From Treponema sp. (GTDB taxonomy: Bacteria > Spirochaetota > Spirochaetia > Treponematales > Breznakiellaceae), in contig WQSW01000001.1 in NCBI GenBank assembly GCA_009787695.1, positions 63,604 to 127,603 of the forward strand: DNA of 64,000 nt, read 5' to 3'. The notes under the pieces were generated by a model. The model made no database searches. It saw only the letters and a list, made by a program, of their open reading frames with translations, and was not told where the DNA came from. The position numbers and the translations under genes are program-made. This document shows positions 1-64,000 of this stretch, piece after piece; within the stretch, counting starts at the first letter, position 1; each line of letters begins with the position of its first letter.

Positions 1-1287
1 CGCTTTATCGGGCATAAACCTTCCTGTAATATACCTTTGCGCCAATTTCGCTGCAAGCGATACAGCGCTGTCTGCAAATTTCACCTGATGATGTTCTTCG
101 TATTTTTTTTGAATCCCTTTTAAAATTTCAAGTGTATCATCAAAGGCAGGCTCATCTACCATTATTTGCTGAAAACGTCTTTCTAAGGCTGCGTCTTTCT
201 CAAAGTGTTTTCTGTATTCAGCAAGAGTTGTAGCTCCTATACACCTGATTTCTCCGCGTGAAAGACCGGGCTTTAGCATATTTGATGCGTCTAACGTTCC
301 TTCCGCGCCTCCTGCTCCGATGATTGTGTGAATCTCATCAATAAAAAGAATAATATTTCCTGCCTGATTTACTTCTTTAATTATTTTTTTTATCCGCTCT
401 TCAAATTCTCCGCGATACTTTGTTCCTGCAACAACTAATCCCATATCAAGACTTAAAATACGTTTACCTGAAAGCACATCAGGCACTTCTTCGCTTATAA
501 GAAGCTGAGAGAGCCCCTCTACAATCGCAGTTTTTCCCACTCCCGGCTCACCTACTAAAATAGGGTTATTTTTTGTACGGCGTGATAAAATACGTATTGC
601 TCGGTTAATTTCTGTTTTTCGTCCTACAACAGGGTCCATCTTTCCAGCTCTTGCAAGAGCTGTAAGATCGCGCGAATAATTATCAAGTGTCGGTGTCAGC
701 ACAGGATATGATGCAGGTCTAACGCGCGGAGGACGTTCAGGTTCGCCTTCGCTTTTATGATGAACTGCTGTTCTTTCTTTTTGAGTTAAGAAAGGCTGAG
801 ACCTATCTACTCCTGTAATTTCTTCATTATTTATGGAGTTTGATTGATTAAAAGTTGTCTGAATAATGACACGTAACATATCTGTATCAACTGCACGCTG
901 ATTTAGATAAACCTGTACAGTTGAATCTTGTTCGCGCATGGAAGAAAACAAAAGATGTTCTGTACCTAAATAAACGCTTCCCATCGCTCTTGCTTCTTCT
1001 GTTGCTGTATCAAGCATAATTTTCGTGCGTTTAGAAGGAGGCACTTCCCCGCTGATAATTAAACCGGGAATACGCGGAATTGATCCTTCAAGTATATATA
1101 AAAACTCATTAATATCGATTCGCAGATAGGCTAAAGCCTTGCATGCTGTCCCGCCGCCTTCTTTTAACATTGCAATAATAATATGTTCAGGCAACAGCTG
1201 ATCTGAATTAAATCTTTTTGCTTCTTCTTGTGCATTAACAGAAAGAAGTTTTTCCACTCGCGGAGTTAGTCCTTTAAACACAAACAT
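1..1287 (-). CDS. clpC: ATP-dependent Clp protease ATP-binding subunit ClpC (partial, C-terminus outside window)
   Basis: My own minus-strand translation from CAT at 1285-1287 gives [26 protein letters not shown]..., a Clp-N domain, then Walker A GEPGVGKT and Walker [19 protein letters not shown]. The ORF is open to the window edge. Confidence 0.93.
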
Positions 1288-1326
1288 ACCTCTTATTATC
1301 TATAATATTTTAATTTTCGGCAATTA

Positions 1327-1773
1327 CTAAAAATTTACTATGTCTCCGATTTTTACCCCAACATTTGTAAACCATCCTTGAGGCACTTCTAAAGCGTAAC
1401 GTCCTGAACGGCTTGAAGAAACAGAGTTTTTATCATTGGGATACATATTTTTTATATCAAAAATTCGCCCGTCTGATGTAATAAAAGCGATAGATAGGGG
1501 AATAACTGTATTTACCATCCAAAAAGACATAATTTGATCCTGCTCAAAAATAAAAAGCATCCCTTCTCCGTCCGCAAGATTTTTCCGATGCATAAGACCT
1601 TTCGTTTTTTCCTCTTGTTTTTCTGCAATCTCAGCTTTAACAATTGTGATAACCTGCCCGTCTCTTTCGATAGATAATTCTTTTACAGGGAGTTTTTGTG
1701 TATCGCAGGAAGAAATAATAAAAATATTAATTACGGCGCACAAGGATATTACTTTTATTATTTTAGAACTCAT
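1327..1773 (-). CDS. DUF192 family exported protein/lipoprotein
   Basis: IKAEIAEKQEEKTKGLMHRKNLADGEGMLFIFEQDQIMSFWMVNTVIPLSIAFI is typical of DUF192; N-terminal signal/lipobox-like IISSCD. Confidence 0.85.
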   Translation of the reverse strand: MSSKIIKVISLCAVINIFIISSCDTQKLPVKELSIERDGQVITIVKAEIAEKQEEKTKGLMHRKNLADGEGMLFIFEQDQIMSFWMVNTVIPLSIAFITSDGRIFDIKNMYPNDKNSVSSSRSGRYALEVPQGWFTNVGVKIGDIVNF

Positions 1774-2332
1774 CGATAAAATCCTGACGTAATTTTACTT
1801 GTCCTGATTCGGCAACACCGGATTCATTTATTATGTCATCAAAAACTATTTTGTCTATATATTTTACTGTCAGCGGGCGTTCAATTGATATTCTTGTTTC
1901 TTCTGTTTCCCAAACAGCAGACCTTGGATCAAGATATGAAGGCTGTCCGTATTTATCTACAAATTGCATAAAGATTGAATAATGATCGATTACTTCTGTG
2001 TTAAGCGTAAAAGCCATTATAAAAAGCTGACCGTCTCTTAACTGAAAAAACGCTCTTTTAATAAAATAAGTTCCGGTAGTTTCAACAAGGCTCTGTTCTC
2101 TTGCAGGCAGGAATGAAACATCTCTGTCCCCTCTGAAATAAAAGTAGCTGTCTGCCATTAGATTTGTTTTTAACTCATCAAGGCTCATGCCTAAAACAAT
2201 TTGGCGGAATTGGCGCGGCAACTGGTTTTTTTCTTCATTTACAGGCTCTTCTTGCGCCCAAGTATTTGAGAAAGAGAGAATAAAAACGGTTAAAAGTAAC
2301 GGTAGTATCTTTTTATGGTTCATCTTTACCAT
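1763..2332 (-). CDS. hypothetical exported protein
   Basis: Signal peptide MNHKKILPLLLTVFILSFSNTWAQ; start overlaps the upstream frame; no family recognised. Confidence 0.7.
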   Translation of the reverse strand: MVKMNHKKILPLLLTVFILSFSNTWAQEEPVNEEKNQLPRQFRQIVLGMSLDELKTNLMADSYFYFRGDRDVSFLPAREQSLVETTGTYFIKRAFFQLRDGQLFIMAFTLNTEVIDHYSIFMQFVDKYGQPSYLDPRSAVWETEETRISIERPLTVKYIDKIVFDDIINESGVAESGQVKLRQDFIDEF

Positions 2333-2403
2333 TATCGGCTGTTTTAAGATAGGTGTTAAGGGGAGATTATCCGCTGATTTTTTCTACGATTTTTTATTAT
2401 AAA

Positions 2404-3672
2404 TCACTTCTTACCGGTTCGCAGTTTCTCGAGCTGCATCATCTTTTTAAAATATGCGCATTGTTTTGGGATTTCTTTTACATCTTTTACAAATATTTTT
2501 TCGTTTAAGATTTGGAAGGATTTATTATCCATCAATTTTTTTCCGTAAATTTGTGCGTCTCCGTGCGACAGACCTACCATATTTAATAATTCTTTTAAAC
2601 CGAAATCAAATGAATAATTGCTTATGTTGTCTACAACAACTTTTTTCTTGTCAAGTTGAATTTGAAGCATATCGTACATGCGTCCAAGCGGGTCTGTAAT
2701 TTGCGTATTTGCCAATTGCCTGTAAATTGACCAAATTCTTTCCGCTAATAATGTGGTAAGACGCGCAATAAGCTGAGGCTGAGTTTGAATCATCTGCTGG
2801 AAATTTGCTTTGTTTACAGCCATTAATTGGCAATTTTCGTAGGCGACAGCGCCTGCGGCGCGCGGCTTGGATTCAAGCAATGCCATCTCACCGAAAATAT
2901 CGCCGGATTTTAAAACAGCTAAAAGAATCTCGTTATTATCCGTTATTTTAATTATTTTTACAGAACCTTTCTGAATAATAAAAAGTTCATTTCCAGGCTC
3001 TCCTTCGCAAAAAATAATAGAATCCTTTGTATATATGCGTGTTGTTTCTGTCGGAGGAAATTCTTTTTGAGGTTCTTTTATATAAGGTGCAATTTTTTTT
3101 AACCGTTCAATTGCAGTTTGTACATTTATGCCTTTCGGACAGCATTTTATATATTTTTGATAAGCATAAAACGCCTGTGAATATTGGTTGTTTTTTGCGT
3201 AATATTCTGCAATATTATAAATATGGCTTGGATCTTCTGCAGCATTATTTTTTAATGTTAAACGTGTCAGCGCCTCATCTAAAAAACGCATTCTTTTTGA
3301 AAATTGCATGATGATTTTCATCGCTACAGGAGCGTTGTTTTGAATTAATTGGCTGAATTGATCTTTTTGAACTGATATTAGAGTAACATCTGTAAGAGCC
3401 TGAGCAGTTTCGATATGGCTGTGTCCTGTCATCGTTGAAACTACTCCGAAGAAATCACCCGGTCCTAATACATCGCCTTCTTCGGCTACTATCTGCACTT
3501 CTTTGGAAAGTCTAACCTTCCCGCTTCGTATAATAAAAAATCTATCTGCGTTTCTTTTGCCTTCGACTATTATGTATGAGTTCGCCGTAAAATTAACAAA
3601 TGCGAGTTGTAAAGCCATTTCCCCCTCTTTTAACTCAAAGACAGTATATTTAATATATCGACATATTGTCAA
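2404..3672 (-). CDS. protein with two cyclic nucleotide-binding (CRP/FNR-like) domains
   Basis: Two cNMP-type motifs (FFIIRSGKVRLSKEVQIVAEEGDVLGPGDFFG and LFIIQKGSVKIIKITDNNEILLAVLKSGDIFGEMALLESKPRAA). The likely start is an internal Met (MALQLAFVNF). Confidence 0.85.
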   Translation of the reverse strand: MTICRYIKYTVFELKEGEMALQLAFVNFTANSYIIVEGKRNADRFFIIRSGKVRLSKEVQIVAEEGDVLGPGDFFGVVSTMTGHSHIETAQALTDVTLISVQKDQFSQLIQNNAPVAMKIIMQFSKRMRFLDEALTRLTLKNNAAEDPSHIYNIAEYYAKNNQYSQAFYAYQKYIKCCPKGINVQTAIERLKKIAPYIKEPQKEFPPTETTRIYTKDSIIFCEGEPGNELFIIQKGSVKIIKITDNNEILLAVLKSGDIFGEMALLESKPRAAGAVAYENCQLMAVNKANFQQMIQTQPQLIARLTTLLAERIWSIYRQLANTQITDPLGRMYDMLQIQLDKKKVVVDNISNYSFDFGLKELLNMVGLSHGDAQIYGKKLMDNKSFQILNEKIFVKDVKEIPKQCAYFKKMMQLEKLRTGKK

Positions 3673-3754
3673 CTAGTCTTAAATTGCCGGAAAAACTCGG
3701 AAATTAACCGCTAATCACTTACAAACAATGCGCCGATAATATAAAAAGAAAAAT

Positions 3755-4198
3755 ATGAATAAGAAAATAAATTTTGAAGATTCAATTTTCATTCTAGAAG
3801 CAAGAATCAGAATGATAAGAGATCTTTTACATCTTGATACTGATACAGGTCTCTTTTATACCCAAACAATGAATGATTTGGAGTTTATTAACAATGTAAT
3901 GGAAATACTGACAGCAAAATTTCTTGAAAATATGCAAATCCTTGATCGTGAAGTTGAAGCTGATAATATCGTTGAGACTGAATGGAAGTACAGCCAGCTT
4001 TTAATCGAAGTATCAAATAATTCAAGCCCATTCTCCGCTTCTGTATTTCCTCAAATGACAGCTACCATATCTAAATTTAAAAAAGACAGTGCAAAAAGGC
4101 AAAAATTAATCGATGATGCATATGTACCAACAGATAATGTCGCTACAGAAAATGTTGTTACCAATGCCGAGATTACAGGGCTCTTGGGACCTGTGTGA
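3755..4198 (+). CDS. hypothetical protein
   Basis: 147-codon ORF, overlaps the start of rsmD by 4 nt, suggesting translational coupling. Confidence 0.65.
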   Translation: MNKKINFEDSIFILEARIRMIRDLLHLDTDTGLFYTQTMNDLEFINNVMEILTAKFLENMQILDREVEADNIVETEWKYSQLLIEVSNNSSPFSASVFPQMTATISKFKKDSAKRQKLIDDAYVPTDNVATENVVTNAEITGLLGPV

Positions 4199-4749
4199 GA
4201 ATAACAGGCGGCTCTCTTAAAGGAAACAGAATAACAGTCCCGCCAAGCAGTATGGAGATAAGACCTAGCATGGACAGGATGCGGGAATCTGTCTTTGGGA
4301 TTCTTTGTGACCTTACAGGACTTTCTTTTCTTGATATTTTTACAGGCTCAGGAATTATCGCTCTTGAAGCTGCTTCCAGAGGAGCTGTAAACATAGAAGC
4401 GGTTGAACAAGACAAACAAAAACGAAAAATACTTCTTGAGAATGTTTCGATATCGCCTGTCCGCATCAATTGCCGCTTTATGCCTGCCGAGCTTTATGTT
4501 AAACGCGCTAAATCATCATTTGATATTATTTTCTTGGATCCGCCGTTTCCGTATCTTTATAAATGGGAGTTAGTTGAAAATATAACAACCTCTGCCCTTG
4601 TAAAAAACGGAACAAAAATTTTAATTCACCGCCCAAGACCTGATTATTTAAAAACAGATATTCCTAATCTTGTTAAATTTGATTCCCGCGAATACGGCAG
4701 GTCTGTAGTGGATTTTTTTGAGATTACTTTAAATCAATCAGCTAATTAG
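4195..4749 (+). CDS. rsmD: 16S rRNA (guanine966-N2)-methyltransferase RsmD family
   Basis: MRITGGSLKGNRITVPP, DRMRESVFGIL, LDIFTGSGIIALEAASRGA, DIIFLDPPF; GTG start. Confidence 0.88.
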   Translation: MRITGGSLKGNRITVPPSSMEIRPSMDRMRESVFGILCDLTGLSFLDIFTGSGIIALEAASRGAVNIEAVEQDKQKRKILLENVSISPVRINCRFMPAELYVKRAKSSFDIIFLDPPFPYLYKWELVENITTSALVKNGTKILIHRPRPDYLKTDIPNLVKFDSREYGRSVVDFFEITLNQSAN

Positions 4750-4753
4750 TATT

Positions 4754-5680
4754 TTATTTTTTGTTTCTCATTTTTAAAAGATATTTTTTAAATTCTTGCG
4801 CTTCTTCATTTTTCGGATCAATTATTAGAGCCTCTTCAATATCATTTAAAGATAAATTATATTTATTCATTACATGATACACTTGTGCACGATACACATA
4901 ATATAAAGAGTTAGTTTGATCTAATTTTATTGCCGCATTAATATCACTTAAAGCAGCCTCATAATCATTCCTTCTAAAAGAAATTATTCCTCTGCATGAA
5001 TAAATAACAGGTATTTGAGGATCTAATTCAATTGCTTTTGAATAATCATCATAAGATTTATTTAAATCTTTTAATTCCCTGTAAATATGCCCTCTTTTAA
5101 AATAAAAAACCGCAAAATCTGGCTTTAAACTTATTGCAATATTATTATCTTGCAGTGCCTTATTATATTCTTCCATATCAAGATATAGAATACTCCGCCA
5201 TTGATAAAAATCAGCCTCATTAGGAGCTAATCTAACAGCTTCATTTAAACAAATAAGCGCATTATTAAAATCACCTAACTCATGATAAATTTTCCCTTTT
5301 CTATGATGATTTAAAGCATCGTAAGGGTCTTTTTTTATCGCATCATCAATATCTTTAAAAGCGTTAACAAAATCTCCTATTTGCATATAAGCATAACTTC
5401 TATTTCTTAATGTCTCCGCATTGGAAGGATCAATGCAAAGCGCTTGTGTATATGCTTCAACTGCTTTTTGATAATTATTTAAATAAATATAATCATATCC
5501 TTTCCTGTTTAAATTAAATAATTTTGCTCTGTCAAAATATTTTTTTGAATATTCATTTAGTATACTCTTTGAAGGCTGATTTTTTGGAATTTTAGAGTCT
5601 AAAATAAAAACTTGCTTTTTGCAGTGCGGGCAAAAGATGCTTTTAATCTGTAATTCTTTTTTACAGTAATAACAATTCAT
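4754..5680 (-). CDS. TPR-repeat protein with N-terminal zinc ribbon
   Basis: CYYCKKELQIKSIFCPHCKK zinc ribbon followed by consecutive TPR units (AIxxDPxxAxxxxxRGxxYxxxxDYxxALxD). Confidence 0.85.
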   Translation of the reverse strand: MNCYYCKKELQIKSIFCPHCKKQVFILDSKIPKNQPSKSILNEYSKKYFDRAKLFNLNRKGYDYIYLNNYQKAVEAYTQALCIDPSNAETLRNRSYAYMQIGDFVNAFKDIDDAIKKDPYDALNHHRKGKIYHELGDFNNALICLNEAVRLAPNEADFYQWRSILYLDMEEYNKALQDNNIAISLKPDFAVFYFKRGHIYRELKDLNKSYDDYSKAIELDPQIPVIYSCRGIISFRRNDYEAALSDINAAIKLDQTNSLYYVYRAQVYHVMNKYNLSLNDIEEALIIDPKNEEAQEFKKYLLKMRNKK

Positions 5681-5735
5681 TATAATATTTTAAAATAATT
5701 AATAAAAAATGTAAATGTATAAAAACTCATAAAAT

Positions 5736-7094
5736 TTAATTTGGAGATACCAATACTCCGTAACCTTTTTCTCCTGTAAGTTCACCGTCTTTCATTACAA
5801 AATTACCTCTTACTATCGTTGCAACCGGAACTCCTTGCACTTCCATTCCGTCATACGGACTTGTCTTACTTTTTGAATGAAGATTTTCCGCTTTGATTAT
5901 TGTTTTCTTTTTTAAATCGACTATTGTTATATCTGCGTCTGCTCCGGGTTCTATATTTCCTTTTTGCGGATATATTCCCCAAATTTTTGCAGGGTTTTCA
6001 CTTGCCAGTCTTACAAAATCATTTATAGAAAGTTTTCCTTTGTTTACTTCATTTAAAAAAAGGCTTACTAATGTTTCAGTTCCGCACAATCCTGCAGGTG
6101 CATCCCAAATTGGCAGTGATTTTTCTTTTGCGGTATGCGGCGCATGATCGCTTGCAATAATATCAATTACTTTTTTATTTATTGCTTCCCATAAAGCCAG
6201 ACGGTTTTTTTCATCGCGTATCGGAGGATATACCTTATGCGTGTATTTTTCTGCATCAAAAAAAAGATAATGGGGACAGGTTTCTGAGCTTATATCTATT
6301 CCTTTTTGTTTTGCTTCTGATACAAGAACTGTTCCGTCAGATGAAGTTATATGATGAATATGAATTTTTGCTCCTGTATATTTTGCATAACAGATTACCG
6401 TTTGAATTGCAAGCGTTTCAGAAAAAACAGGTCTTGCATCTGTCAGCCATAAACCTGCATTGTTATATGCGATTTTTGCATCTGTTGCTTGCTTAAATGC
6501 CGTTGTTAAGTAAGAATTTAATTCGCTTGTTTCACAATGAAAACCTATACGCATGCCAATCTCTTTACATTTTTGCATTTGTTCTAATAAAATCGGCAGC
6601 GAAGGGCAAGCAACATCTCCTGTTGAAGTTCCAAAAAAAACTTTAAAACCTAAGGCACCTGCATTTTTTAAATCTTCTGTCTCTTTTAGATTTTCGTCTG
6701 TTAAAAGAGCAAAAAGTGCAAAATCAATATACGATTTTCTTCTTGCAATTTCAATTTTCTCATTAAAACGCTGTACAGAAGATGTTACAGGAATTACATT
6801 GGGCATATCTGCAACCATAGTTATACCGCCCATTGCCGCAGCAATACTGCCTGATTCAAAATCTTCTTTTTCTGTAAGACCCGGATCTCTAAAATGAACA
6901 TGAGCATCTATTATACCGGGCAGAATGTGTTTTCCTTCTGCGTCATATATTAAATCTGCGGTATTTTCATATACTCCGTTACAAGATGCAAACTCTATTT
7001 GTGCGATTATCCCGGATGTAATTGCAATATCACCTTTAAAGGTTTTATTTGGTGTAACGATTAGTCCGTTTTTTATCAGTAAATCGTAGTGCAT
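5736..7094 (-). CDS. dihydroorotase / allantoinase-like cyclic amidohydrolase
   Basis: LPGIIDAHVHFRDPGLTEKEDFESGSIAAAMGGIT, IIASDHAPHT, NPAKIWGIYPQKGNIEPGADADITIVD. The sequence alone does not separate the pyrC-like and allB-like assignments. Confidence 0.85.
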   Translation of the reverse strand: MHYDLLIKNGLIVTPNKTFKGDIAITSGIIAQIEFASCNGVYENTADLIYDAEGKHILPGIIDAHVHFRDPGLTEKEDFESGSIAAAMGGITMVADMPNVIPVTSSVQRFNEKIEIARRKSYIDFALFALLTDENLKETEDLKNAGALGFKVFFGTSTGDVACPSLPILLEQMQKCKEIGMRIGFHCETSELNSYLTTAFKQATDAKIAYNNAGLWLTDARPVFSETLAIQTVICYAKYTGAKIHIHHITSSDGTVLVSEAKQKGIDISSETCPHYLFFDAEKYTHKVYPPIRDEKNRLALWEAINKKVIDIIASDHAPHTAKEKSLPIWDAPAGLCGTETLVSLFLNEVNKGKLSINDFVRLASENPAKIWGIYPQKGNIEPGADADITIVDLKKKTIIKAENLHSKSKTSPYDGMEVQGVPVATIVRGNFVMKDGELTGEKGYGVLVSPN

Positions 7095-7132
7095 AGGTTA
7101 TTATACTAATATTATTAAAAAGTTGGAACTGC

Positions 7133-7891
7133 TTAATCATAAAATACGCATAACCCGTATACTTTTTCTGCACCATGTGCTTTTAATACTGATGCACATA
7201 CTTCCATTGTTGAACCTGTTGTTAAAACATCATCAATAATTAAAACGGTTTTTAATTCTTTTTTTGATTTAAAATAGATTTTTCCTTTTAAATTATCGAT
7301 CCTGTCTTTGCGGTTTAAGCTTTTTTGTACTTTCGATTTTTTTCGTTTTAAGCAGCGGGTAACAGATAAACATACTTTTATTTTTTTCATTCTTTTTACA
7401 AGATGATCTACCTGATCCCAGCCGCTTTCTTTTATTTTTCCAGGTCTTGGCGGGACAGGTACTATCATTATGCCGGAAACTTCGTTAGATAATGCATCTT
7501 TTAATTCAGGCTCTCTTTCAATTACTTCTAATATTTTTTCTGCAAAAAAATCGGCAAGATAGAGGTTTTTTCTGAACTTATACTCTGTTAATAGCTGTCT
7601 GTATTTCCCTATGTAGGGATAAATTACCCATAGCCTCTCATAATAACGTTCTCCTAAATCAGTTTGTTCTCTGTTTCGGCAAGGGAGGCAGGTATCAATC
7701 TCTGTGATTAGAGGTTTGCCGCACAGGCTGCATAAAGAGCCGCAGGTAGCTGGTTCAACTGCCGCTTGGCATTGACTGCATAAGCTTAGGCGAATCTCGT
7801 TTGATTTTAACAGATTTCCGCCGCAAAGAGCGCAAGCGCCGGGAAACAAAAAGTGCTTGAGCTGTAAATAAATTTGATATAAAATATTCAT
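7133..7891 (-). CDS. ComF family phosphoribosyltransferase-like protein
   Basis: Paired Cys motifs (CALCGG, CSQCQA, CSLCGKPL, CLPC) and PRTase motif VLIIDDVLTTGSTM. Confidence 0.88.
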   Translation of the reverse strand: MNILYQIYLQLKHFLFPGACALCGGNLLKSNEIRLSLCSQCQAAVEPATCGSLCSLCGKPLITEIDTCLPCRNREQTDLGERYYERLWVIYPYIGKYRQLLTEYKFRKNLYLADFFAEKILEVIEREPELKDALSNEVSGIMIVPVPPRPGKIKESGWDQVDHLVKRMKKIKVCLSVTRCLKRKKSKVQKSLNRKDRIDNLKGKIYFKSKKELKTVLIIDDVLTTGSTMEVCASVLKAHGAEKVYGLCVFYD

Positions 7892-7991
7892 ACCTATATA
7901 TGGGTTACAGATGCACAGCGCTTGACCGAAAAATAAAAAAGTTTAAAAATTATTTTTTTCTAGAGAACCCTAAAATATTTTCGCCCGCGTT

Positions 7992-10778
7992 TTAATCAAA
8001 TAAAGAGGGGGCATCATCATTTTTTTTGGAATTACCGGAAGTCTTCTTTTTTCCTTTCTCATTTGACACATTCGTTTTTGGCTGGCTATCTTCCGGCAAA
8101 GAAATACCTGCATTCTGCATTTTTTTCCATTGAACTAAAATATTAAGCGCTTCAAGAGGTGTCATCTGCTCAGGATCAATTTCCTTTAGTAATCGATCAA
8201 ACATACTTTGCGCTTCGGATTGTTCGCTGTTTTCAGATAACAGCTCTTTTTCTTTGGTTAGCATATTTCCTGAAAAAGTATCAGTTAAATCGGTATCACG
8301 CTCTTTTAAGAGTTTCATGATCTGCCCTGCTCTTTTTAAAACTTCCTGCGATAAACCTGCTAAACGCGCTACATGAATACCGTAAGATTCGGCTGTCGGT
8401 CCTTCTTTTAGTTTGCGTAAGAAAATTATTTTTTCACCTTGCTCAATTACTTCCATAGAGCGGTTTGCAAGATGAGGATGAGCCAGCAGCGAAAGTTCAT
8501 GGAAATGTGTTGCAAATAACGTTCTGCAACCTATGCGGTTAAGTAAATCTTCGCTGACAGCCCATGCAATGGAAAGACCGTCGTTTGTGCCTGTACCTCT
8601 TCCTACCTCGTCCATAATAACAAGGCTTTTGTCTGTTGCTGTATTTAATATAAATGCCGTTTCATTCATTTCTACAAGAAAGGTTGATTCTCCCCTCGCT
8701 AAATTGTCAGATGCGCCTACCCTGCAATAAATTCTATCGCAGATGCCTATTAAAGCCTCTGTAGCCGGTACAAAACTGCCCATCTGCGCCATTATCGTAA
8801 TAAGGGCTGCAGAACGCAGATATGTTGATTTTCCTGCCATGTTAGGACCTGTTATCATTGCAAACGAAATTTTTTCTTCTGTTCCATTTTTGCCTGAGTT
8901 TAGCAAAATATCATTTGGTATATAATCGCCTCTGCTAAGGTGCGCTTCCACTACAGGGTGGCGTCCTTCATAAATTTCCAGTTTTCCGCTTTCATTTAAT
9001 ACAGGACGTGTCCAGCCTCTGATTGAAGCGGCTTTTGCAAGTGATGCCGCTGTGTCCAGTTCCGCTAAAAGATGAGATGCGGCACAAAGAAAAGCCAGAG
9101 TTTTTTTTGCTTCTTCCCGGATAGAAATAAAAAGTTTTTTTTCTAACTCAATTACCTTGTCTGATGCACCGTTTATCTCTGATTCAAGAGCGGCTAAACG
9201 ATCTGTCGTGTAACGTTCGCCTCCTACTATCCCCTGCCGCCTTATAAAATGTTTTGGAACACGCGTTAAATTTGTTTTTGTCACTTCAAAAAAATAACCT
9301 ATTAAACGGTTATAACGTATTTTTAAACTGGATATTCCTGTCGCTTGTCTTTCTTCTTCCAGATACTGTTCCAGAATTTGCCTTGAGTTATCTCTTATAG
9401 AACGCAGGTTATCCAGCTCTTCGTTGTATTTATCTTTTATTAAATTGCCTTCGTTAAGCACTATAGAAGGCTCATCGCAAATTCCTTTCTCTAATAAATC
9501 TCTTAATTGCCAAAGAGAGTCATAATCTATCTTATCTTCTTTTGTTTCAAAGTTTATTTTTTCTTTATGTTCATTATTTTTAATAATATCATCGTTTATA
9601 ATTTTAAAATTTGAAATTGCCGTTTTAATTGCAATCATGTCTCTTCCGTGTGCTTTATCCATTGCAAGTCTTGAACACAGCCTTTCAAGGTCGGGGGTTT
9701 TCCCTAACATTTCGCGTAACTTGCTTAGAACACCTTGATCCCGGTACAGTACTTCCGTCATATCAAGACGTTTATTGATCTTGTTTAAATCACGCAGAGG
9801 GTGAAGTATTCGCCTTTTTAAAAGCCTTCTTCCCATTGAACAGCGCGTTTCATCCAGTACTTCAAAAAGAGAAAAACGTACATCTGCATCTCTTTGATTA
9901 TATAAAAGTTCAAGATTTCTTTGAGTTGATTCGTCTAAACCTAAATATTCGCAGTCTTTATATAATTTTAGTGTTCTAATATGCGGTAATAAACTTTTAG
10001 AAGTAGTATCAAGATAATCAAGAAGAACTCCTGCAGAAAGAATCTGTGCGCTGTTTTCATCTAAACCCAAACCTTTAAGGTTTGAAAGACCAAATTGTTT
10101 TTCTAATCTGGACTTAGCCTGCACAGAATCAAAAAGCCAGTCTGCCCATCGGTTTAAAATAAGAGAGCTGCTTCTTTCATAAATAGCACTTGCTATATTT
10201 TCTTCCTCTTCTAAAAGTGATTCTTGAATAAGTATTTCTTTTAATGATAAACGTTCCAGTTCCTGACGAAATAATTGAGACTCATCTTTTTTAAATGATG
10301 TGGCAAAAAACTCTCCTGTAGAAAGATCGATATAAGAAAAAGAAAGGGTATTGGCAGTCCTTGCAAGACAGCCAAGATAATTAGATGATCCTTTATCAAG
10401 AAAATCTTCATCTACAGTAGTGCCGGCTGTTATTATTTCTACAACATCGCGTTCAATTACTTTTGTCCCTTTACTGGGAGACGTAAGCTGTTCGCAAATT
10501 GCAATTTTTTTTCCAAGTTTTAAAAGACGCGACACATAGGTTTTTGCCGCATGATACGGAACACCGCACATGGGAAGACCGCCTCTGCTTGTAAGTGTAA
10601 GGTTTAAAAGAGAGGAAACTTCAACAGCGTCTTCTGCGAACATTTCATAAAAGTCGCCTAAACGAAAGAAAAGAATATTCCCTTCTTGTTGTTTTTTTAT
10701 ACGCCTGTATTGCTCAAGCATTGGGCTTACTTTAGGCGTGTCCTGCAAACTCTGTTTGTGCAAACCCTGTTTGTGCAA
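7992..10778 (-). CDS. mutS: DNA mismatch repair protein MutS
   Basis: FFRLGDFYEMF mismatch-binding motif, Walker A MITGPNMAGKSTYLRS, VIMDEVGRGTGTNDGLSIAWA, FATHFHEL. Confidence 0.97.
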   Translation of the reverse strand: MHKQGLHKQSLQDTPKVSPMLEQYRRIKKQQEGNILFFRLGDFYEMFAEDAVEVSSLLNLTLTSRGGLPMCGVPYHAAKTYVSRLLKLGKKIAICEQLTSPSKGTKVIERDVVEIITAGTTVDEDFLDKGSSNYLGCLARTANTLSFSYIDLSTGEFFATSFKKDESQLFRQELERLSLKEILIQESLLEEEENIASAIYERSSSLILNRWADWLFDSVQAKSRLEKQFGLSNLKGLGLDENSAQILSAGVLLDYLDTTSKSLLPHIRTLKLYKDCEYLGLDESTQRNLELLYNQRDADVRFSLFEVLDETRCSMGRRLLKRRILHPLRDLNKINKRLDMTEVLYRDQGVLSKLREMLGKTPDLERLCSRLAMDKAHGRDMIAIKTAISNFKIINDDIIKNNEHKEKINFETKEDKIDYDSLWQLRDLLEKGICDEPSIVLNEGNLIKDKYNEELDNLRSIRDNSRQILEQYLEEERQATGISSLKIRYNRLIGYFFEVTKTNLTRVPKHFIRRQGIVGGERYTTDRLAALESEINGASDKVIELEKKLFISIREEAKKTLAFLCAASHLLAELDTAASLAKAASIRGWTRPVLNESGKLEIYEGRHPVVEAHLSRGDYIPNDILLNSGKNGTEEKISFAMITGPNMAGKSTYLRSAALITIMAQMGSFVPATEALIGICDRIYCRVGASDNLARGESTFLVEMNETAFILNTATDKSLVIMDEVGRGTGTNDGLSIAWAVSEDLLNRIGCRTLFATHFHELSLLAHPHLANRSMEVIEQGEKIIFLRKLKEGPTAESYGIHVARLAGLSQEVLKRAGQIMKLLKERDTDLTDTFSGNMLTKEKELLSENSEQSEAQSMFDRLLKEIDPEQMTPLEALNILVQWKKMQNAGISLPEDSQPKTNVSNEKGKKKTSGNSKKNDDAPSLFD

Positions 10779-10800
10779 CGAAGTTTACCTCGTATTTATT

Positions 10801-11331
10801 TTAATTTCTTGATCTTGTATTTAAACTTTGAAGTACTTTATCTGTAATATCAACAGAAGGGCTGTGCCAAATAATACCGGGAGTATTTTTTAAATCAAAG
10901 ACAGCGGAATACCCTTCGCTTTCTGCGATAAACCGTATTTCATCGTGTACCTGCCTTAAAAATGAATCTGACTGCATCAAATTTGATTTTTGCCTTTCTA
11001 ATTCCGCCATTCTTGCCTGATAAAATTCCCTTAGATTTTCTGTTCTTCTGTTTATTTGAGCTTCAATCCTTATCATTTCAGATTGATCGTCACGCGAAAT
11101 AGCGTCTGCATGTCTTGATCGTAAGTCCTGTATCTCTTTTGTCATTCTGTCAATATCATTTTGAACTCTTGTTGCCCGTTCTTCAAACTCTCTTACAGCC
11201 CTTGAATCGCGGAAGAATGTAGTATAGACACGAGGTAAATCAATTACAGCTATCCTTGTTATTTGCTGACTGAAAGCAAATCCTACACATATTACATTTA
11301 ACAATAAAAAAAATACAACTTTTCTGTTCAT
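10801..11331 (-). CDS. OmpH/Skp-family periplasmic chaperone
   Basis: Signal peptide, IAVIDLPRVYTTFF..., central coiled coil, adjacent to bamA. Confidence 0.83.
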   Translation of the reverse strand: MNRKVVFFLLLNVICVGFAFSQQITRIAVIDLPRVYTTFFRDSRAVREFEERATRVQNDIDRMTKEIQDLRSRHADAISRDDQSEMIRIEAQINRRTENLREFYQARMAELERQKSNLMQSDSFLRQVHDEIRFIAESEGYSAVFDLKNTPGIIWHSPSVDITDKVLQSLNTRSRN

Positions 11332-11341
11332 ACTGCAACCT

Positions 11342-13873
11342 CTAATAAGATAAATTAAAAGACATAACTAAATCCATTCCCAGCCATGGTTTATTCGGAT
11401 CACCGAAAAGCGCACCGGGCTCCCATTTAACATTTCCGTCTACAATTGAAAAACATTTTACTAAGCTAAGTCTAATCGGGAATTGCGGCATTGTAAACCG
11501 AAAACCTCCGCCGTAACTAAATCTAAAACTCTCTATTGTAAAATTAGGTTTATTACTGCTATTTGTTCCAAAATAATAACCTTGCTCTTCTTCTACCGCT
11601 GCCGCATCAAAGAAAAAATCAAATGCAATAAAACCCGGAACTACAGGAAAACGAAGCTCTACCCAGCTGTCAAAAAGTAAAAAACCTTTCTTTTGATATG
11701 CCCTGCTCCATCCCCTTCCTACAAACATACCGTCTATTGATAATTTATTTCTGTCTTCTATAGTCGGTAAATCTTTTCCGTCTCTGTTAAATTGAGTTAA
11801 CAATGTTGAAAGACCTGCATGCAAAGCCAGTACACTTTTAAAATTCCATTTTTCATTTACAGGAATGTCAAATAATTTAATAAAGTATTGGATTTTAGTA
11901 TCGGTTCTTATGTAATGTTCTCTTTCTTCATTAAAAAGCCCGTAAAGACTGAACCTTTGAAAAGCATAATATCCTTTGGAAGGATCATAGAAAATATCTC
12001 TTTGATCTAAAGATAATGATATATAGACTGAATTTCTTGGCGTCCATTGATTATTGCTTTGCCTAAGAGTTGGATCAAACGGTCTGAATAATTGATTGTC
12101 ATATTCATTTCTTAACATACCGAAACGAATCCCGCCATTAATACCGAATATGCCTAAGAAAGTAAACCAGCGGTAACCTGTCGAAAAACCGACAGATAAA
12201 TACCATTGATTATACTCCATTAAATAATCTCTTGTAGGCAGCCTGCTTCCGCTTTCATATTCATCTCTTGAATAAAAACCATCAGGAAATGCGTACTCTT
12301 CATCACCGTTAAAAAACGGCGGCTGGTTATCCATTGTTGCAAAGTTTCTTGTATAATTGACAGACAGATCAATTCCTAATGATAAAGGAAGACCGAATAC
12401 CCAGCGATGCAGATAATTTAATGAAAATGTTGTTGTATCAATTACCGATGAGTTTAATTCTGCGCCGAACTCATTTCCTGATCCGAAAATATTACGGTCA
12501 GTCCATTTAATTAATCCTGATATCGGAAATGTATCAGGATCTGCACTTCCGGAAAATGTTAAACCAAATTGAATGTCGGTTGTCGGTTGTTCTTCTAATG
12601 TAAAAACTAAATCCATAAGACTTTCCGCGCTTCCTGGAAGAGTGTCAGGCATTACATTAGAAAAATACTGAAGGTTGTATAAATTTCTTAATGCTTCCAT
12701 TATTTTTGTTCTGGAAAAAACATCTCCCGGTTCAAGAGGTATTTCCCTTAAAATTACTTCGTTCTTTGTTTTTTGATTCCCAATAATAATTATATTTTCT
12801 ACATAAGCTCTGCTTCTTTCGATAATAAAAATATTATAAGAAATCATATTTGTTTGACTGTTTTTATCCTGTACAGGCGATATTGTATTAAAAATATATC
12901 CGTTTTCATAATACAAATCCGCAACACGCTGTATATCCATTCCAAGTCTTGTCATATTAACTATTTCATCAACTTTAGAAGTGATAAGTTTTTGAAGCTG
13001 TTCTGTTGTGAATATAACATTGCCTTCAAAGGAAATCCCGCCGAATTTAAATTCATGCCCTTCTTCGATCATGAATGTAAGAATCATTCCTGATTTTTTT
13101 CCGTCTGCTTCAAAAGTGCGCGTAACATCTCTTACAACAGCATCAATATAACCTCTGTCGTGGTAATATTTGGTAACTGCATCTCTGTCTGCCAATAATT
13201 TTGCTTCTTGAAACGCGCCGTTATTTAAAAGTGATTTTGCTTTTAATGAAAGCTGCCCGCGCAATGCGTTACTTGAATATTTAGTATTACCTTGAAATTC
13301 AATTCTTGATATCGTAATTAATTCATTTTCTGTAATATGAAAATTAAGAGCTATATTTAAATCGTTTGTTTTTGTTTCTGATGTTGTAATAACAACATTA
13401 GGGTATCCTTTTTCTATGTATTTATTTTTTATCGCTTCTATATCTACCCTTACCTTCGCTTGATTATAAATATCGCTTACTTTAGAAGAGATAGTATCCA
13501 ATAACTCGGCGCGCCTTAAACCTTGATTACCAATAAAATTGATCCTAGAGATAATCGGACGTTCAATAACAGAAAATCTTATTATTATTTCACTGCCGTC
13601 TGCATTAGCACGATGAAGAGAGGGTTCTATATGTTCAAAATATTCCAATGCATAAAGTTTTCCCATTAGCTCAAAAAAGAGATTATCGGTAAAAACCTGT
13701 CCCTTATATGGATTCATCAATCCGTCAAGCTGAGATGTTGTAATGTTTTTAAGCCCGCTAAAAACAATTTCTTTTATTGGTTTTCCCTGATACCATTCAC
13801 TTTCGTCATTCTGTGCAAAGCATAAAACTAAAGGCATAAATAACAGAAAAACAAATACTCTAAATTTCATCAA
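11342..13873 (-). CDS. bamA: outer membrane protein assembly factor BamA
   Basis: Signal peptide, POTRA-like repeats (IKEIVFSGLKNITTSQLDGLMNPYKGQ; ISRINFIGNQGLRRAELLD; ISRIEFQGNTKYSSNALR), C-terminal beta-barrel. Confidence 0.94.
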   Translation of the reverse strand: MMKFRVFVFLLFMPLVLCFAQNDESEWYQGKPIKEIVFSGLKNITTSQLDGLMNPYKGQVFTDNLFFELMGKLYALEYFEHIEPSLHRANADGSEIIIRFSVIERPIISRINFIGNQGLRRAELLDTISSKVSDIYNQAKVRVDIEAIKNKYIEKGYPNVVITTSETKTNDLNIALNFHITENELITISRIEFQGNTKYSSNALRGQLSLKAKSLLNNGAFQEAKLLADRDAVTKYYHDRGYIDAVVRDVTRTFEADGKKSGMILTFMIEEGHEFKFGGISFEGNVIFTTEQLQKLITSKVDEIVNMTRLGMDIQRVADLYYENGYIFNTISPVQDKNSQTNMISYNIFIIERSRAYVENIIIIGNQKTKNEVILREIPLEPGDVFSRTKIMEALRNLYNLQYFSNVMPDTLPGSAESLMDLVFTLEEQPTTDIQFGLTFSGSADPDTFPISGLIKWTDRNIFGSGNEFGAELNSSVIDTTTFSLNYLHRWVFGLPLSLGIDLSVNYTRNFATMDNQPPFFNGDEEYAFPDGFYSRDEYESGSRLPTRDYLMEYNQWYLSVGFSTGYRWFTFLGIFGINGGIRFGMLRNEYDNQLFRPFDPTLRQSNNQWTPRNSVYISLSLDQRDIFYDPSKGYYAFQRFSLYGLFNEEREHYIRTDTKIQYFIKLFDIPVNEKWNFKSVLALHAGLSTLLTQFNRDGKDLPTIEDRNKLSIDGMFVGRGWSRAYQKKGFLLFDSWVELRFPVVPGFIAFDFFFDAAAVEEEQGYYFGTNSSNKPNFTIESFRFSYGGGFRFTMPQFPIRLSLVKCFSIVDGNVKWEPGALFGDPNKPWLGMDLVMSFNLSY

Positions 13874-13878
13874 AACTC

Positions 13879-16800
13879 CTAAAATGACTTACTCCAGCTT
13901 AGAGTAATTGAATTATCGTTTACATACCAATTCTCAGGATGATACGGGAAAAAATCCCATCTGATATTGATAAATGGACTTTGTAATTCTATTCCAATAT
14001 CAGGTTCAAACCTTATTCCGCCTAATAAATCACTGTTTTCATCGTATCTCATTGTAATCATACCTTGAATGAACATATTTTGCCCAATGTACTTACCAAT
14101 AAAAACAGTTGTATTATCAAAATAGTTACCAAAACGGTTACTTCTGTTATTCTCAGAAGTTGGCGCGAACCCTCCTGTCGCACCTGTTGCAATTATATTT
14201 TGAACAAATCTTGTTCTGACAGTAAACATATCAAGACCGAAAAACTTCCTTACCTGCCGTTCAAAAATCCTTATAAAGTCTAATTGAGCGAAAATTTCAG
14301 AGCTTGCTGCAACCTGCGTTAAAAGATCCGTTGCAGAGGTAATTAAGAAACGCTGAGCCATTTCAGCACTTTCATACCCCTGACTGCTCATATTCTGCCC
14401 TAAAATTGAATATATTTCAAGCTGGGTCAAACTGGGAGAGGCTTCAAAACGGGGTTCAAAACTTAAAAGCGGCTTATTTTCGACAATCATTGTTATAGTA
14501 ACAGGCCCCGTTTCGGATCGGTCTCTGATTTCAGCCCTTGTGGTAAAACGCGGATCAAAATGGGTTTCGCTTTCCCTGAAAATAAGAGAGCCCTGCCTTA
14601 TATAAAAACTCCTGTCAAAGTAATACAATTCCCCAGACCTTATCTTTACATCGCTGTTTAATGAATATTGACCTGCCTGCGTATCAGAAGAAATATAAAT
14701 AGCTGTCCCCATCTCCGGGTTTGCTCTTAAAATAGGGCTTGAACTGGGCCAAACAAACTCAACCGCCGAGCCGGTTGTTATTTTTAAATCCAGTGCCGAA
14801 TACATTTCTTGATCTGCATAGATATCCCTTTCTTCTGCCAACTCATCAATATTTAAACCAAGAACCGCATTATTTGTTAAAAGATCACCTTTTAATTCAA
14901 ACATTGAACTTAATATATCAATTGTCATAAGCAGATTACCGGAAGCATATCCGTTTGCCAAAAAACCATAAATATTAAAATTATATGGTACCGGGTTTTC
15001 TTTTGGAACAATTATATCAAGACCGATAATTCCGGGTATCCAATTATCAAAAAGAAACCATCCTTTTACAATTCCGTTGCCGCTTCCTATAGCGGTAACA
15101 AAGGGTCCGAAAGTCATTTCATATCCTTGCGCTGTAATTGCAAACGGAACAAGACGCAAATCCTCGCTGATATAATTCGGTAATTGAAAACGCATGCTTG
15201 TCGCCCTTGCTGTCCCGAAAAATTCCGGATTTGTAAGAGGACCTCTTATATCAAAAGAACCTGTAATAAAACCTGCTGAGATATTAAAATCCGGAACTGA
15301 AACAAATACCGCCCAAATTGAAGCAAGGTCAATAAAAAAATTATTTGCTTGTGCATCGATTATACCGTTTTTATATGTTCCTGATATCGAACAATTTATA
15401 GGCATAGGGGCTGACATCCCTGCAAAAAAAACACCTTCAGAATCAATTTCCAGCCTTAACATATCTCTTACACCGCCTGAAAGAGAGAAAGCTCCTTTAT
15501 CTCCTGAAAACTTAAAAATAAACGGGTCTTGATTTTTTTTATCATATACTAAATTATCAATCCGTAATGTCCCGTTAAAAGTATTAAAAGCATTCCTTAA
15601 ATCAAACCATGAATCTGTATTACTGATATTCACATTTAAATTGATATTTCCTTCTATGCTTTTTTCCAAAAATATTCCTTCAACACTTGCTTGTCCGTTA
15701 GTTGAACCTTCTAAACGGTTAAACATAAATTCAGGCAGTACAGTTTGTAATTCCGCAATTTTTAAATTTAAATCCTGCACTAAAAAAATATCATTGTTAA
15801 ATTTTATTTTTACTGATGCTGAAACCGGAATATATTGGTAAGAAGTATTAAACGAAGAAATATCTGCAAATATATTAAATGAGTTAATTGAATCCCATGA
15901 TATTACAGCTTGAGCGCTGAGCAGCATGGGGGTAATATCATTCATATACCTGTTAATATGCATTTCATTAACTGAGACCCTTACATTAATTTTCTCATCT
16001 TTAAATATCCCTTCTATGTCGTAATACTCCCCTTGTGCACGCCCGTCGGTTGCATTAAAAATAAACTCAATATACGAAAAATCGTTATCCCATGAAAAAT
16101 CCGCGCTGCCTGCAATAACCCCTGCTAAATCGCTTAAAATAATTTCTCTGAAACTTGCCCCGTCTTGATTTGCATTTCCGGAAATTCGCAGGAATTCCGT
16201 TCCCAAAGACGCATTTTGACCTCGCACCGTAAACCTATTAAAATCAAGATTCCATAATTCCATTGAATTATATCTAAGGTTAAAAAAGAAATTTAAATAA
16301 ATAATTTGTGTTTGATCATCTCTTGTTTTTACAAGAAGCGGAAAATCTGCCGCTTCTATGAATCCTGAAATTTCATTATTTGCTATATTTCCGTATAAAT
16401 TTAGCCCGTTAGGATCGTTTATTATTAATGTTTTTTTATCAAAAACTTGCCCTTCTATATTCCATGATAAATCAAGATAACTTGCATTTACAGAAAAGAA
16501 TAATTCCATTGGATTAGAATAATTCATATTAGCAGAAACATTAAATTCTTTTTCATGCAAATTAAAAATTCCTTCACTTATTGTTATCTGCCTGTCTGTT
16601 CCTGAAACAGACAACATTCCAAGTGATCCGTTTAAATCCAATAAGATATTCGGCGCATTAAAAACAATATTTTTAAAATCTGTAGAAAAGAAAATTTCTG
16701 CATCAAATAATGTGTTTTGCAAAGTTGTATTAACAGGTGTAATATTAAAATAATCAACAAAGGGACGCGAAATCTCTGCAATTTCAAATAAAGAAACAGA

Positions 16801-18357
16801 AGCGAAAGTTAATGATGCTTCCAATTCGCTTTTTCCTTCTCTTTTTGATGTATCTCTTAGAATATTTTCATAAACAGCATCCAGATAAATTACGCCTTCA
16901 TTTTCCAAAAAGGCAGATAATGAGATTCCTGTATCATTATCCGCAGGAAAAAAAAGCAAGTTAAAATCATTTATTTGTGTTTTTGCAATTTTAATTATAT
17001 CACTTTTTATTTTAACTTCCATTTCATCGCTGGATACATTAAAAACAGCACTTAAACTTTCTTTTCCGGTAAGACTGAATTGATCAAAAATTAAAAACCC
17101 GTGAGGTTTAACTGTTTCAAATTCCATATTTCCCTGTGCTTGGATTTTTCCAAAAAACAAAACAGGGGTATTTGAGTTGTTTGTACCGGAAGATGTTATA
17201 CTAAAATCATCAATTTTAATTGATTTATCATTTCCGTTTAATTTAATAATTAAATCATTATTAGATTGATTGAATATTTTAGATATACCGTTTAAATTAA
17301 CATTGTAATCCATTTGTTTATCAACATAACCGATAAATGAACTGCCTGTTAAATGCAATTGTAATAAATTACTTGCCTCTCTTAATTGATTGGAAAATTT
17401 AATTTTATCCTGAATAAAAAAATTATTAAAATCTATGTTGGCAAAATAATCGTCTTTTTCCAGATCGTATGAATAAAAGTAATCGATATTTTTTTTATTT
17501 TCTTTGTTGTCTGATTCAATTTTAATCATACGATCTTTGAGCACAATGGAAACATTTTCAGGAAGAACTGAAAAAAGCATATTATTTTTTTTCTCTTCAA
17601 TTTGTTCCGAGCATATAAGATCATTAAAAGCAATATTAATTTTACTGTCACTGTTATCTGAAGAATATAATGCATCTAATCCTATATTTGTTTTAAACAA
17701 TAATGTTTTATTAAAAAGATTTTCAAATGTAATTTGTGAACCTAATTTTCCATTTAAAAATATTTTTTCATTTAAACGCCATAAATTAATATTCATATCT
17801 TCTATTTTGAATATTGTTCCGTTATTTTTTAACGACAAATTACATTGACGGATAAGATAATCAACATTCATAGGAAGGTACTGTGACAATATTTGCAATT
17901 GTTCTATTAAATCACTCTCGTTGGAAAAAAGAACATCGGCTAATTTTTTTAATGTATCCTTATCTCTTTCAGTATCTATAATAATTTGCGGGCGATCTAT
18001 TAAAACAGTGTTAATAAAAGTTTTTTTTCGCAGAACCATTTCGCGTAAAGAAAATTTAATACTTATGCGGTTTACACTGAAGAAAATTTCTTTGTCTTTC
18101 AGCAGTTTTAAGTTTCTGATATCAATAGAACCGAAGAAAGACGGGCGTAAAGATGAATAACGTATCTCCAATCCGGTAAATTCTTCAAGTTTTCCGATAA
18201 AATCAGTCTTTATTTGCTGAACAGCCTTGATTATTGAAGCTTGAATCGGGCGCATTCCAAGAATAGTTATTGTGATCAGCCAAATAAACAAGAGAATCTT
18301 AATATAAAAAGACCGGGGAAGCGTCTTTTTCCCGGATTTTTCAATGAAAAATGACAA
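13879..18357 (-). CDS. tamB: TamB-like translocation/assembly module protein (DUF490-type C-terminus)
   Basis: 1492 aa, N-terminal TM, AsmA-like start; C-terminal LRANPEMGTAIYISSDTQAGQYSLNSDVKIRSGELYYFDRSFYIRQGSLIFRESETHFDPRFTTRAEIRDR; adjacent to bamA. Confidence 0.88.
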   Translation of the reverse strand: MSFFIEKSGKKTLPRSFYIKILLFIWLITITILGMRPIQASIIKAVQQIKTDFIGKLEEFTGLEIRYSSLRPSFFGSIDIRNLKLLKDKEIFFSVNRISIKFSLREMVLRKKTFINTVLIDRPQIIIDTERDKDTLKKLADVLFSNESDLIEQLQILSQYLPMNVDYLIRQCNLSLKNNGTIFKIEDMNINLWRLNEKIFLNGKLGSQITFENLFNKTLLFKTNIGLDALYSSDNSDSKINIAFNDLICSEQIEEKKNNMLFSVLPENVSIVLKDRMIKIESDNKENKKNIDYFYSYDLEKDDYFANIDFNNFFIQDKIKFSNQLREASNLLQLHLTGSSFIGYVDKQMDYNVNLNGISKIFNQSNNDLIIKLNGNDKSIKIDDFSITSSGTNNSNTPVLFFGKIQAQGNMEFETVKPHGFLIFDQFSLTGKESLSAVFNVSSDEMEVKIKSDIIKIAKTQINDFNLLFFPADNDTGISLSAFLENEGVIYLDAVYENILRDTSKREGKSELEASLTFASVSLFEIAEISRPFVDYFNITPVNTTLQNTLFDAEIFFSTDFKNIVFNAPNILLDLNGSLGMLSVSGTDRQITISEGIFNLHEKEFNVSANMNYSNPMELFFSVNASYLDLSWNIEGQVFDKKTLIINDPNGLNLYGNIANNEISGFIEAADFPLLVKTRDDQTQIIYLNFFFNLRYNSMELWNLDFNRFTVRGQNASLGTEFLRISGNANQDGASFREIILSDLAGVIAGSADFSWDNDFSYIEFIFNATDGRAQGEYYDIEGIFKDEKINVRVSVNEMHINRYMNDITPMLLSAQAVISWDSINSFNIFADISSFNTSYQYIPVSASVKIKFNNDIFLVQDLNLKIAELQTVLPEFMFNRLEGSTNGQASVEGIFLEKSIEGNINLNVNISNTDSWFDLRNAFNTFNGTLRIDNLVYDKKNQDPFIFKFSGDKGAFSLSGGVRDMLRLEIDSEGVFFAGMSAPMPINCSISGTYKNGIIDAQANNFFIDLASIWAVFVSVPDFNISAGFITGSFDIRGPLTNPEFFGTARATSMRFQLPNYISEDLRLVPFAITAQGYEMTFGPFVTAIGSGNGIVKGWFLFDNWIPGIIGLDIIVPKENPVPYNFNIYGFLANGYASGNLLMTIDILSSMFELKGDLLTNNAVLGLNIDELAEERDIYADQEMYSALDLKITTGSAVEFVWPSSSPILRANPEMGTAIYISSDTQAGQYSLNSDVKIRSGELYYFDRSFYIRQGSLIFRESETHFDPRFTTRAEIRDRSETGPVTITMIVENKPLLSFEPRFEASPSLTQLEIYSILGQNMSSQGYESAEMAQRFLITSATDLLTQVAASSEIFAQLDFIRIFERQVRKFFGLDMFTVRTRFVQNIIATGATGGFAPTSENNRSNRFGNYFDNTTVFIGKYIGQNMFIQGMITMRYDENSDLLGGIRFEPDIGIELQSPFINIRWDFFPYHPENWYVNDNSITLSWSKSF

Positions 18358-18462
18358 AAATTTACCCTATTCTATAAATATAACATATTTTTAGTACAAA
18401 TGTATCTAGTTAGGGTTCAAAAAAGAGACTTATTTCTTCTTTAAAGTGTTTCTTTCTGTCTT

Positions 18463-20661
18463 TTACTCCACTTTAAAGCGCGATACTTCATTTATTAACA
18501 TTTCTATGCCGTCACGGTTCTTGCCGCTTATTTCGTTAACATTGTGTACGGCAACATTGATTTGATTCGCCCCGCTTGCCATTTCGTTCATACCTGACTC
18601 GATCTCCTGCGTCGCTTTTTCAAGATTTTCGCTTTCACGTATAACTTCTTTTGCATTTTGAAGCATTTCTTCAGACCTATTTCTTACTTGACGGGTAATA
18701 TCATTTACTTTTCCTACGCCGTCCAAAATTTGCTTGCTGCCTATACCCTGTTCTTCCATTGCATGAAGGATGTTTTCTTCCTGCTCTGCTACGATTCTGA
18801 CGCTGTCATCAATTGCACCGAATTTTGTTAAAACATTTCCTGTTGAATGCGTGATTTTCTCTATAGAGCCTTTTATCTTTTTTAAAACAACACTGATAGT
18901 TTTAGACTGCGCGCTGGAATTCTCGGCGAGTTTTCGGATTTCATCGGCGACAACGGCGAAACCTTTTCCGGCTTCTCCTGCGTGCGCGGCTTCGATTGCA
19001 GCATTCATTGACAATAGATTTGTCTGGCTTGCAATATTTTGCATAACGGAGTTAATTTCCAGTAACCCCTCTGATTCGCGGGATATTTCCTGTATGTCCT
19101 GCGATACTTCCTGCAATCCATTGCGTCCCACTTCTGAAGCCTCTTTTAAAGTCTTTACGTTATTTGCATTGTTTAAAACAGTGTTTGTTACAGAGTTGGT
19201 ATTTGCAACCATTTGTTCAATTGCAGATGAAGCCTGAGCGACATTTGAGCTTTGCTCCTGAACCAGTTTATCCAGTTTGTTAATATTGCCTACAACCTGT
19301 TCCATAGTTGCATGTGTCTCGCTGACACTCGCGCTCTGGTTTATTACCCGCTCTTTTATACTTTGGATATTTGCAGTGATTTCATTTACTGCCGCTGCTG
19401 TCTCATTCATATTGCTTGCAAGGTCTGTCCCGATACCCGATAATACAACTGTTTCACCTTTAATAGACAAAACAAGATTTTTAATTTTTTCCAGAGTTTG
19501 ATTGAAGAACTTGGCAAGATCGCCGATCTCGTCAGTTGATTTTGTTGTAATTGAACGGGTTAAATCTCCCTCGCCTTCTGCTATGTCCTGTAAGGTTTCC
19601 GTTACAGAAACTAAAGGTTTTGTCAGCATATTTAATACAAAATAAGTTATTACAGCTCCTATAAGGATAGCAACCAATGCTAAAATAATTGTAAATTTAG
19701 TTATTGAGTATACATGCTTTAACACATGAGCTTCATCGACACCTATCATTATCGACCATGTTTGATCTGAGTTACCTATGGGGAAGGAATTCATTAAAAA
19801 TATTATATTTGTATTAAGCGTAGGATCATATGCTTCACCACTAAAAGTACCGCCGGATAAAACAGCTTCATTAGCTTTAAATCTGTTCTCTCCCATTTCC
19901 AAATCAACATCAACTAACATTTTTCCTATTCTGTCGGGAATAAAATGTGCGATAATGCATCCATTGCCTGAATACATTACCATAAGAGAGATATCATCAT
20001 CAGTCCGCATTATTTGTTCCAACACCGGCTGAATTACCGCTATATCCAAAAGACAGCCTACAGCTCCGATTACTTCATTGGTACGCGGATGTGTGATGGG
20101 AACTTGAATTATTAATGCAAAGGTTTGCTTTCCGTTTATATTACGCGCTATAGGGTCATCAAATCTGTCCATTCTGGCATTAGGACCGGAAAGATGAGCC
20201 ATAGTATTTTCAATATCTGTACTGGCGCGGGTTGTAATCCTGCCTGTTTCCCTAGTAACGGTCATGGCATACTGCCCTGTAGGGCTTGATCCTGACCTGC
20301 CTATGTACTGTTCATCCATGCCGTCTAAGACATTCGGTTTCCAAATTGAATAGGTCAGCACCCAGCTGTCATTTTCAAGAAGAGCGCCCCTTAACATACT
20401 GTCAAATTGATCCCGCCTTGTAGCCGCAGGAATACTTTCATAGTCTTCCATGATTGCGCCCAAAGTATCAAGCGCTCTAATATGGCTGTCTTCCCTTCCT
20501 TTCCAGTATGCAGATTCCCTGCCAAGCAGATTTGTAAGGCTTTCCGTACTTAATTCTATGCTTATATTGGTAGCCTCACGCAAAAGCAGTATTGCAATTC
20601 CTGTAACAATGACTGCTACAATGGCTATCACCATAATACTTAGTTTGAATTTTAATTTCAT
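18463..20661 (-). CDS. methyl-accepting chemotaxis protein with periplasmic sensor (dCache-like) domain
   Basis: Two TMs, HAMP region (LTKPLVSVTETLQDIAEGEGDLTRSI), MCP hairpin tip NLLSMNAAIEAAHAGEAGKGFAVVADEIRKLAE. Confidence 0.95.
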   Translation of the reverse strand: MKLKFKLSIMVIAIVAVIVTGIAILLLREATNISIELSTESLTNLLGRESAYWKGREDSHIRALDTLGAIMEDYESIPAATRRDQFDSMLRGALLENDSWVLTYSIWKPNVLDGMDEQYIGRSGSSPTGQYAMTVTRETGRITTRASTDIENTMAHLSGPNARMDRFDDPIARNINGKQTFALIIQVPITHPRTNEVIGAVGCLLDIAVIQPVLEQIMRTDDDISLMVMYSGNGCIIAHFIPDRIGKMLVDVDLEMGENRFKANEAVLSGGTFSGEAYDPTLNTNIIFLMNSFPIGNSDQTWSIMIGVDEAHVLKHVYSITKFTIILALVAILIGAVITYFVLNMLTKPLVSVTETLQDIAEGEGDLTRSITTKSTDEIGDLAKFFNQTLEKIKNLVLSIKGETVVLSGIGTDLASNMNETAAAVNEITANIQSIKERVINQSASVSETHATMEQVVGNINKLDKLVQEQSSNVAQASSAIEQMVANTNSVTNTVLNNANNVKTLKEASEVGRNGLQEVSQDIQEISRESEGLLEINSVMQNIASQTNLLSMNAAIEAAHAGEAGKGFAVVADEIRKLAENSSAQSKTISVVLKKIKGSIEKITHSTGNVLTKFGAIDDSVRIVAEQEENILHAMEEQGIGSKQILDGVGKVNDITRQVRNRSEEMLQNAKEVIRESENLEKATQEIESGMNEMASGANQINVAVHNVNEISGKNRDGIEMLINEVSRFKVE

Positions 20662-20865
20662 TTCATTTTCTCCTTCTTTTTACAGTAATAACTCATATAT
20701 TCTTGAGCCGTATTAATGGCTTTCAATACAATAAATCTAAATACTATACATTTTAATTATATTTTTATAAAAGAAGAAGAATTGCATGGCTGTTTTACAT
20801 TCTTTAGAAGATATCTTACTAATTTTGAAAATAAGTTTCAAGAGTAAAAAGCGATTTTTTTATTT

Positions 20866-22458
20866 TTACCTGTTAGCAGAAAATGAATAGATATCACGCA
20901 GCAAGGCATCAATATTTGCTTTATATCTTTGAGGGTTTGTTGTCCATTTTTCATATAATTGATCAATTGTTTGAACAGTGCCTCTGATACTTGTTAATAC
21001 GCTCATTCGCGGATTTACAATTTGCTGCCTTATTACCGCTGTGCTTGCATAAGCTCTTAAATGCTGAATATGCGCTCTGACACCGGTTTCCATATTTGCA
21101 AATCTGCCGTTCCATTCTCTTGTTGTATTTAATCCGCCGAAATTATTAGTGTCTGTATACTGACGGTTTCTTAAAAAATTTGTTACATGAAGCATTTGAA
21201 CAATTGCTATGTCGTGATTGATTCTTTCATAAGATGCTTCGTTAAAATATAAATCTATAAGCTGTCTTATAATTGCATCTGTAAGATACGGGTTTACATT
21301 TCTGGATTTTATAAAATTAAAAACCGTTTCTTTTGTTAATGTTCCTTGCGCAATTAAATATCTTGATCTTTGATCGTACGGCTGGAGCTGCCTTGCAGGC
21401 TGCTGTTCGCGGGAAACTTCAGCTGCAGGGCTCGCTGTTATGGGAACTGCCTGTACAGAAGATGTTATTACTCTTTGGTTTCTGTTGATTGATGCAAAAA
21501 TGTATAAATGAGGCAGCTGTTCATTCGAGCGCAGTATATACGTTCCTGTTGCAAACTCTATTGCATATAATTCATAAAAATCCGCTTGATTATTTTTTCT
21601 GAATTTTAAAGGGATTATATTGTTTTGTGTTTGTAAATTAATAATAAAAGTATCATTGCTTTCAGGAACAAAGTTCCGCAATGTTCCCTGTTGTTCTGTT
21701 GTAAACCTTATCGGAGCCATATTTGCCTGATCGCTTATCATCAGCATGCCGTTGCCTAATATTTCAATTTTAGGTTCTATGTTAGGATCATCAATTTCCA
21801 TTGTGAATGATTTTGACAAATAAAATATCAGCTTTTTAATATCAGCGCCTGAACTTTGCAGCTGTTGTATCCAATGTACAATTTCCTGATTTACAAGCAC
21901 AAGCCTTCTTTCATCATTATTTGTTCTAGTATTTGCAGCCGCTGTTTGAGTAATAATTGTTTGTGCAGGCTCTGTGGTTCTTATTGTTGTTTGTGTTTGC
22001 GGGACAGCTGTCTGCACTGTTTCAGGCGGCTGCATTTGCGCAGGAGTTAAAACCGGTGTAACAGAGTGATCTTGCAAATTCTGTTTTTGCTCGGTTATTG
22101 TTATTTGTTCTGCTTCTTGTTCAAAAACAGGTTCTGTAACCGGCACTTGAATTAAAACAGTATCTTGCTCATGTTTATTATTATTTTGGTGATCATCTTG
22201 CACATTATGATCATCTTGTGCATGAATGTTAAATTGTGAAGCAGGATAATACGGCTCTGCAGGATTGTACTCATCATCATCTTCAGGAGGCAAAACTATA
22301 TTTGTTACTTTTTCTGATCTGTGAACATCGCCGGTTAGATTTGCTGTTATTTCCTGGCAAAAAACATTAAAATATGTGAAAATAAAAAAAAGAATAAAAA
22401 CAATCCTTATCATAAAAAAAACCCTGAATTTGCTCCTTTTTTTGATAATATCATACAT
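20866..22458 (-). CDS. exported protein, low-complexity P/T/Q linker plus putative glucosaminidase-like C-terminal domain
   Basis: N-terminal signal, PVTEPVFEQEAEQITITEQ... linker; C-terminal NFGGLNTTREWNGRFANMETGVRAHIQHLRAYAS resembles the bacterial glucosaminidase pattern NFxGLG...FPDxxTGIRAQIQHLKAYA. Confidence 0.6.
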   Translation of the reverse strand: MYDIIKKRSKFRVFFMIRIVFILFFIFTYFNVFCQEITANLTGDVHRSEKVTNIVLPPEDDDEYNPAEPYYPASQFNIHAQDDHNVQDDHQNNNKHEQDTVLIQVPVTEPVFEQEAEQITITEQKQNLQDHSVTPVLTPAQMQPPETVQTAVPQTQTTIRTTEPAQTIITQTAAANTRTNNDERRLVLVNQEIVHWIQQLQSSGADIKKLIFYLSKSFTMEIDDPNIEPKIEILGNGMLMISDQANMAPIRFTTEQQGTLRNFVPESNDTFIINLQTQNNIIPLKFRKNNQADFYELYAIEFATGTYILRSNEQLPHLYIFASINRNQRVITSSVQAVPITASPAAEVSREQQPARQLQPYDQRSRYLIAQGTLTKETVFNFIKSRNVNPYLTDAIIRQLIDLYFNEASYERINHDIAIVQMLHVTNFLRNRQYTDTNNFGGLNTTREWNGRFANMETGVRAHIQHLRAYASTAVIRQQIVNPRMSVLTSIRGTVQTIDQLYEKWTTNPQRYKANIDALLRDIYSFSANR

Positions 22459-22619
22459 TAATTATAAGTTATCAAAAATCCTTTGTCAATAAATGCTGTT
22501 TTATATATATGATTATTAATCTTTTGAGCTTAGTAATTTCTTTGTAATTTTTATAAAATAAACCTAAAACATCAATTTAAATACTTGAATGATTATTATC
22601 AATATTGTAGGTTGATGAT

Positions 22620-24953
22620 ATGGGAATCAAATCATTATTTAATAACTGGCGTTTCCTCGGACTAGAGCGTGATGATTATGAGATGTGTATGAAAAATACA
22701 CTTCCCGATAATTTAAATAATTTATTAAAAGCAAATATAATGGTTACAGCTTTAGCAGTAATTTATACGGTTGTACGTTATTTTATAAATACCACAGATT
22801 ACCTGTCAATGGGCATATATTTCGGAACAGGCATGATTGCACTAATTCAAATCCTTTTTATAAAAAATATAATTAATCAAAATAAAAAAGGAAAACATGC
22901 AAGCAGAGTGCTTATTTACACATTAATTATAATTTATTTTTTTAATATAATTTCCTTTGGAATATATCTTGGTGTATGGGCAAATCCCGGAAAAATAGCC
23001 GGAGCATTTTTGTGTATTTTAGTTTGTGCATTATTTTTGTTTGACATACCTGTTATTTTATATATGTGCCTTAATATATCTGCTTCTTTAATTTTTATGA
23101 TTATTTGCTATAATGTTAAAACTACCGATAACTGGGTTATTGACTGGTCTAACGCGGTTTTTGCATCGATTATCGGCTTATATTTCGGCTGGAATATTGT
23201 CAAGTTTAGAATGGCAAAATCATTGCTTACATCTGAAGCGGAAGCGGCAAGTAAGGCAAAATCTATGTTTCTTGCCAACATGAGCCATGAAATCCGCACA
23301 CCAATGAACAGCATAATAGGTTTTTCAGAACTTGCAATGTATGATAATATTCCTGCTAAAACAAAAGATTATCTAAAAAAAATTCATCAAAACTCAGAAT
23401 GGCTGCTTCAGCTTTTAAATGATATTTTGGATATTTCAAAAATCGAGTCCGGTAAGATGGAAGTTGAAAATACTTCTTTTAACCCGCATGAAATTTTTGT
23501 TGCATGCCGCACAATGCTTCTTCCAAAAGCAATTGAAAAAGGGCTTTCATTGCATTTTTACATTGAACCTTCTGCCGGTAAAAGATTGTTCGGCGATCCT
23601 ATAAAACTCCATCAAGTACTTGTTAATCTTCTTTCCAATGCGGTGAAATTTACAAATGCAGGCACTATTAAAATGCTTGGAACAATTATTAAAAGCGATC
23701 AAGATAGTTTAACAATGTATTTTGAAGTTAAAGACACAGGTATAGGCATTACAGAAGAACAATTAAAAAAAATATTCGATCCTTTTATTCAGGCAGAAGC
23801 GGCAACAACACGCAAATTCGGCGGTTCGGGGCTTGGCCTTGTTATCACAAAAAATCTTATAGAAATGATGGGCGGCACTCTTAAAGTTGAAAGCGTTCCC
23901 AATTCAGGCAGTAAATTCAGTTTCGAACTTACGTTTAACGCAGTAACCATAGACAATGAAAAAGAATCGCAGGAACGTTTTTTATTTGATAATAGTTTTG
24001 AAAAACCTATTTTTAATGGTGAAGTTTTACTTTGCGAAGATAACATCATGAATCAGCAGGTTATATGCGAACATTTAGCGCAGGTGGGTTTAAAAACAGA
24101 AGTAGCGTGTAACGGCGAACAAGGCGTTGCTATGGTTAAAAAACGCGCACAGAACGGTTTAAAACAATATGATCTGATTTTTATGGATATACATATGCCT
24201 GTTATGGACGGCATTGAAGCTGCAGAAAAAATAATAGCTCTTAACACAAAAATACCAATTGTTGCGATGACAGCAAATGTAATGGCATATGACAGAGATA
24301 TTTACCTTTCAGTAGGTATGAGCGATTGTGTAAGCAAACCTTTTACATCGCAGATTTTATGGCGCTGTCTTATGAAATTCTTTACTCCTTTAAAAATAGA
24401 AAAAGAAGATCCAAAAGAAAAAGAGCAAGCAAAAAATAATTTACATCAGGAACTTATTAATATTTTTGTAAAAAATTGCCGGGGACGCTGCGATGAAATA
24501 AAAGAAGCAATTAAAGAAGGCGATATTAAACTTGCCCATAGATTAGCGCATACATTAAAAAGTAATGCAGGTCAATTGAATAAAATATCATTAATGCAAG
24601 CGGCAGGTGTTGTAGAAAACGCTTTAAAAAATGAAAAAAACCTTGTAACAAATGATCAATTGGAAAATTTAAAAAACAGATTAAATGATGCGATAGCAGA
24701 ACTTGAACCTTTAGTACGCAAACAAGAAAAGCAAAGCGCATCGGACAATACACTTTCGATACAGGCAATACAAGAGTTGATAGAAAAATTAGAACAATTA
24801 CTTAAAGGCGGCAATCCTGAGTGCCTTTCATTAATCAATGATCTTCAGATGATAAAAGGCAGTGAAAAATTAATTGAACAAATGGAAGACTTTGATTTTG
24901 AACCTGCAGCAGATACACTTGAAGAATTAAAGAAGAAAATAGGTTTTATTTAA
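22620..24953 (+). CDS. hybrid sensor histidine kinase (HisKA-HATPase-REC-Hpt)
   Basis: Several N-terminal TMs; H-box FLANMSHEIRTPMNSIIGFSELA; N/G boxes VLVNLLSNAVKFT, FGGSGLGLVITKNLIEMMGG; REC YDLIFMDIHMPVMDGIEAA; Hpt LAHRLAHTLKSNAGQL. Confidence 0.96.
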   Translation: MGIKSLFNNWRFLGLERDDYEMCMKNTLPDNLNNLLKANIMVTALAVIYTVVRYFINTTDYLSMGIYFGTGMIALIQILFIKNIINQNKKGKHASRVLIYTLIIIYFFNIISFGIYLGVWANPGKIAGAFLCILVCALFLFDIPVILYMCLNISASLIFMIICYNVKTTDNWVIDWSNAVFASIIGLYFGWNIVKFRMAKSLLTSEAEAASKAKSMFLANMSHEIRTPMNSIIGFSELAMYDNIPAKTKDYLKKIHQNSEWLLQLLNDILDISKIESGKMEVENTSFNPHEIFVACRTMLLPKAIEKGLSLHFYIEPSAGKRLFGDPIKLHQVLVNLLSNAVKFTNAGTIKMLGTIIKSDQDSLTMYFEVKDTGIGITEEQLKKIFDPFIQAEAATTRKFGGSGLGLVITKNLIEMMGGTLKVESVPNSGSKFSFELTFNAVTIDNEKESQERFLFDNSFEKPIFNGEVLLCEDNIMNQQVICEHLAQVGLKTEVACNGEQGVAMVKKRAQNGLKQYDLIFMDIHMPVMDGIEAAEKIIALNTKIPIVAMTANVMAYDRDIYLSVGMSDCVSKPFTSQILWRCLMKFFTPLKIEKEDPKEKEQAKNNLHQELINIFVKNCRGRCDEIKEAIKEGDIKLAHRLAHTLKSNAGQLNKISLMQAAGVVENALKNEKNLVTNDQLENLKNRLNDAIAELEPLVRKQEKQSASDNTLSIQAIQELIEKLEQLLKGGNPECLSLINDLQMIKGSEKLIEQMEDFDFEPAADTLEELKKKIGFI

Positions 24954-27082
24954 TTCTTAGCCAACGGAAGATTAACATATCTGCCAGGTTCGTTCCAATA
25001 AGTAAAACCTCCCTTCCCTATTTCGCGGACTCCTTCAATTTGACGTCTTATATAATCAGCATTGTAATACTGCCTGTCATAAGATACATTGAGAAAAAAA
25101 GCCTGAACATAAGGTCTTATTATTACCTTCCCTCTTGAAATGCGGTTAGCGCGGAAAGTTCCGTAATAATAAATTCTCCAAGGTCTTAATTCAGCAGGAG
25201 CCTGTGCATAAAAACTTTGATCAAAATGACTTGGATAATACATTGGACAGATAACATCTACAAACTTTGCAAGAAGTTCTACCTCCTGCCCTGTTCTGGC
25301 ACCTGTTCTGTAATAACTGTTTGCACCGTATATATCAAGAGAAATAGGCGCCGTTACTTTTTTTCTTATGTGATTCAAAAACGAATAAATCGCGCTTTCC
25401 ATATCCATACCGCTGTCCTGAAAGCGGTAATGTGCATCGCCTAAATTAAGACCGTCTGTCGGAAAACGGATATAATCATATTGGATTTCGTCAAAACCTC
25501 TTTCATGAAGTTCATTTGATATCTGCGCTATATATTCCCAAACTTCTTCTGAATAAGGATCTACCCAAATTTCATTATATAAACTTCTTACAATTTCATA
25601 ATTTGGATCATTTGCCGGGAAAAATTGTTTTGTATTATCATTTCGATCTTCTTCGCTGATATCTTCTTTTCTTAGCCTGTAATCACGGTAGCCTCTCCAC
25701 GGTTTTGAATTACGTGAATCCCAAACTGCAAATCTTCCGTTTTCTTTTGATGCAAGTTCTTGGTCTTTAAACACAACAATACGTGCAACTGTATAAATAC
25801 CTCTGTTTTTCATATCATGTAAAAAAGTATCTATATCAAGCGGACGGAATACTCTGCCTTTCTGACTTATCATTTGGTTTTGCGGAGTAAACCTAAGCCT
25901 TCCAAAATCATCTTTCATATCAAGGACAATCATATTAAGACCTGAATTTTTTATCATTTCAAGATAAGGTGTCATACCTTCTCTTGAACGCGCATGCTCA
26001 ACAGGAACAAAAAAACCTTCTTTGTCAGCTGCAATGTTATGAGAAATATCTACAGGCTCATCAATCAGCCATAATTCGCTCATTTGAATTTTTTCCTGAC
26101 CGTTAATTACAATGCAATTTGGTTTTAGATGCGCTCTTACTTTGCGGACAGCGTCTGTAATATCTTGTCTTTTTATCATTGAATAATCTGTGTAATTTAA
26201 AGAAGCCGCATTACCTTCATATAAAAATAAAAGGCTTTTTTCATGCGGACAAAGAGAATCAACTGTCCCTGCAGGGCTTTCATCTTTCCAAACAATGTTA
26301 AATCTTTTTTGATCCCAATCCAATTTATAAATGCGTCTTCTGAATGTTTGCGATACAAAAACTTCCGGAATTGTTTCTGTTTTTATTACAGTTATATCGG
26401 ATACTTCATCTGCATGATCTGTTGTTTCAACTTTTTCAAGACCGTCTTCCAGCACAGTCCATTTTGAATTTGGAATTTCAGGCTGAAAATAATAAACACC
26501 GTACAAACTGTGAGACAAAAAAACTGTTAATTCCGGCATAAAAGCCGTTGCAATAGCTTTAACCCCGTTTACTCTAAAGGGAGGATAACCTAAATTTTCC
26601 CAAGACCTTCCTTGATCGCGGCTTAAAAAGATTCTATCTTTAGTTGCGCATATCATTACATCAGGATTTTCAGGGTTTATCTCAAGGTCTTTTATTTCCT
26701 GCACTATATTTAAAAAAGATTTTTTCCCGTTATCAAATAATTTAATTACTTTTACAGGCAGACCATGATTGCGTTTTTCCCAATTATGCATATCATGAGA
26801 AACAAGCACTCCTTCGCTGCCTAAAATTACCCAAAAATTTTCTTTATACGAGTTTTTTATTAATTTTTTTACAGAACCGCCTGTCCACAATGTTTCTGTT
26901 TTTCCCGAAGAATCAATTGCAAATAAACCGTCATCAGTTCCTGCATAAATAATATCCTCATTTTTATCAGAATTAACTGCCGAACTGCTGACAGCGCATT
27001 GAGTAAAAATAAGAATCATGAAAATAACAATACTTCCGGAGAAAATATTTTTTTTAATTGATGTATTTATTATTTTTTTCAT
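24950..27082 (-). CDS. putative glycoside hydrolase (DUF4015-like) with N-terminal BNR/sortilin-like repeats
   Basis: LNMIVLDMKDDFGRLRFTPQN, GIYTVARIVVFKDQELASKENGRFAVWD, WVDPYSEEVWEYIAQISNELHERGFDEIQYDYIRFPTDG; N-terminal FLSRDQGRSWENLG. Confidence 0.8.
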   Translation of the reverse strand: MKKIINTSIKKNIFSGSIVIFMILIFTQCAVSSSAVNSDKNEDIIYAGTDDGLFAIDSSGKTETLWTGGSVKKLIKNSYKENFWVILGSEGVLVSHDMHNWEKRNHGLPVKVIKLFDNGKKSFLNIVQEIKDLEINPENPDVMICATKDRIFLSRDQGRSWENLGYPPFRVNGVKAIATAFMPELTVFLSHSLYGVYYFQPEIPNSKWTVLEDGLEKVETTDHADEVSDITVIKTETIPEVFVSQTFRRRIYKLDWDQKRFNIVWKDESPAGTVDSLCPHEKSLLFLYEGNAASLNYTDYSMIKRQDITDAVRKVRAHLKPNCIVINGQEKIQMSELWLIDEPVDISHNIAADKEGFFVPVEHARSREGMTPYLEMIKNSGLNMIVLDMKDDFGRLRFTPQNQMISQKGRVFRPLDIDTFLHDMKNRGIYTVARIVVFKDQELASKENGRFAVWDSRNSKPWRGYRDYRLRKEDISEEDRNDNTKQFFPANDPNYEIVRSLYNEIWVDPYSEEVWEYIAQISNELHERGFDEIQYDYIRFPTDGLNLGDAHYRFQDSGMDMESAIYSFLNHIRKKVTAPISLDIYGANSYYRTGARTGQEVELLAKFVDVICPMYYPSHFDQSFYAQAPAELRPWRIYYYGTFRANRISRGKVIIRPYVQAFFLNVSYDRQYYNADYIRRQIEGVREIGKGGFTYWNEPGRYVNLPLAKN

Positions 27083-27154
27083 TTTACCTTCTTATACCTT
27101 TGGAGGGGTTATCGTTATACTACAATTATAGTTTGCGCGAAGGAAGATAGCTAA

Positions 27155-27228
27155 TGCGCCCGACAGGACTCGAACCTGCAACCTACGGATTCGAAGTCCG
27201 TTACTCTATCCAGATGAGCTACAGGCGC
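27155..27228 (-). tRNA. tRNA-Arg (anticodon TCG)
   Basis: Reverse complement folds as a cloverleaf: GCGCCTG..CGGGCGC acceptor, ACGGA-CTTCGAA-TCCGT anticodon arm, GCAGG-TTCGAGT-CCTGT T arm. CCA not encoded. Confidence 0.93.
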
Positions 27229-27235
27229 TTTATTG

Positions 27236-27308
27236 GGTGGATGACGGGTCTCGAACCCGCGACGACAAGATCCACAATCTTGTACTCTACCCCTGAGCTA
27301 CATCCACC
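27236..27308 (-). tRNA. tRNA-His (anticodon GTG)
   Basis: Reverse complement GGTGGATGTAGCTCAGGGGTAGAGTACAAGATTGTGGATCTTGTCGTCGCGGGTTCGAGACCCGTCATCCACC; anticodon loop TTGTGGA; extra 5' G paired with C73 as expected for tRNA-His. Confidence 0.93.
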
Positions 27309-27314
27309 ATGCGT

Positions 27315-27350
27315 ATTTAATCACTACAAAGGTTTTTATAGTGATTAAAT
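27315..27350. repeat. perfect 12-bp inverted repeat (hairpin) between tRNA-His and the SPOR gene
   Basis: ATTTAATCACTA (27315-27326), 12-nt loop, TAGTGATTAAAT (27339-27350). Confidence 0.75.
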
Positions 27351-27378
27351 ATCAATATGAAGAAATAAAAATGCTTTG

Positions 27379-28938
27379 TCAACTGCCCCGGCGAACAAAG
27401 GCATCACGGTAGCCGATGCTTTTAAAACGTGCAAGGACGGCAGCGCTCTCTCCCTGATTTAACGGTCCGATTAAAATACGGTATAAATTATCGTTTTCTC
27501 TGTAAACAACAGGATCATAACTGTGAAATTGATGACCGAATTGATTGATTGCGTTTTCTACATTTTCTTCGGGTAAAGCCGCTAACTGCACATAGTATTG
27601 ACCGCGATCAAGGCGGGGTATTGTCCTTAACGAGAATGAACCCAAAGGAACATTTTGCACAGGCGCAATAACTTCGGGGATTTCAACTTTCACTTCAACT
27701 ACCGCAGGCGGCACTATGCCGGGTATAATATCATTAGGGTCTATTCCGTACAATTCTTGTTCGGGAGCTTTTTCTTCTGCTTGTACCAGATTGTATACAG
27801 GCGGCGCATCAGAAGGAACTTCCCAGTCTTCCACTTCTTTTACAATTTCTATGCGTTCTCTTTCAGGGTTAAACTCCGGTATATCTTTTACAAATTCATC
27901 TTGCGGATTTTCTGCAATAAATGTCCCTACACTTTTATCAATTTCTTCTAAATGTTTTTCTGTTAAAAATATTGATACATCTTTTATTACTTCTTCTTCT
28001 TTAACAGGCTCTTTGAATACCGGCTCTTCCGCTATATACACAGGCTCTGTTATTATCCACGGCTCTTCTGTAATATAAACCGGTTCTTCTTTCACAGGCT
28101 CTTCTTTTAAAGGCTCTTCAACGATAGAAACAGGCTCTTCTATTACGGGCTCTTCAACAATAGAAATCGGCTCTTCTATTACGGGTTCTTCAACAATATA
28201 AACCGGTTCTTCTATTACGGGTTCTTCAACGATAGAGACAGGCTCTTCAATGTTAACAGGCGGCGTTACAGGCGAAGCTAAAGTTTCAAAAGGCCCTATA
28301 GGCTCTTCGTTATATCTTGGAACATCAACTATTTCCATTCTGCTTGTCCCGCCCCATTCAGGCTCCATTACATAACTGGGACCGGAAAATTCATTCCTAA
28401 GAGGTTCTGTTACAGGCGCTTGAGTTACTGCAGGCGAAGATGCCTGATTTGATACTGACGCTGGTGTTGACGCTTGTGTTGATGCTGACACTGCCGGTTG
28501 CTGATATGTATCTTCGCGGTAAACTTCTGCAAGCAGTTCTTCTTCATTTCTAATTACATTGCCTGAATCAAAAGAAGGAATCTCTTGGGCAAGGCTTTCT
28601 GTAAAACGCTGATAAGCAATTGGGTCTGAAGGTGCGACCATTCTAATTCTGCTGATAGAACCGCTTCTCATTCCGATTAATTGTGCAGCTTCATTTGACA
28701 CTATCGCAAGGAGACCCGGGCTGTTTAATGTGTTGGCAACAATCACCCTTGTGCTTTTTCCGTTTTCAATGTTTGTAATATCAACCACTGTGTTGCGGGG
28801 AAATGAATTTGTTGAAACAAAAAATCCTGATGCGGGAAGTTCACCTGAAGGCGCGACACTTGCAGCCCCTTCCCACGGCGAAAAACTTTGAAATATAAAA
28901 AGAGCCACACAAATTAAAAATAAAACCTTCGCTTTCAT
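27379..28938 (-). CDS. SPOR-domain exported protein with acidic EEPV repeat region
   Basis: Signal peptide; C-terminal RGQYYVQLAALPEENVENAINQFG...LYRILIGPLNQGESAAVLARFKSIGYRDAFVRR is SPOR-like; (V/I)EEPV repeats in the middle. Confidence 0.85.
   Translation of the reverse strand: MKAKVLFLICVALFIFQSFSPWEGAASVAPSGELPASGFFVSTNSFPRNTVVDITNIENGKSTRVIVANTLNSPGLLAIVSNEAAQLIGMRSGSISRIRMVAPSDPIAYQRFTESLAQEIPSFDSGNVIRNEEELLAEVYREDTYQQPAVSASTQASTPASVSNQASSPAVTQAPVTEPLRNEFSGPSYVMEPEWGGTSRMEIVDVPRYNEEPIGPFETLASPVTPPVNIEEPVSIVEEPVIEEPVYIVEEPVIEEPISIVEEPVIEEPVSIVEEPLKEEPVKEEPVYITEEPWIITEPVYIAEEPVFKEPVKEEEVIKDVSIFLTEKHLEEIDKSVGTFIAENPQDEFVKDIPEFNPERERIEIVKEVEDWEVPSDAPPVYNLVQAEEKAPEQELYGIDPNDIIPGIVPPAVVEVKVEIPEVIAPVQNVPLGSFSLRTIPRLDRGQYYVQLAALPEENVENAINQFGHQFHSYDPVVYRENDNLYRILIGPLNQGESAAVLARFKSIGYRDAFVRRGS
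28004..28262 (-). repeat. intragenic degenerate tandem repeat encoding (S/Y)IVEEPVIEEPV units
   Basis: Recurrent 'ggctcttctattacgggctcttcaacaatagaaa'-type units visible in the DNA. Confidence 0.8.
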
Positions 28939-28976
28939 AATATCCCCTTAAAAAATTTATCTTTTAATATATTTAG

Positions 28977-29507
28977 TTACCTGAGTTTCAGCGATAAGCC
29001 TCTTGCTATCGACTTCATATAATCAAATTCTTCTCTCTGCGTTCTCTGCGGTAATCCTGATTGCAATCTTCCCTGAATTTTCTTTTCAACAATTTTTTCC
29101 ATCGAACTTAGCTTATAAATAAAAAAAGAGATTTCAGCAGGGTTCATAATATCCGTATTAAAATCCAGCTGAGCTATAATCACATATTCAATTCCCGAAT
29201 TCAGCGCACTTTCAACATTGATAAAATCCAGTATGTCCTGTGTGGGTTTAAAATCCAGACGCATCGTTGTATCGTTTGTGACTATATGCCCTGCTTCAAA
29301 AAAAACATCTAAAAAAGCATTTTCCCATAATTCAGAATGAGGATATATTACAGCTTCCTCAGGCACTCCCGTTTCGATCACATAAATCGACACCATTGAT
29401 GACCAAGCATTTACCGTTAAGAAAACACTTAAAATTAATATTAATAAAAAACCTTTAGACATTATCCCTCCAAACAGATTACTATTTTGATTATCGGCAC
29501 TTTTCAA
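28977..29507 (-). CDS. hypothetical exported protein
   Basis: Signal/TM segment GFLLILILSVFLTVNAWSSM; no family recognised; internal start MSKGF likely. Confidence 0.65.
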   Translation of the reverse strand: MKSADNQNSNLFGGIMSKGFLLILILSVFLTVNAWSSMVSIYVIETGVPEEAVIYPHSELWENAFLDVFFEAGHIVTNDTTMRLDFKPTQDILDFINVESALNSGIEYVIIAQLDFNTDIMNPAEISFFIYKLSSMEKIVEKKIQGRLQSGLPQRTQREEFDYMKSIARGLSLKLR

Positions 29508-29561
29508 AACAGAAAATAGGTTTATAATGAATTAAACAAAAACGGTGTTTGAGGGTTTTGG

Positions 29562-30101
29562 ATGAATTATTATGCTATACAGGTAAAAACACGATCAGAA
29601 AAGAAATTTATCCGGCTTTTTAAAGCGCTTTACCCGGAAATTCCCCTTCCAATCCATTTTCCTCAAAGACAGCTTGATATTAGAAGCGCAGGAAGGTTAA
29701 AACATCAAAATCTGCCTGTTTTTCCGGGTTATCTTTTTATCGAGGCCTCCTGTGATGATGAGGTTATAGCATATCAATGGGAATTCAGACGTACAGAAGG
29801 GTTTTACCGTTTTTTAAAATCAAATAAAGATATAACCCCTCTTGCAAAAAGTGATTTGGAATTAGTTCTTCATTTTTTAAACAGTTCAGGGCTTGCAGCA
29901 GGACGGTCAAAAGTATATTTTAACGAAAATGCAAGAATCGTGGTTGTTGAAGGACCTATGTCGGGTCTTGAAGGAAGGATCGTAAAGGTTGATAAAAGGA
30001 AATGCAGGGCTAAAATAAAATTAGACCTTTATGATGATACTTTCACTATCGATCTTGCATTTGAAGTAATCGGCTCGCTTGAGCCTGTAAAGGGGAGATA
30101 A
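29562..30101 (+). CDS. NusG-family specialised transcription antiterminator (LoaP/RfaH/UpxY-like)
   Basis: MNYYAIQVKTRSEKKFIRLFK NGN domain; KOW-like VVVEGPMSGLEGRIVKVDKRKCRAKIKLDL; immediately upstream of polysaccharide genes. Confidence 0.82.
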   Translation: MNYYAIQVKTRSEKKFIRLFKALYPEIPLPIHFPQRQLDIRSAGRLKHQNLPVFPGYLFIEASCDDEVIAYQWEFRRTEGFYRFLKSNKDITPLAKSDLELVLHFLNSSGLAAGRSKVYFNENARIVVVEGPMSGLEGRIVKVDKRKCRAKIKLDLYDDTFTIDLAFEVIGSLEPVKGR

Positions 30102-31600
30102 TGGAACAGACAGGATTTGCAAAATCAAAACGTCTATACATAATAGGTGCCGGCTTTGCAGGGCGTACACTGGCAAACGAACTTGCCGCAAAAGCTGTTT
30201 TCGGCAAGGTAGTCGCATTTCTGGACGATGATCCGGGTGTTATCGGACACAAAATTGATGAAATACCGGTACTGGGTCCTGTAAAAGATGTTGCCATCCT
30301 TCTTAGAACAAACCCTGCCGATGAAGCGATTATTGCCATTCCAAGTGCAAGCAAGGAAACTTTAAAAGACCTCTATTCTATTTTAAAAAACGCAAACTTT
30401 CAAAAAATACGCATCCTTCCCGGCATCTCGCAAATTATCGAAGGGGACGCGCATCTTATACAAACACGCTCCATAGACCTTCAAGACCTCTTAGGCAGAA
30501 ACCCCGTCACCATCAAGTTAAAACAGAGCCTTACCTATGTAAGAGGCAAACGAGTTCTGGTTACAGGAGCGGGCGGTTCAATAGGCAGCGAATTATGCCG
30601 CCAATTGCTTTCAGGAGGGGTTTCCCGCCTTTATCTTTTAGGGCACGGTGAAAACTCAATTTATCAGATTGACAGGGAACTGCGTCTTTTACAGGACGAA
30701 GGGGTCGGCGAAAAAGCCGCTATAGTGCCTATCATCGGGGATTTAAAAGATGAGAATTATGTTGACTATATTTTTTCCAACCTTAAAGCGGACGCGATCT
30801 TCCACACAGCAGCTTACAAGCATGTCCCCATGATGGAAGAAAACCCTGTCGCTGCAATCGAGAACAATGTCTTTGGAACTGAAAACCTGATCAAAGCGGC
30901 GGTTAAACACAACATAAAGCGTTTTGTTCACATTTCAACCGACAAGGCGGTAAGCCCTGTTTCAGTTTACGGCGCATCAAAGTATATCTGCGAACGCATG
31001 ATATTAGCTCAAAGTACCAGAAACACCAACAAAGGAAACAATCCCCACTTTGTAATAGTCCGTTTCGGCAACGTACTGGGATCAAGAGGTTCGATAGTGC
31101 CTCTCTTTCAGCAGCAGATAGAAAAAGGCGGACCTGTAACTGTTACCCACCCTGATGTTTGCCGCTATTTTATGACCATCAGCGAGGCATGTTCATTAGT
31201 ACTTAAAACCGGAGGTGTCGGAGAAAACGGGGGCTTGTATCTTTTAGACATGGGAGAGCCTGTACGCATCCGAGACCTTGCAGAACAGCTAATACGCTTT
31301 CACGGCTTTGAAGTTGAAACAGATATAAAAATCGAATATGTAGGGCTTCGTCCCGGAGAGCGCTTGGATGAATCGCTTTTATCGGAAGAGGAGATTCCGT
31401 CTTTAACCGATTACAGCCGTATTCTTAAAGTAAACAGAAGAACAGAAGACAACAGCAATCAATTAATAATGGAGGCGGTAGAAGAGCTTCGCCCTATATG
31501 CAAATTTGATCCCGCTAAACCTGACGAATACAGAGATTCCAAAAAACTGCGTGCCATTTTATTAAAGTATGGAATAAACTTGCATTCCGTACTAAAATAA
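30101..31600 (+). CDS. CapD/FlaA1-like nucleoside-diphosphate-sugar epimerase/dehydratase (no N-terminal TM region)
   Basis: N-terminal CoA-binding-like Rossmann IIGAGFAGRTLANEL; GKRVLVTGAGGSIGSELCRQL; FHTAAYKHVPMMEENP; ISTDKAVSPVSVYGASKYICERM. Confidence 0.9.
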   Translation: MEQTGFAKSKRLYIIGAGFAGRTLANELAAKAVFGKVVAFLDDDPGVIGHKIDEIPVLGPVKDVAILLRTNPADEAIIAIPSASKETLKDLYSILKNANFQKIRILPGISQIIEGDAHLIQTRSIDLQDLLGRNPVTIKLKQSLTYVRGKRVLVTGAGGSIGSELCRQLLSGGVSRLYLLGHGENSIYQIDRELRLLQDEGVGEKAAIVPIIGDLKDENYVDYIFSNLKADAIFHTAAYKHVPMMEENPVAAIENNVFGTENLIKAAVKHNIKRFVHISTDKAVSPVSVYGASKYICERMILAQSTRNTNKGNNPHFVIVRFGNVLGSRGSIVPLFQQQIEKGGPVTVTHPDVCRYFMTISEACSLVLKTGGVGENGGLYLLDMGEPVRIRDLAEQLIRFHGFEVETDIKIEYVGLRPGERLDESLLSEEEIPSLTDYSRILKVNRRTEDNSNQLIMEAVEELRPICKFDPAKPDEYRDSKKLRAILLKYGINLHSVLK

Positions 31601-31605
31601 ATAAA

Positions 31606-33834
31606 ATGGAAAACCTCCCTTTCCTTGCAGATATTTATCCCGAAAGTTTGCATAAACAGAGTTTACTGTATGCGGTTACTATCAGATCGCCTATTGCAAA
31701 AGGGCGGTTAATAAATATAGAGGTTCCTGAACTGCCCGAGCATTTCACCTTTATTACTGCAAAGGACATACCCGGCAAAAACATACTCTTTGATACAAAT
31801 ATTCCCATACTTGCAGATGATAAGCTCTCTTACATAGGCGAGCCTGTCGCTATTTTATTGGGGCATGATAAAACAAAATTGGAAGAAACAGCTGCACGAT
31901 GCATCGTCAATGCAGAAACAGAACTGCCTTCTTTCTCTTGCACCGGAAATTCCGCTGATAAAATTGTGTGCGCTTCCCGTAAAATTGTTATCGGTGATAT
32001 ACAGGAAAAAACCTCTGATGCGTTTTTTTCAGATATATTCAATACTTCCAATAAAATTATTACAAGCACTTTTACTACAGGTATACAAGAACATTGGTAT
32101 GCAGAAACTATAGGGGCGATAACTTATTATAACGATTCACAGGATACGGATGTTTCTGATGAACCGGAAAATGTTCTTATCGTAAGAACTGCAACCCAAT
32201 GGCCCTCTCATGTAAAAAAAGCTGTTTCCTGTGTTTTAGGATGCGATGATCAAGTGATGGTTTTGCCTACATCCTTAAACCTTCATATGGATGGGAAATT
32301 GTGGTATCCGTCATTGATTGCATGCCATGCGGCGCTCGGCACATTTATAACAAAAAGCCCTGTGCGTATGATCTTAACAAGAGAGGAAGATTTCCTTTAC
32401 ACCCCAAAACGATGCAGTTCCACTGTTGAAATTGCAAGCGCAATCGACGAAAACGGTAAAATTAACGCGGTACAAATCGATATTTCTGTTAACCTCGGCG
32501 CATACGGGGTTTACGGACAGGAAATAATCGATCAAATAAGTCTTGGAAGTCTTGGTTTTTATAATTTTAAGCATATTAAAGTCAATGCAAGGGCAGTTTG
32601 TACGAATATCCCTCCTCAGGGACCTTTTTCCGGCTTTGGGCTTTCACAAGGGCTTTTTGCGATAGAAAGGCATCTTTCTCAAATTGCAGACCTTCTTGAA
32701 ATCGAGCCCGCTGAATTACGAAAAAACTATATAGACACCCGTCTTGCACTCCCTGTATCGAATCATATGCCTGAAAAAAATATGATTACAGGAGATATGC
32801 TCATAGATTCTGTCACACAAATGAGCGACTATTACCGCAAATGGGCTTCCTTCGATTTGCTCAGGCAAAGCCGAAAAACAAAACCGCAAGAGAAAGGAGA
32901 AAGTTTAAGAGGGATAGGGATCGCAGTCGGTTATCAAGGCAATGGCCCGCTTTATACCGGTGAAGATAACGGGAACTACAGTGTAGAAGTTACTCTGACA
33001 AAAGAAAGTATTTTAGAAATTAAATCGAATATTACAAGCACAGAAAATTATAATAAAATCTGGCAAAAAGTTGCTGTTGAAATTTTATCGATTCAGCCTG
33101 ATATGGTGCGTATTGTTACATCAAATATTAATGATGAAAAAAAGTCCCTATCTTCTCAAGAATCATTCCCTGATTGCGGACCCTCATGCTCATCAAGAAA
33201 TATTACAGCAATCACTAAACTTGTGGAAAATTGCTGCGATGATATCCGCAAACAGCGTTTCCATGATCCCTTGCCTATAACCGTAAAACATTTTATACAG
33301 CCTCAAAGCGGTTTTTTAAGATCAAATTTAAACTGGAATGTTCATGATATAAACGGTTTTTTAAAACCGGGATTCGCAGCCGCTGTCGTAGAAATAACCA
33401 TCGACATGGCAGAATGTATTCCAAGAATAAGAGGTTTATGGCTTGCGGTTGACGGCGGAAAAATCATTTCAAAACACAGGGCAAAAAGAAGTTTAACCCG
33501 CTCTGCAATTCAGGCATTAGGATGGGCGTACACAGAAAACATCGAATATGTAAACGGCGTCATTCCTAAAAATCAATATGAAAATTTTTCGATTTTTTCT
33601 CCGGTAGATACCCCTCCTATCGAAATAAATTTTATTTCCGCACAAACTGATGCTAATGAATTAAATGAACCTAAGGGAATAGGAGAGCTTCCTTTTACTT
33701 GTATACCTGCCGCCTTTATGCAAGCTGTCTCTCAGGCAATGGATCGGTGTTTTAGAACAATCCCTTTAAAAAGAAAAGATATTTGGGAAATGATCCGTAT
33801 CAGAAAAGAAGAAGTAACACAGGGGCATAAATGA
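31606..33834 (+). CDS. xanthine dehydrogenase-family molybdopterin-binding subunit
   Basis: GEPVAILLGHD, VRTATQWPSHVKKAVSCVLGC, PVRMILTREEDF, PPQGPFSGFGLSQGLFAIERHL; followed by 2Fe-2S and FAD subunits. Confidence 0.88.
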   Translation: MENLPFLADIYPESLHKQSLLYAVTIRSPIAKGRLINIEVPELPEHFTFITAKDIPGKNILFDTNIPILADDKLSYIGEPVAILLGHDKTKLEETAARCIVNAETELPSFSCTGNSADKIVCASRKIVIGDIQEKTSDAFFSDIFNTSNKIITSTFTTGIQEHWYAETIGAITYYNDSQDTDVSDEPENVLIVRTATQWPSHVKKAVSCVLGCDDQVMVLPTSLNLHMDGKLWYPSLIACHAALGTFITKSPVRMILTREEDFLYTPKRCSSTVEIASAIDENGKINAVQIDISVNLGAYGVYGQEIIDQISLGSLGFYNFKHIKVNARAVCTNIPPQGPFSGFGLSQGLFAIERHLSQIADLLEIEPAELRKNYIDTRLALPVSNHMPEKNMITGDMLIDSVTQMSDYYRKWASFDLLRQSRKTKPQEKGESLRGIGIAVGYQGNGPLYTGEDNGNYSVEVTLTKESILEIKSNITSTENYNKIWQKVAVEILSIQPDMVRIVTSNINDEKKSLSSQESFPDCGPSCSSRNITAITKLVENCCDDIRKQRFHDPLPITVKHFIQPQSGFLRSNLNWNVHDINGFLKPGFAAAVVEITIDMAECIPRIRGLWLAVDGGKIISKHRAKRSLTRSAIQALGWAYTENIEYVNGVIPKNQYENFSIFSPVDTPPIEINFISAQTDANELNEPKGIGELPFTCIPAAFMQAVSQAMDRCFRTIPLKRKDIWEMIRIRKEEVTQGHK

Positions 33835-34316
33835 TAATCAATTTTATTTTAAACGGAGAAGATGTTATATTTCGGGGCGAAGCCGGAGTCAGACTGATAG
33901 ATATCCTCCGCGAAAGTTTCGGTTTATTCGGCGCAAAACCCGGCTGTCTTTCAGGTCAATGCGGCGCATGCTCTGTAATTTTTAACGGGCACGTAAGCCC
34001 TGCTTGCCTTATACCTGCTTTTAAAATTAAAGGATGCGAAATAATCACTATCGAAGGTTTTTCCCAAACAATTGAGTATCAGGAAATAATGACAGGTTTT
34101 GCAGAAGTACATCTTGGAAACTGCGGATACTGCGAAGCCGGGAAAATCTTATGTACAGAAACTCTTCTGGAAAAAAATTATAAACCTACTAACGAAGAAA
34201 TATTGATGGGTTTTTCAGGGATAAAGTGCCGCTGTACAAATGCTGTAAGGCTGATTAAAGCTGTTAATATTATCGCAGATATGCGAAGAAGGAGGTTAAA
34301 TGGACGCACCGCTTAA
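33831..34316 (+). CDS. xanthine dehydrogenase-family [2Fe-2S] subunit
   Basis: GAKPGCLSGQCGACSVIFNG and LGNCGYCEAGKIL...IKCRCTNAVRLIKAV: two 2Fe-2S cluster motifs. Confidence 0.92.
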   Translation: MIINFILNGEDVIFRGEAGVRLIDILRESFGLFGAKPGCLSGQCGACSVIFNGHVSPACLIPAFKIKGCEIITIEGFSQTIEYQEIMTGFAEVHLGNCGYCEAGKILCTETLLEKNYKPTNEEILMGFSGIKCRCTNAVRLIKAVNIIADMRRRRLNGRTA

Positions 34317-35238
34317 CAATGTTTTTTTTCCAACCTCTTTTAATGAGCTCTTTACAACATGGAACAGATTCCCCGCCGCCGTCCCATATGCGGGAGGCAC
34401 AAATATACTGGGCAGACAAGAAAACAACATCCTTAACCTGCCTTCTGTATTTTTATGTTTGGATAAAATCGAAGAATTGCACATTGTAACAAGAACAGAA
34501 CAATATTTAGAAATAGGCGCAATGGTAAAATTAAACAGGCTCTTGCGTTTGGGAAAGTTAGTGCCTCATGTTCTTTGCAAATGCATAGAAAACATCTCCG
34601 GAGTGCAGGTACGCAACATAGCAACAATCGGGGGCAATATTTGCAGCACAAACAGAGTTTGCACAAATGGTGAATTGAATAAAAGTGAAACTTCAGGCGA
34701 TGTAACCCAAAGGCTTGCACGTATTTTAGACTTAAGCGCACCTCTTATCGCCCTTGATGCCCAATATGAATTGCGGAATGCAGGCAGCACAAGGTGGGTG
34801 TTAGCGTCAAGGTTTCACATTGAAGAACAAGAAAAAAAAATTAAAGGTTTACATGAAAAAAATCAAAAAGATTTTTATCATGATAGTCAGGAATTACTGA
34901 CACGGATTCGGTTGCCGATATATCCGTGGGATTACTCGGTTTATAAAAAATTCAGTTCGGAAGGATTTTATTCCAGCGAAGCTTTTGTCTTTTTGGCAAA
35001 AGCGCAAAAAAATATACTTTCGGATATAAGGATTGTTTACAAAGGGAATATCATTTTACGCAACAAAGACCTTGAAAGCTATTTGAACGGTAAATACCTC
35101 CCGCTGCACCGAAAAACTGCGGACGACTTTTTAGCGAACTGGAAAGAATATTTATCGCACAGACCGGAAATGTCAGAATTTTCGATTAATGCTGTAATGA
35201 ACAACATCGATGAAAATATCAGTTATTTATCTGAATAA
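34300..35238 (+). CDS. xanthine dehydrogenase-family FAD-binding subunit
   Basis: PYAGGTNILGRQ; VRNIATIGGNICST; overlaps the preceding gene. Confidence 0.88.
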   Translation: MDAPLNNVFFPTSFNELFTTWNRFPAAVPYAGGTNILGRQENNILNLPSVFLCLDKIEELHIVTRTEQYLEIGAMVKLNRLLRLGKLVPHVLCKCIENISGVQVRNIATIGGNICSTNRVCTNGELNKSETSGDVTQRLARILDLSAPLIALDAQYELRNAGSTRWVLASRFHIEEQEKKIKGLHEKNQKDFYHDSQELLTRIRLPIYPWDYSVYKKFSSEGFYSSEAFVFLAKAQKNILSDIRIVYKGNIILRNKDLESYLNGKYLPLHRKTADDFLANWKEYLSHRPEMSEFSINAVMNNIDENISYLSE

Positions 35239-35375
35239 ATCTTGCGTTTTTAACGAACCGCGCGGAATTTACTGATTTTCATTTAAAACTTAATATTTTA
35301 TCCCTTGAATAACATCAAAATAAATGATATATTGGCATTTTAGAAGGCAAATCGTTGGATTCATTGAGCGTGTTT

Positions 35376-35470
35376 CGGCCGTCGGTGTATCCGGCGTCCG
35401 CCTGACCTTGGAACAATTCGCGTTCCAAAGATAAAAAGTATAAGTTTTTATCATAACGGTCAGCCAGGAA
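35376..35470 (+). ncRNA. candidate structured RNA / aroB leader (class unknown)
   Basis: Hand-folded. Hairpin 35376-35400 (CGG/CCG + CGTCGG/CCGGCG, loop TGTAT). A CTGACC/GGTCAG stem (35402-35407/35458-35463) encloses two perfect hairpins TTGGAAC/GTTCCAA (35408-35414/35422-35428) and GATAAAAA/TTTTTATC (35430-35437/35445-35452). T-runs follow. Confidence 0.5.
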
Positions 35471-35541
35471 GCATTTTTTCACATTTTTTTTCCGATTATC
35501 ATTCGGAGATGGGTTGATTCGTCCTTAAAATACGGTATAAA

Positions 35542-36678
35542 TTGCAGTTTACTTTTGATGAATATAAAACAAATGTCTTTTTCAGCAGTAAAGTCCCTGA
35601 CTTTACACAAATTTCCGAAGATTTAAAGAAAAACTCGCCTGAAACCTCTGCGGGAAACATTCGCGCCCTTTTAATCGCCGATGAAAACACAAAATATATT
35701 GCCGATTTAATCAACAAAGATAAAAATCTGCCAATTTGCCTTTTAAAAAGCGGCGAAAATAATAAAAATTGGCAATCAATCGAAGAAATTCTTTCTGCAG
35801 CGCATCGTGCACAACTTGGCAGAGACTGTGTTTTTATCGCCGCCGGCGGAGGTGTAATCGGCGACCTTACAGGATTTGCCGCTTCTATTTACAAGCGCGG
35901 CTGCCGTTTTGTTTTAGTCTCCACTACCCTGCTTGGAATGGTTGATGCTTCAGTCGGCGGCAAAACAGGTTTTGATCTTTTTGAAATAAAAAATCTTGCG
36001 GGAACTTTTTACCCTGCAAATTCTGTTTACATGCCGCAAGATACGCTTTTAACACTTCCGCAGAAAGAATGGAAAAGCGGATTCGCAGAATTAATTAAAA
36101 CGGCAGTACTTGAAACAAGCGATAATTTTTTAGATCAGATATCAGATATAATCAAAGAGCAAGGAACAAAGAATATTGACATTTGTTCTTTGTTCTCTTT
36201 AAATTCATCTTTGCTTCAAAAGTTAATTGAAAGAGCGGTTTTATTTAAAGGTTCAGTTGTAAGCGAAGATATGCGCGAATCCGGAAAGCGCATGATTTTA
36301 AATTTAGGGCATACATTCGGTCATGCGCTGGAAAGCGTTATGGGGTTAGGCGCGCAATCAGAGTTTGCAATTTCGCACGGAGAGGCTGTCGCATGGGGTA
36401 TTGTCCGCGCTTGCGAACTCGGCACTTATCTTGGCATTACACCTAACAATAGAGCGGAAAAAATAATCAATATTATTGAATCTTTTGGATATAACATTAC
36501 TTTGCCCTTAGCAGATAACAAAAATGTGCATGATCTGTTAAACGCTATGAAAAGCGATAAAAAAAATAAGAAAAATAAACTTACATTTATTGTCCCGGAT
36601 AAAAACAGCGCGCAAATAGTTGAATTAGAAAGTGAAAACAAACAACTTGAAATAATTATTTCAAAAGGATTGGCATAA
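35542..36678 (+). CDS. aroB: 3-dehydroquinate synthase
   Basis: AAGGGVIGDLTGFAASIYKRGCRFVLVSTTLLGMVDASVGGKTGFD; LNLGHTFGHALES; ISHGEAVAWG. TTG start inferred by the ORF track. Confidence 0.93.
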   Translation: MQFTFDEYKTNVFFSSKVPDFTQISEDLKKNSPETSAGNIRALLIADENTKYIADLINKDKNLPICLLKSGENNKNWQSIEEILSAAHRAQLGRDCVFIAAGGGVIGDLTGFAASIYKRGCRFVLVSTTLLGMVDASVGGKTGFDLFEIKNLAGTFYPANSVYMPQDTLLTLPQKEWKSGFAELIKTAVLETSDNFLDQISDIIKEQGTKNIDICSLFSLNSSLLQKLIERAVLFKGSVVSEDMRESGKRMILNLGHTFGHALESVMGLGAQSEFAISHGEAVAWGIVRACELGTYLGITPNNRAEKIINIIESFGYNITLPLADNKNVHDLLNAMKSDKKNKKNKLTFIVPDKNSAQIVELESENKQLEIIISKGLA

Positions 36679-36680
36679 AA

Positions 36681-38264
36681 TTGAAAAATCTTATTTTTGT
36701 ATTTGCATTTGTTTTACTTAATTTTTCTGTTTTTGCTCAAGAAGAAAGAGAAATTGAACATTTTTTTAATATCGAACATGAAAATAAAATAGAGACAGAA
36801 ATTATAATCAATATTAATACAGATAAAATTATTGATTTTGATTCTGAATCAATCTTTATAATAAATTCATATCATTATCACATAAAAGGTATGACCATTC
36901 CTGTATTATTAAATAATAAAGTAGAAATAAAAACCGGAGAAGTAATTTTAGGGACAGAAAATTTTAAAAAATATTTACGAAATAAAACACAGCTAATAAT
37001 TAATGAAAGAGTTTTAAAAGACAATGCACATATAGATTATACAATCGGAGAAATAAACGAAGACGGAAAATATCCTGTAGATTTGCATGTATATGCCGAA
37101 GATACATGGAATATTATCGCTCTTCCCTATCCTAAGTTTGACTCAAATACAGGATTAAGCCTTTCTGTAAAAGCGCGCGATTATAATTTCTTAGGAACTA
37201 TGAGTCCTCTGAGAGTTGATATCGGCTATGAATTAGACAGAGACGGAAAAAATTCTTTTTTCTTAATGCTTGATTCAGGAATTCCTTTTCATTTTCTTGG
37301 ATTAAATTGGCATTTTAATTTTGATCATGATTATACTTACAGACCTAACACGGCATTGCATCATTATTATAAAAATACAACGGGTTTATCAATTGAACTG
37401 CCTGTAAAAAGAACTAAATTAACACTCGGTTTTGATGAAAGTTTTATTTTAAACGAGAAATATAATGAAGTCGGCAATGATGATGATATATTTCAAAATG
37501 GAATTTATTTATCATCCAGACCCTTTATTTCATGGGAATTCCCGACAGGGCTTAATGTCGGAAATTACGGCGAATTAAAATATACTCCGGAAGTATCAGC
37601 GAAATTTAATCATGAAATCAATACAAAATTATCTGATACTAGAATTGGTCCTTTTTTAGAATTATCTCATACACTTGGTTTTGAAAGAATTGACTGGATA
37701 GGAAATTTTAAAAAAGGATTTTCTGCAAATATAAACAATTCTTTTAATTATGATTTTTACCAGTCTAAAATTGATAAAAATCCTTTAACATACGATATTA
37801 TTATAACAAGTACAGCATATTTTACAATTACCGATTTTTTAGGTTTCTCTACACGTTTTATGTACCGGCATTGGTTTAACACATACAATGATGCTGCAGG
37901 AGACGCTCTAAGGGGAATTGCAGATAAAGAAATAGATGCACATTATATGATTTCTGTAAACCTTGATCTTCCTGTAAGAATATTAAGATTTAAACCTTCA
38001 CAATGGTTTAATAAAGATAAATTAAAAATATTAAATTTTGATCTTCACTTAAGCCCTGTAATTGATACAGCTGTTTTTTATTTTTATGATAATCCGTCAT
38101 TTAGTATGGATAATTTTCTTTTATCAGGCGGTTTTGAAATAATAATTTTCCCTGAGTTTTTCCGCAGCCTTTTCTTCCGGGCATCTTTATGTATAAATAT
38201 TTTGGATTTACCGGAATTAAAAAACAATTATGAAATATTCCTTGGCATGGATTTTCATTATTAA
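36681..38264 (+). CDS. putative outer-membrane beta-barrel protein
   Basis: Signal peptide MKNLIFVFAFVLLNFSVFAQE; alternating hydrophobic strands, terminal aromatic (FLGMDFHY); TTG start. Confidence 0.65.
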   Translation: MKNLIFVFAFVLLNFSVFAQEEREIEHFFNIEHENKIETEIIININTDKIIDFDSESIFIINSYHYHIKGMTIPVLLNNKVEIKTGEVILGTENFKKYLRNKTQLIINERVLKDNAHIDYTIGEINEDGKYPVDLHVYAEDTWNIIALPYPKFDSNTGLSLSVKARDYNFLGTMSPLRVDIGYELDRDGKNSFFLMLDSGIPFHFLGLNWHFNFDHDYTYRPNTALHHYYKNTTGLSIELPVKRTKLTLGFDESFILNEKYNEVGNDDDIFQNGIYLSSRPFISWEFPTGLNVGNYGELKYTPEVSAKFNHEINTKLSDTRIGPFLELSHTLGFERIDWIGNFKKGFSANINNSFNYDFYQSKIDKNPLTYDIIITSTAYFTITDFLGFSTRFMYRHWFNTYNDAAGDALRGIADKEIDAHYMISVNLDLPVRILRFKPSQWFNKDKLKILNFDLHLSPVIDTAVFYFYDNPSFSMDNFLLSGGFEIIIFPEFFRSLFFRASLCINILDLPELKNNYEIFLGMDFHY

Positions 38265-38273
38265 ATTATATAA

Positions 38274-38672
38274 ATGCTTAAAAATCAAAATGAAAAAAAC
38301 ATTAATTTGCGCCTTTCTATACTTATTCTTCTTGCCTTTCTCGCAGGCTGCATTTTCACAGGATATATCATCTATCGAGAAAGATTTACAGGCATTGGAA
38401 TCCTTGATTCAAGATACGATAGACAACACGCAAGAGCAGCAGAGATTATTGGAAGACTTGAAGAGGAACTTGGACGAGAGCGGGAACTTAATATCAGATT
38501 ACGAGAATATAATAACAGAGCAAGAGACCTTACTGACGGACTTGCGTCTTCAGCTGAACGAAATGTCCGAAACCTACAGGATGCAATCACAATTATCGGC
38601 GAGATACGCCAAAAGCTCAAAGTTCTGGCGGACTTTTACAATAATAGCGATCCCGGTAACAGCGCTGATTAG
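38274..38672 (+). CDS. small membrane/lipoprotein-like coiled-coil protein (overlapping frame B)
   Basis: INLRLSILILLAFLAGCIFTGYIIY TM with lipobox-like LAGC, then coiled coil AAEIIGRLEEELGRERELNIRLREYNNRARDLTDGLASSAERNVRNLQDAI. Codon choice (ctt, gaa, gga, aga) resembles neighbouring genes. Confidence 0.6.
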   Translation: MLKNQNEKNINLRLSILILLAFLAGCIFTGYIIYRERFTGIGILDSRYDRQHARAAEIIGRLEEELGRERELNIRLREYNNRARDLTDGLASSAERNVRNLQDAITIIGEIRQKLKVLADFYNNSDPGNSAD

Positions 38673-38703
38673 CGGCGGTGTTGTTTGGGCAGTTGTTAGG
38701 TGA
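38290..38703 (+). CDS. small exported coiled-coil protein with C-terminal TM (overlapping frame A, +1 relative to frame B)
   Basis: Canonical signal peptide MKKTLICAFLYLFFLPFSQAAFSQ, heptad-like coiled coil, C-terminal TM FWRTFTIIAIPVTALISGGVVWAVV. ORF track gives 38230 as first Met; the MKK start is more plausible. Confidence 0.6.
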   Translation: MKKTLICAFLYLFFLPFSQAAFSQDISSIEKDLQALESLIQDTIDNTQEQQRLLEDLKRNLDESGNLISDYENIITEQETLLTDLRLQLNEMSETYRMQSQLSARYAKSSKFWRTFTIIAIPVTALISGGVVWAVVR

Positions 38704-38716
38704 AAGTAAAAAATAA

Positions 38717-39946
38717 ATGAACGAATTAAATTTATTACTTAAACAAATATCACTTGGCGAAGACAGCATTTTGGAATTAAAGGATATTAAATATTCAGAT
38801 AATTCTGTAATTGGTCCTCACCGTGACTCATTTGCAAGTGAATTGTCGGCTATGGCAAATTCGCACGGCGGTACTATAATTCTTGGAGCAGATGATAAAA
38901 CACATGAAATTATAGGTTTACCTTGTGATAAACTTGATATTACAGAAACATGGATAAGAAATATAGCCAATGATTTAATTAAACCTCCGCTTATCTGCAA
39001 AATAAGAAAACTGATTGTTTTAAAGGAAAATAATGAAAAAATAATAATTCGTATTGATATTCCGCAAAGTATTTTTGTACATGAATGTTCTGACGGTTAT
39101 TTCTATCGTATTGGAAGTTCAAAACGAAAAATGTCTCCTGACTTTTTAGCAAGACTTTTTCAGCAAAGAACGCAAAATAGATTAATTCGTTTTGACGAAC
39201 AACTTGTTATGGACGCATCTGTTAATGATCTTAAAGAAAATTTATTTAATCGGTTTAAAACTGATCTTTCTCCGAAAGATAACATTGAATTTTTAAGGAA
39301 AATGAAACTAATTTCTTCTAACGAAGATAATGATTTATATCCTACAGTCAGCGGAATTCTAATTGCGTTTGATACACCTGAAAATTTTATTTCAAATTCA
39401 TATATTCAAGCAGTATGCTATCTCGGCGATAATTACGGATCAGAGCAGCTTGATGCAATGGATATAACAGGTCCTCTGGATATTCAAATAAGAGAAGCAT
39501 GTAAATTTGTTAAAAGAAACATGAAAACCAGAGCTGTAAAAAATCCCGGAAGAATTGAAACTCCGCAATATTCATTAAATGCTGTTTTTGAAGCAATAGT
39601 AAATGCAGTTGCACACAGAGATTATTCAATTTACGGTTCAAAAATCCGCTTGCATATTTTTTCTGACAGAATTGAACTTTATTCTCCGGGCTGTATTCCT
39701 AATAGTATGACTATAGACTCTCTTCAGTTCAGGCAATCATCCCGAAACGAATTACTTAGTTCACTTCTATCAAGATGTCCGATTAATTTTGAAAATTATG
39801 AAAGTAAACGTAACTTTATTATGGATAAACGCGGAGAAGGTGTTCCTATAATTCTTTCTGAAAGTTTTAAACTTTCCGGAAAAATGCCGGAGTATAAATT
39901 AATTGATGATACAGAACTCTTATTAACTATTTTTTCTGCATTCTGA
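38717..39946 (+). CDS. AlbA_2/Schlafen-like ATP-binding transcriptional regulator-type protein
   Basis: ILELKDIKYSD...FASELSAMANSHGGTIILGADD (AlbA_2) and ALNAVFEAIVNAVAHRDYSIYGSKIRLHIFSDRIELYSPG (HATPase_c_4-like). Confidence 0.85.
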   Translation: MNELNLLLKQISLGEDSILELKDIKYSDNSVIGPHRDSFASELSAMANSHGGTIILGADDKTHEIIGLPCDKLDITETWIRNIANDLIKPPLICKIRKLIVLKENNEKIIIRIDIPQSIFVHECSDGYFYRIGSSKRKMSPDFLARLFQQRTQNRLIRFDEQLVMDASVNDLKENLFNRFKTDLSPKDNIEFLRKMKLISSNEDNDLYPTVSGILIAFDTPENFISNSYIQAVCYLGDNYGSEQLDAMDITGPLDIQIREACKFVKRNMKTRAVKNPGRIETPQYSLNAVFEAIVNAVAHRDYSIYGSKIRLHIFSDRIELYSPGCIPNSMTIDSLQFRQSSRNELLSSLLSRCPINFENYESKRNFIMDKRGEGVPIILSESFKLSGKMPEYKLIDDTELLLTIFSAF

Positions 39947-40027
39947 GTAAGAACATATATTAAATTATGGAAGTATAAATAATGTCAGAGAATTATTTGA
40001 AATAATGGATAAAGAAGGATTAGTTAA

Positions 40028-41125
40028 ATGTTTACTATAGCATTAATAGGTTGCGGCAGAATTAGTTTTAAACACATAGAAGGATTTACTAATAATAAAG
40101 ATAAATTAAAATTAATTGCGATCTGCGACCCTGTAATTTCAAGAGCAGAAGAAAAAGAAATAGAATATAAAAAAATAATTCCTGAAGCAGAAATAACAAT
40201 TTTTTCAGATTACAAAGAATTATTGAAAAATAAAAAACCTGATATTGTTACGATAGCAACAGAATCCGGAAAACATGCAGAAATTGCAATTAACTGCCTT
40301 GAAGCAGGCTGTCATGTTATTGTAGAAAAACCGATGGCTTTATCTGTATCAGATGCAGATAAAATGATATCCTGTGCAAAAAAAAAAAATAAAAAGATTG
40401 CAGTTTGTTTTCAAAATAGATTTAATGCTCCAATACAAAAACTTCGTTCTGCACTTATTGCAGGGCGTTTCGGAAAAATCCTTCATGGTATGATTCAAAT
40501 ACGCTGGAATAGAAATGATGCATATTATGCTGAGGCTCTTTGGCGCGGAACATGGGAACAAGACGGCGGAACATTAATGAATCAATGCACACATGGCATT
40601 GATCTTTTACAATGGATGTTAGGTGAAGATGCAGTAAGAGTTCAGGCACAAACAAGACGTTTTATCCGTCCTATAGAAGCCGAAGATTTCGGTGCTGCTA
40701 TTGTTGAATTTAAAAACGGTGCTGTCGGTATAATCGAAGGAACAGCGGATGTATTTCCAAAAAATATTAATGAGACCCTTTCCATTTTCGGAGAAAATGG
40801 AACTGTTGTGGTAGGAGGACTGGCTGTTAATAAAATCGAAACATGGCGTTTTTCAGATGCTGAAAAAATTGGAGATACAGAGGAAAAAGTATTAAATCCA
40901 AACGAAAAAGACCCGCCTACTGTTTACGGTTTCGGACACTCTGCTCTATTCAAGGATTTTATTGATGCTATCGAAGAAAATCGTGAACCTGTAATATCAG
41001 GCGATAAAGGAAAAAAAGCAATGGAATTAATACTTGCAATTTACAAATCACAAAAAACCGGTAAACCGGTTGACCTTCCATTGGATTTTTCAACAATGGA
41101 AATGAAAGGTTATTTTGATAAATGA
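40028..41125 (+). CDS. Gfo/Idh/MocA oxidoreductase (WbpB-like)
   Basis: ALIGCGRISFKHIEGF; HVIVEKPMALSVSDADKMI; RWNRNDAYYAEALWRGTWEQDGGTLMNQCTHGIDLLQWMLG. Confidence 0.85.
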   Translation: MFTIALIGCGRISFKHIEGFTNNKDKLKLIAICDPVISRAEEKEIEYKKIIPEAEITIFSDYKELLKNKKPDIVTIATESGKHAEIAINCLEAGCHVIVEKPMALSVSDADKMISCAKKKNKKIAVCFQNRFNAPIQKLRSALIAGRFGKILHGMIQIRWNRNDAYYAEALWRGTWEQDGGTLMNQCTHGIDLLQWMLGEDAVRVQAQTRRFIRPIEAEDFGAAIVEFKNGAVGIIEGTADVFPKNINETLSIFGENGTVVVGGLAVNKIETWRFSDAEKIGDTEEKVLNPNEKDPPTVYGFGHSALFKDFIDAIEENREPVISGDKGKKAMELILAIYKSQKTGKPVDLPLDFSTMEMKGYFDK

Positions 41126-42237
41126 AAGTTCCGTTTTATGACGCAACACGCGAATATAATTTTAAAAAAACAGAATTTGATATAGAAATTTCTAAAGTTT
41201 TAGAATCCGGAGCATTTATACTTGGCAAGCAAGTTTATGATTTTGAAGAAGCGGTTTGCAGATATACAGGTGCAAAATATGCTGTTGGTGTTGCAAATGG
41301 AAGTGATGCACTTTTAATTACTTCAGATATTTTAGAATATAAAAACGGAGCAGAAATACTTACTCCTGTTTTTACATTCTTTGCTTCAGCATCTTGTATA
41401 GCTCGTCTTCAAGGAAAACCTGTTTTTTGCGATGTTGATGAAGATACATTTTGCATTGATATTAATGATGCGGAAAAACGAATAACAGAAAAAACAAAAG
41501 GAATTTTACCTGTACATTTATTCTTACAGACAACAGATATGACAACCTGCATGGAACTTGCAAAAAAATATCATCTGACAGTACTTGAAGATGCAGCTGA
41601 GGCTTTTGGAATGAAAACAAAATATAACGGTGAATATATTCATTCGGGTTTAATCGGCGATTTTGGTATTTTTTCTTTTTTTCCTACAAAAACATTAGGC
41701 GGTTACGGCGACGGTGGAATGATTGTTACAAATAACGAAGAACTTTATAAAAAGGCAAAAAGTTACAGAACACACGGATCAACAAAAAAATATCATCATG
41801 ATTATATTGGTTACAATTCACGGCTTGATACATTACAGGCTGCTATATTAAATATAAAATTAAAACACATTGATAATGCGATTCAAAAACGAGCAAATCA
41901 TGCCGCGCAGTATCGTGAATTACTAAAAAACATAGAAGAAATAAAATTACCTGTAATAAAAACAGATAATAAAGAAGTTAATTATGTTTTTTGTATAAAA
42001 GCGCATAAACGCGATGAACTTGATTCTTATTTAAAATCAAATGAAATCGGAACATCAATTTATTATCCTGTTCCGCTTCACTTACAAAAATGTTTTGAAT
42101 ATTTAGATTATAAAAAAGGTGATTTTCCGGTTGCAGAAAAATTATGTGATTCGGTTCTAGCGCTTCCTATGTTTCCTGAGCTGACAGAAGATGAAGTAAG
42201 CTTTGTTTGTGAAAAAATAAAAAGATTTTTTAATTAA
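41122..42237 (+). CDS. DegT/DnrJ/EryC1 PLP aminotransferase (WbpE-like)
   Basis: YAVGVANGSDALLI; VLEDAAEAFGM; FFPTKTLGGYGDGGMIVTNNE; YNSRLDTLQAAIL. Confidence 0.92.
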   Translation: MKVPFYDATREYNFKKTEFDIEISKVLESGAFILGKQVYDFEEAVCRYTGAKYAVGVANGSDALLITSDILEYKNGAEILTPVFTFFASASCIARLQGKPVFCDVDEDTFCIDINDAEKRITEKTKGILPVHLFLQTTDMTTCMELAKKYHLTVLEDAAEAFGMKTKYNGEYIHSGLIGDFGIFSFFPTKTLGGYGDGGMIVTNNEELYKKAKSYRTHGSTKKYHHDYIGYNSRLDTLQAAILNIKLKHIDNAIQKRANHAAQYRELLKNIEEIKLPVIKTDNKEVNYVFCIKAHKRDELDSYLKSNEIGTSIYYPVPLHLQKCFEYLDYKKGDFPVAEKLCDSVLALPMFPELTEDEVSFVCEKIKRFFN

Positions 42238-42259
42238 TTTTTTTTGATGATGGTATGAA

Positions 42260-43186
42260 ATGAATATATTATTAGGTTCATGCGGAGGTTTAACAGGTAT
42301 TTATCTTGCAAAACAATATAAAAATAAACATTATGTTGCAGGTTTTGATAAAAACGAAAATAATGCCGGAAAATATTTTTTAAATAATTTTTTTACCGTA
42401 CCGGGAGTTAATGAAAAACATTTTATAGATTCAATTATTGAAATAATTAATAAATTAAAAATTGATGTTTATATTCCATTACATTCTCATGAAATAGCTA
42501 TTGTATCAGAATATAAAGAAGAATTAGAAAAATATTTAACTGGTAAAATATTAATTTGTGATACTAAAATAATTACTCTTTTTGATAATAAATTTAATAT
42601 ATATAAAGAAATTAATAAAATTGGTTTAAAATGCCCAAGAATAATTGAAAATGAAACTATGATAGATAAATATCCATTATTATTAAAACCAATTATCAGC
42701 AGCGGATCACGCGGTATTATTAAAATAAAAGACATTAAAGAATATAATTTTTTTTCATCGTATCCTAATCATTTTATTTGTGATTATTATGATTTAGATG
42801 AATATACAGTTGATTGTTTTTTTTCAAATACTCATGTTTTAATTGGTTATTATATAAGAAAAAGAATAAAAAATATCGGGGGAGCAGTCATAATAACTGA
42901 AGCAGCAATGGAAATTGACATCTCCAAAGAATTAAAACTTATTGAAGATAATTATTCATTAACGGGACCAGTAAATTTTCAATTTTTTTATCATAACGGA
43001 GAAATAATATTTTTTGATTTTAATCTAAGATTTGCTTCAGGCGGTATTCCTTTATCCGTTCATGCAGGTTTAAATATTCCTGAACTTTTGTTAAACGAAT
43101 CAGTCGGCATTCCTTATTCAAAAAATATTCAAATAAATTTATCAAAAATAACAATGTATAGATATTTTGAAGAGTTATTTAATTGA
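42260..43186 (+). CDS. ATP-grasp domain protein (CarB/PylC-like)
   Basis: PLLLKPIISSGSRGIIKIKD, EYTVDCFF, GPVNFQFFYHNGEIIFFDFNLRFASGG. Confidence 0.8.
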   Translation: MNILLGSCGGLTGIYLAKQYKNKHYVAGFDKNENNAGKYFLNNFFTVPGVNEKHFIDSIIEIINKLKIDVYIPLHSHEIAIVSEYKEELEKYLTGKILICDTKIITLFDNKFNIYKEINKIGLKCPRIIENETMIDKYPLLLKPIISSGSRGIIKIKDIKEYNFFSSYPNHFICDYYDLDEYTVDCFFSNTHVLIGYYIRKRIKNIGGAVIITEAAMEIDISKELKLIEDNYSLTGPVNFQFFYHNGEIIFFDFNLRFASGGIPLSVHAGLNIPELLLNESVGIPYSKNIQINLSKITMYRYFEELFN

Positions 43187-43797
43187 ATAATATATTTCTT
43201 GATTTTGACGGAACAATTATAGATGTCTGGAAAAGATATTATAAAATATTTTGTGACTTTTATAAAATTGATATAGATTTTGAATTATATAAAAATGAAA
43301 AAAGGAAATATAAATCTGATTTTCTTTTAACAGAGAAATATGCAAATATTGCCTTGTTTAATGAATATAAAATATACAAAAAAAACAATTTAGAAAACAT
43401 TGATTTTTTAAAACTTGATACTGTTATTCTTTATAATAATGATATTTCAAATTTTAAAATTTTAACATTCAGAAATAATTACAATAATTTATTATTACAG
43501 ATTGATTATTTAGATTTAAAAATTAATTTAAATAATATTATTTGTTTAGATCCAAAAATAACAACTAAGAAAAAATATTTAATGTCATTTAATGATGTTA
43601 TTATTGTAGGTGATTCAGAAAGTGAGTATGAATGTTCAGAGAATGAAAATACAACTGTTTTTTTAGTAAAAACAGGATTACGGGATATTTCTACTTTTAA
43701 TGTTAAAGATAATGTATTTCTTTTAAATGATATAAATCAATTTATTAATTTATTAAAAAACAATCAAATTACTAATAAACAATTAAATGATATTTAA
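43183..43797 (+). CDS. HAD-superfamily hydrolase-like protein
   Basis: IFLDFDGTIIDVWKRYY and DVIIVGDSESEYECSENEN; TTG start overlapping the preceding stop. Confidence 0.75.
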   Translation: MNNIFLDFDGTIIDVWKRYYKIFCDFYKIDIDFELYKNEKRKYKSDFLLTEKYANIALFNEYKIYKKNNLENIDFLKLDTVILYNNDISNFKILTFRNNYNNLLLQIDYLDLKINLNNIICLDPKITTKKKYLMSFNDVIIVGDSESEYECSENENTTVFLVKTGLRDISTFNVKDNVFLLNDINQFINLLKNNQITNKQLNDI

Positions 43798-45361
43798 TAA
43801 TAATTCCAGAACAACTAAAACAATATTTAATACATTAACCGGTACTACAGGACATGCAGTATCACTTTTACTTGGATTTGTAGGAAGAATGGTTTTCCTA
43901 CAATATCTTGCCGTTGAATTACTTGGAATTAATAGTTTATTTACAAGTATTATTGCTGTGTTCTCTTTAGCTGAACTTGGTTTTTCTACAGCAATTTCAT
44001 ACGCATTATATAGACCATTATCTGAAAATAATGAACGAAAAATTTCTGCATTAATGCAATATTACAAAAAAATATATTCAATAATTGGGTTTGTTGTTTT
44101 ATTTTTAGGTATTATTATTCTTCCATTTTTGCAATATTTTATTAATAATTTTGAACAAATAAATATTTCATTAAATGATTTAAGAATATATTTCATTATT
44201 TTTCTAATTTCAACTGTTTCAACGTATTTTTTTGCATATAAACGTACTCTCATTATTTCGGATCAAAAAAGATTTATTGTAAATATCATAAATATAATTA
44301 TCTCAATTATAAATAAAATAACACAAATACTAATAATTATATTTTTACAAAATTTCTTTCTTTTTTTAGCTATTAATGTAATTTTTATTTATCTTGAAAA
44401 TATTGCTATTAATATTATAGTTGATAAAAGATATAAATATTTAAAAATATATAAAAAAGAAAAATTAAATTCTGATGAAAAGAAAACTTTATATGTTAAT
44501 ATTCTTGCTTTGTTTTTTACAAAAACAAGTTCTGTTTTTACTACCGGTATAATTTCTATTATTATTTCAAAATTTATTGGATTAAAAGAAGTAGGTCTTT
44601 ATTCAAATTATTTTTTATTAACATCTGCAATTACAACACTTATTGTAAAATTTAATGAATCGGCTACTGCAAGTGTCGGTAATTTTGCTGTTACTGAGAA
44701 TATAGAATCTCAAAAAGAATTATTCAAGAAAATACTATACTTTAATTCATTTTTTGCAATAGTATTTTTTGTTGGTTTAAGTATTTTATTTAATGATTTT
44801 ATTGAAATATGGCTCGGAAAAGAAATGATTCTAGACAGATGGTTACCATTATTTATGGCAATAAATATATTCATATGGATAATACGTAATACTTTAGGAA
44901 TATTTTTCAATGCATATGGCTTATATAAATATTATTATTATCGTTGTTTTTTTGAAATAATTATATTTTTAGGACTGGCTTTGCCGGGAGCAATTATTTT
45001 TGGTATATCAGGAGTAATTGGTTCTCAAATAATTGCTATAATTATTATTCAACTGCCGTTTGAAATATTTATTATTTCAAAATACGCTTTACAAGAAAAA
45101 ATAAAATTTATTTATAATCATTTGTTTAAATATTTATTTATTACTTTAATTTGTTTTTGCATATCTTATTTTGTTTATTTCTTTTTATTACCATCCGGAT
45201 TAATTGGTTTTATTCTTAAAATACTATTTATTTTATTAGTGGTAACTTCTGTTTATTATATAACTACTTACAAAACTGAAGAATTTAAATATTACTGTAA
45301 TTTATTTAAAAATATACTGATTCGGAGTAAAAAGATAACGTCTAATCAAGAAATAAAATGA
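43787..45361 (+). CDS. polysaccharide flippase (Wzx/MOP superfamily)
   Basis: Multi-TM protein, GRMVFLQYLAVELLGINSLFTSIIAVFSLAELGFSTAISYALYRPL. Confidence 0.85.
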   Translation: MIFNNNSRTTKTIFNTLTGTTGHAVSLLLGFVGRMVFLQYLAVELLGINSLFTSIIAVFSLAELGFSTAISYALYRPLSENNERKISALMQYYKKIYSIIGFVVLFLGIIILPFLQYFINNFEQINISLNDLRIYFIIFLISTVSTYFFAYKRTLIISDQKRFIVNIINIIISIINKITQILIIIFLQNFFLFLAINVIFIYLENIAINIIVDKRYKYLKIYKKEKLNSDEKKTLYVNILALFFTKTSSVFTTGIISIIISKFIGLKEVGLYSNYFLLTSAITTLIVKFNESATASVGNFAVTENIESQKELFKKILYFNSFFAIVFFVGLSILFNDFIEIWLGKEMILDRWLPLFMAINIFIWIIRNTLGIFFNAYGLYKYYYYRCFFEIIIFLGLALPGAIIFGISGVIGSQIIAIIIIQLPFEIFIISKYALQEKIKFIYNHLFKYLFITLICFCISYFVYFFLLPSGLIGFILKILFILLVVTSVYYITTYKTEEFKYYCNLFKNILIRSKKITSNQEIK

Positions 45362-45392
45362 TAGATAAAAAGTTGCAAAATGCACTATTAGA

Positions 45393-45590
45393 ATGGCTGA
45401 TGAATTAGGTACAGGAGTAATAAAATTGTTTTATTACGGGTATAGGTATTCAGGTAAAGTACCAGAATTAATCGAAAGCGATATTTTTAGAATCATTGTT
45501 CCATTAGATGACAACTTTTCTTTTAATGTAGAAACAGAAAAAAACACAGTTAATGTGGAGAAAACTCTATGTCAAGCAAAGAAATACTAA
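45393..45590 (+). pseudogene. remnant of the C-terminus of an AlbA_2/HATPase_c_4-type ATP-binding protein
   Basis: MADELGTGVIKLFYYGYRYSGKVPELIESDIFRIIVPLDD resembles the 'G.G..K......G...P.F...D.F.V..P' C-terminal segment of that family; catalytic parts absent. Confidence 0.55.
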
Positions 45591-46885
45591 AAAAAATCTC
45601 TGATAAAACTGTAAAAATAGGTATTATCGGACTTGGTTATGTAGGTCTGCCTCTGGCAGTTACTTTTGCACGTAACGGTATTGATGTACTTGGTTTTGAA
45701 AAAAACGAAATAAAAACAAAAGATGTTAATTCTGCAAAAAATTATATAAGCGATGTAACAGATGATGATCTTTTAAATGTTATAAAAACAAATAAACTTT
45801 CAGCAACAATTGATTTTTCCAGAATTAAAGAATGTGATGCAGTCATTATTTGCGTACCTACACCGCTTGATAAATTTAAAAAACCGGATATGAGTTTTAT
45901 TGAACAATCATGTATCGATATCGGTAAAAATATGAAAAACGGAACATTTATCAGTCTTGAAAGTACAACCTATCCAACTACAACTGAAAATTTTATTAAA
46001 CCAATTATTGAGCGTGAATCCGGTATGAAAGAAGGCACAGAATTTTGGCTTTGTTTCAGCCCTGAACGAATTGATCCGGGAAATAAAGATTTTAAAACAG
46101 ATAATACTCCAAAAGTAATTGGCGCGCTTGGCGAAGATGCAAAACAAATCGCGTCAGCATTATATAGTCTTGCAATAAAACATCTTCATATTGTTTCTTC
46201 TCCCCGTGTTGCAGAAATGGTTAAAATACTTGAGAATACGTATCGTCTTATTAATATTTCATTAATAAATGAATTGGCTCTTCTTTCCGGTAAAATGAAT
46301 ATAGATATTTGGGAAGTAATAGAGGCGGCAAAAACAAAACCTTACGGGTTCCAGGCATTTTATCCGGGACCGGGAATCGGCGGTCATTGTATTCCTCTCG
46401 ATCCTTTTTATCTTGAACATATAGCAAAAAATTATAATTTTGAACTATCCATGATACATACTGCAGGCGCAATAAACGATCTAATGCCTTATCGTATGAT
46501 GAATAAAATTTCTTATGCGTTAAACCGTTATAAAAAACCAATTAACGGATCAACAATATTGTTTTTAGGTATTGCTTATAAACCTGATATTGATGACGCG
46601 CGTGAAAGCCCTGCTTTACTTGTAATGGAACAGGTTAAGAAAAAAGGAGCGAAAGTATTATATCATGATCCGTATATTAAAGAAGTTACAGATGATCACG
46701 GAAATCATTATATAGGGTCTATTTTAACAGACGAATTACTTATAAGCGCTGATTGTGTTGTGTTTACAACAAATCATAGTTGCTTTGACTTTGAATATAT
46801 TTTAGAAAAATCAAAATTAATTGTTGATATGCGCAATGTTGTAAAATCCGTAAAAATTGAAGACGGAAAAGTTTTTAAATTATGA
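45569..46885 (+). CDS. nucleotide-sugar dehydrogenase (UDP-GlcNAc 6-dehydrogenase, WbpA-like)
   Basis: KIGIIGLGYVGLPLAVTFAR; VPTPLDKFKKPDMSFI; FYPGPGIGGHCIPLDPFYL; FLGIAYKPDIDDARESPAL. Confidence 0.93.
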   Translation: MSSKEILKKISDKTVKIGIIGLGYVGLPLAVTFARNGIDVLGFEKNEIKTKDVNSAKNYISDVTDDDLLNVIKTNKLSATIDFSRIKECDAVIICVPTPLDKFKKPDMSFIEQSCIDIGKNMKNGTFISLESTTYPTTTENFIKPIIERESGMKEGTEFWLCFSPERIDPGNKDFKTDNTPKVIGALGEDAKQIASALYSLAIKHLHIVSSPRVAEMVKILENTYRLINISLINELALLSGKMNIDIWEVIEAAKTKPYGFQAFYPGPGIGGHCIPLDPFYLEHIAKNYNFELSMIHTAGAINDLMPYRMMNKISYALNRYKKPINGSTILFLGIAYKPDIDDARESPALLVMEQVKKKGAKVLYHDPYIKEVTDDHGNHYIGSILTDELLISADCVVFTTNHSCFDFEYILEKSKLIVDMRNVVKSVKIEDGKVFKL

Positions 46886-47973
46886 AAGGTTATTATATTA
46901 CATTTGAAAATCCCAGTCATTATAATGAAGGCAATGGCGTATATAAAAAGATTCAATCTCAAATTAAGTCTTTTATAAAAGCCGGTATTAATATTAGTAA
47001 TATTAATATTCCAAAGAATTTCAAACATCTTTTTAAGATAATTAATAAATTTTCACCAAATATATTTTTAAAAAATCTTCCGGAAGATTTTTTTAATGTT
47101 GACTTTTTTTATATACGTTATTCACTTTGTACATATCCTTTTATTAAATTATTAAGTGAAATCAAGAAAAATAAAAAAAATGTTATTATAGAAATACCTA
47201 CATATCCTTATAATCAAGAAATAAAAGGGTTTTTATCAAAATTAACTTTATTAATGGATTCTATTCTAAATAAACAATTAAAAAAATATGTTAATCTAAT
47301 TACTACATATTCAAAACATACTGAAATATTTAATATTCCTGCTTTACAAATAATGAATGGAATTAATATTTCCGATATTCCTGTTGTTACCAAAACAGAA
47401 AATAAAAATGAATTAAATCTTATAGCGGTTGCCAATTTTTATTCATGGCATGGATATGATCGTTTGATATACGGATTATCTGATTATTACAAAAATAATA
47501 CGGAAAAAACCGTGTATATTCATCTGGTTGGGGACGGAGAACAGTTAAATTTTTACAAAAATCTTGTAAATAAATTTAATTTGTCAAATTATATAATTTT
47601 TTACGGTATAAAATCCGGAGAAGAGCTGTCTTTGATTTTTAATAAATCTGATATCGCTGTATGTTCACTTGGAGGTCATAGAAAATCAATTTTTTTATCA
47701 AGCGAATTAAAAAGCAGAGAGTATATGGCAAGAGGACTTCCGATGCTCTCTTCTACAAAAATTGATGTTCTGCCGGATAATTATAAATATTGTCTATTTG
47801 TTCCGGAAAATGAAAGTCCGATTGATATAAATTCCATTATTCAATTTTATAATAATTTGATAAATGAAAATAATATTAATCAAATTACAAATAAAATCAG
47901 ATTATTTGCAGAAAAATATTGTGATATGAATATAACACTAAAACCTGTTATTGAATATTTATCCAAGCTATAA
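46882..47973 (+). CDS. glycosyltransferase (GT4-like)
   Basis: LNLIAVANFYSWHGYDRLIYGLSDY, VYIHLVGDGEQLNFYKNLV, FYGIKSGEELSLIFNKSDIAVCSLGGH. Confidence 0.82.
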   Translation: MKGYYITFENPSHYNEGNGVYKKIQSQIKSFIKAGINISNINIPKNFKHLFKIINKFSPNIFLKNLPEDFFNVDFFYIRYSLCTYPFIKLLSEIKKNKKNVIIEIPTYPYNQEIKGFLSKLTLLMDSILNKQLKKYVNLITTYSKHTEIFNIPALQIMNGINISDIPVVTKTENKNELNLIAVANFYSWHGYDRLIYGLSDYYKNNTEKTVYIHLVGDGEQLNFYKNLVNKFNLSNYIIFYGIKSGEELSLIFNKSDIAVCSLGGHRKSIFLSSELKSREYMARGLPMLSSTKIDVLPDNYKYCLFVPENESPIDINSIIQFYNNLINENNINQITNKIRLFAEKYCDMNITLKPVIEYLSKL

Positions 47974-47978
47974 ATAAT

Positions 47979-48995
47979 ATGAATGAATTAAAAAAAATAC
48001 TGATAATAAGCGACTGCTCTTTTTACGGCGGAGGCGAGTCATTTATTGCAAATACATTATCATTATTAAAAGATAATTTTGATACTTATTTTCTTGTAAA
48101 TAATGATTATCTTTATAATTTATTACCGGAAGATAAAAGGTTTATATTTAGAAATAAATTATTTTTAAAACAGTTAAACCAAGCAAAAACATTGATAAAA
48201 GAATTGTCTGTTTCTGTTGTAATTTTAAACGGAGGAAATACATTATTTTATACGCCATTTATTAATAAATTTACAAAAAAAATAATGTATCGTCATGCGA
48301 CATATAAATCAATATCAAATTTATTTAAAAGAATTATTTATATTTTCCTAATTCATATTTGTTATTTATTTGCAAATAAAGTAATTCATGTTTCTAATTA
48401 TTCAAATAATGAGCAAAAAATAAAAAGAAAAAACGCGATTACTGTATCTAATGGCGTAGATTTACTTAAATTCAAAGAGAGAAAGTTCACAAATCCTTTA
48501 AAATATTTATTTCTTGGGCGGACAGATCGGACAAAAGGAATTAAAACTTTAATAGACACATTTTTGCAAATTCCAGAACATATTGCGGTTTTACATATTG
48601 TAGGTTCCGGTGAATACGATGAATATATTAAAAAAATAAACAAAAATAATATTGTTTATTATGGTTTTAATAAAGATACATCATCTTTTTATAATGATTG
48701 TGATATTTTTATTTTATTAACTAAAATAGAAAATTGCAGTTTAAGTATTTTAGATGCATTAAATCATTCAATGCCTGTTATAACAACAAATGTCGGCGGA
48801 AATCCTGAATTAATAAATGAAAAAAACGGTTTTTTTATTAATAACTCTGTTAATAATTTTATTAGTTTAATTTATTCGATCTATGAAAACTCTGAAATTT
48901 TATCTTCTATGGGAAAAAATGCAAATGAAACTGTTAAAAATAAATTTAATAAAATTAATACTTTAAATAAAATTATAACTATAATTAATGATTAA
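47979..48995 (+). CDS. glycosyltransferase family 4 protein
   Basis: NAITVSNGVDLLKFKE, LKYLFLGRTDRTKGIKTLIDTFLQIP, LHIVGSGEYDEYIKK, SLSILDALNHSMPVITTNVGGNPELI. Confidence 0.92.
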   Translation: MNELKKILIISDCSFYGGGESFIANTLSLLKDNFDTYFLVNNDYLYNLLPEDKRFIFRNKLFLKQLNQAKTLIKELSVSVVILNGGNTLFYTPFINKFTKKIMYRHATYKSISNLFKRIIYIFLIHICYLFANKVIHVSNYSNNEQKIKRKNAITVSNGVDLLKFKERKFTNPLKYLFLGRTDRTKGIKTLIDTFLQIPEHIAVLHIVGSGEYDEYIKKINKNNIVYYGFNKDTSSFYNDCDIFILLTKIENCSLSILDALNHSMPVITTNVGGNPELINEKNGFFINNSVNNFISLIYSIYENSEILSSMGKNANETVKNKFNKINTLNKIITIIND

Positions 48996-49008
48996 TTAAA
49001 AATATATT

Positions 49009-50244
49009 ATGGAATTAAATCCTTTATACATTGATCCCGGAACAGGAAGCGCGCTCTTCTCTATTCTTATCGGAATTGCAGCTACTGTGTATTTTCTCGG
49101 ACGCGGATTGATTCTAAAACTTGGTATATTTATTTTTCGTAAAAAGAAAAACTTTGAATATCAATATAAATATGTAATTTATGCTGAAGATAAAAGATAC
49201 TGGTCTTTTTTTGAAATAATTCTAGATGAATTAGAAAAACGAAATATCAATGTTCATTATCTTACAACATCAGAAGATGATCCAATTTTTTCTTCAAAGT
49301 ATGATCATATTGAAGGCAAATACATAGGCAGTGGAAATAAAGCATATGCTTTTTTAAATTTTCTTTCCGCTGAATTTCTATTAACTACAACGCCGAATCT
49401 TGATGTATTTCAATGGAAACGTTCTAAAAATATAAAACACTATTGTCACATGGTTCATGGTGCAGGAGGTGCTGTTTTATATCATTTATACTCTTTTGAT
49501 TATTTCGATTCTGTTCTTGTTCCAAATGAAAAAGAAATTCCTGAACTTCGTATACTTGAACAAACAAGAAATACAATTGAAAAACAATTGGTTGTAGTTG
49601 GGAATTCATTTTTTGACAGATGTGCAGAAAAAATAAAACAAATTCCGAATGAAAATCCGCATATTTTTACTGTCCTTGTATCTCCTTCTTGGGGAAAATC
49701 AGCTTTACTAAGCGTATTCGGAGAAAAATTACTTGATCCTCTTTCAAAAACAGGATGGCGTATAATTGTGCGCCCTCATCCTCAATCATTAATTGTAGAA
49801 AAATTAATGATTGACTCATTGATAGAAAGATATAAAGATAACACAAATATTGAATGGGATTATAATCATGAAAATATTTATTCTCTTTCAAAGTCTGATG
49901 TAATGTTATCGGATTTTTCCGGCATTATTTTTGATTATGTATTCCTTTTTAATAAACCTGTTATTGTAAATATTCAAGATATTAATTATAAACGATTAGA
50001 TGCGCAAGATTTAAATCAAGAACCTTATTTTATACAAGCAATTAAAAAAATCGGAATACAGATTGACAGTAATACGCTTGTTAATATAAAAGAGATAATT
50101 TTGAATCTTTCCCAAGATACGCAAATGCAGAATAATCGTAATGAAGTAATAAAAAATATGTGGATGTTTAAAGGGGAATCCGGCAAGAATATTGTCGATT
50201 TCATGATTCAAACTTCAGAAAAAGAAAAAATAAAAATTGAATAA
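49009..50244 (+). CDS. CDP-glycerol glycerophosphotransferase-like (TagB/TarF-like) membrane-associated transferase, paralogue 1
   Basis: N-terminal YIDPGTGSALFSILIGIAATVYFLGRGL; FTVLVSPSWGKSALLSVFGEKLLDPL, IIVRPHPQS, VMLSDFSGIIFDYVFLFNKPVI. Confidence 0.82.
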   Translation: MELNPLYIDPGTGSALFSILIGIAATVYFLGRGLILKLGIFIFRKKKNFEYQYKYVIYAEDKRYWSFFEIILDELEKRNINVHYLTTSEDDPIFSSKYDHIEGKYIGSGNKAYAFLNFLSAEFLLTTTPNLDVFQWKRSKNIKHYCHMVHGAGGAVLYHLYSFDYFDSVLVPNEKEIPELRILEQTRNTIEKQLVVVGNSFFDRCAEKIKQIPNENPHIFTVLVSPSWGKSALLSVFGEKLLDPLSKTGWRIIVRPHPQSLIVEKLMIDSLIERYKDNTNIEWDYNHENIYSLSKSDVMLSDFSGIIFDYVFLFNKPVIVNIQDINYKRLDAQDLNQEPYFIQAIKKIGIQIDSNTLVNIKEIILNLSQDTQMQNNRNEVIKNMWMFKGESGKNIVDFMIQTSEKEKIKIE

Positions 50245-50265
50245 ATGTAATATAAAGGTAATTAT

Positions 50266-52095
50266 ATGCAGGCTATAATTTTAGCTGCCGGTATGGGCAG
50301 ACGTTTAGGTGAATTAACAAACGAAAACACAAAATGTATGGTCAATATTTGCGGAAAAACATTAATTGAGCGGTTGTTAGAACAAATCAGCGAACATAAT
50401 TTTAAACAAATTGTTTTTGTAATAGGTTATTTCGGAGATAAATTAAAAAGTTTAATTGGAAATAATTACAAAGATATACCTGTTAAATATGTAGAAAATC
50501 CTGATTATAAAACAACTAACAATATTTATTCATTATATCTTGCAAAAGATTATTTATTAAAAGATGATACAATCTTATTTGAAAGTGATTTAATAATAGA
50601 AAATACTATTTTAAATGATTTGATAAATAATCCGTACGCCAATCTGACAACGGTTGCAAAATATGAAAATTGGATGGACGGAACAGTTATTACTATTGAT
50701 GAAGAAAATAATATTTTAAGTTTTATTCCTAAAAAAGAATTTGTTTTTTCCAATACAGATAAATATTATAAAACTGTTAATATTTATAAGTTTAGTTCTT
50801 CATTTTCTGAAAATCATTATATCCCTTTTTTGGAAGCGTATTCGCGTACAATGGGAAAAAACGAATATTATGAAGATGTTTTAAGAGTTATTTCTTTTTT
50901 AAACCACTCTACTCTAAAAGCTCATGTAATAAATCCTGAACAAAAATGGTATGAGATTGATGATATACAAGATGTAGATATTGCACAAACTTTGTTTGCC
51001 AATAATGATAATATTCTAAGTAATTATCAAAAACGTTTCGGCGGCTATTGGCGTTTTCCAAAACTTTTGGATTTTTGCTATCTTGTAAATCCTTATTTTC
51101 CGACTGAAAGAATGAAAGACGAATTAAAATCATATTTTGATACATTGCTTTCAAATTATCCTTCAAGCTTAAATGTAAATTGTCTTTTAGTTTCCAAGTT
51201 TTTCGGAATAAAACATAATTATTTGGCAGTAGGAAACGGAGCGGCGGAATTAATTAAAGAATTAATGTATTTGCTTCCCGGAAAAACGGGCATTATGTTT
51301 CCTGCATTTGAAGAATATTACAATAGAAAAGATTCCAATGATTTTATTCCGTATTATGTTAATAATGATTCTTTTAATTATACTTCTAAAGATATAATGT
51401 CTTTCTTTTCAGATAAAAAAATAAAATCGCTTTTATTAATTAATCCTGATAATCCATCAGGAAATTTTATCCCGATAAATGATGTTTTAGAAATTGCTTC
51501 ATGGACAAACAAAAGAAACATTACTTTTATATTAGACGAATCTTTTGTGGATTTTTCTGAAGGCTCTGTTTTAAATTCTCTGTTAAAAAATGAAATATTA
51601 GAACAATTTCCTAATATGATTATCATTAAAAGTATATCTAAATCTTACGGCGTTCCCGGTTTAAGGCTTGGTATACTTGCTTCCAATAATTCCGCTCTTA
51701 TAAATCAGATTAAAAAAGAATTATCAATCTGGAATATAAACTCATTTGCAGAATACTTTATGCAAATATTTAATAAATATGAAAAAGATTACATCAATGC
51801 TTGTAATAAAATAATTTCAGTAAGAGCTGAATTTTTAAAAGATATATCACAAATAAAATATTTACGAGTAATACCTTCTATGGCAAATTATTTCTTGTGT
51901 GAAGTAAAACCTCCTTTTACAGCGACAGAATTAACATTTCAATTATTGAATAATTTTAATATATTAATAAAAAATTGCAAATCAAAATGCGGCTTTTCAA
52001 ATAAAGAATTTGTACGAATTGCCGTAAGATCAGAAGAAGATAATAACAGGCTTTTAGAAGCATTAAAAAAAATAAATAATGGAATTACTCTATGA
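50266..52095 (+). CDS. fusion: sugar/choline-P-type nucleotidyltransferase + class I/II PLP aminotransferase
   Basis: N-terminus AIILAAGMGRRLGELTNENTKCMVNICGKTLIERLLEQI; C-terminus LLINPDNPSGNFIP, FILDESFVDFSEGS, IIIKSISKSYGVPGLRLGILAS. Confidence 0.88.
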   Translation: MQAIILAAGMGRRLGELTNENTKCMVNICGKTLIERLLEQISEHNFKQIVFVIGYFGDKLKSLIGNNYKDIPVKYVENPDYKTTNNIYSLYLAKDYLLKDDTILFESDLIIENTILNDLINNPYANLTTVAKYENWMDGTVITIDEENNILSFIPKKEFVFSNTDKYYKTVNIYKFSSSFSENHYIPFLEAYSRTMGKNEYYEDVLRVISFLNHSTLKAHVINPEQKWYEIDDIQDVDIAQTLFANNDNILSNYQKRFGGYWRFPKLLDFCYLVNPYFPTERMKDELKSYFDTLLSNYPSSLNVNCLLVSKFFGIKHNYLAVGNGAAELIKELMYLLPGKTGIMFPAFEEYYNRKDSNDFIPYYVNNDSFNYTSKDIMSFFSDKKIKSLLLINPDNPSGNFIPINDVLEIASWTNKRNITFILDESFVDFSEGSVLNSLLKNEILEQFPNMIIIKSISKSYGVPGLRLGILASNNSALINQIKKELSIWNINSFAEYFMQIFNKYEKDYINACNKIISVRAEFLKDISQIKYLRVIPSMANYFLCEVKPPFTATELTFQLLNNFNILIKNCKSKCGFSNKEFVRIAVRSEEDNNRLLEALKKINNGITL

Positions 52096-53389
52096 CAGAT
52101 AAAACAGTTTATCTTTGTATGCGCGGTGATATTATTCATCCTGGAATTATTAATATTATCCGCGAAGGCAGTAAGTTAGGCAACTTAATAGTCGGATTAT
52201 TAACAGATTCTGCAATTGCCTCTCACAAACGCCTTCCGTTTTTAAGTTATGAACAGCGAAAAGAAATAGTGGAAAATATAAAAGGTGTCTATAAAGTAGT
52301 TGCACAGGAAGAATGGAGATATGTTCCGAATATAATTAAATATAAACCGGATTTTATTATCCACGGCGATGATTGGAAAACAGGGCCTCTTCAAAAAGAA
52401 CGCGAAGAAGTATTTGCTGTAATGAAAGAGTTGGGCGGACAAGTAGTAGAAATACCTTATACACAAGGCGTAAACTCTTCATCATTAAATGAAGCAATGC
52501 GTTCTGTCGGAACAACCCCGGATATTCGTCTTAAAACACTGCGCCGCCTTCTTGATACAAAAAAAATAATCAGAATTATGGAAGCACACTCAGGTCTTTC
52601 AGGTTTAATTATTGAAAATCTGGAAATTGAAAAAGAAGACGGAACGCGAAGTTTTGACGGTATGTGGTCATCTAGTTTAACGGATTCTACTTGCAAAGGA
52701 AAACCTGATATTGAAGCTGTAGACCTTACTACCCGCCTTCAGGATTTAACCAATATTCTTGAATGTACAACAAAACCTATTATTTTTGACGGTGATACAG
52801 GTGGGAATCATTTTGCATTCACTGTAAGAACTCTTGAAAGAAATGGAGTGTCTGCTGTCATCATAGAAGATAAGACAGGACAAAAAAGAAATTCACTTTT
52901 TGGAACTGAGGTAAATCAGGAATTGTGCCCTATCCCTGATTTTTGTGAAAAGATTAGAGCAGGTAAACTTGCTCAGGTTACAAAAGAGTTTATGGTTATC
53001 GCTCGTCTTGAAAGTCTTATTGCAGGTTTTCCTGTTTCTCATGCGCTTGAACGTGCCCGCGCTTTTGTAGACGCAGGAGCCGACGGTATAATGATTCACA
53101 GTAAAGAAAAAACAGGAGATGATATAAAAGAATTTTGTTCTGTTTTCCGCTGTGAATATCCTCATGTTCCTATTATTCTTGTTCCAACTACATATAACCA
53201 ATTTACAGAAAAAGAACTTTCTTTATGGGGGGCAAATATTATTATTTATGCAAACCATATGCTCCGCGCTTCATATCCTGCAATGATGTCTGCCGCAAAA
53301 ACAATTTTGGAATGCGAACGTTCTTTGGAAGCAGATAAATATTGTATGCCTATTAAAGAAATTCTAGAATTAATTCCCGGCAGTAAATA

Positions 53390-53390
<1 letters not shown>
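52092..53390 (+). CDS. pepM: phosphoenolpyruvate phosphomutase with N-terminal cytidylyltransferase-like domain
   Basis: PEP mutase signature VIIEDKTGQKRNSLFG; IIFDGDTGGNHFAF; N-terminal nucleotidyltransferase fold VYLCMRGDIIHPGIINIIREGSKLG. Confidence 0.93.
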
Positions 53391-57553
<4,163 letters not shown>

Positions 57554-57561
<8 letters not shown>

Positions 57562-60214
57562 TTTCTTTTATACAGTAATAATTTATCCTTTAGTGCTAAT
57601 CTTTGAAGTAGTTTTTGTTTTCGCACAAAAATTATTTAAGGAAACCGGGTTTTCTATTGTATGTGTTTCCGCTGCTTTTAGCTTATTATGTCTACCGCTT
57701 TACATGGTTGCGGAAAAATGGCAAGAAATTGAAAGAAAGACAATTCAAAAATTAAAACCAAAAATAAATAAAATAAAGAAAGCGTTTAAAGGTGATGAAC
57801 AATATATGGTTTTAGCTACATATTACAAGCAAAATCATTATCATCCCATATATGCTCTTAGAAGTACTTTTGGACTTCTAATACAAGTTCCTTTTTTTAT
57901 TGCTGCATATAAATATCTTTCTCATTTAGAAATTTTAAAAGGCGCTTCTTTTCTTTTTATTAATAATTTAGGCGCTCCTGATTCACTAATTCCTATCGCA
58001 GGAGGAATAAATCTTTTACCAATATTAATGACTTGTATTAATTGCGTTTCAGCTGCTGTTTATGCTCATTCTTTTGATCTAAAAGATAAAATACAATTAT
58101 ATCTTATTTCTTTAATATTTCTTATTTTACTTTACAATTCTCCTTCAGGACTTGTATTATACTGGACATTAAATAATATTTTTTCTTTATTAAAGAATAT
58201 ATACTTTAAAATTCCTTTACATTCAAAAAAATATTTAATATTTTCTCTTATTACTGCATTATGCGCAATACTTGCATTTTATTCCTTGTTTATTTTACGC
58301 CGTGATTTAAATATGAGAATAACACTTGCATCCTTATTTTTATTTTGTTCTTTAATTCCTTGGATTATTCCATTATTATTTAAAATTGCAAGTAAAATTC
58401 CTTGTGTTAATTATCCTGATAAAACCTTATTATTTATTTTCTTATTTTCAATGCTTTCTTTATGTGTATTAAATGGTATGCTAATTCCTTCTATGCTGAT
58501 AGTCTCTTCTCCTGCGGAGTTTTCAAATATTGACACTTATAAAACGCCTCTTTTTTTTATAGGGAATACCGCATTACAAAGTATAGGTTTTTTTGTTTTT
58601 TGGCCTCTCTGCCTTTATTTTTTATTTTCTTTAAGTATAAAAAGAATATTTTCTTTATTAAGCATTTGTTTCTTTCTTGTTTCTATTATTAATGTTTTCT
58701 TTTTTCCAGGAAATTACGGTTTAATCTCAATAGAAATTATTTTTCCCGGAGTTAGTCACAGTTTTAAAGAAATTATTTTTAATATTTTTATCGTTTTATT
58801 ATTACTTAGTATTTCAATATTTATTTTTTTACGTGCCGGGAAAAAAGTTCTTCTTCCTCTTGTTACACTTCCGCTATTAGCAATATTTAGTATTTCTATA
58901 ATAAATATTATCAAAATTCAAATTGAGTATAAAAAAACACAAGTTTATTTTACAGAAAAACAAACAATTACTGCAATTGAACCAATATTTAATTTATCTA
59001 AAACCGGCAAGAATACAATTATTATAATGCTTGATCATGCTACAAGCGGATTTATACCTTTTATTCTTGATGAAAGCCCTGAACTCCTTAATATATACAG
59101 CGGATTTGTTTATTATCCGAATACAGTAACATTTAACGGATACACATTACTCGGTACTCCTCCCCTTTTCGGCGGGTATGAATATACTCCGGAAGGTATT
59201 AATAAGCGTGATGATATTTTAATGCGTGATAAACACAATGAAGCTCTTCTTTTACTGCCAAAATTGTTCATGGATGCAGGTTTTGAAGTAACGGTTACAG
59301 ATCCTCCTTATCCTAATTATAGTTTTAGAAACGATCTAAGAATTTATGATCAATATCCTGAAATGAAAGCCTTAATTACTAAATCAATATATACTGATTA
59401 TTGGTTAACTGAACAAAACATGAGTTTACCTTCGATTAGTGATATTCTAAAACGAAATATCTTCTGGTATAGTTTATTTAGAATTATGCCTTATTTATTC
59501 CGAGCAGGAATTTATCAGCACGGCGATTGGTTTTCAACATATTCAAATCATAAATTTATTTCAAATTTAGACTCATATTCGGTTCTTCATTATCTTCCGC
59601 GTCTTACAGGATTCTCATGTGAAAAAGAAAATTCATTTGTTTTTATTGTAAATGATACTACACATGATCCGATTTATTATCAAGCTCCAGATTTTCGCCC
59701 GGTTCAATATGTTACTAATTACGGCACAAGTTCCTATAGTAAAGAAAATGAATATCATACAAACATGGCTGCATTTAAACGTCTTGGCGATTGGTTTAAT
59801 TTTTTAAAAGATGAAAATGTATATGATAATACCCGGATAATAATTGTTTCAGATCACGGCGCACAAATAAATTATGTGCATAAAACAGAACTTCCTTTCA
59901 ATCTTGATAATTTTAATCCATTTTTACTTGTAAAGGATTTTAACTCAGGCGGTTTATTAAAAACTGATATGAGTTTTATGACTAATGCTGATGTACCTTT
60001 TCTTGCGCTTAAAAACCAGATTGAAAATGCAGTAAATCCATGGACTGGAAAACCAATTTCAAATACTGATAAAAATAACCCTCTTTATATTTCAATTTCA
60101 TATATGGTTCATCTTGAACCTGAGGCTAAATTAGCAAGACTAAATAAATCTATAGATCATTATGTTAAAGATAATATTTTTATTGAAAGCAACTGGACAA
60201 GAGCAGATAAATGA
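57554..60214 (+). CDS. fusion: YidC/Oxa1-like membrane domain + polytopic linker + alkaline phosphatase/sulfatase-superfamily domain, copy 1
   Basis: N-terminus [90 protein letters not shown]...YNSPSGLVLYWTLNNIFSLLKNIYF is YidC-like. C-terminus [54 protein letters not shown] is AlkP-superfamily-like. Confidence 0.88.
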
Positions 60215-62889
60215 TTAACATCTTAGATATTTTATATTCAATTATTATTTATCCCATAATTATTATTCTGGAATTTTCATTTTCCTTTGCGCAAAAATTA
60301 TTCAGAGAAACGGGAATTTCTGTAATTTTTATCGGAATTGTTGTCAGTTTACTATGTCTTCCTCTTTATGCAGTTGCAGAAAAATGGCAGCAGCTTGAAC
60401 GTACAATCTCTTTAAAATTAAAACCTAAAACAGATAAAATTAAAAAAGCCTTTAAAGGCGATGAACAATATATGATTTTAACAGCTTATTATAATCAAAA
60501 TCATTATCATCCGATTTATGCATTACGCAGCTCTTTTGGACTTCTTGTACAGGTTCCTTTTTTCATTGCGGCATATCATTATTTATCAAATCTGGAATTA
60601 TTGAAAGGTGTTTCATTTTACTTTATCAAAGATTTAGGCGCACCCGATGCGCTCTTTTCTATAAATGGTTTTATAATAAATATACTGCCTATTCTTATGA
60701 CATTAATAACAATTATTTCCAGCTTTATATATACAAAAGGACTCTCTGCAAGAGACAAAATTCAACTATATGGTATGGCGGTATTATTTCTAATATTATT
60801 ATATAATTCACCTTCCGCTCTTGTTTTATACTGGACAATGAATATATTGTTTTCATTAATTAAAAATATATACTATCGGTTAGATTTTAAAAACAAACCT
60901 TTTGTTTTATTAATAATAATTTCATTTTTAATTTTCATTTTATTCATTTTTTGTACTATAAAATATTATTATATTACTAAAGCGAATATTTTATCATTTA
61001 TTTTATTCTTTATTGCATGTTTACCATGGATCGTTTTTGTTTTTCGTAAAAATATTAAAAAAATAATTGATTTAATAGATATTAAAATTTCTTTTTTTAT
61101 ATTTACATTTTCTGTTTTTTTAATTTTCTGTCTTTTTGGTTTATTTCTTCCGTCTCAATTAATTATATCTTCGCCTCAAGAATTTTCATTCATTGATAAT
61201 TATTCAAATCCTCTTATTTTTATTTTTAATACATCTATGCAAGTTTTTGGTATGTTTGTATTTTACCCGTTTTGTTTTTATTTTCTATTCTCAAATAATA
61301 TAAAAAAATGTTTTTCATTAATATTTATGTCATTTTCTATATTATTAATTACTAATATATTTTTATTTTCCGGTAATTATGGAATATTATCTATTAATTT
61401 TATTTTTGATTCCAGCCCTTTTCATTCATTAAAAGAAATAATATATAATTTAATAATATTAATAGCCGTTTTAATAATATCTGTTGTATTTTTTATTTTT
61501 AAGTTTAGAAAATATATTCCTGTTTTTCTGTCATTTTGTTTTATTTCATTGTTAACCATTTCTTTATTTAATATAATTAAAATTAATTCTTCTTTTACAA
61601 ATCTTGATAAAAGTTATGTTAAAAAAGAAATAACAATTAAAGAAATCAATTCATTATTTTCTTTATCTAAAACCAATAAAAATGTCGTAATTATAATGAT
61701 TGATCGAGCCATAAACGGTTTTATTCCGTTTATCTTCCAAGAATCTCCTGAATTAAATGCTATATATTCAGGCTTTGTATATTATCCGAATACAGTATCT
61801 TTTAATGGATATACAGCAATCGGTTCTCCTCCTATTTTCGGAGGATACGAATATACACCGGAGGAAATCAATAAACGCGATACTATTTCTCTTGTAGAAA
61901 AACACAATCAGGCATTATTAATGCTTCCTAAAATATTTTCCGAAAATGATTTTTTAGTTACAGTTACAGACCCGCCATATGCAAATTACAGTCAGAAATG
62001 CGATCTTAGTATATTTGACGATTATCCTGATATAAAATCATTTGAAACAGATTCTAAGTATACAGATTATTGGCTTGATAAAAATAATTTTAATTTACCG
62101 TTAACAAGCGATATTATAAAACGGAATATGTTTTGGTATAGTTTCTTTAAAGGGACACCTCTTTTTTTACGCAGTCTTTTATACATGGACGGAACTTGGT
62201 GTTCTCCTGTTTCCGATCAAAGATTACGTCTAACATTAAACGGTTATTCTGTTCTTGATTATTTGCCTGAATTAACAGAAATTACAGCAAAAAATAAAGA
62301 TACATTATTAATAATGACGAATAACACAACTCATAATGGGTCTTTTTTGCAAGCACCGGATTACATCCCTGCAATTCCGGTAACAAATTACGGTACATCA
62401 GTATTTGCCAATGAGCATGCCTATCATATTAATGCTGCCGCGATTAAACGTATTGGCGAATGGATTACTTTTCTAAAAGAAAATGATGTTTATGACAATA
62501 CAAGAATTATTCTCGTTGCGGATCACGGTCCTGTCCCAAACTTTTTTACAAAATTAGATTTACCTTTTAATGTTGATCAATTTAATCCTTTACTTCTTGT
62601 AAAAGATTTTAATTCATCAAATGATTTAAAAACAGATCATTCATTTATGTCAAATGCAGATGTTCCTTATTTAGCATTAACAAATTTAATTGAAAATCCT
62701 GTAAATCCGTTTACAGGAAATGAAATCTCCGTAGAAAGAAAAAAAGAACCCTTATACATTGCCATTTCAGGTTCTAGTCATGTTGAGCCAAATTCTTATA
62801 AATTTAACTTTAATAATGATGGTAATTATTATGTTCATACAAACATCTTCATAAAAGAAAACTGGATAAAGGCAAGTGATATTAAATGA
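60211..62889 (+). CDS. fusion: YidC/Oxa1-like membrane domain + alkaline phosphatase/sulfatase-superfamily domain, copy 2
   Basis: Same layout as copy 1: [38 protein letters not shown]...[21 protein letters not shown]...[19 protein letters not shown]; then [53 protein letters not shown]. Confidence 0.88.
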
Positions 62890-63917
62890 TAATACGATCT
62901 AAAGCACCCCTTCGGCTGGGATTGGCAGGCGGCGGGACAGACATCGCCGATTATTACAACCGTTTCGGCGGTTATGTGTTAAACGCAACAATTGATATGT
63001 ACGCCTGCTGTACTATCGAACCTAACGATTCTGATGAAATTGAATTTTTTGCAGCAGATTTAGACAAGAGAGAAATATTTACATCTTCTTTTAATTTACC
63101 TCTCTCCCCTGCTCTTCCTCTTCATACAGGAATATATAATAGAATTATTTCTGATTTTATTAAAAAACCGCTTTCCTTTAAAATGACAACATATTCCGAT
63201 GCGCCTGCAGGTTCAGGTCTCGGCTCTTCATCAACAATGGTTGTCGCAATTATAAAAGCTTTTGTTGAATGGCTGAACCTTCCGTTAGGTGAATATGATA
63301 TCGCCGCTCTTGCATATAAAATTGAACGTGAAGATATAGGTTTTGCAGGCGGCAAGCAGGATCAATATGCCGCAACTTTCGGCGGTTTTAACTTTATGGA
63401 ATTTTATGAAAATGAACGCGTTATTGTTAATCCGCTGCGTCTTAAACGCTGGATAAGAAATGAAATAGAAGCATCTTTAGTTTTATACTATACAGGAGTT
63501 TCAAGAGAAAGCGCAAATATAATAAAAGAGCAAATTCAACATACTCAAAAAGGCGATACTAAAAATATTGAAAGTATGCATGAGTTAAAAAAACAAGCTG
63601 TTTTTATGAAAGAAGCGCTCTTAAAAGGTGACTTTAAAGGTTTTTCAGACTGTCTTTCACAAGGCTGGCTTGCAAAAAAAAATGCTGCATCTTCAATCAG
63701 TAATTCTTTTCTTGATGACTTATATCAATTTGCACTTGACAACGGCGCTCAATCAGCTAAAATTTCAGGAGCAGGCGGCGGCGGCTTCATGATGATTTAC
63801 TGCGATCCTTGCAGAAAAAATTCGCTTATCCGCGCATTAAAAGAAAAACAAGGCATGGTTTTAACGCCAAGCTTCACAGAAACAGGAACACAGGGATGGA
63901 CCATTTACAACAATTAA
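62886..63917 (+). CDS. hddA: GHMP kinase, D-glycero-D-manno-heptose 7-phosphate kinase-like
   Basis: [77 protein letters not shown]. Confidence 0.88.
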
Positions 63918-64000
63918 TCGAACGTTATCCGGTACTTGCAGTTGTTAAAAAAGATATCAGCAATGCATTTGAGCTTATAAAAGAATCTTATATTAAAGGC
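63896..64000 (+). CDS. gmhA: phosphoheptose isomerase-like (SIS) protein, partial
   Basis: [36 protein letters not shown]-terminus resembles GmhA-type isomerases, runs off window end and follows hddA. Own translation from ATG at 63896. Confidence 0.65.

Follow-up and report, generated by a model that had tools for sequence, protein, structure and literature searches.

Two genes that overlap almost completely on the same strand, here called frame A and frame B and together AB, lie in the 64-kb stretch of termite-gut Treponema DNA that we analysed (the window), and both are real and under purifying selection. We consider it probable that the two proteins represent a chromosomal, phage-free copy of a spanin-type lysis pair of Treponema phages, a reading for which there are no expression or lysis data. 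To our knowledge, few genes outside viruses overlap almost completely on the same strand while both frames are demonstrably under selection; for AB, such a selected overlap is seen across some 20 genera, internal controls included. What do gene callers make of such an arrangement? Those limited to one gene per stretch miss one member of every AB pair.

Frame B (38274..38672, + strand, 132 aa) has an N-terminal transmembrane (TM) or signal segment followed by a long coiled coil. According to prediction and direct reading, its hydrophobic segment comprises residues 9-35 (38298..38378, +) and contains an LAGC lipobox, whose cysteine, Cys26, is read directly at 38349-38351 (+). Frame A (38290..38703, + strand, 137 aa) carries a cleavable-type signal peptide (residues 1-24; 38290..38361, +), a long coiled coil and a C-terminal TM (residues 114-137; 38629..38700, +). 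The dual-coding overlap extends over 383 nt (38290..38672, +), with A in the +1 frame of B, and the coordinates and extent that a preliminary description of this DNA had claimed for it are correct. The membrane-anchored coiled coils that it had envisaged are also borne out by TM and signal predictions and by AlphaFold2 models built on homologue alignments, which give near-continuous helices for A (2-23 and 25-136) and B (3-124) with a mean pLDDT of 88. A and B are predicted to be membrane-anchored coiled coils with their anchors at opposite ends, the N-terminus in B and the C-terminus in A.

AB is the sole same-strand, out-of-frame pair of open reading frames (ORFs) of at least 100 aa and with an overlap of at least 300 nt in the window, and its G+C content is 41%, compared with 28% and 32% in its neighbours. 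Upstream lies the gene of a signal-bearing 527-aa protein (36681..38264, +), beta-barrel-like by eye and without a Pfam match, which stops 10 nt 5′ of the ATG of B and whose neighbourhood recurs in genome G016 (locus L050). Downstream, 14 nt past A, a gene encodes an AlbA_2/Schlafen and HATPase_c_4 protein (38717..39946, +) that is absent beside AB in the relatives examined. A polysaccharide function, hinted at by the neighbours in the window, was rejected because the neighbours of AB vary in nearly every genome. The remainder of the window is chromosomal, and no phage genes were seen in it around AB.

Queried separately, A and B matched the same 17 of 40 genus genomes, in the same places and at about 50-70% identity, and of 203 family genomes, 53 matched the profile of A and 47 that of B, at identical loci. 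By profile search, AB occurs in about 20 of the family's genera with the +1 register unchanged, and divergent matches of 15-50 bits still hold both frames in that register. Each of the 14 intact genus orthologues has A and B open, whereas stops crowd the third frame, for which reason a third gene in the remaining forward frame was rejected. Per gene, about 1% of synonymous recodings of A leave B without a stop, and the same applies when B is recoded. Given the protein of the other frame, each frame scores at least 8 SD above its recoded versions, both ways and in 14 of 14 genomes; shared ancestry could inflate this score, an objection to which the substitution-class test is not open. In that test, performed on seven independent close pairs, dN/dS was 0.28 (0.20-0.39) for frame A and 0.38 (0.27-0.53) for frame B, against 1.13 (0.83-1.59) and 1.20 (1.04-1.39) for the control, a fictitious second frame of neighbouring single-coding genes. 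Between genomes G020 and G018, distances at codon positions 1/2/3 are 0.062/0.125/0.181 in AB, counted in the A frame, and 0.142/0.077/0.366 in a neighbouring gene. The recoding openness, the 8-SD score and the dN/dS values therefore exclude that one frame is a mere by-product of the other. The rival reading of a single gene, with the second frame open merely through codon use and shared ancestry, retains next to no credibility: long spurious ORFs are indeed present in the window and retaining the protein of one frame saves 60-80 of the about 190 bits of the other's score, but the constraint is symmetric with controls near 1, both frames are open in the 14 intact genus orthologues and also in divergent phage copies, and the twin start and, in most genus copies, the spacing of the stops described below are conserved. 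The preliminary description had taken the segment for two real overlapping genes and had proposed a separate homology search for each frame and a synonymous-constraint test, both of which turned out in its favour. Homologues conserving one frame only, which it had named as grounds for refutation, were not encountered; only decaying extra copies lose a frame, and it may be either one (B in L140, A in L062 and L063).

In most intact copies the start codon of B (ATG, GTG or TTG) stands exactly 4 nt 5′ of the ATG of A, forming a twin start of the type NTG-N-ATG (TTGAATG, TTGCATG, ATGAATG, GTGAATG or ATGCATG) that is often preceded by a single AGGAG-type Shine-Dalgarno sequence, and in nearly all genus copies A stops 31 nt after B. 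Unlike this usual layout, the start region of the window (38274..38292, +) has the ATG of B at 38274 and that of A at 38290, 16 nt apart, and no Shine-Dalgarno sequence was seen there. The start layout of the window is derived, and we infer that the stop of the upstream gene is near enough for coupled re-initiation. Frame A is open further upstream in the window, to an ATG at 38230; its start was placed at 38290 because homologues begin there.

The named relatives of AB belong mostly to Treponema and Spirochaetaceae genome assemblies, and isolate names suggest that they come from termite-gut samples. Like the window copy, most genus copies lie among ordinary bacterial genes in varying places. 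The window and G016 have four upstream genes in common, with AB close behind them, and this common gene run fits long residence. Some genomes hold several AB copies or fragments, the paralogues being alike only over a 0.45-kb unit (about 420-490 nt). The many copies and fragments in several genomes, the shortness of the paralogous match and the changing neighbourhoods would all suit the idea that the chromosomal copies have no host function and amount to parasitic debris, the unit having spread through recombination or trans-mobilisation. Nevertheless, we regard this as quite improbable, since purifying selection acts on both frames among the chromosomal copies and most carrier genomes of the genus contain intact single copies.

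Divergent homologues of AB are found in prophages and in IMG/VR phages, usually directly behind an endolysin gene. In L155, capsid and ClpP-type genes come first, then small TM genes and a CHAP endolysin, and AB is followed later by a tape measure gene; in L161 an Amidase_2 endolysin and one small ORF precede AB. The surroundings are portal, protease and capsid genes in L162, and Mu F, protease, head decoration and capsid genes in L165; in L154 a DUF261 gene stands before AB and a tail sheath gene further on. Scanning with the A2 profile identified three IMG/VR contigs with AB near the type of the window: L225, where AB is followed by Mu Gp27, terminase and portal genes; L226, where it follows an M15 endolysin; and L224, where it follows a DUF261-like gene assigned by eye. 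IMG/VR scans with the A protein of the window and with that of L161 gave no match, that with A of L155 gave one weak locus (L227), and tblastn of A or B against phage and plasmid records returned none; wide alignments were too variable to serve in contig scans. A phylum-wide search led to a second, oral-type Treponema family of AB, whose homology to the family of the window rests on 20-35 bits and the shared layout only. Here the gene immediately before AB encodes a CHAP, M15 or M23 endolysin in L254, L255, L256, L260 and L261, and in L257 AB is preceded by genes for a C39-like peptidase and a small TM protein; most of the members inspected are in or beside phage-like genes.

The DUF261 proteins directly before AB (L154:6555-6992, L225:7477-7914 and L224:7560-7988) were assigned by a Pfam match in L154, a weak Pfam match in L225 and eye in L224. 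Because they hold the endolysin position before AB, DUF261 may be a spirochaete-phage endolysin.

Spanins disrupt the outer membrane, the lysis step that follows those of holin and endolysin (PMC6139136). The endolysin-adjacent position, the anchored coiled coils, the overlapping frames and the presence of a lipoprotein in most second-family phages are the reasons for our spanin-like reading. Six of the eight second-family copies have a textbook lipoprotein as B, with motifs such as LSSCC or LSGCC (MNEKRWIVFIVSLLLLSLSGCCTSAG is one example), and an A that consists of signal peptide, coiled coil and C-terminal TM. Frame B of the window is the counterpart of this lipoprotein (o-spanin-like) frame, and frame A is i-spanin-like and anchored at its C-terminus. 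The preliminary description, which had called B lipobox-like and had cited the Rz/Rz1 pair as a precedent of layout only, was apt on the first point and has been exceeded on the second, given that homologues occupy the spanin position in phage lysis cassettes. The window and about half of the chromosomal copies have the lipobox cysteine of B, which is missing from all phage copies of the window's own family that were tested; because this cysteine is not conserved, B as a plain lipoprotein across this family was rejected. No copy of A examined has a lipobox, and A as a lipoprotein was likewise rejected.

How far, then, does AB agree with known spanins? The criterion of a lysis cassette is fulfilled by the phage homologues, though not by the window copy itself, as the former adjoin CHAP, Amidase_2, M15, M23 or C39-like enzymes and Mu terminase genes, and so is that of an embedded architecture, with overlapping coding in two frames. 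The Rz/Rz1-type criterion of an inner-membrane partner with an N-terminal TM and a periplasmic coiled coil is not met: where B is a lipoprotein, A combines a signal peptide with a C-terminal TM, and in the family of the window B bears an N-terminal TM but A is no lipoprotein. Nor is that of a unimolecular spanin (an N-terminal lipobox and a C-terminal TM in one protein), as A lacks the lipobox, nor that of a significant profile match to known spanin families in PHROG or Pfam. Indeed, Pfam and PHROG scans of A and B from the window gave coiled-coil noise only and no spanin family match, the PHROG ‘Rz-like spanin’ profile reached E values of 0.0015-0.024 against phage members, which is coiled-coil level, a PDB sequence search returned only coiled coils, and Foldseek found no match of the A model among viral structures. 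On our reading, AB is a spanin-like variant and not a plain Rz/Rz1 member; formal membership is not claimed, because the lipobox of B is not conserved in the family of the window and A is anchored at its C-terminus.

AB resembles lambda Rz/Rz1 in comprising two membrane-attached proteins encoded in +1 overlapping frames within one small gene, in a lysis cassette by the endolysin, with a periplasmic coiled coil and, in most second-family phages, one lipoprotein partner (PMC6139136, Kongari et al. 2018). It differs in that the two genes overlap almost entirely and start only 4 nt from each other, with the lipoprotein-equivalent frame in the lead, and in that A has a C-terminal TM behind a signal peptide whereas the i-spanin has an N-terminal TM (PMC6139136); moreover, the lipobox is not conserved in the family of the window, there is no sequence similarity, and AB has phage-free chromosomal copies. 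With the unimolecular spanin T1 gp11, A has in common an N-terminal export signal and a C-terminal inner-membrane TM, but it lacks a lipobox, is helical and not beta-rich, and is paired with a second, overlapping protein (PMC6139136). In transposable prophages of Leptospira, o-spanins are predicted to be wholly embedded in i-spanin genes beside an M23 peptidase (PMC8705779). These are likewise embedded spanins of spirochaete Mu-like prophages, although the host is Leptospira and not Treponema, and neither a twin start nor chromosomal copies are described in the available part of that report. A catalogue of 38 Treponema prophages, which belong to the host group of AB itself, does not deal with lysis genes, spanins or overlapping genes in its main text (PMC11144348). 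AB provides Treponema phages with a candidate spanin pair, a lysis function on which the main text of the catalogue is silent (PMC11144348), and hints at a spanin layout in which the inner-membrane partner is anchored by its C-terminus.

The absence of a family match to spanins, together with the apparent inner-membrane anchoring of A and B in the family of the window, where B is mostly no lipoprotein, leaves some room for A and B being another phage membrane pair, such as a holin and antiholin or a tail or superinfection factor, that merely adjoins the endolysin. We think this unlikely, because separate small TM genes, possible holins by eye, lie beside the cassettes of L155, L224 and L261, long periplasmic coiled coils are unlike holins, B is a lipoprotein in most second-family phages, and spanins lie in just such a slot, between the endolysin and the Mu terminase genes.

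If AB is a spanin-type pair, in which direction did it travel? The tree of A mixes phage copies with chromosomal ones and requires at least three label changes. A transfer from phage to host is likely but not proven, because the deep branches of this tree are long and its root is not fixed. Chromosomal copies outnumber phage copies across the searched genomes, and one group of phage copies nests within them, so that a host envelope gene repeatedly acquired by phages, instead of a phage gene domesticated by the host, cannot be discarded, unlikely as we hold it to be: the deepest and most divergent members are phage copies, only three label changes are needed on the tree, and the second-family members inspected are mostly in or beside phage-like genes. 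Returning to a phage origin, we propose only tentatively that a dual-coded, twin-start phage spanin pair has repeatedly been captured by Treponema chromosomes, kept for a purpose of the host and selected in the absence of the phage. Under such a capture, that purpose might be the controlled breaching or fusion of membranes, for self-lysis or the release of vesicles or particles, or else the blocking of the last lysis step of invading phages, a suggestion just as tentative. In any case, phage-free copies under selection raise the question of what use bacteria make of a device for breaching the outer membrane.

A possible mechanism, inferred and not demonstrated, can be outlined. Ribosomes bound at one site would start at either of the adjacent codons, B first and A 4 nt later in most relatives, so that both chains would be made from one mRNA. 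After export, A would remain fixed in the inner membrane through its C-terminal TM; B would be tethered N-terminally, its lipoprotein versions to the outer membrane through their lipid and the others through a TM. The rod-like coiled coils of A and B, about 85 residues each, could pair across the periplasm. Once the endolysin has cut the wall, A and B would pull the two membranes towards each other and so rupture the outer one, in the manner of Rz and Rz1. The chromosomal copies may have retained this envelope-breaching role in the form of host-controlled lysis, particle release or help to resident phages, which is inferred and has not been shown.

Several minor features of the AB loci deserve mention. 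An antisense ORF runs across the overlap in the window (38372-38620, - strand), and long antisense ORFs across it also occur in L051, L053 and L057; they are probably a by-product of codon bias, which has not been tested. Some AB fragments are broken or flanked by short palindromic GC-rich repeats (L063 and L064 in G039, L062 in G033, L127-L132 in G114), and contigs often end in AB, as they do for a multi-copy repeat. Lipoprotein-like genes are commoner beside chromosomal AB than in the background (14 of 49 adjacent same-strand ORFs vs 35 of 354; Fisher p 0.0007, the loci not being independent), the loci concerned including L052, L058, L137, L139, L140, L142, L150, L152, L153 and L157. Finally, runs of 10-20 C, for which the background is about 0.01 per 310 nt, are found upstream of AB in seven loci, at a distance of about 70-100 nt in L150-L153, L156 and L157 and of about 200 nt in L141, which suggests phase-variable expression of chromosomal copies.
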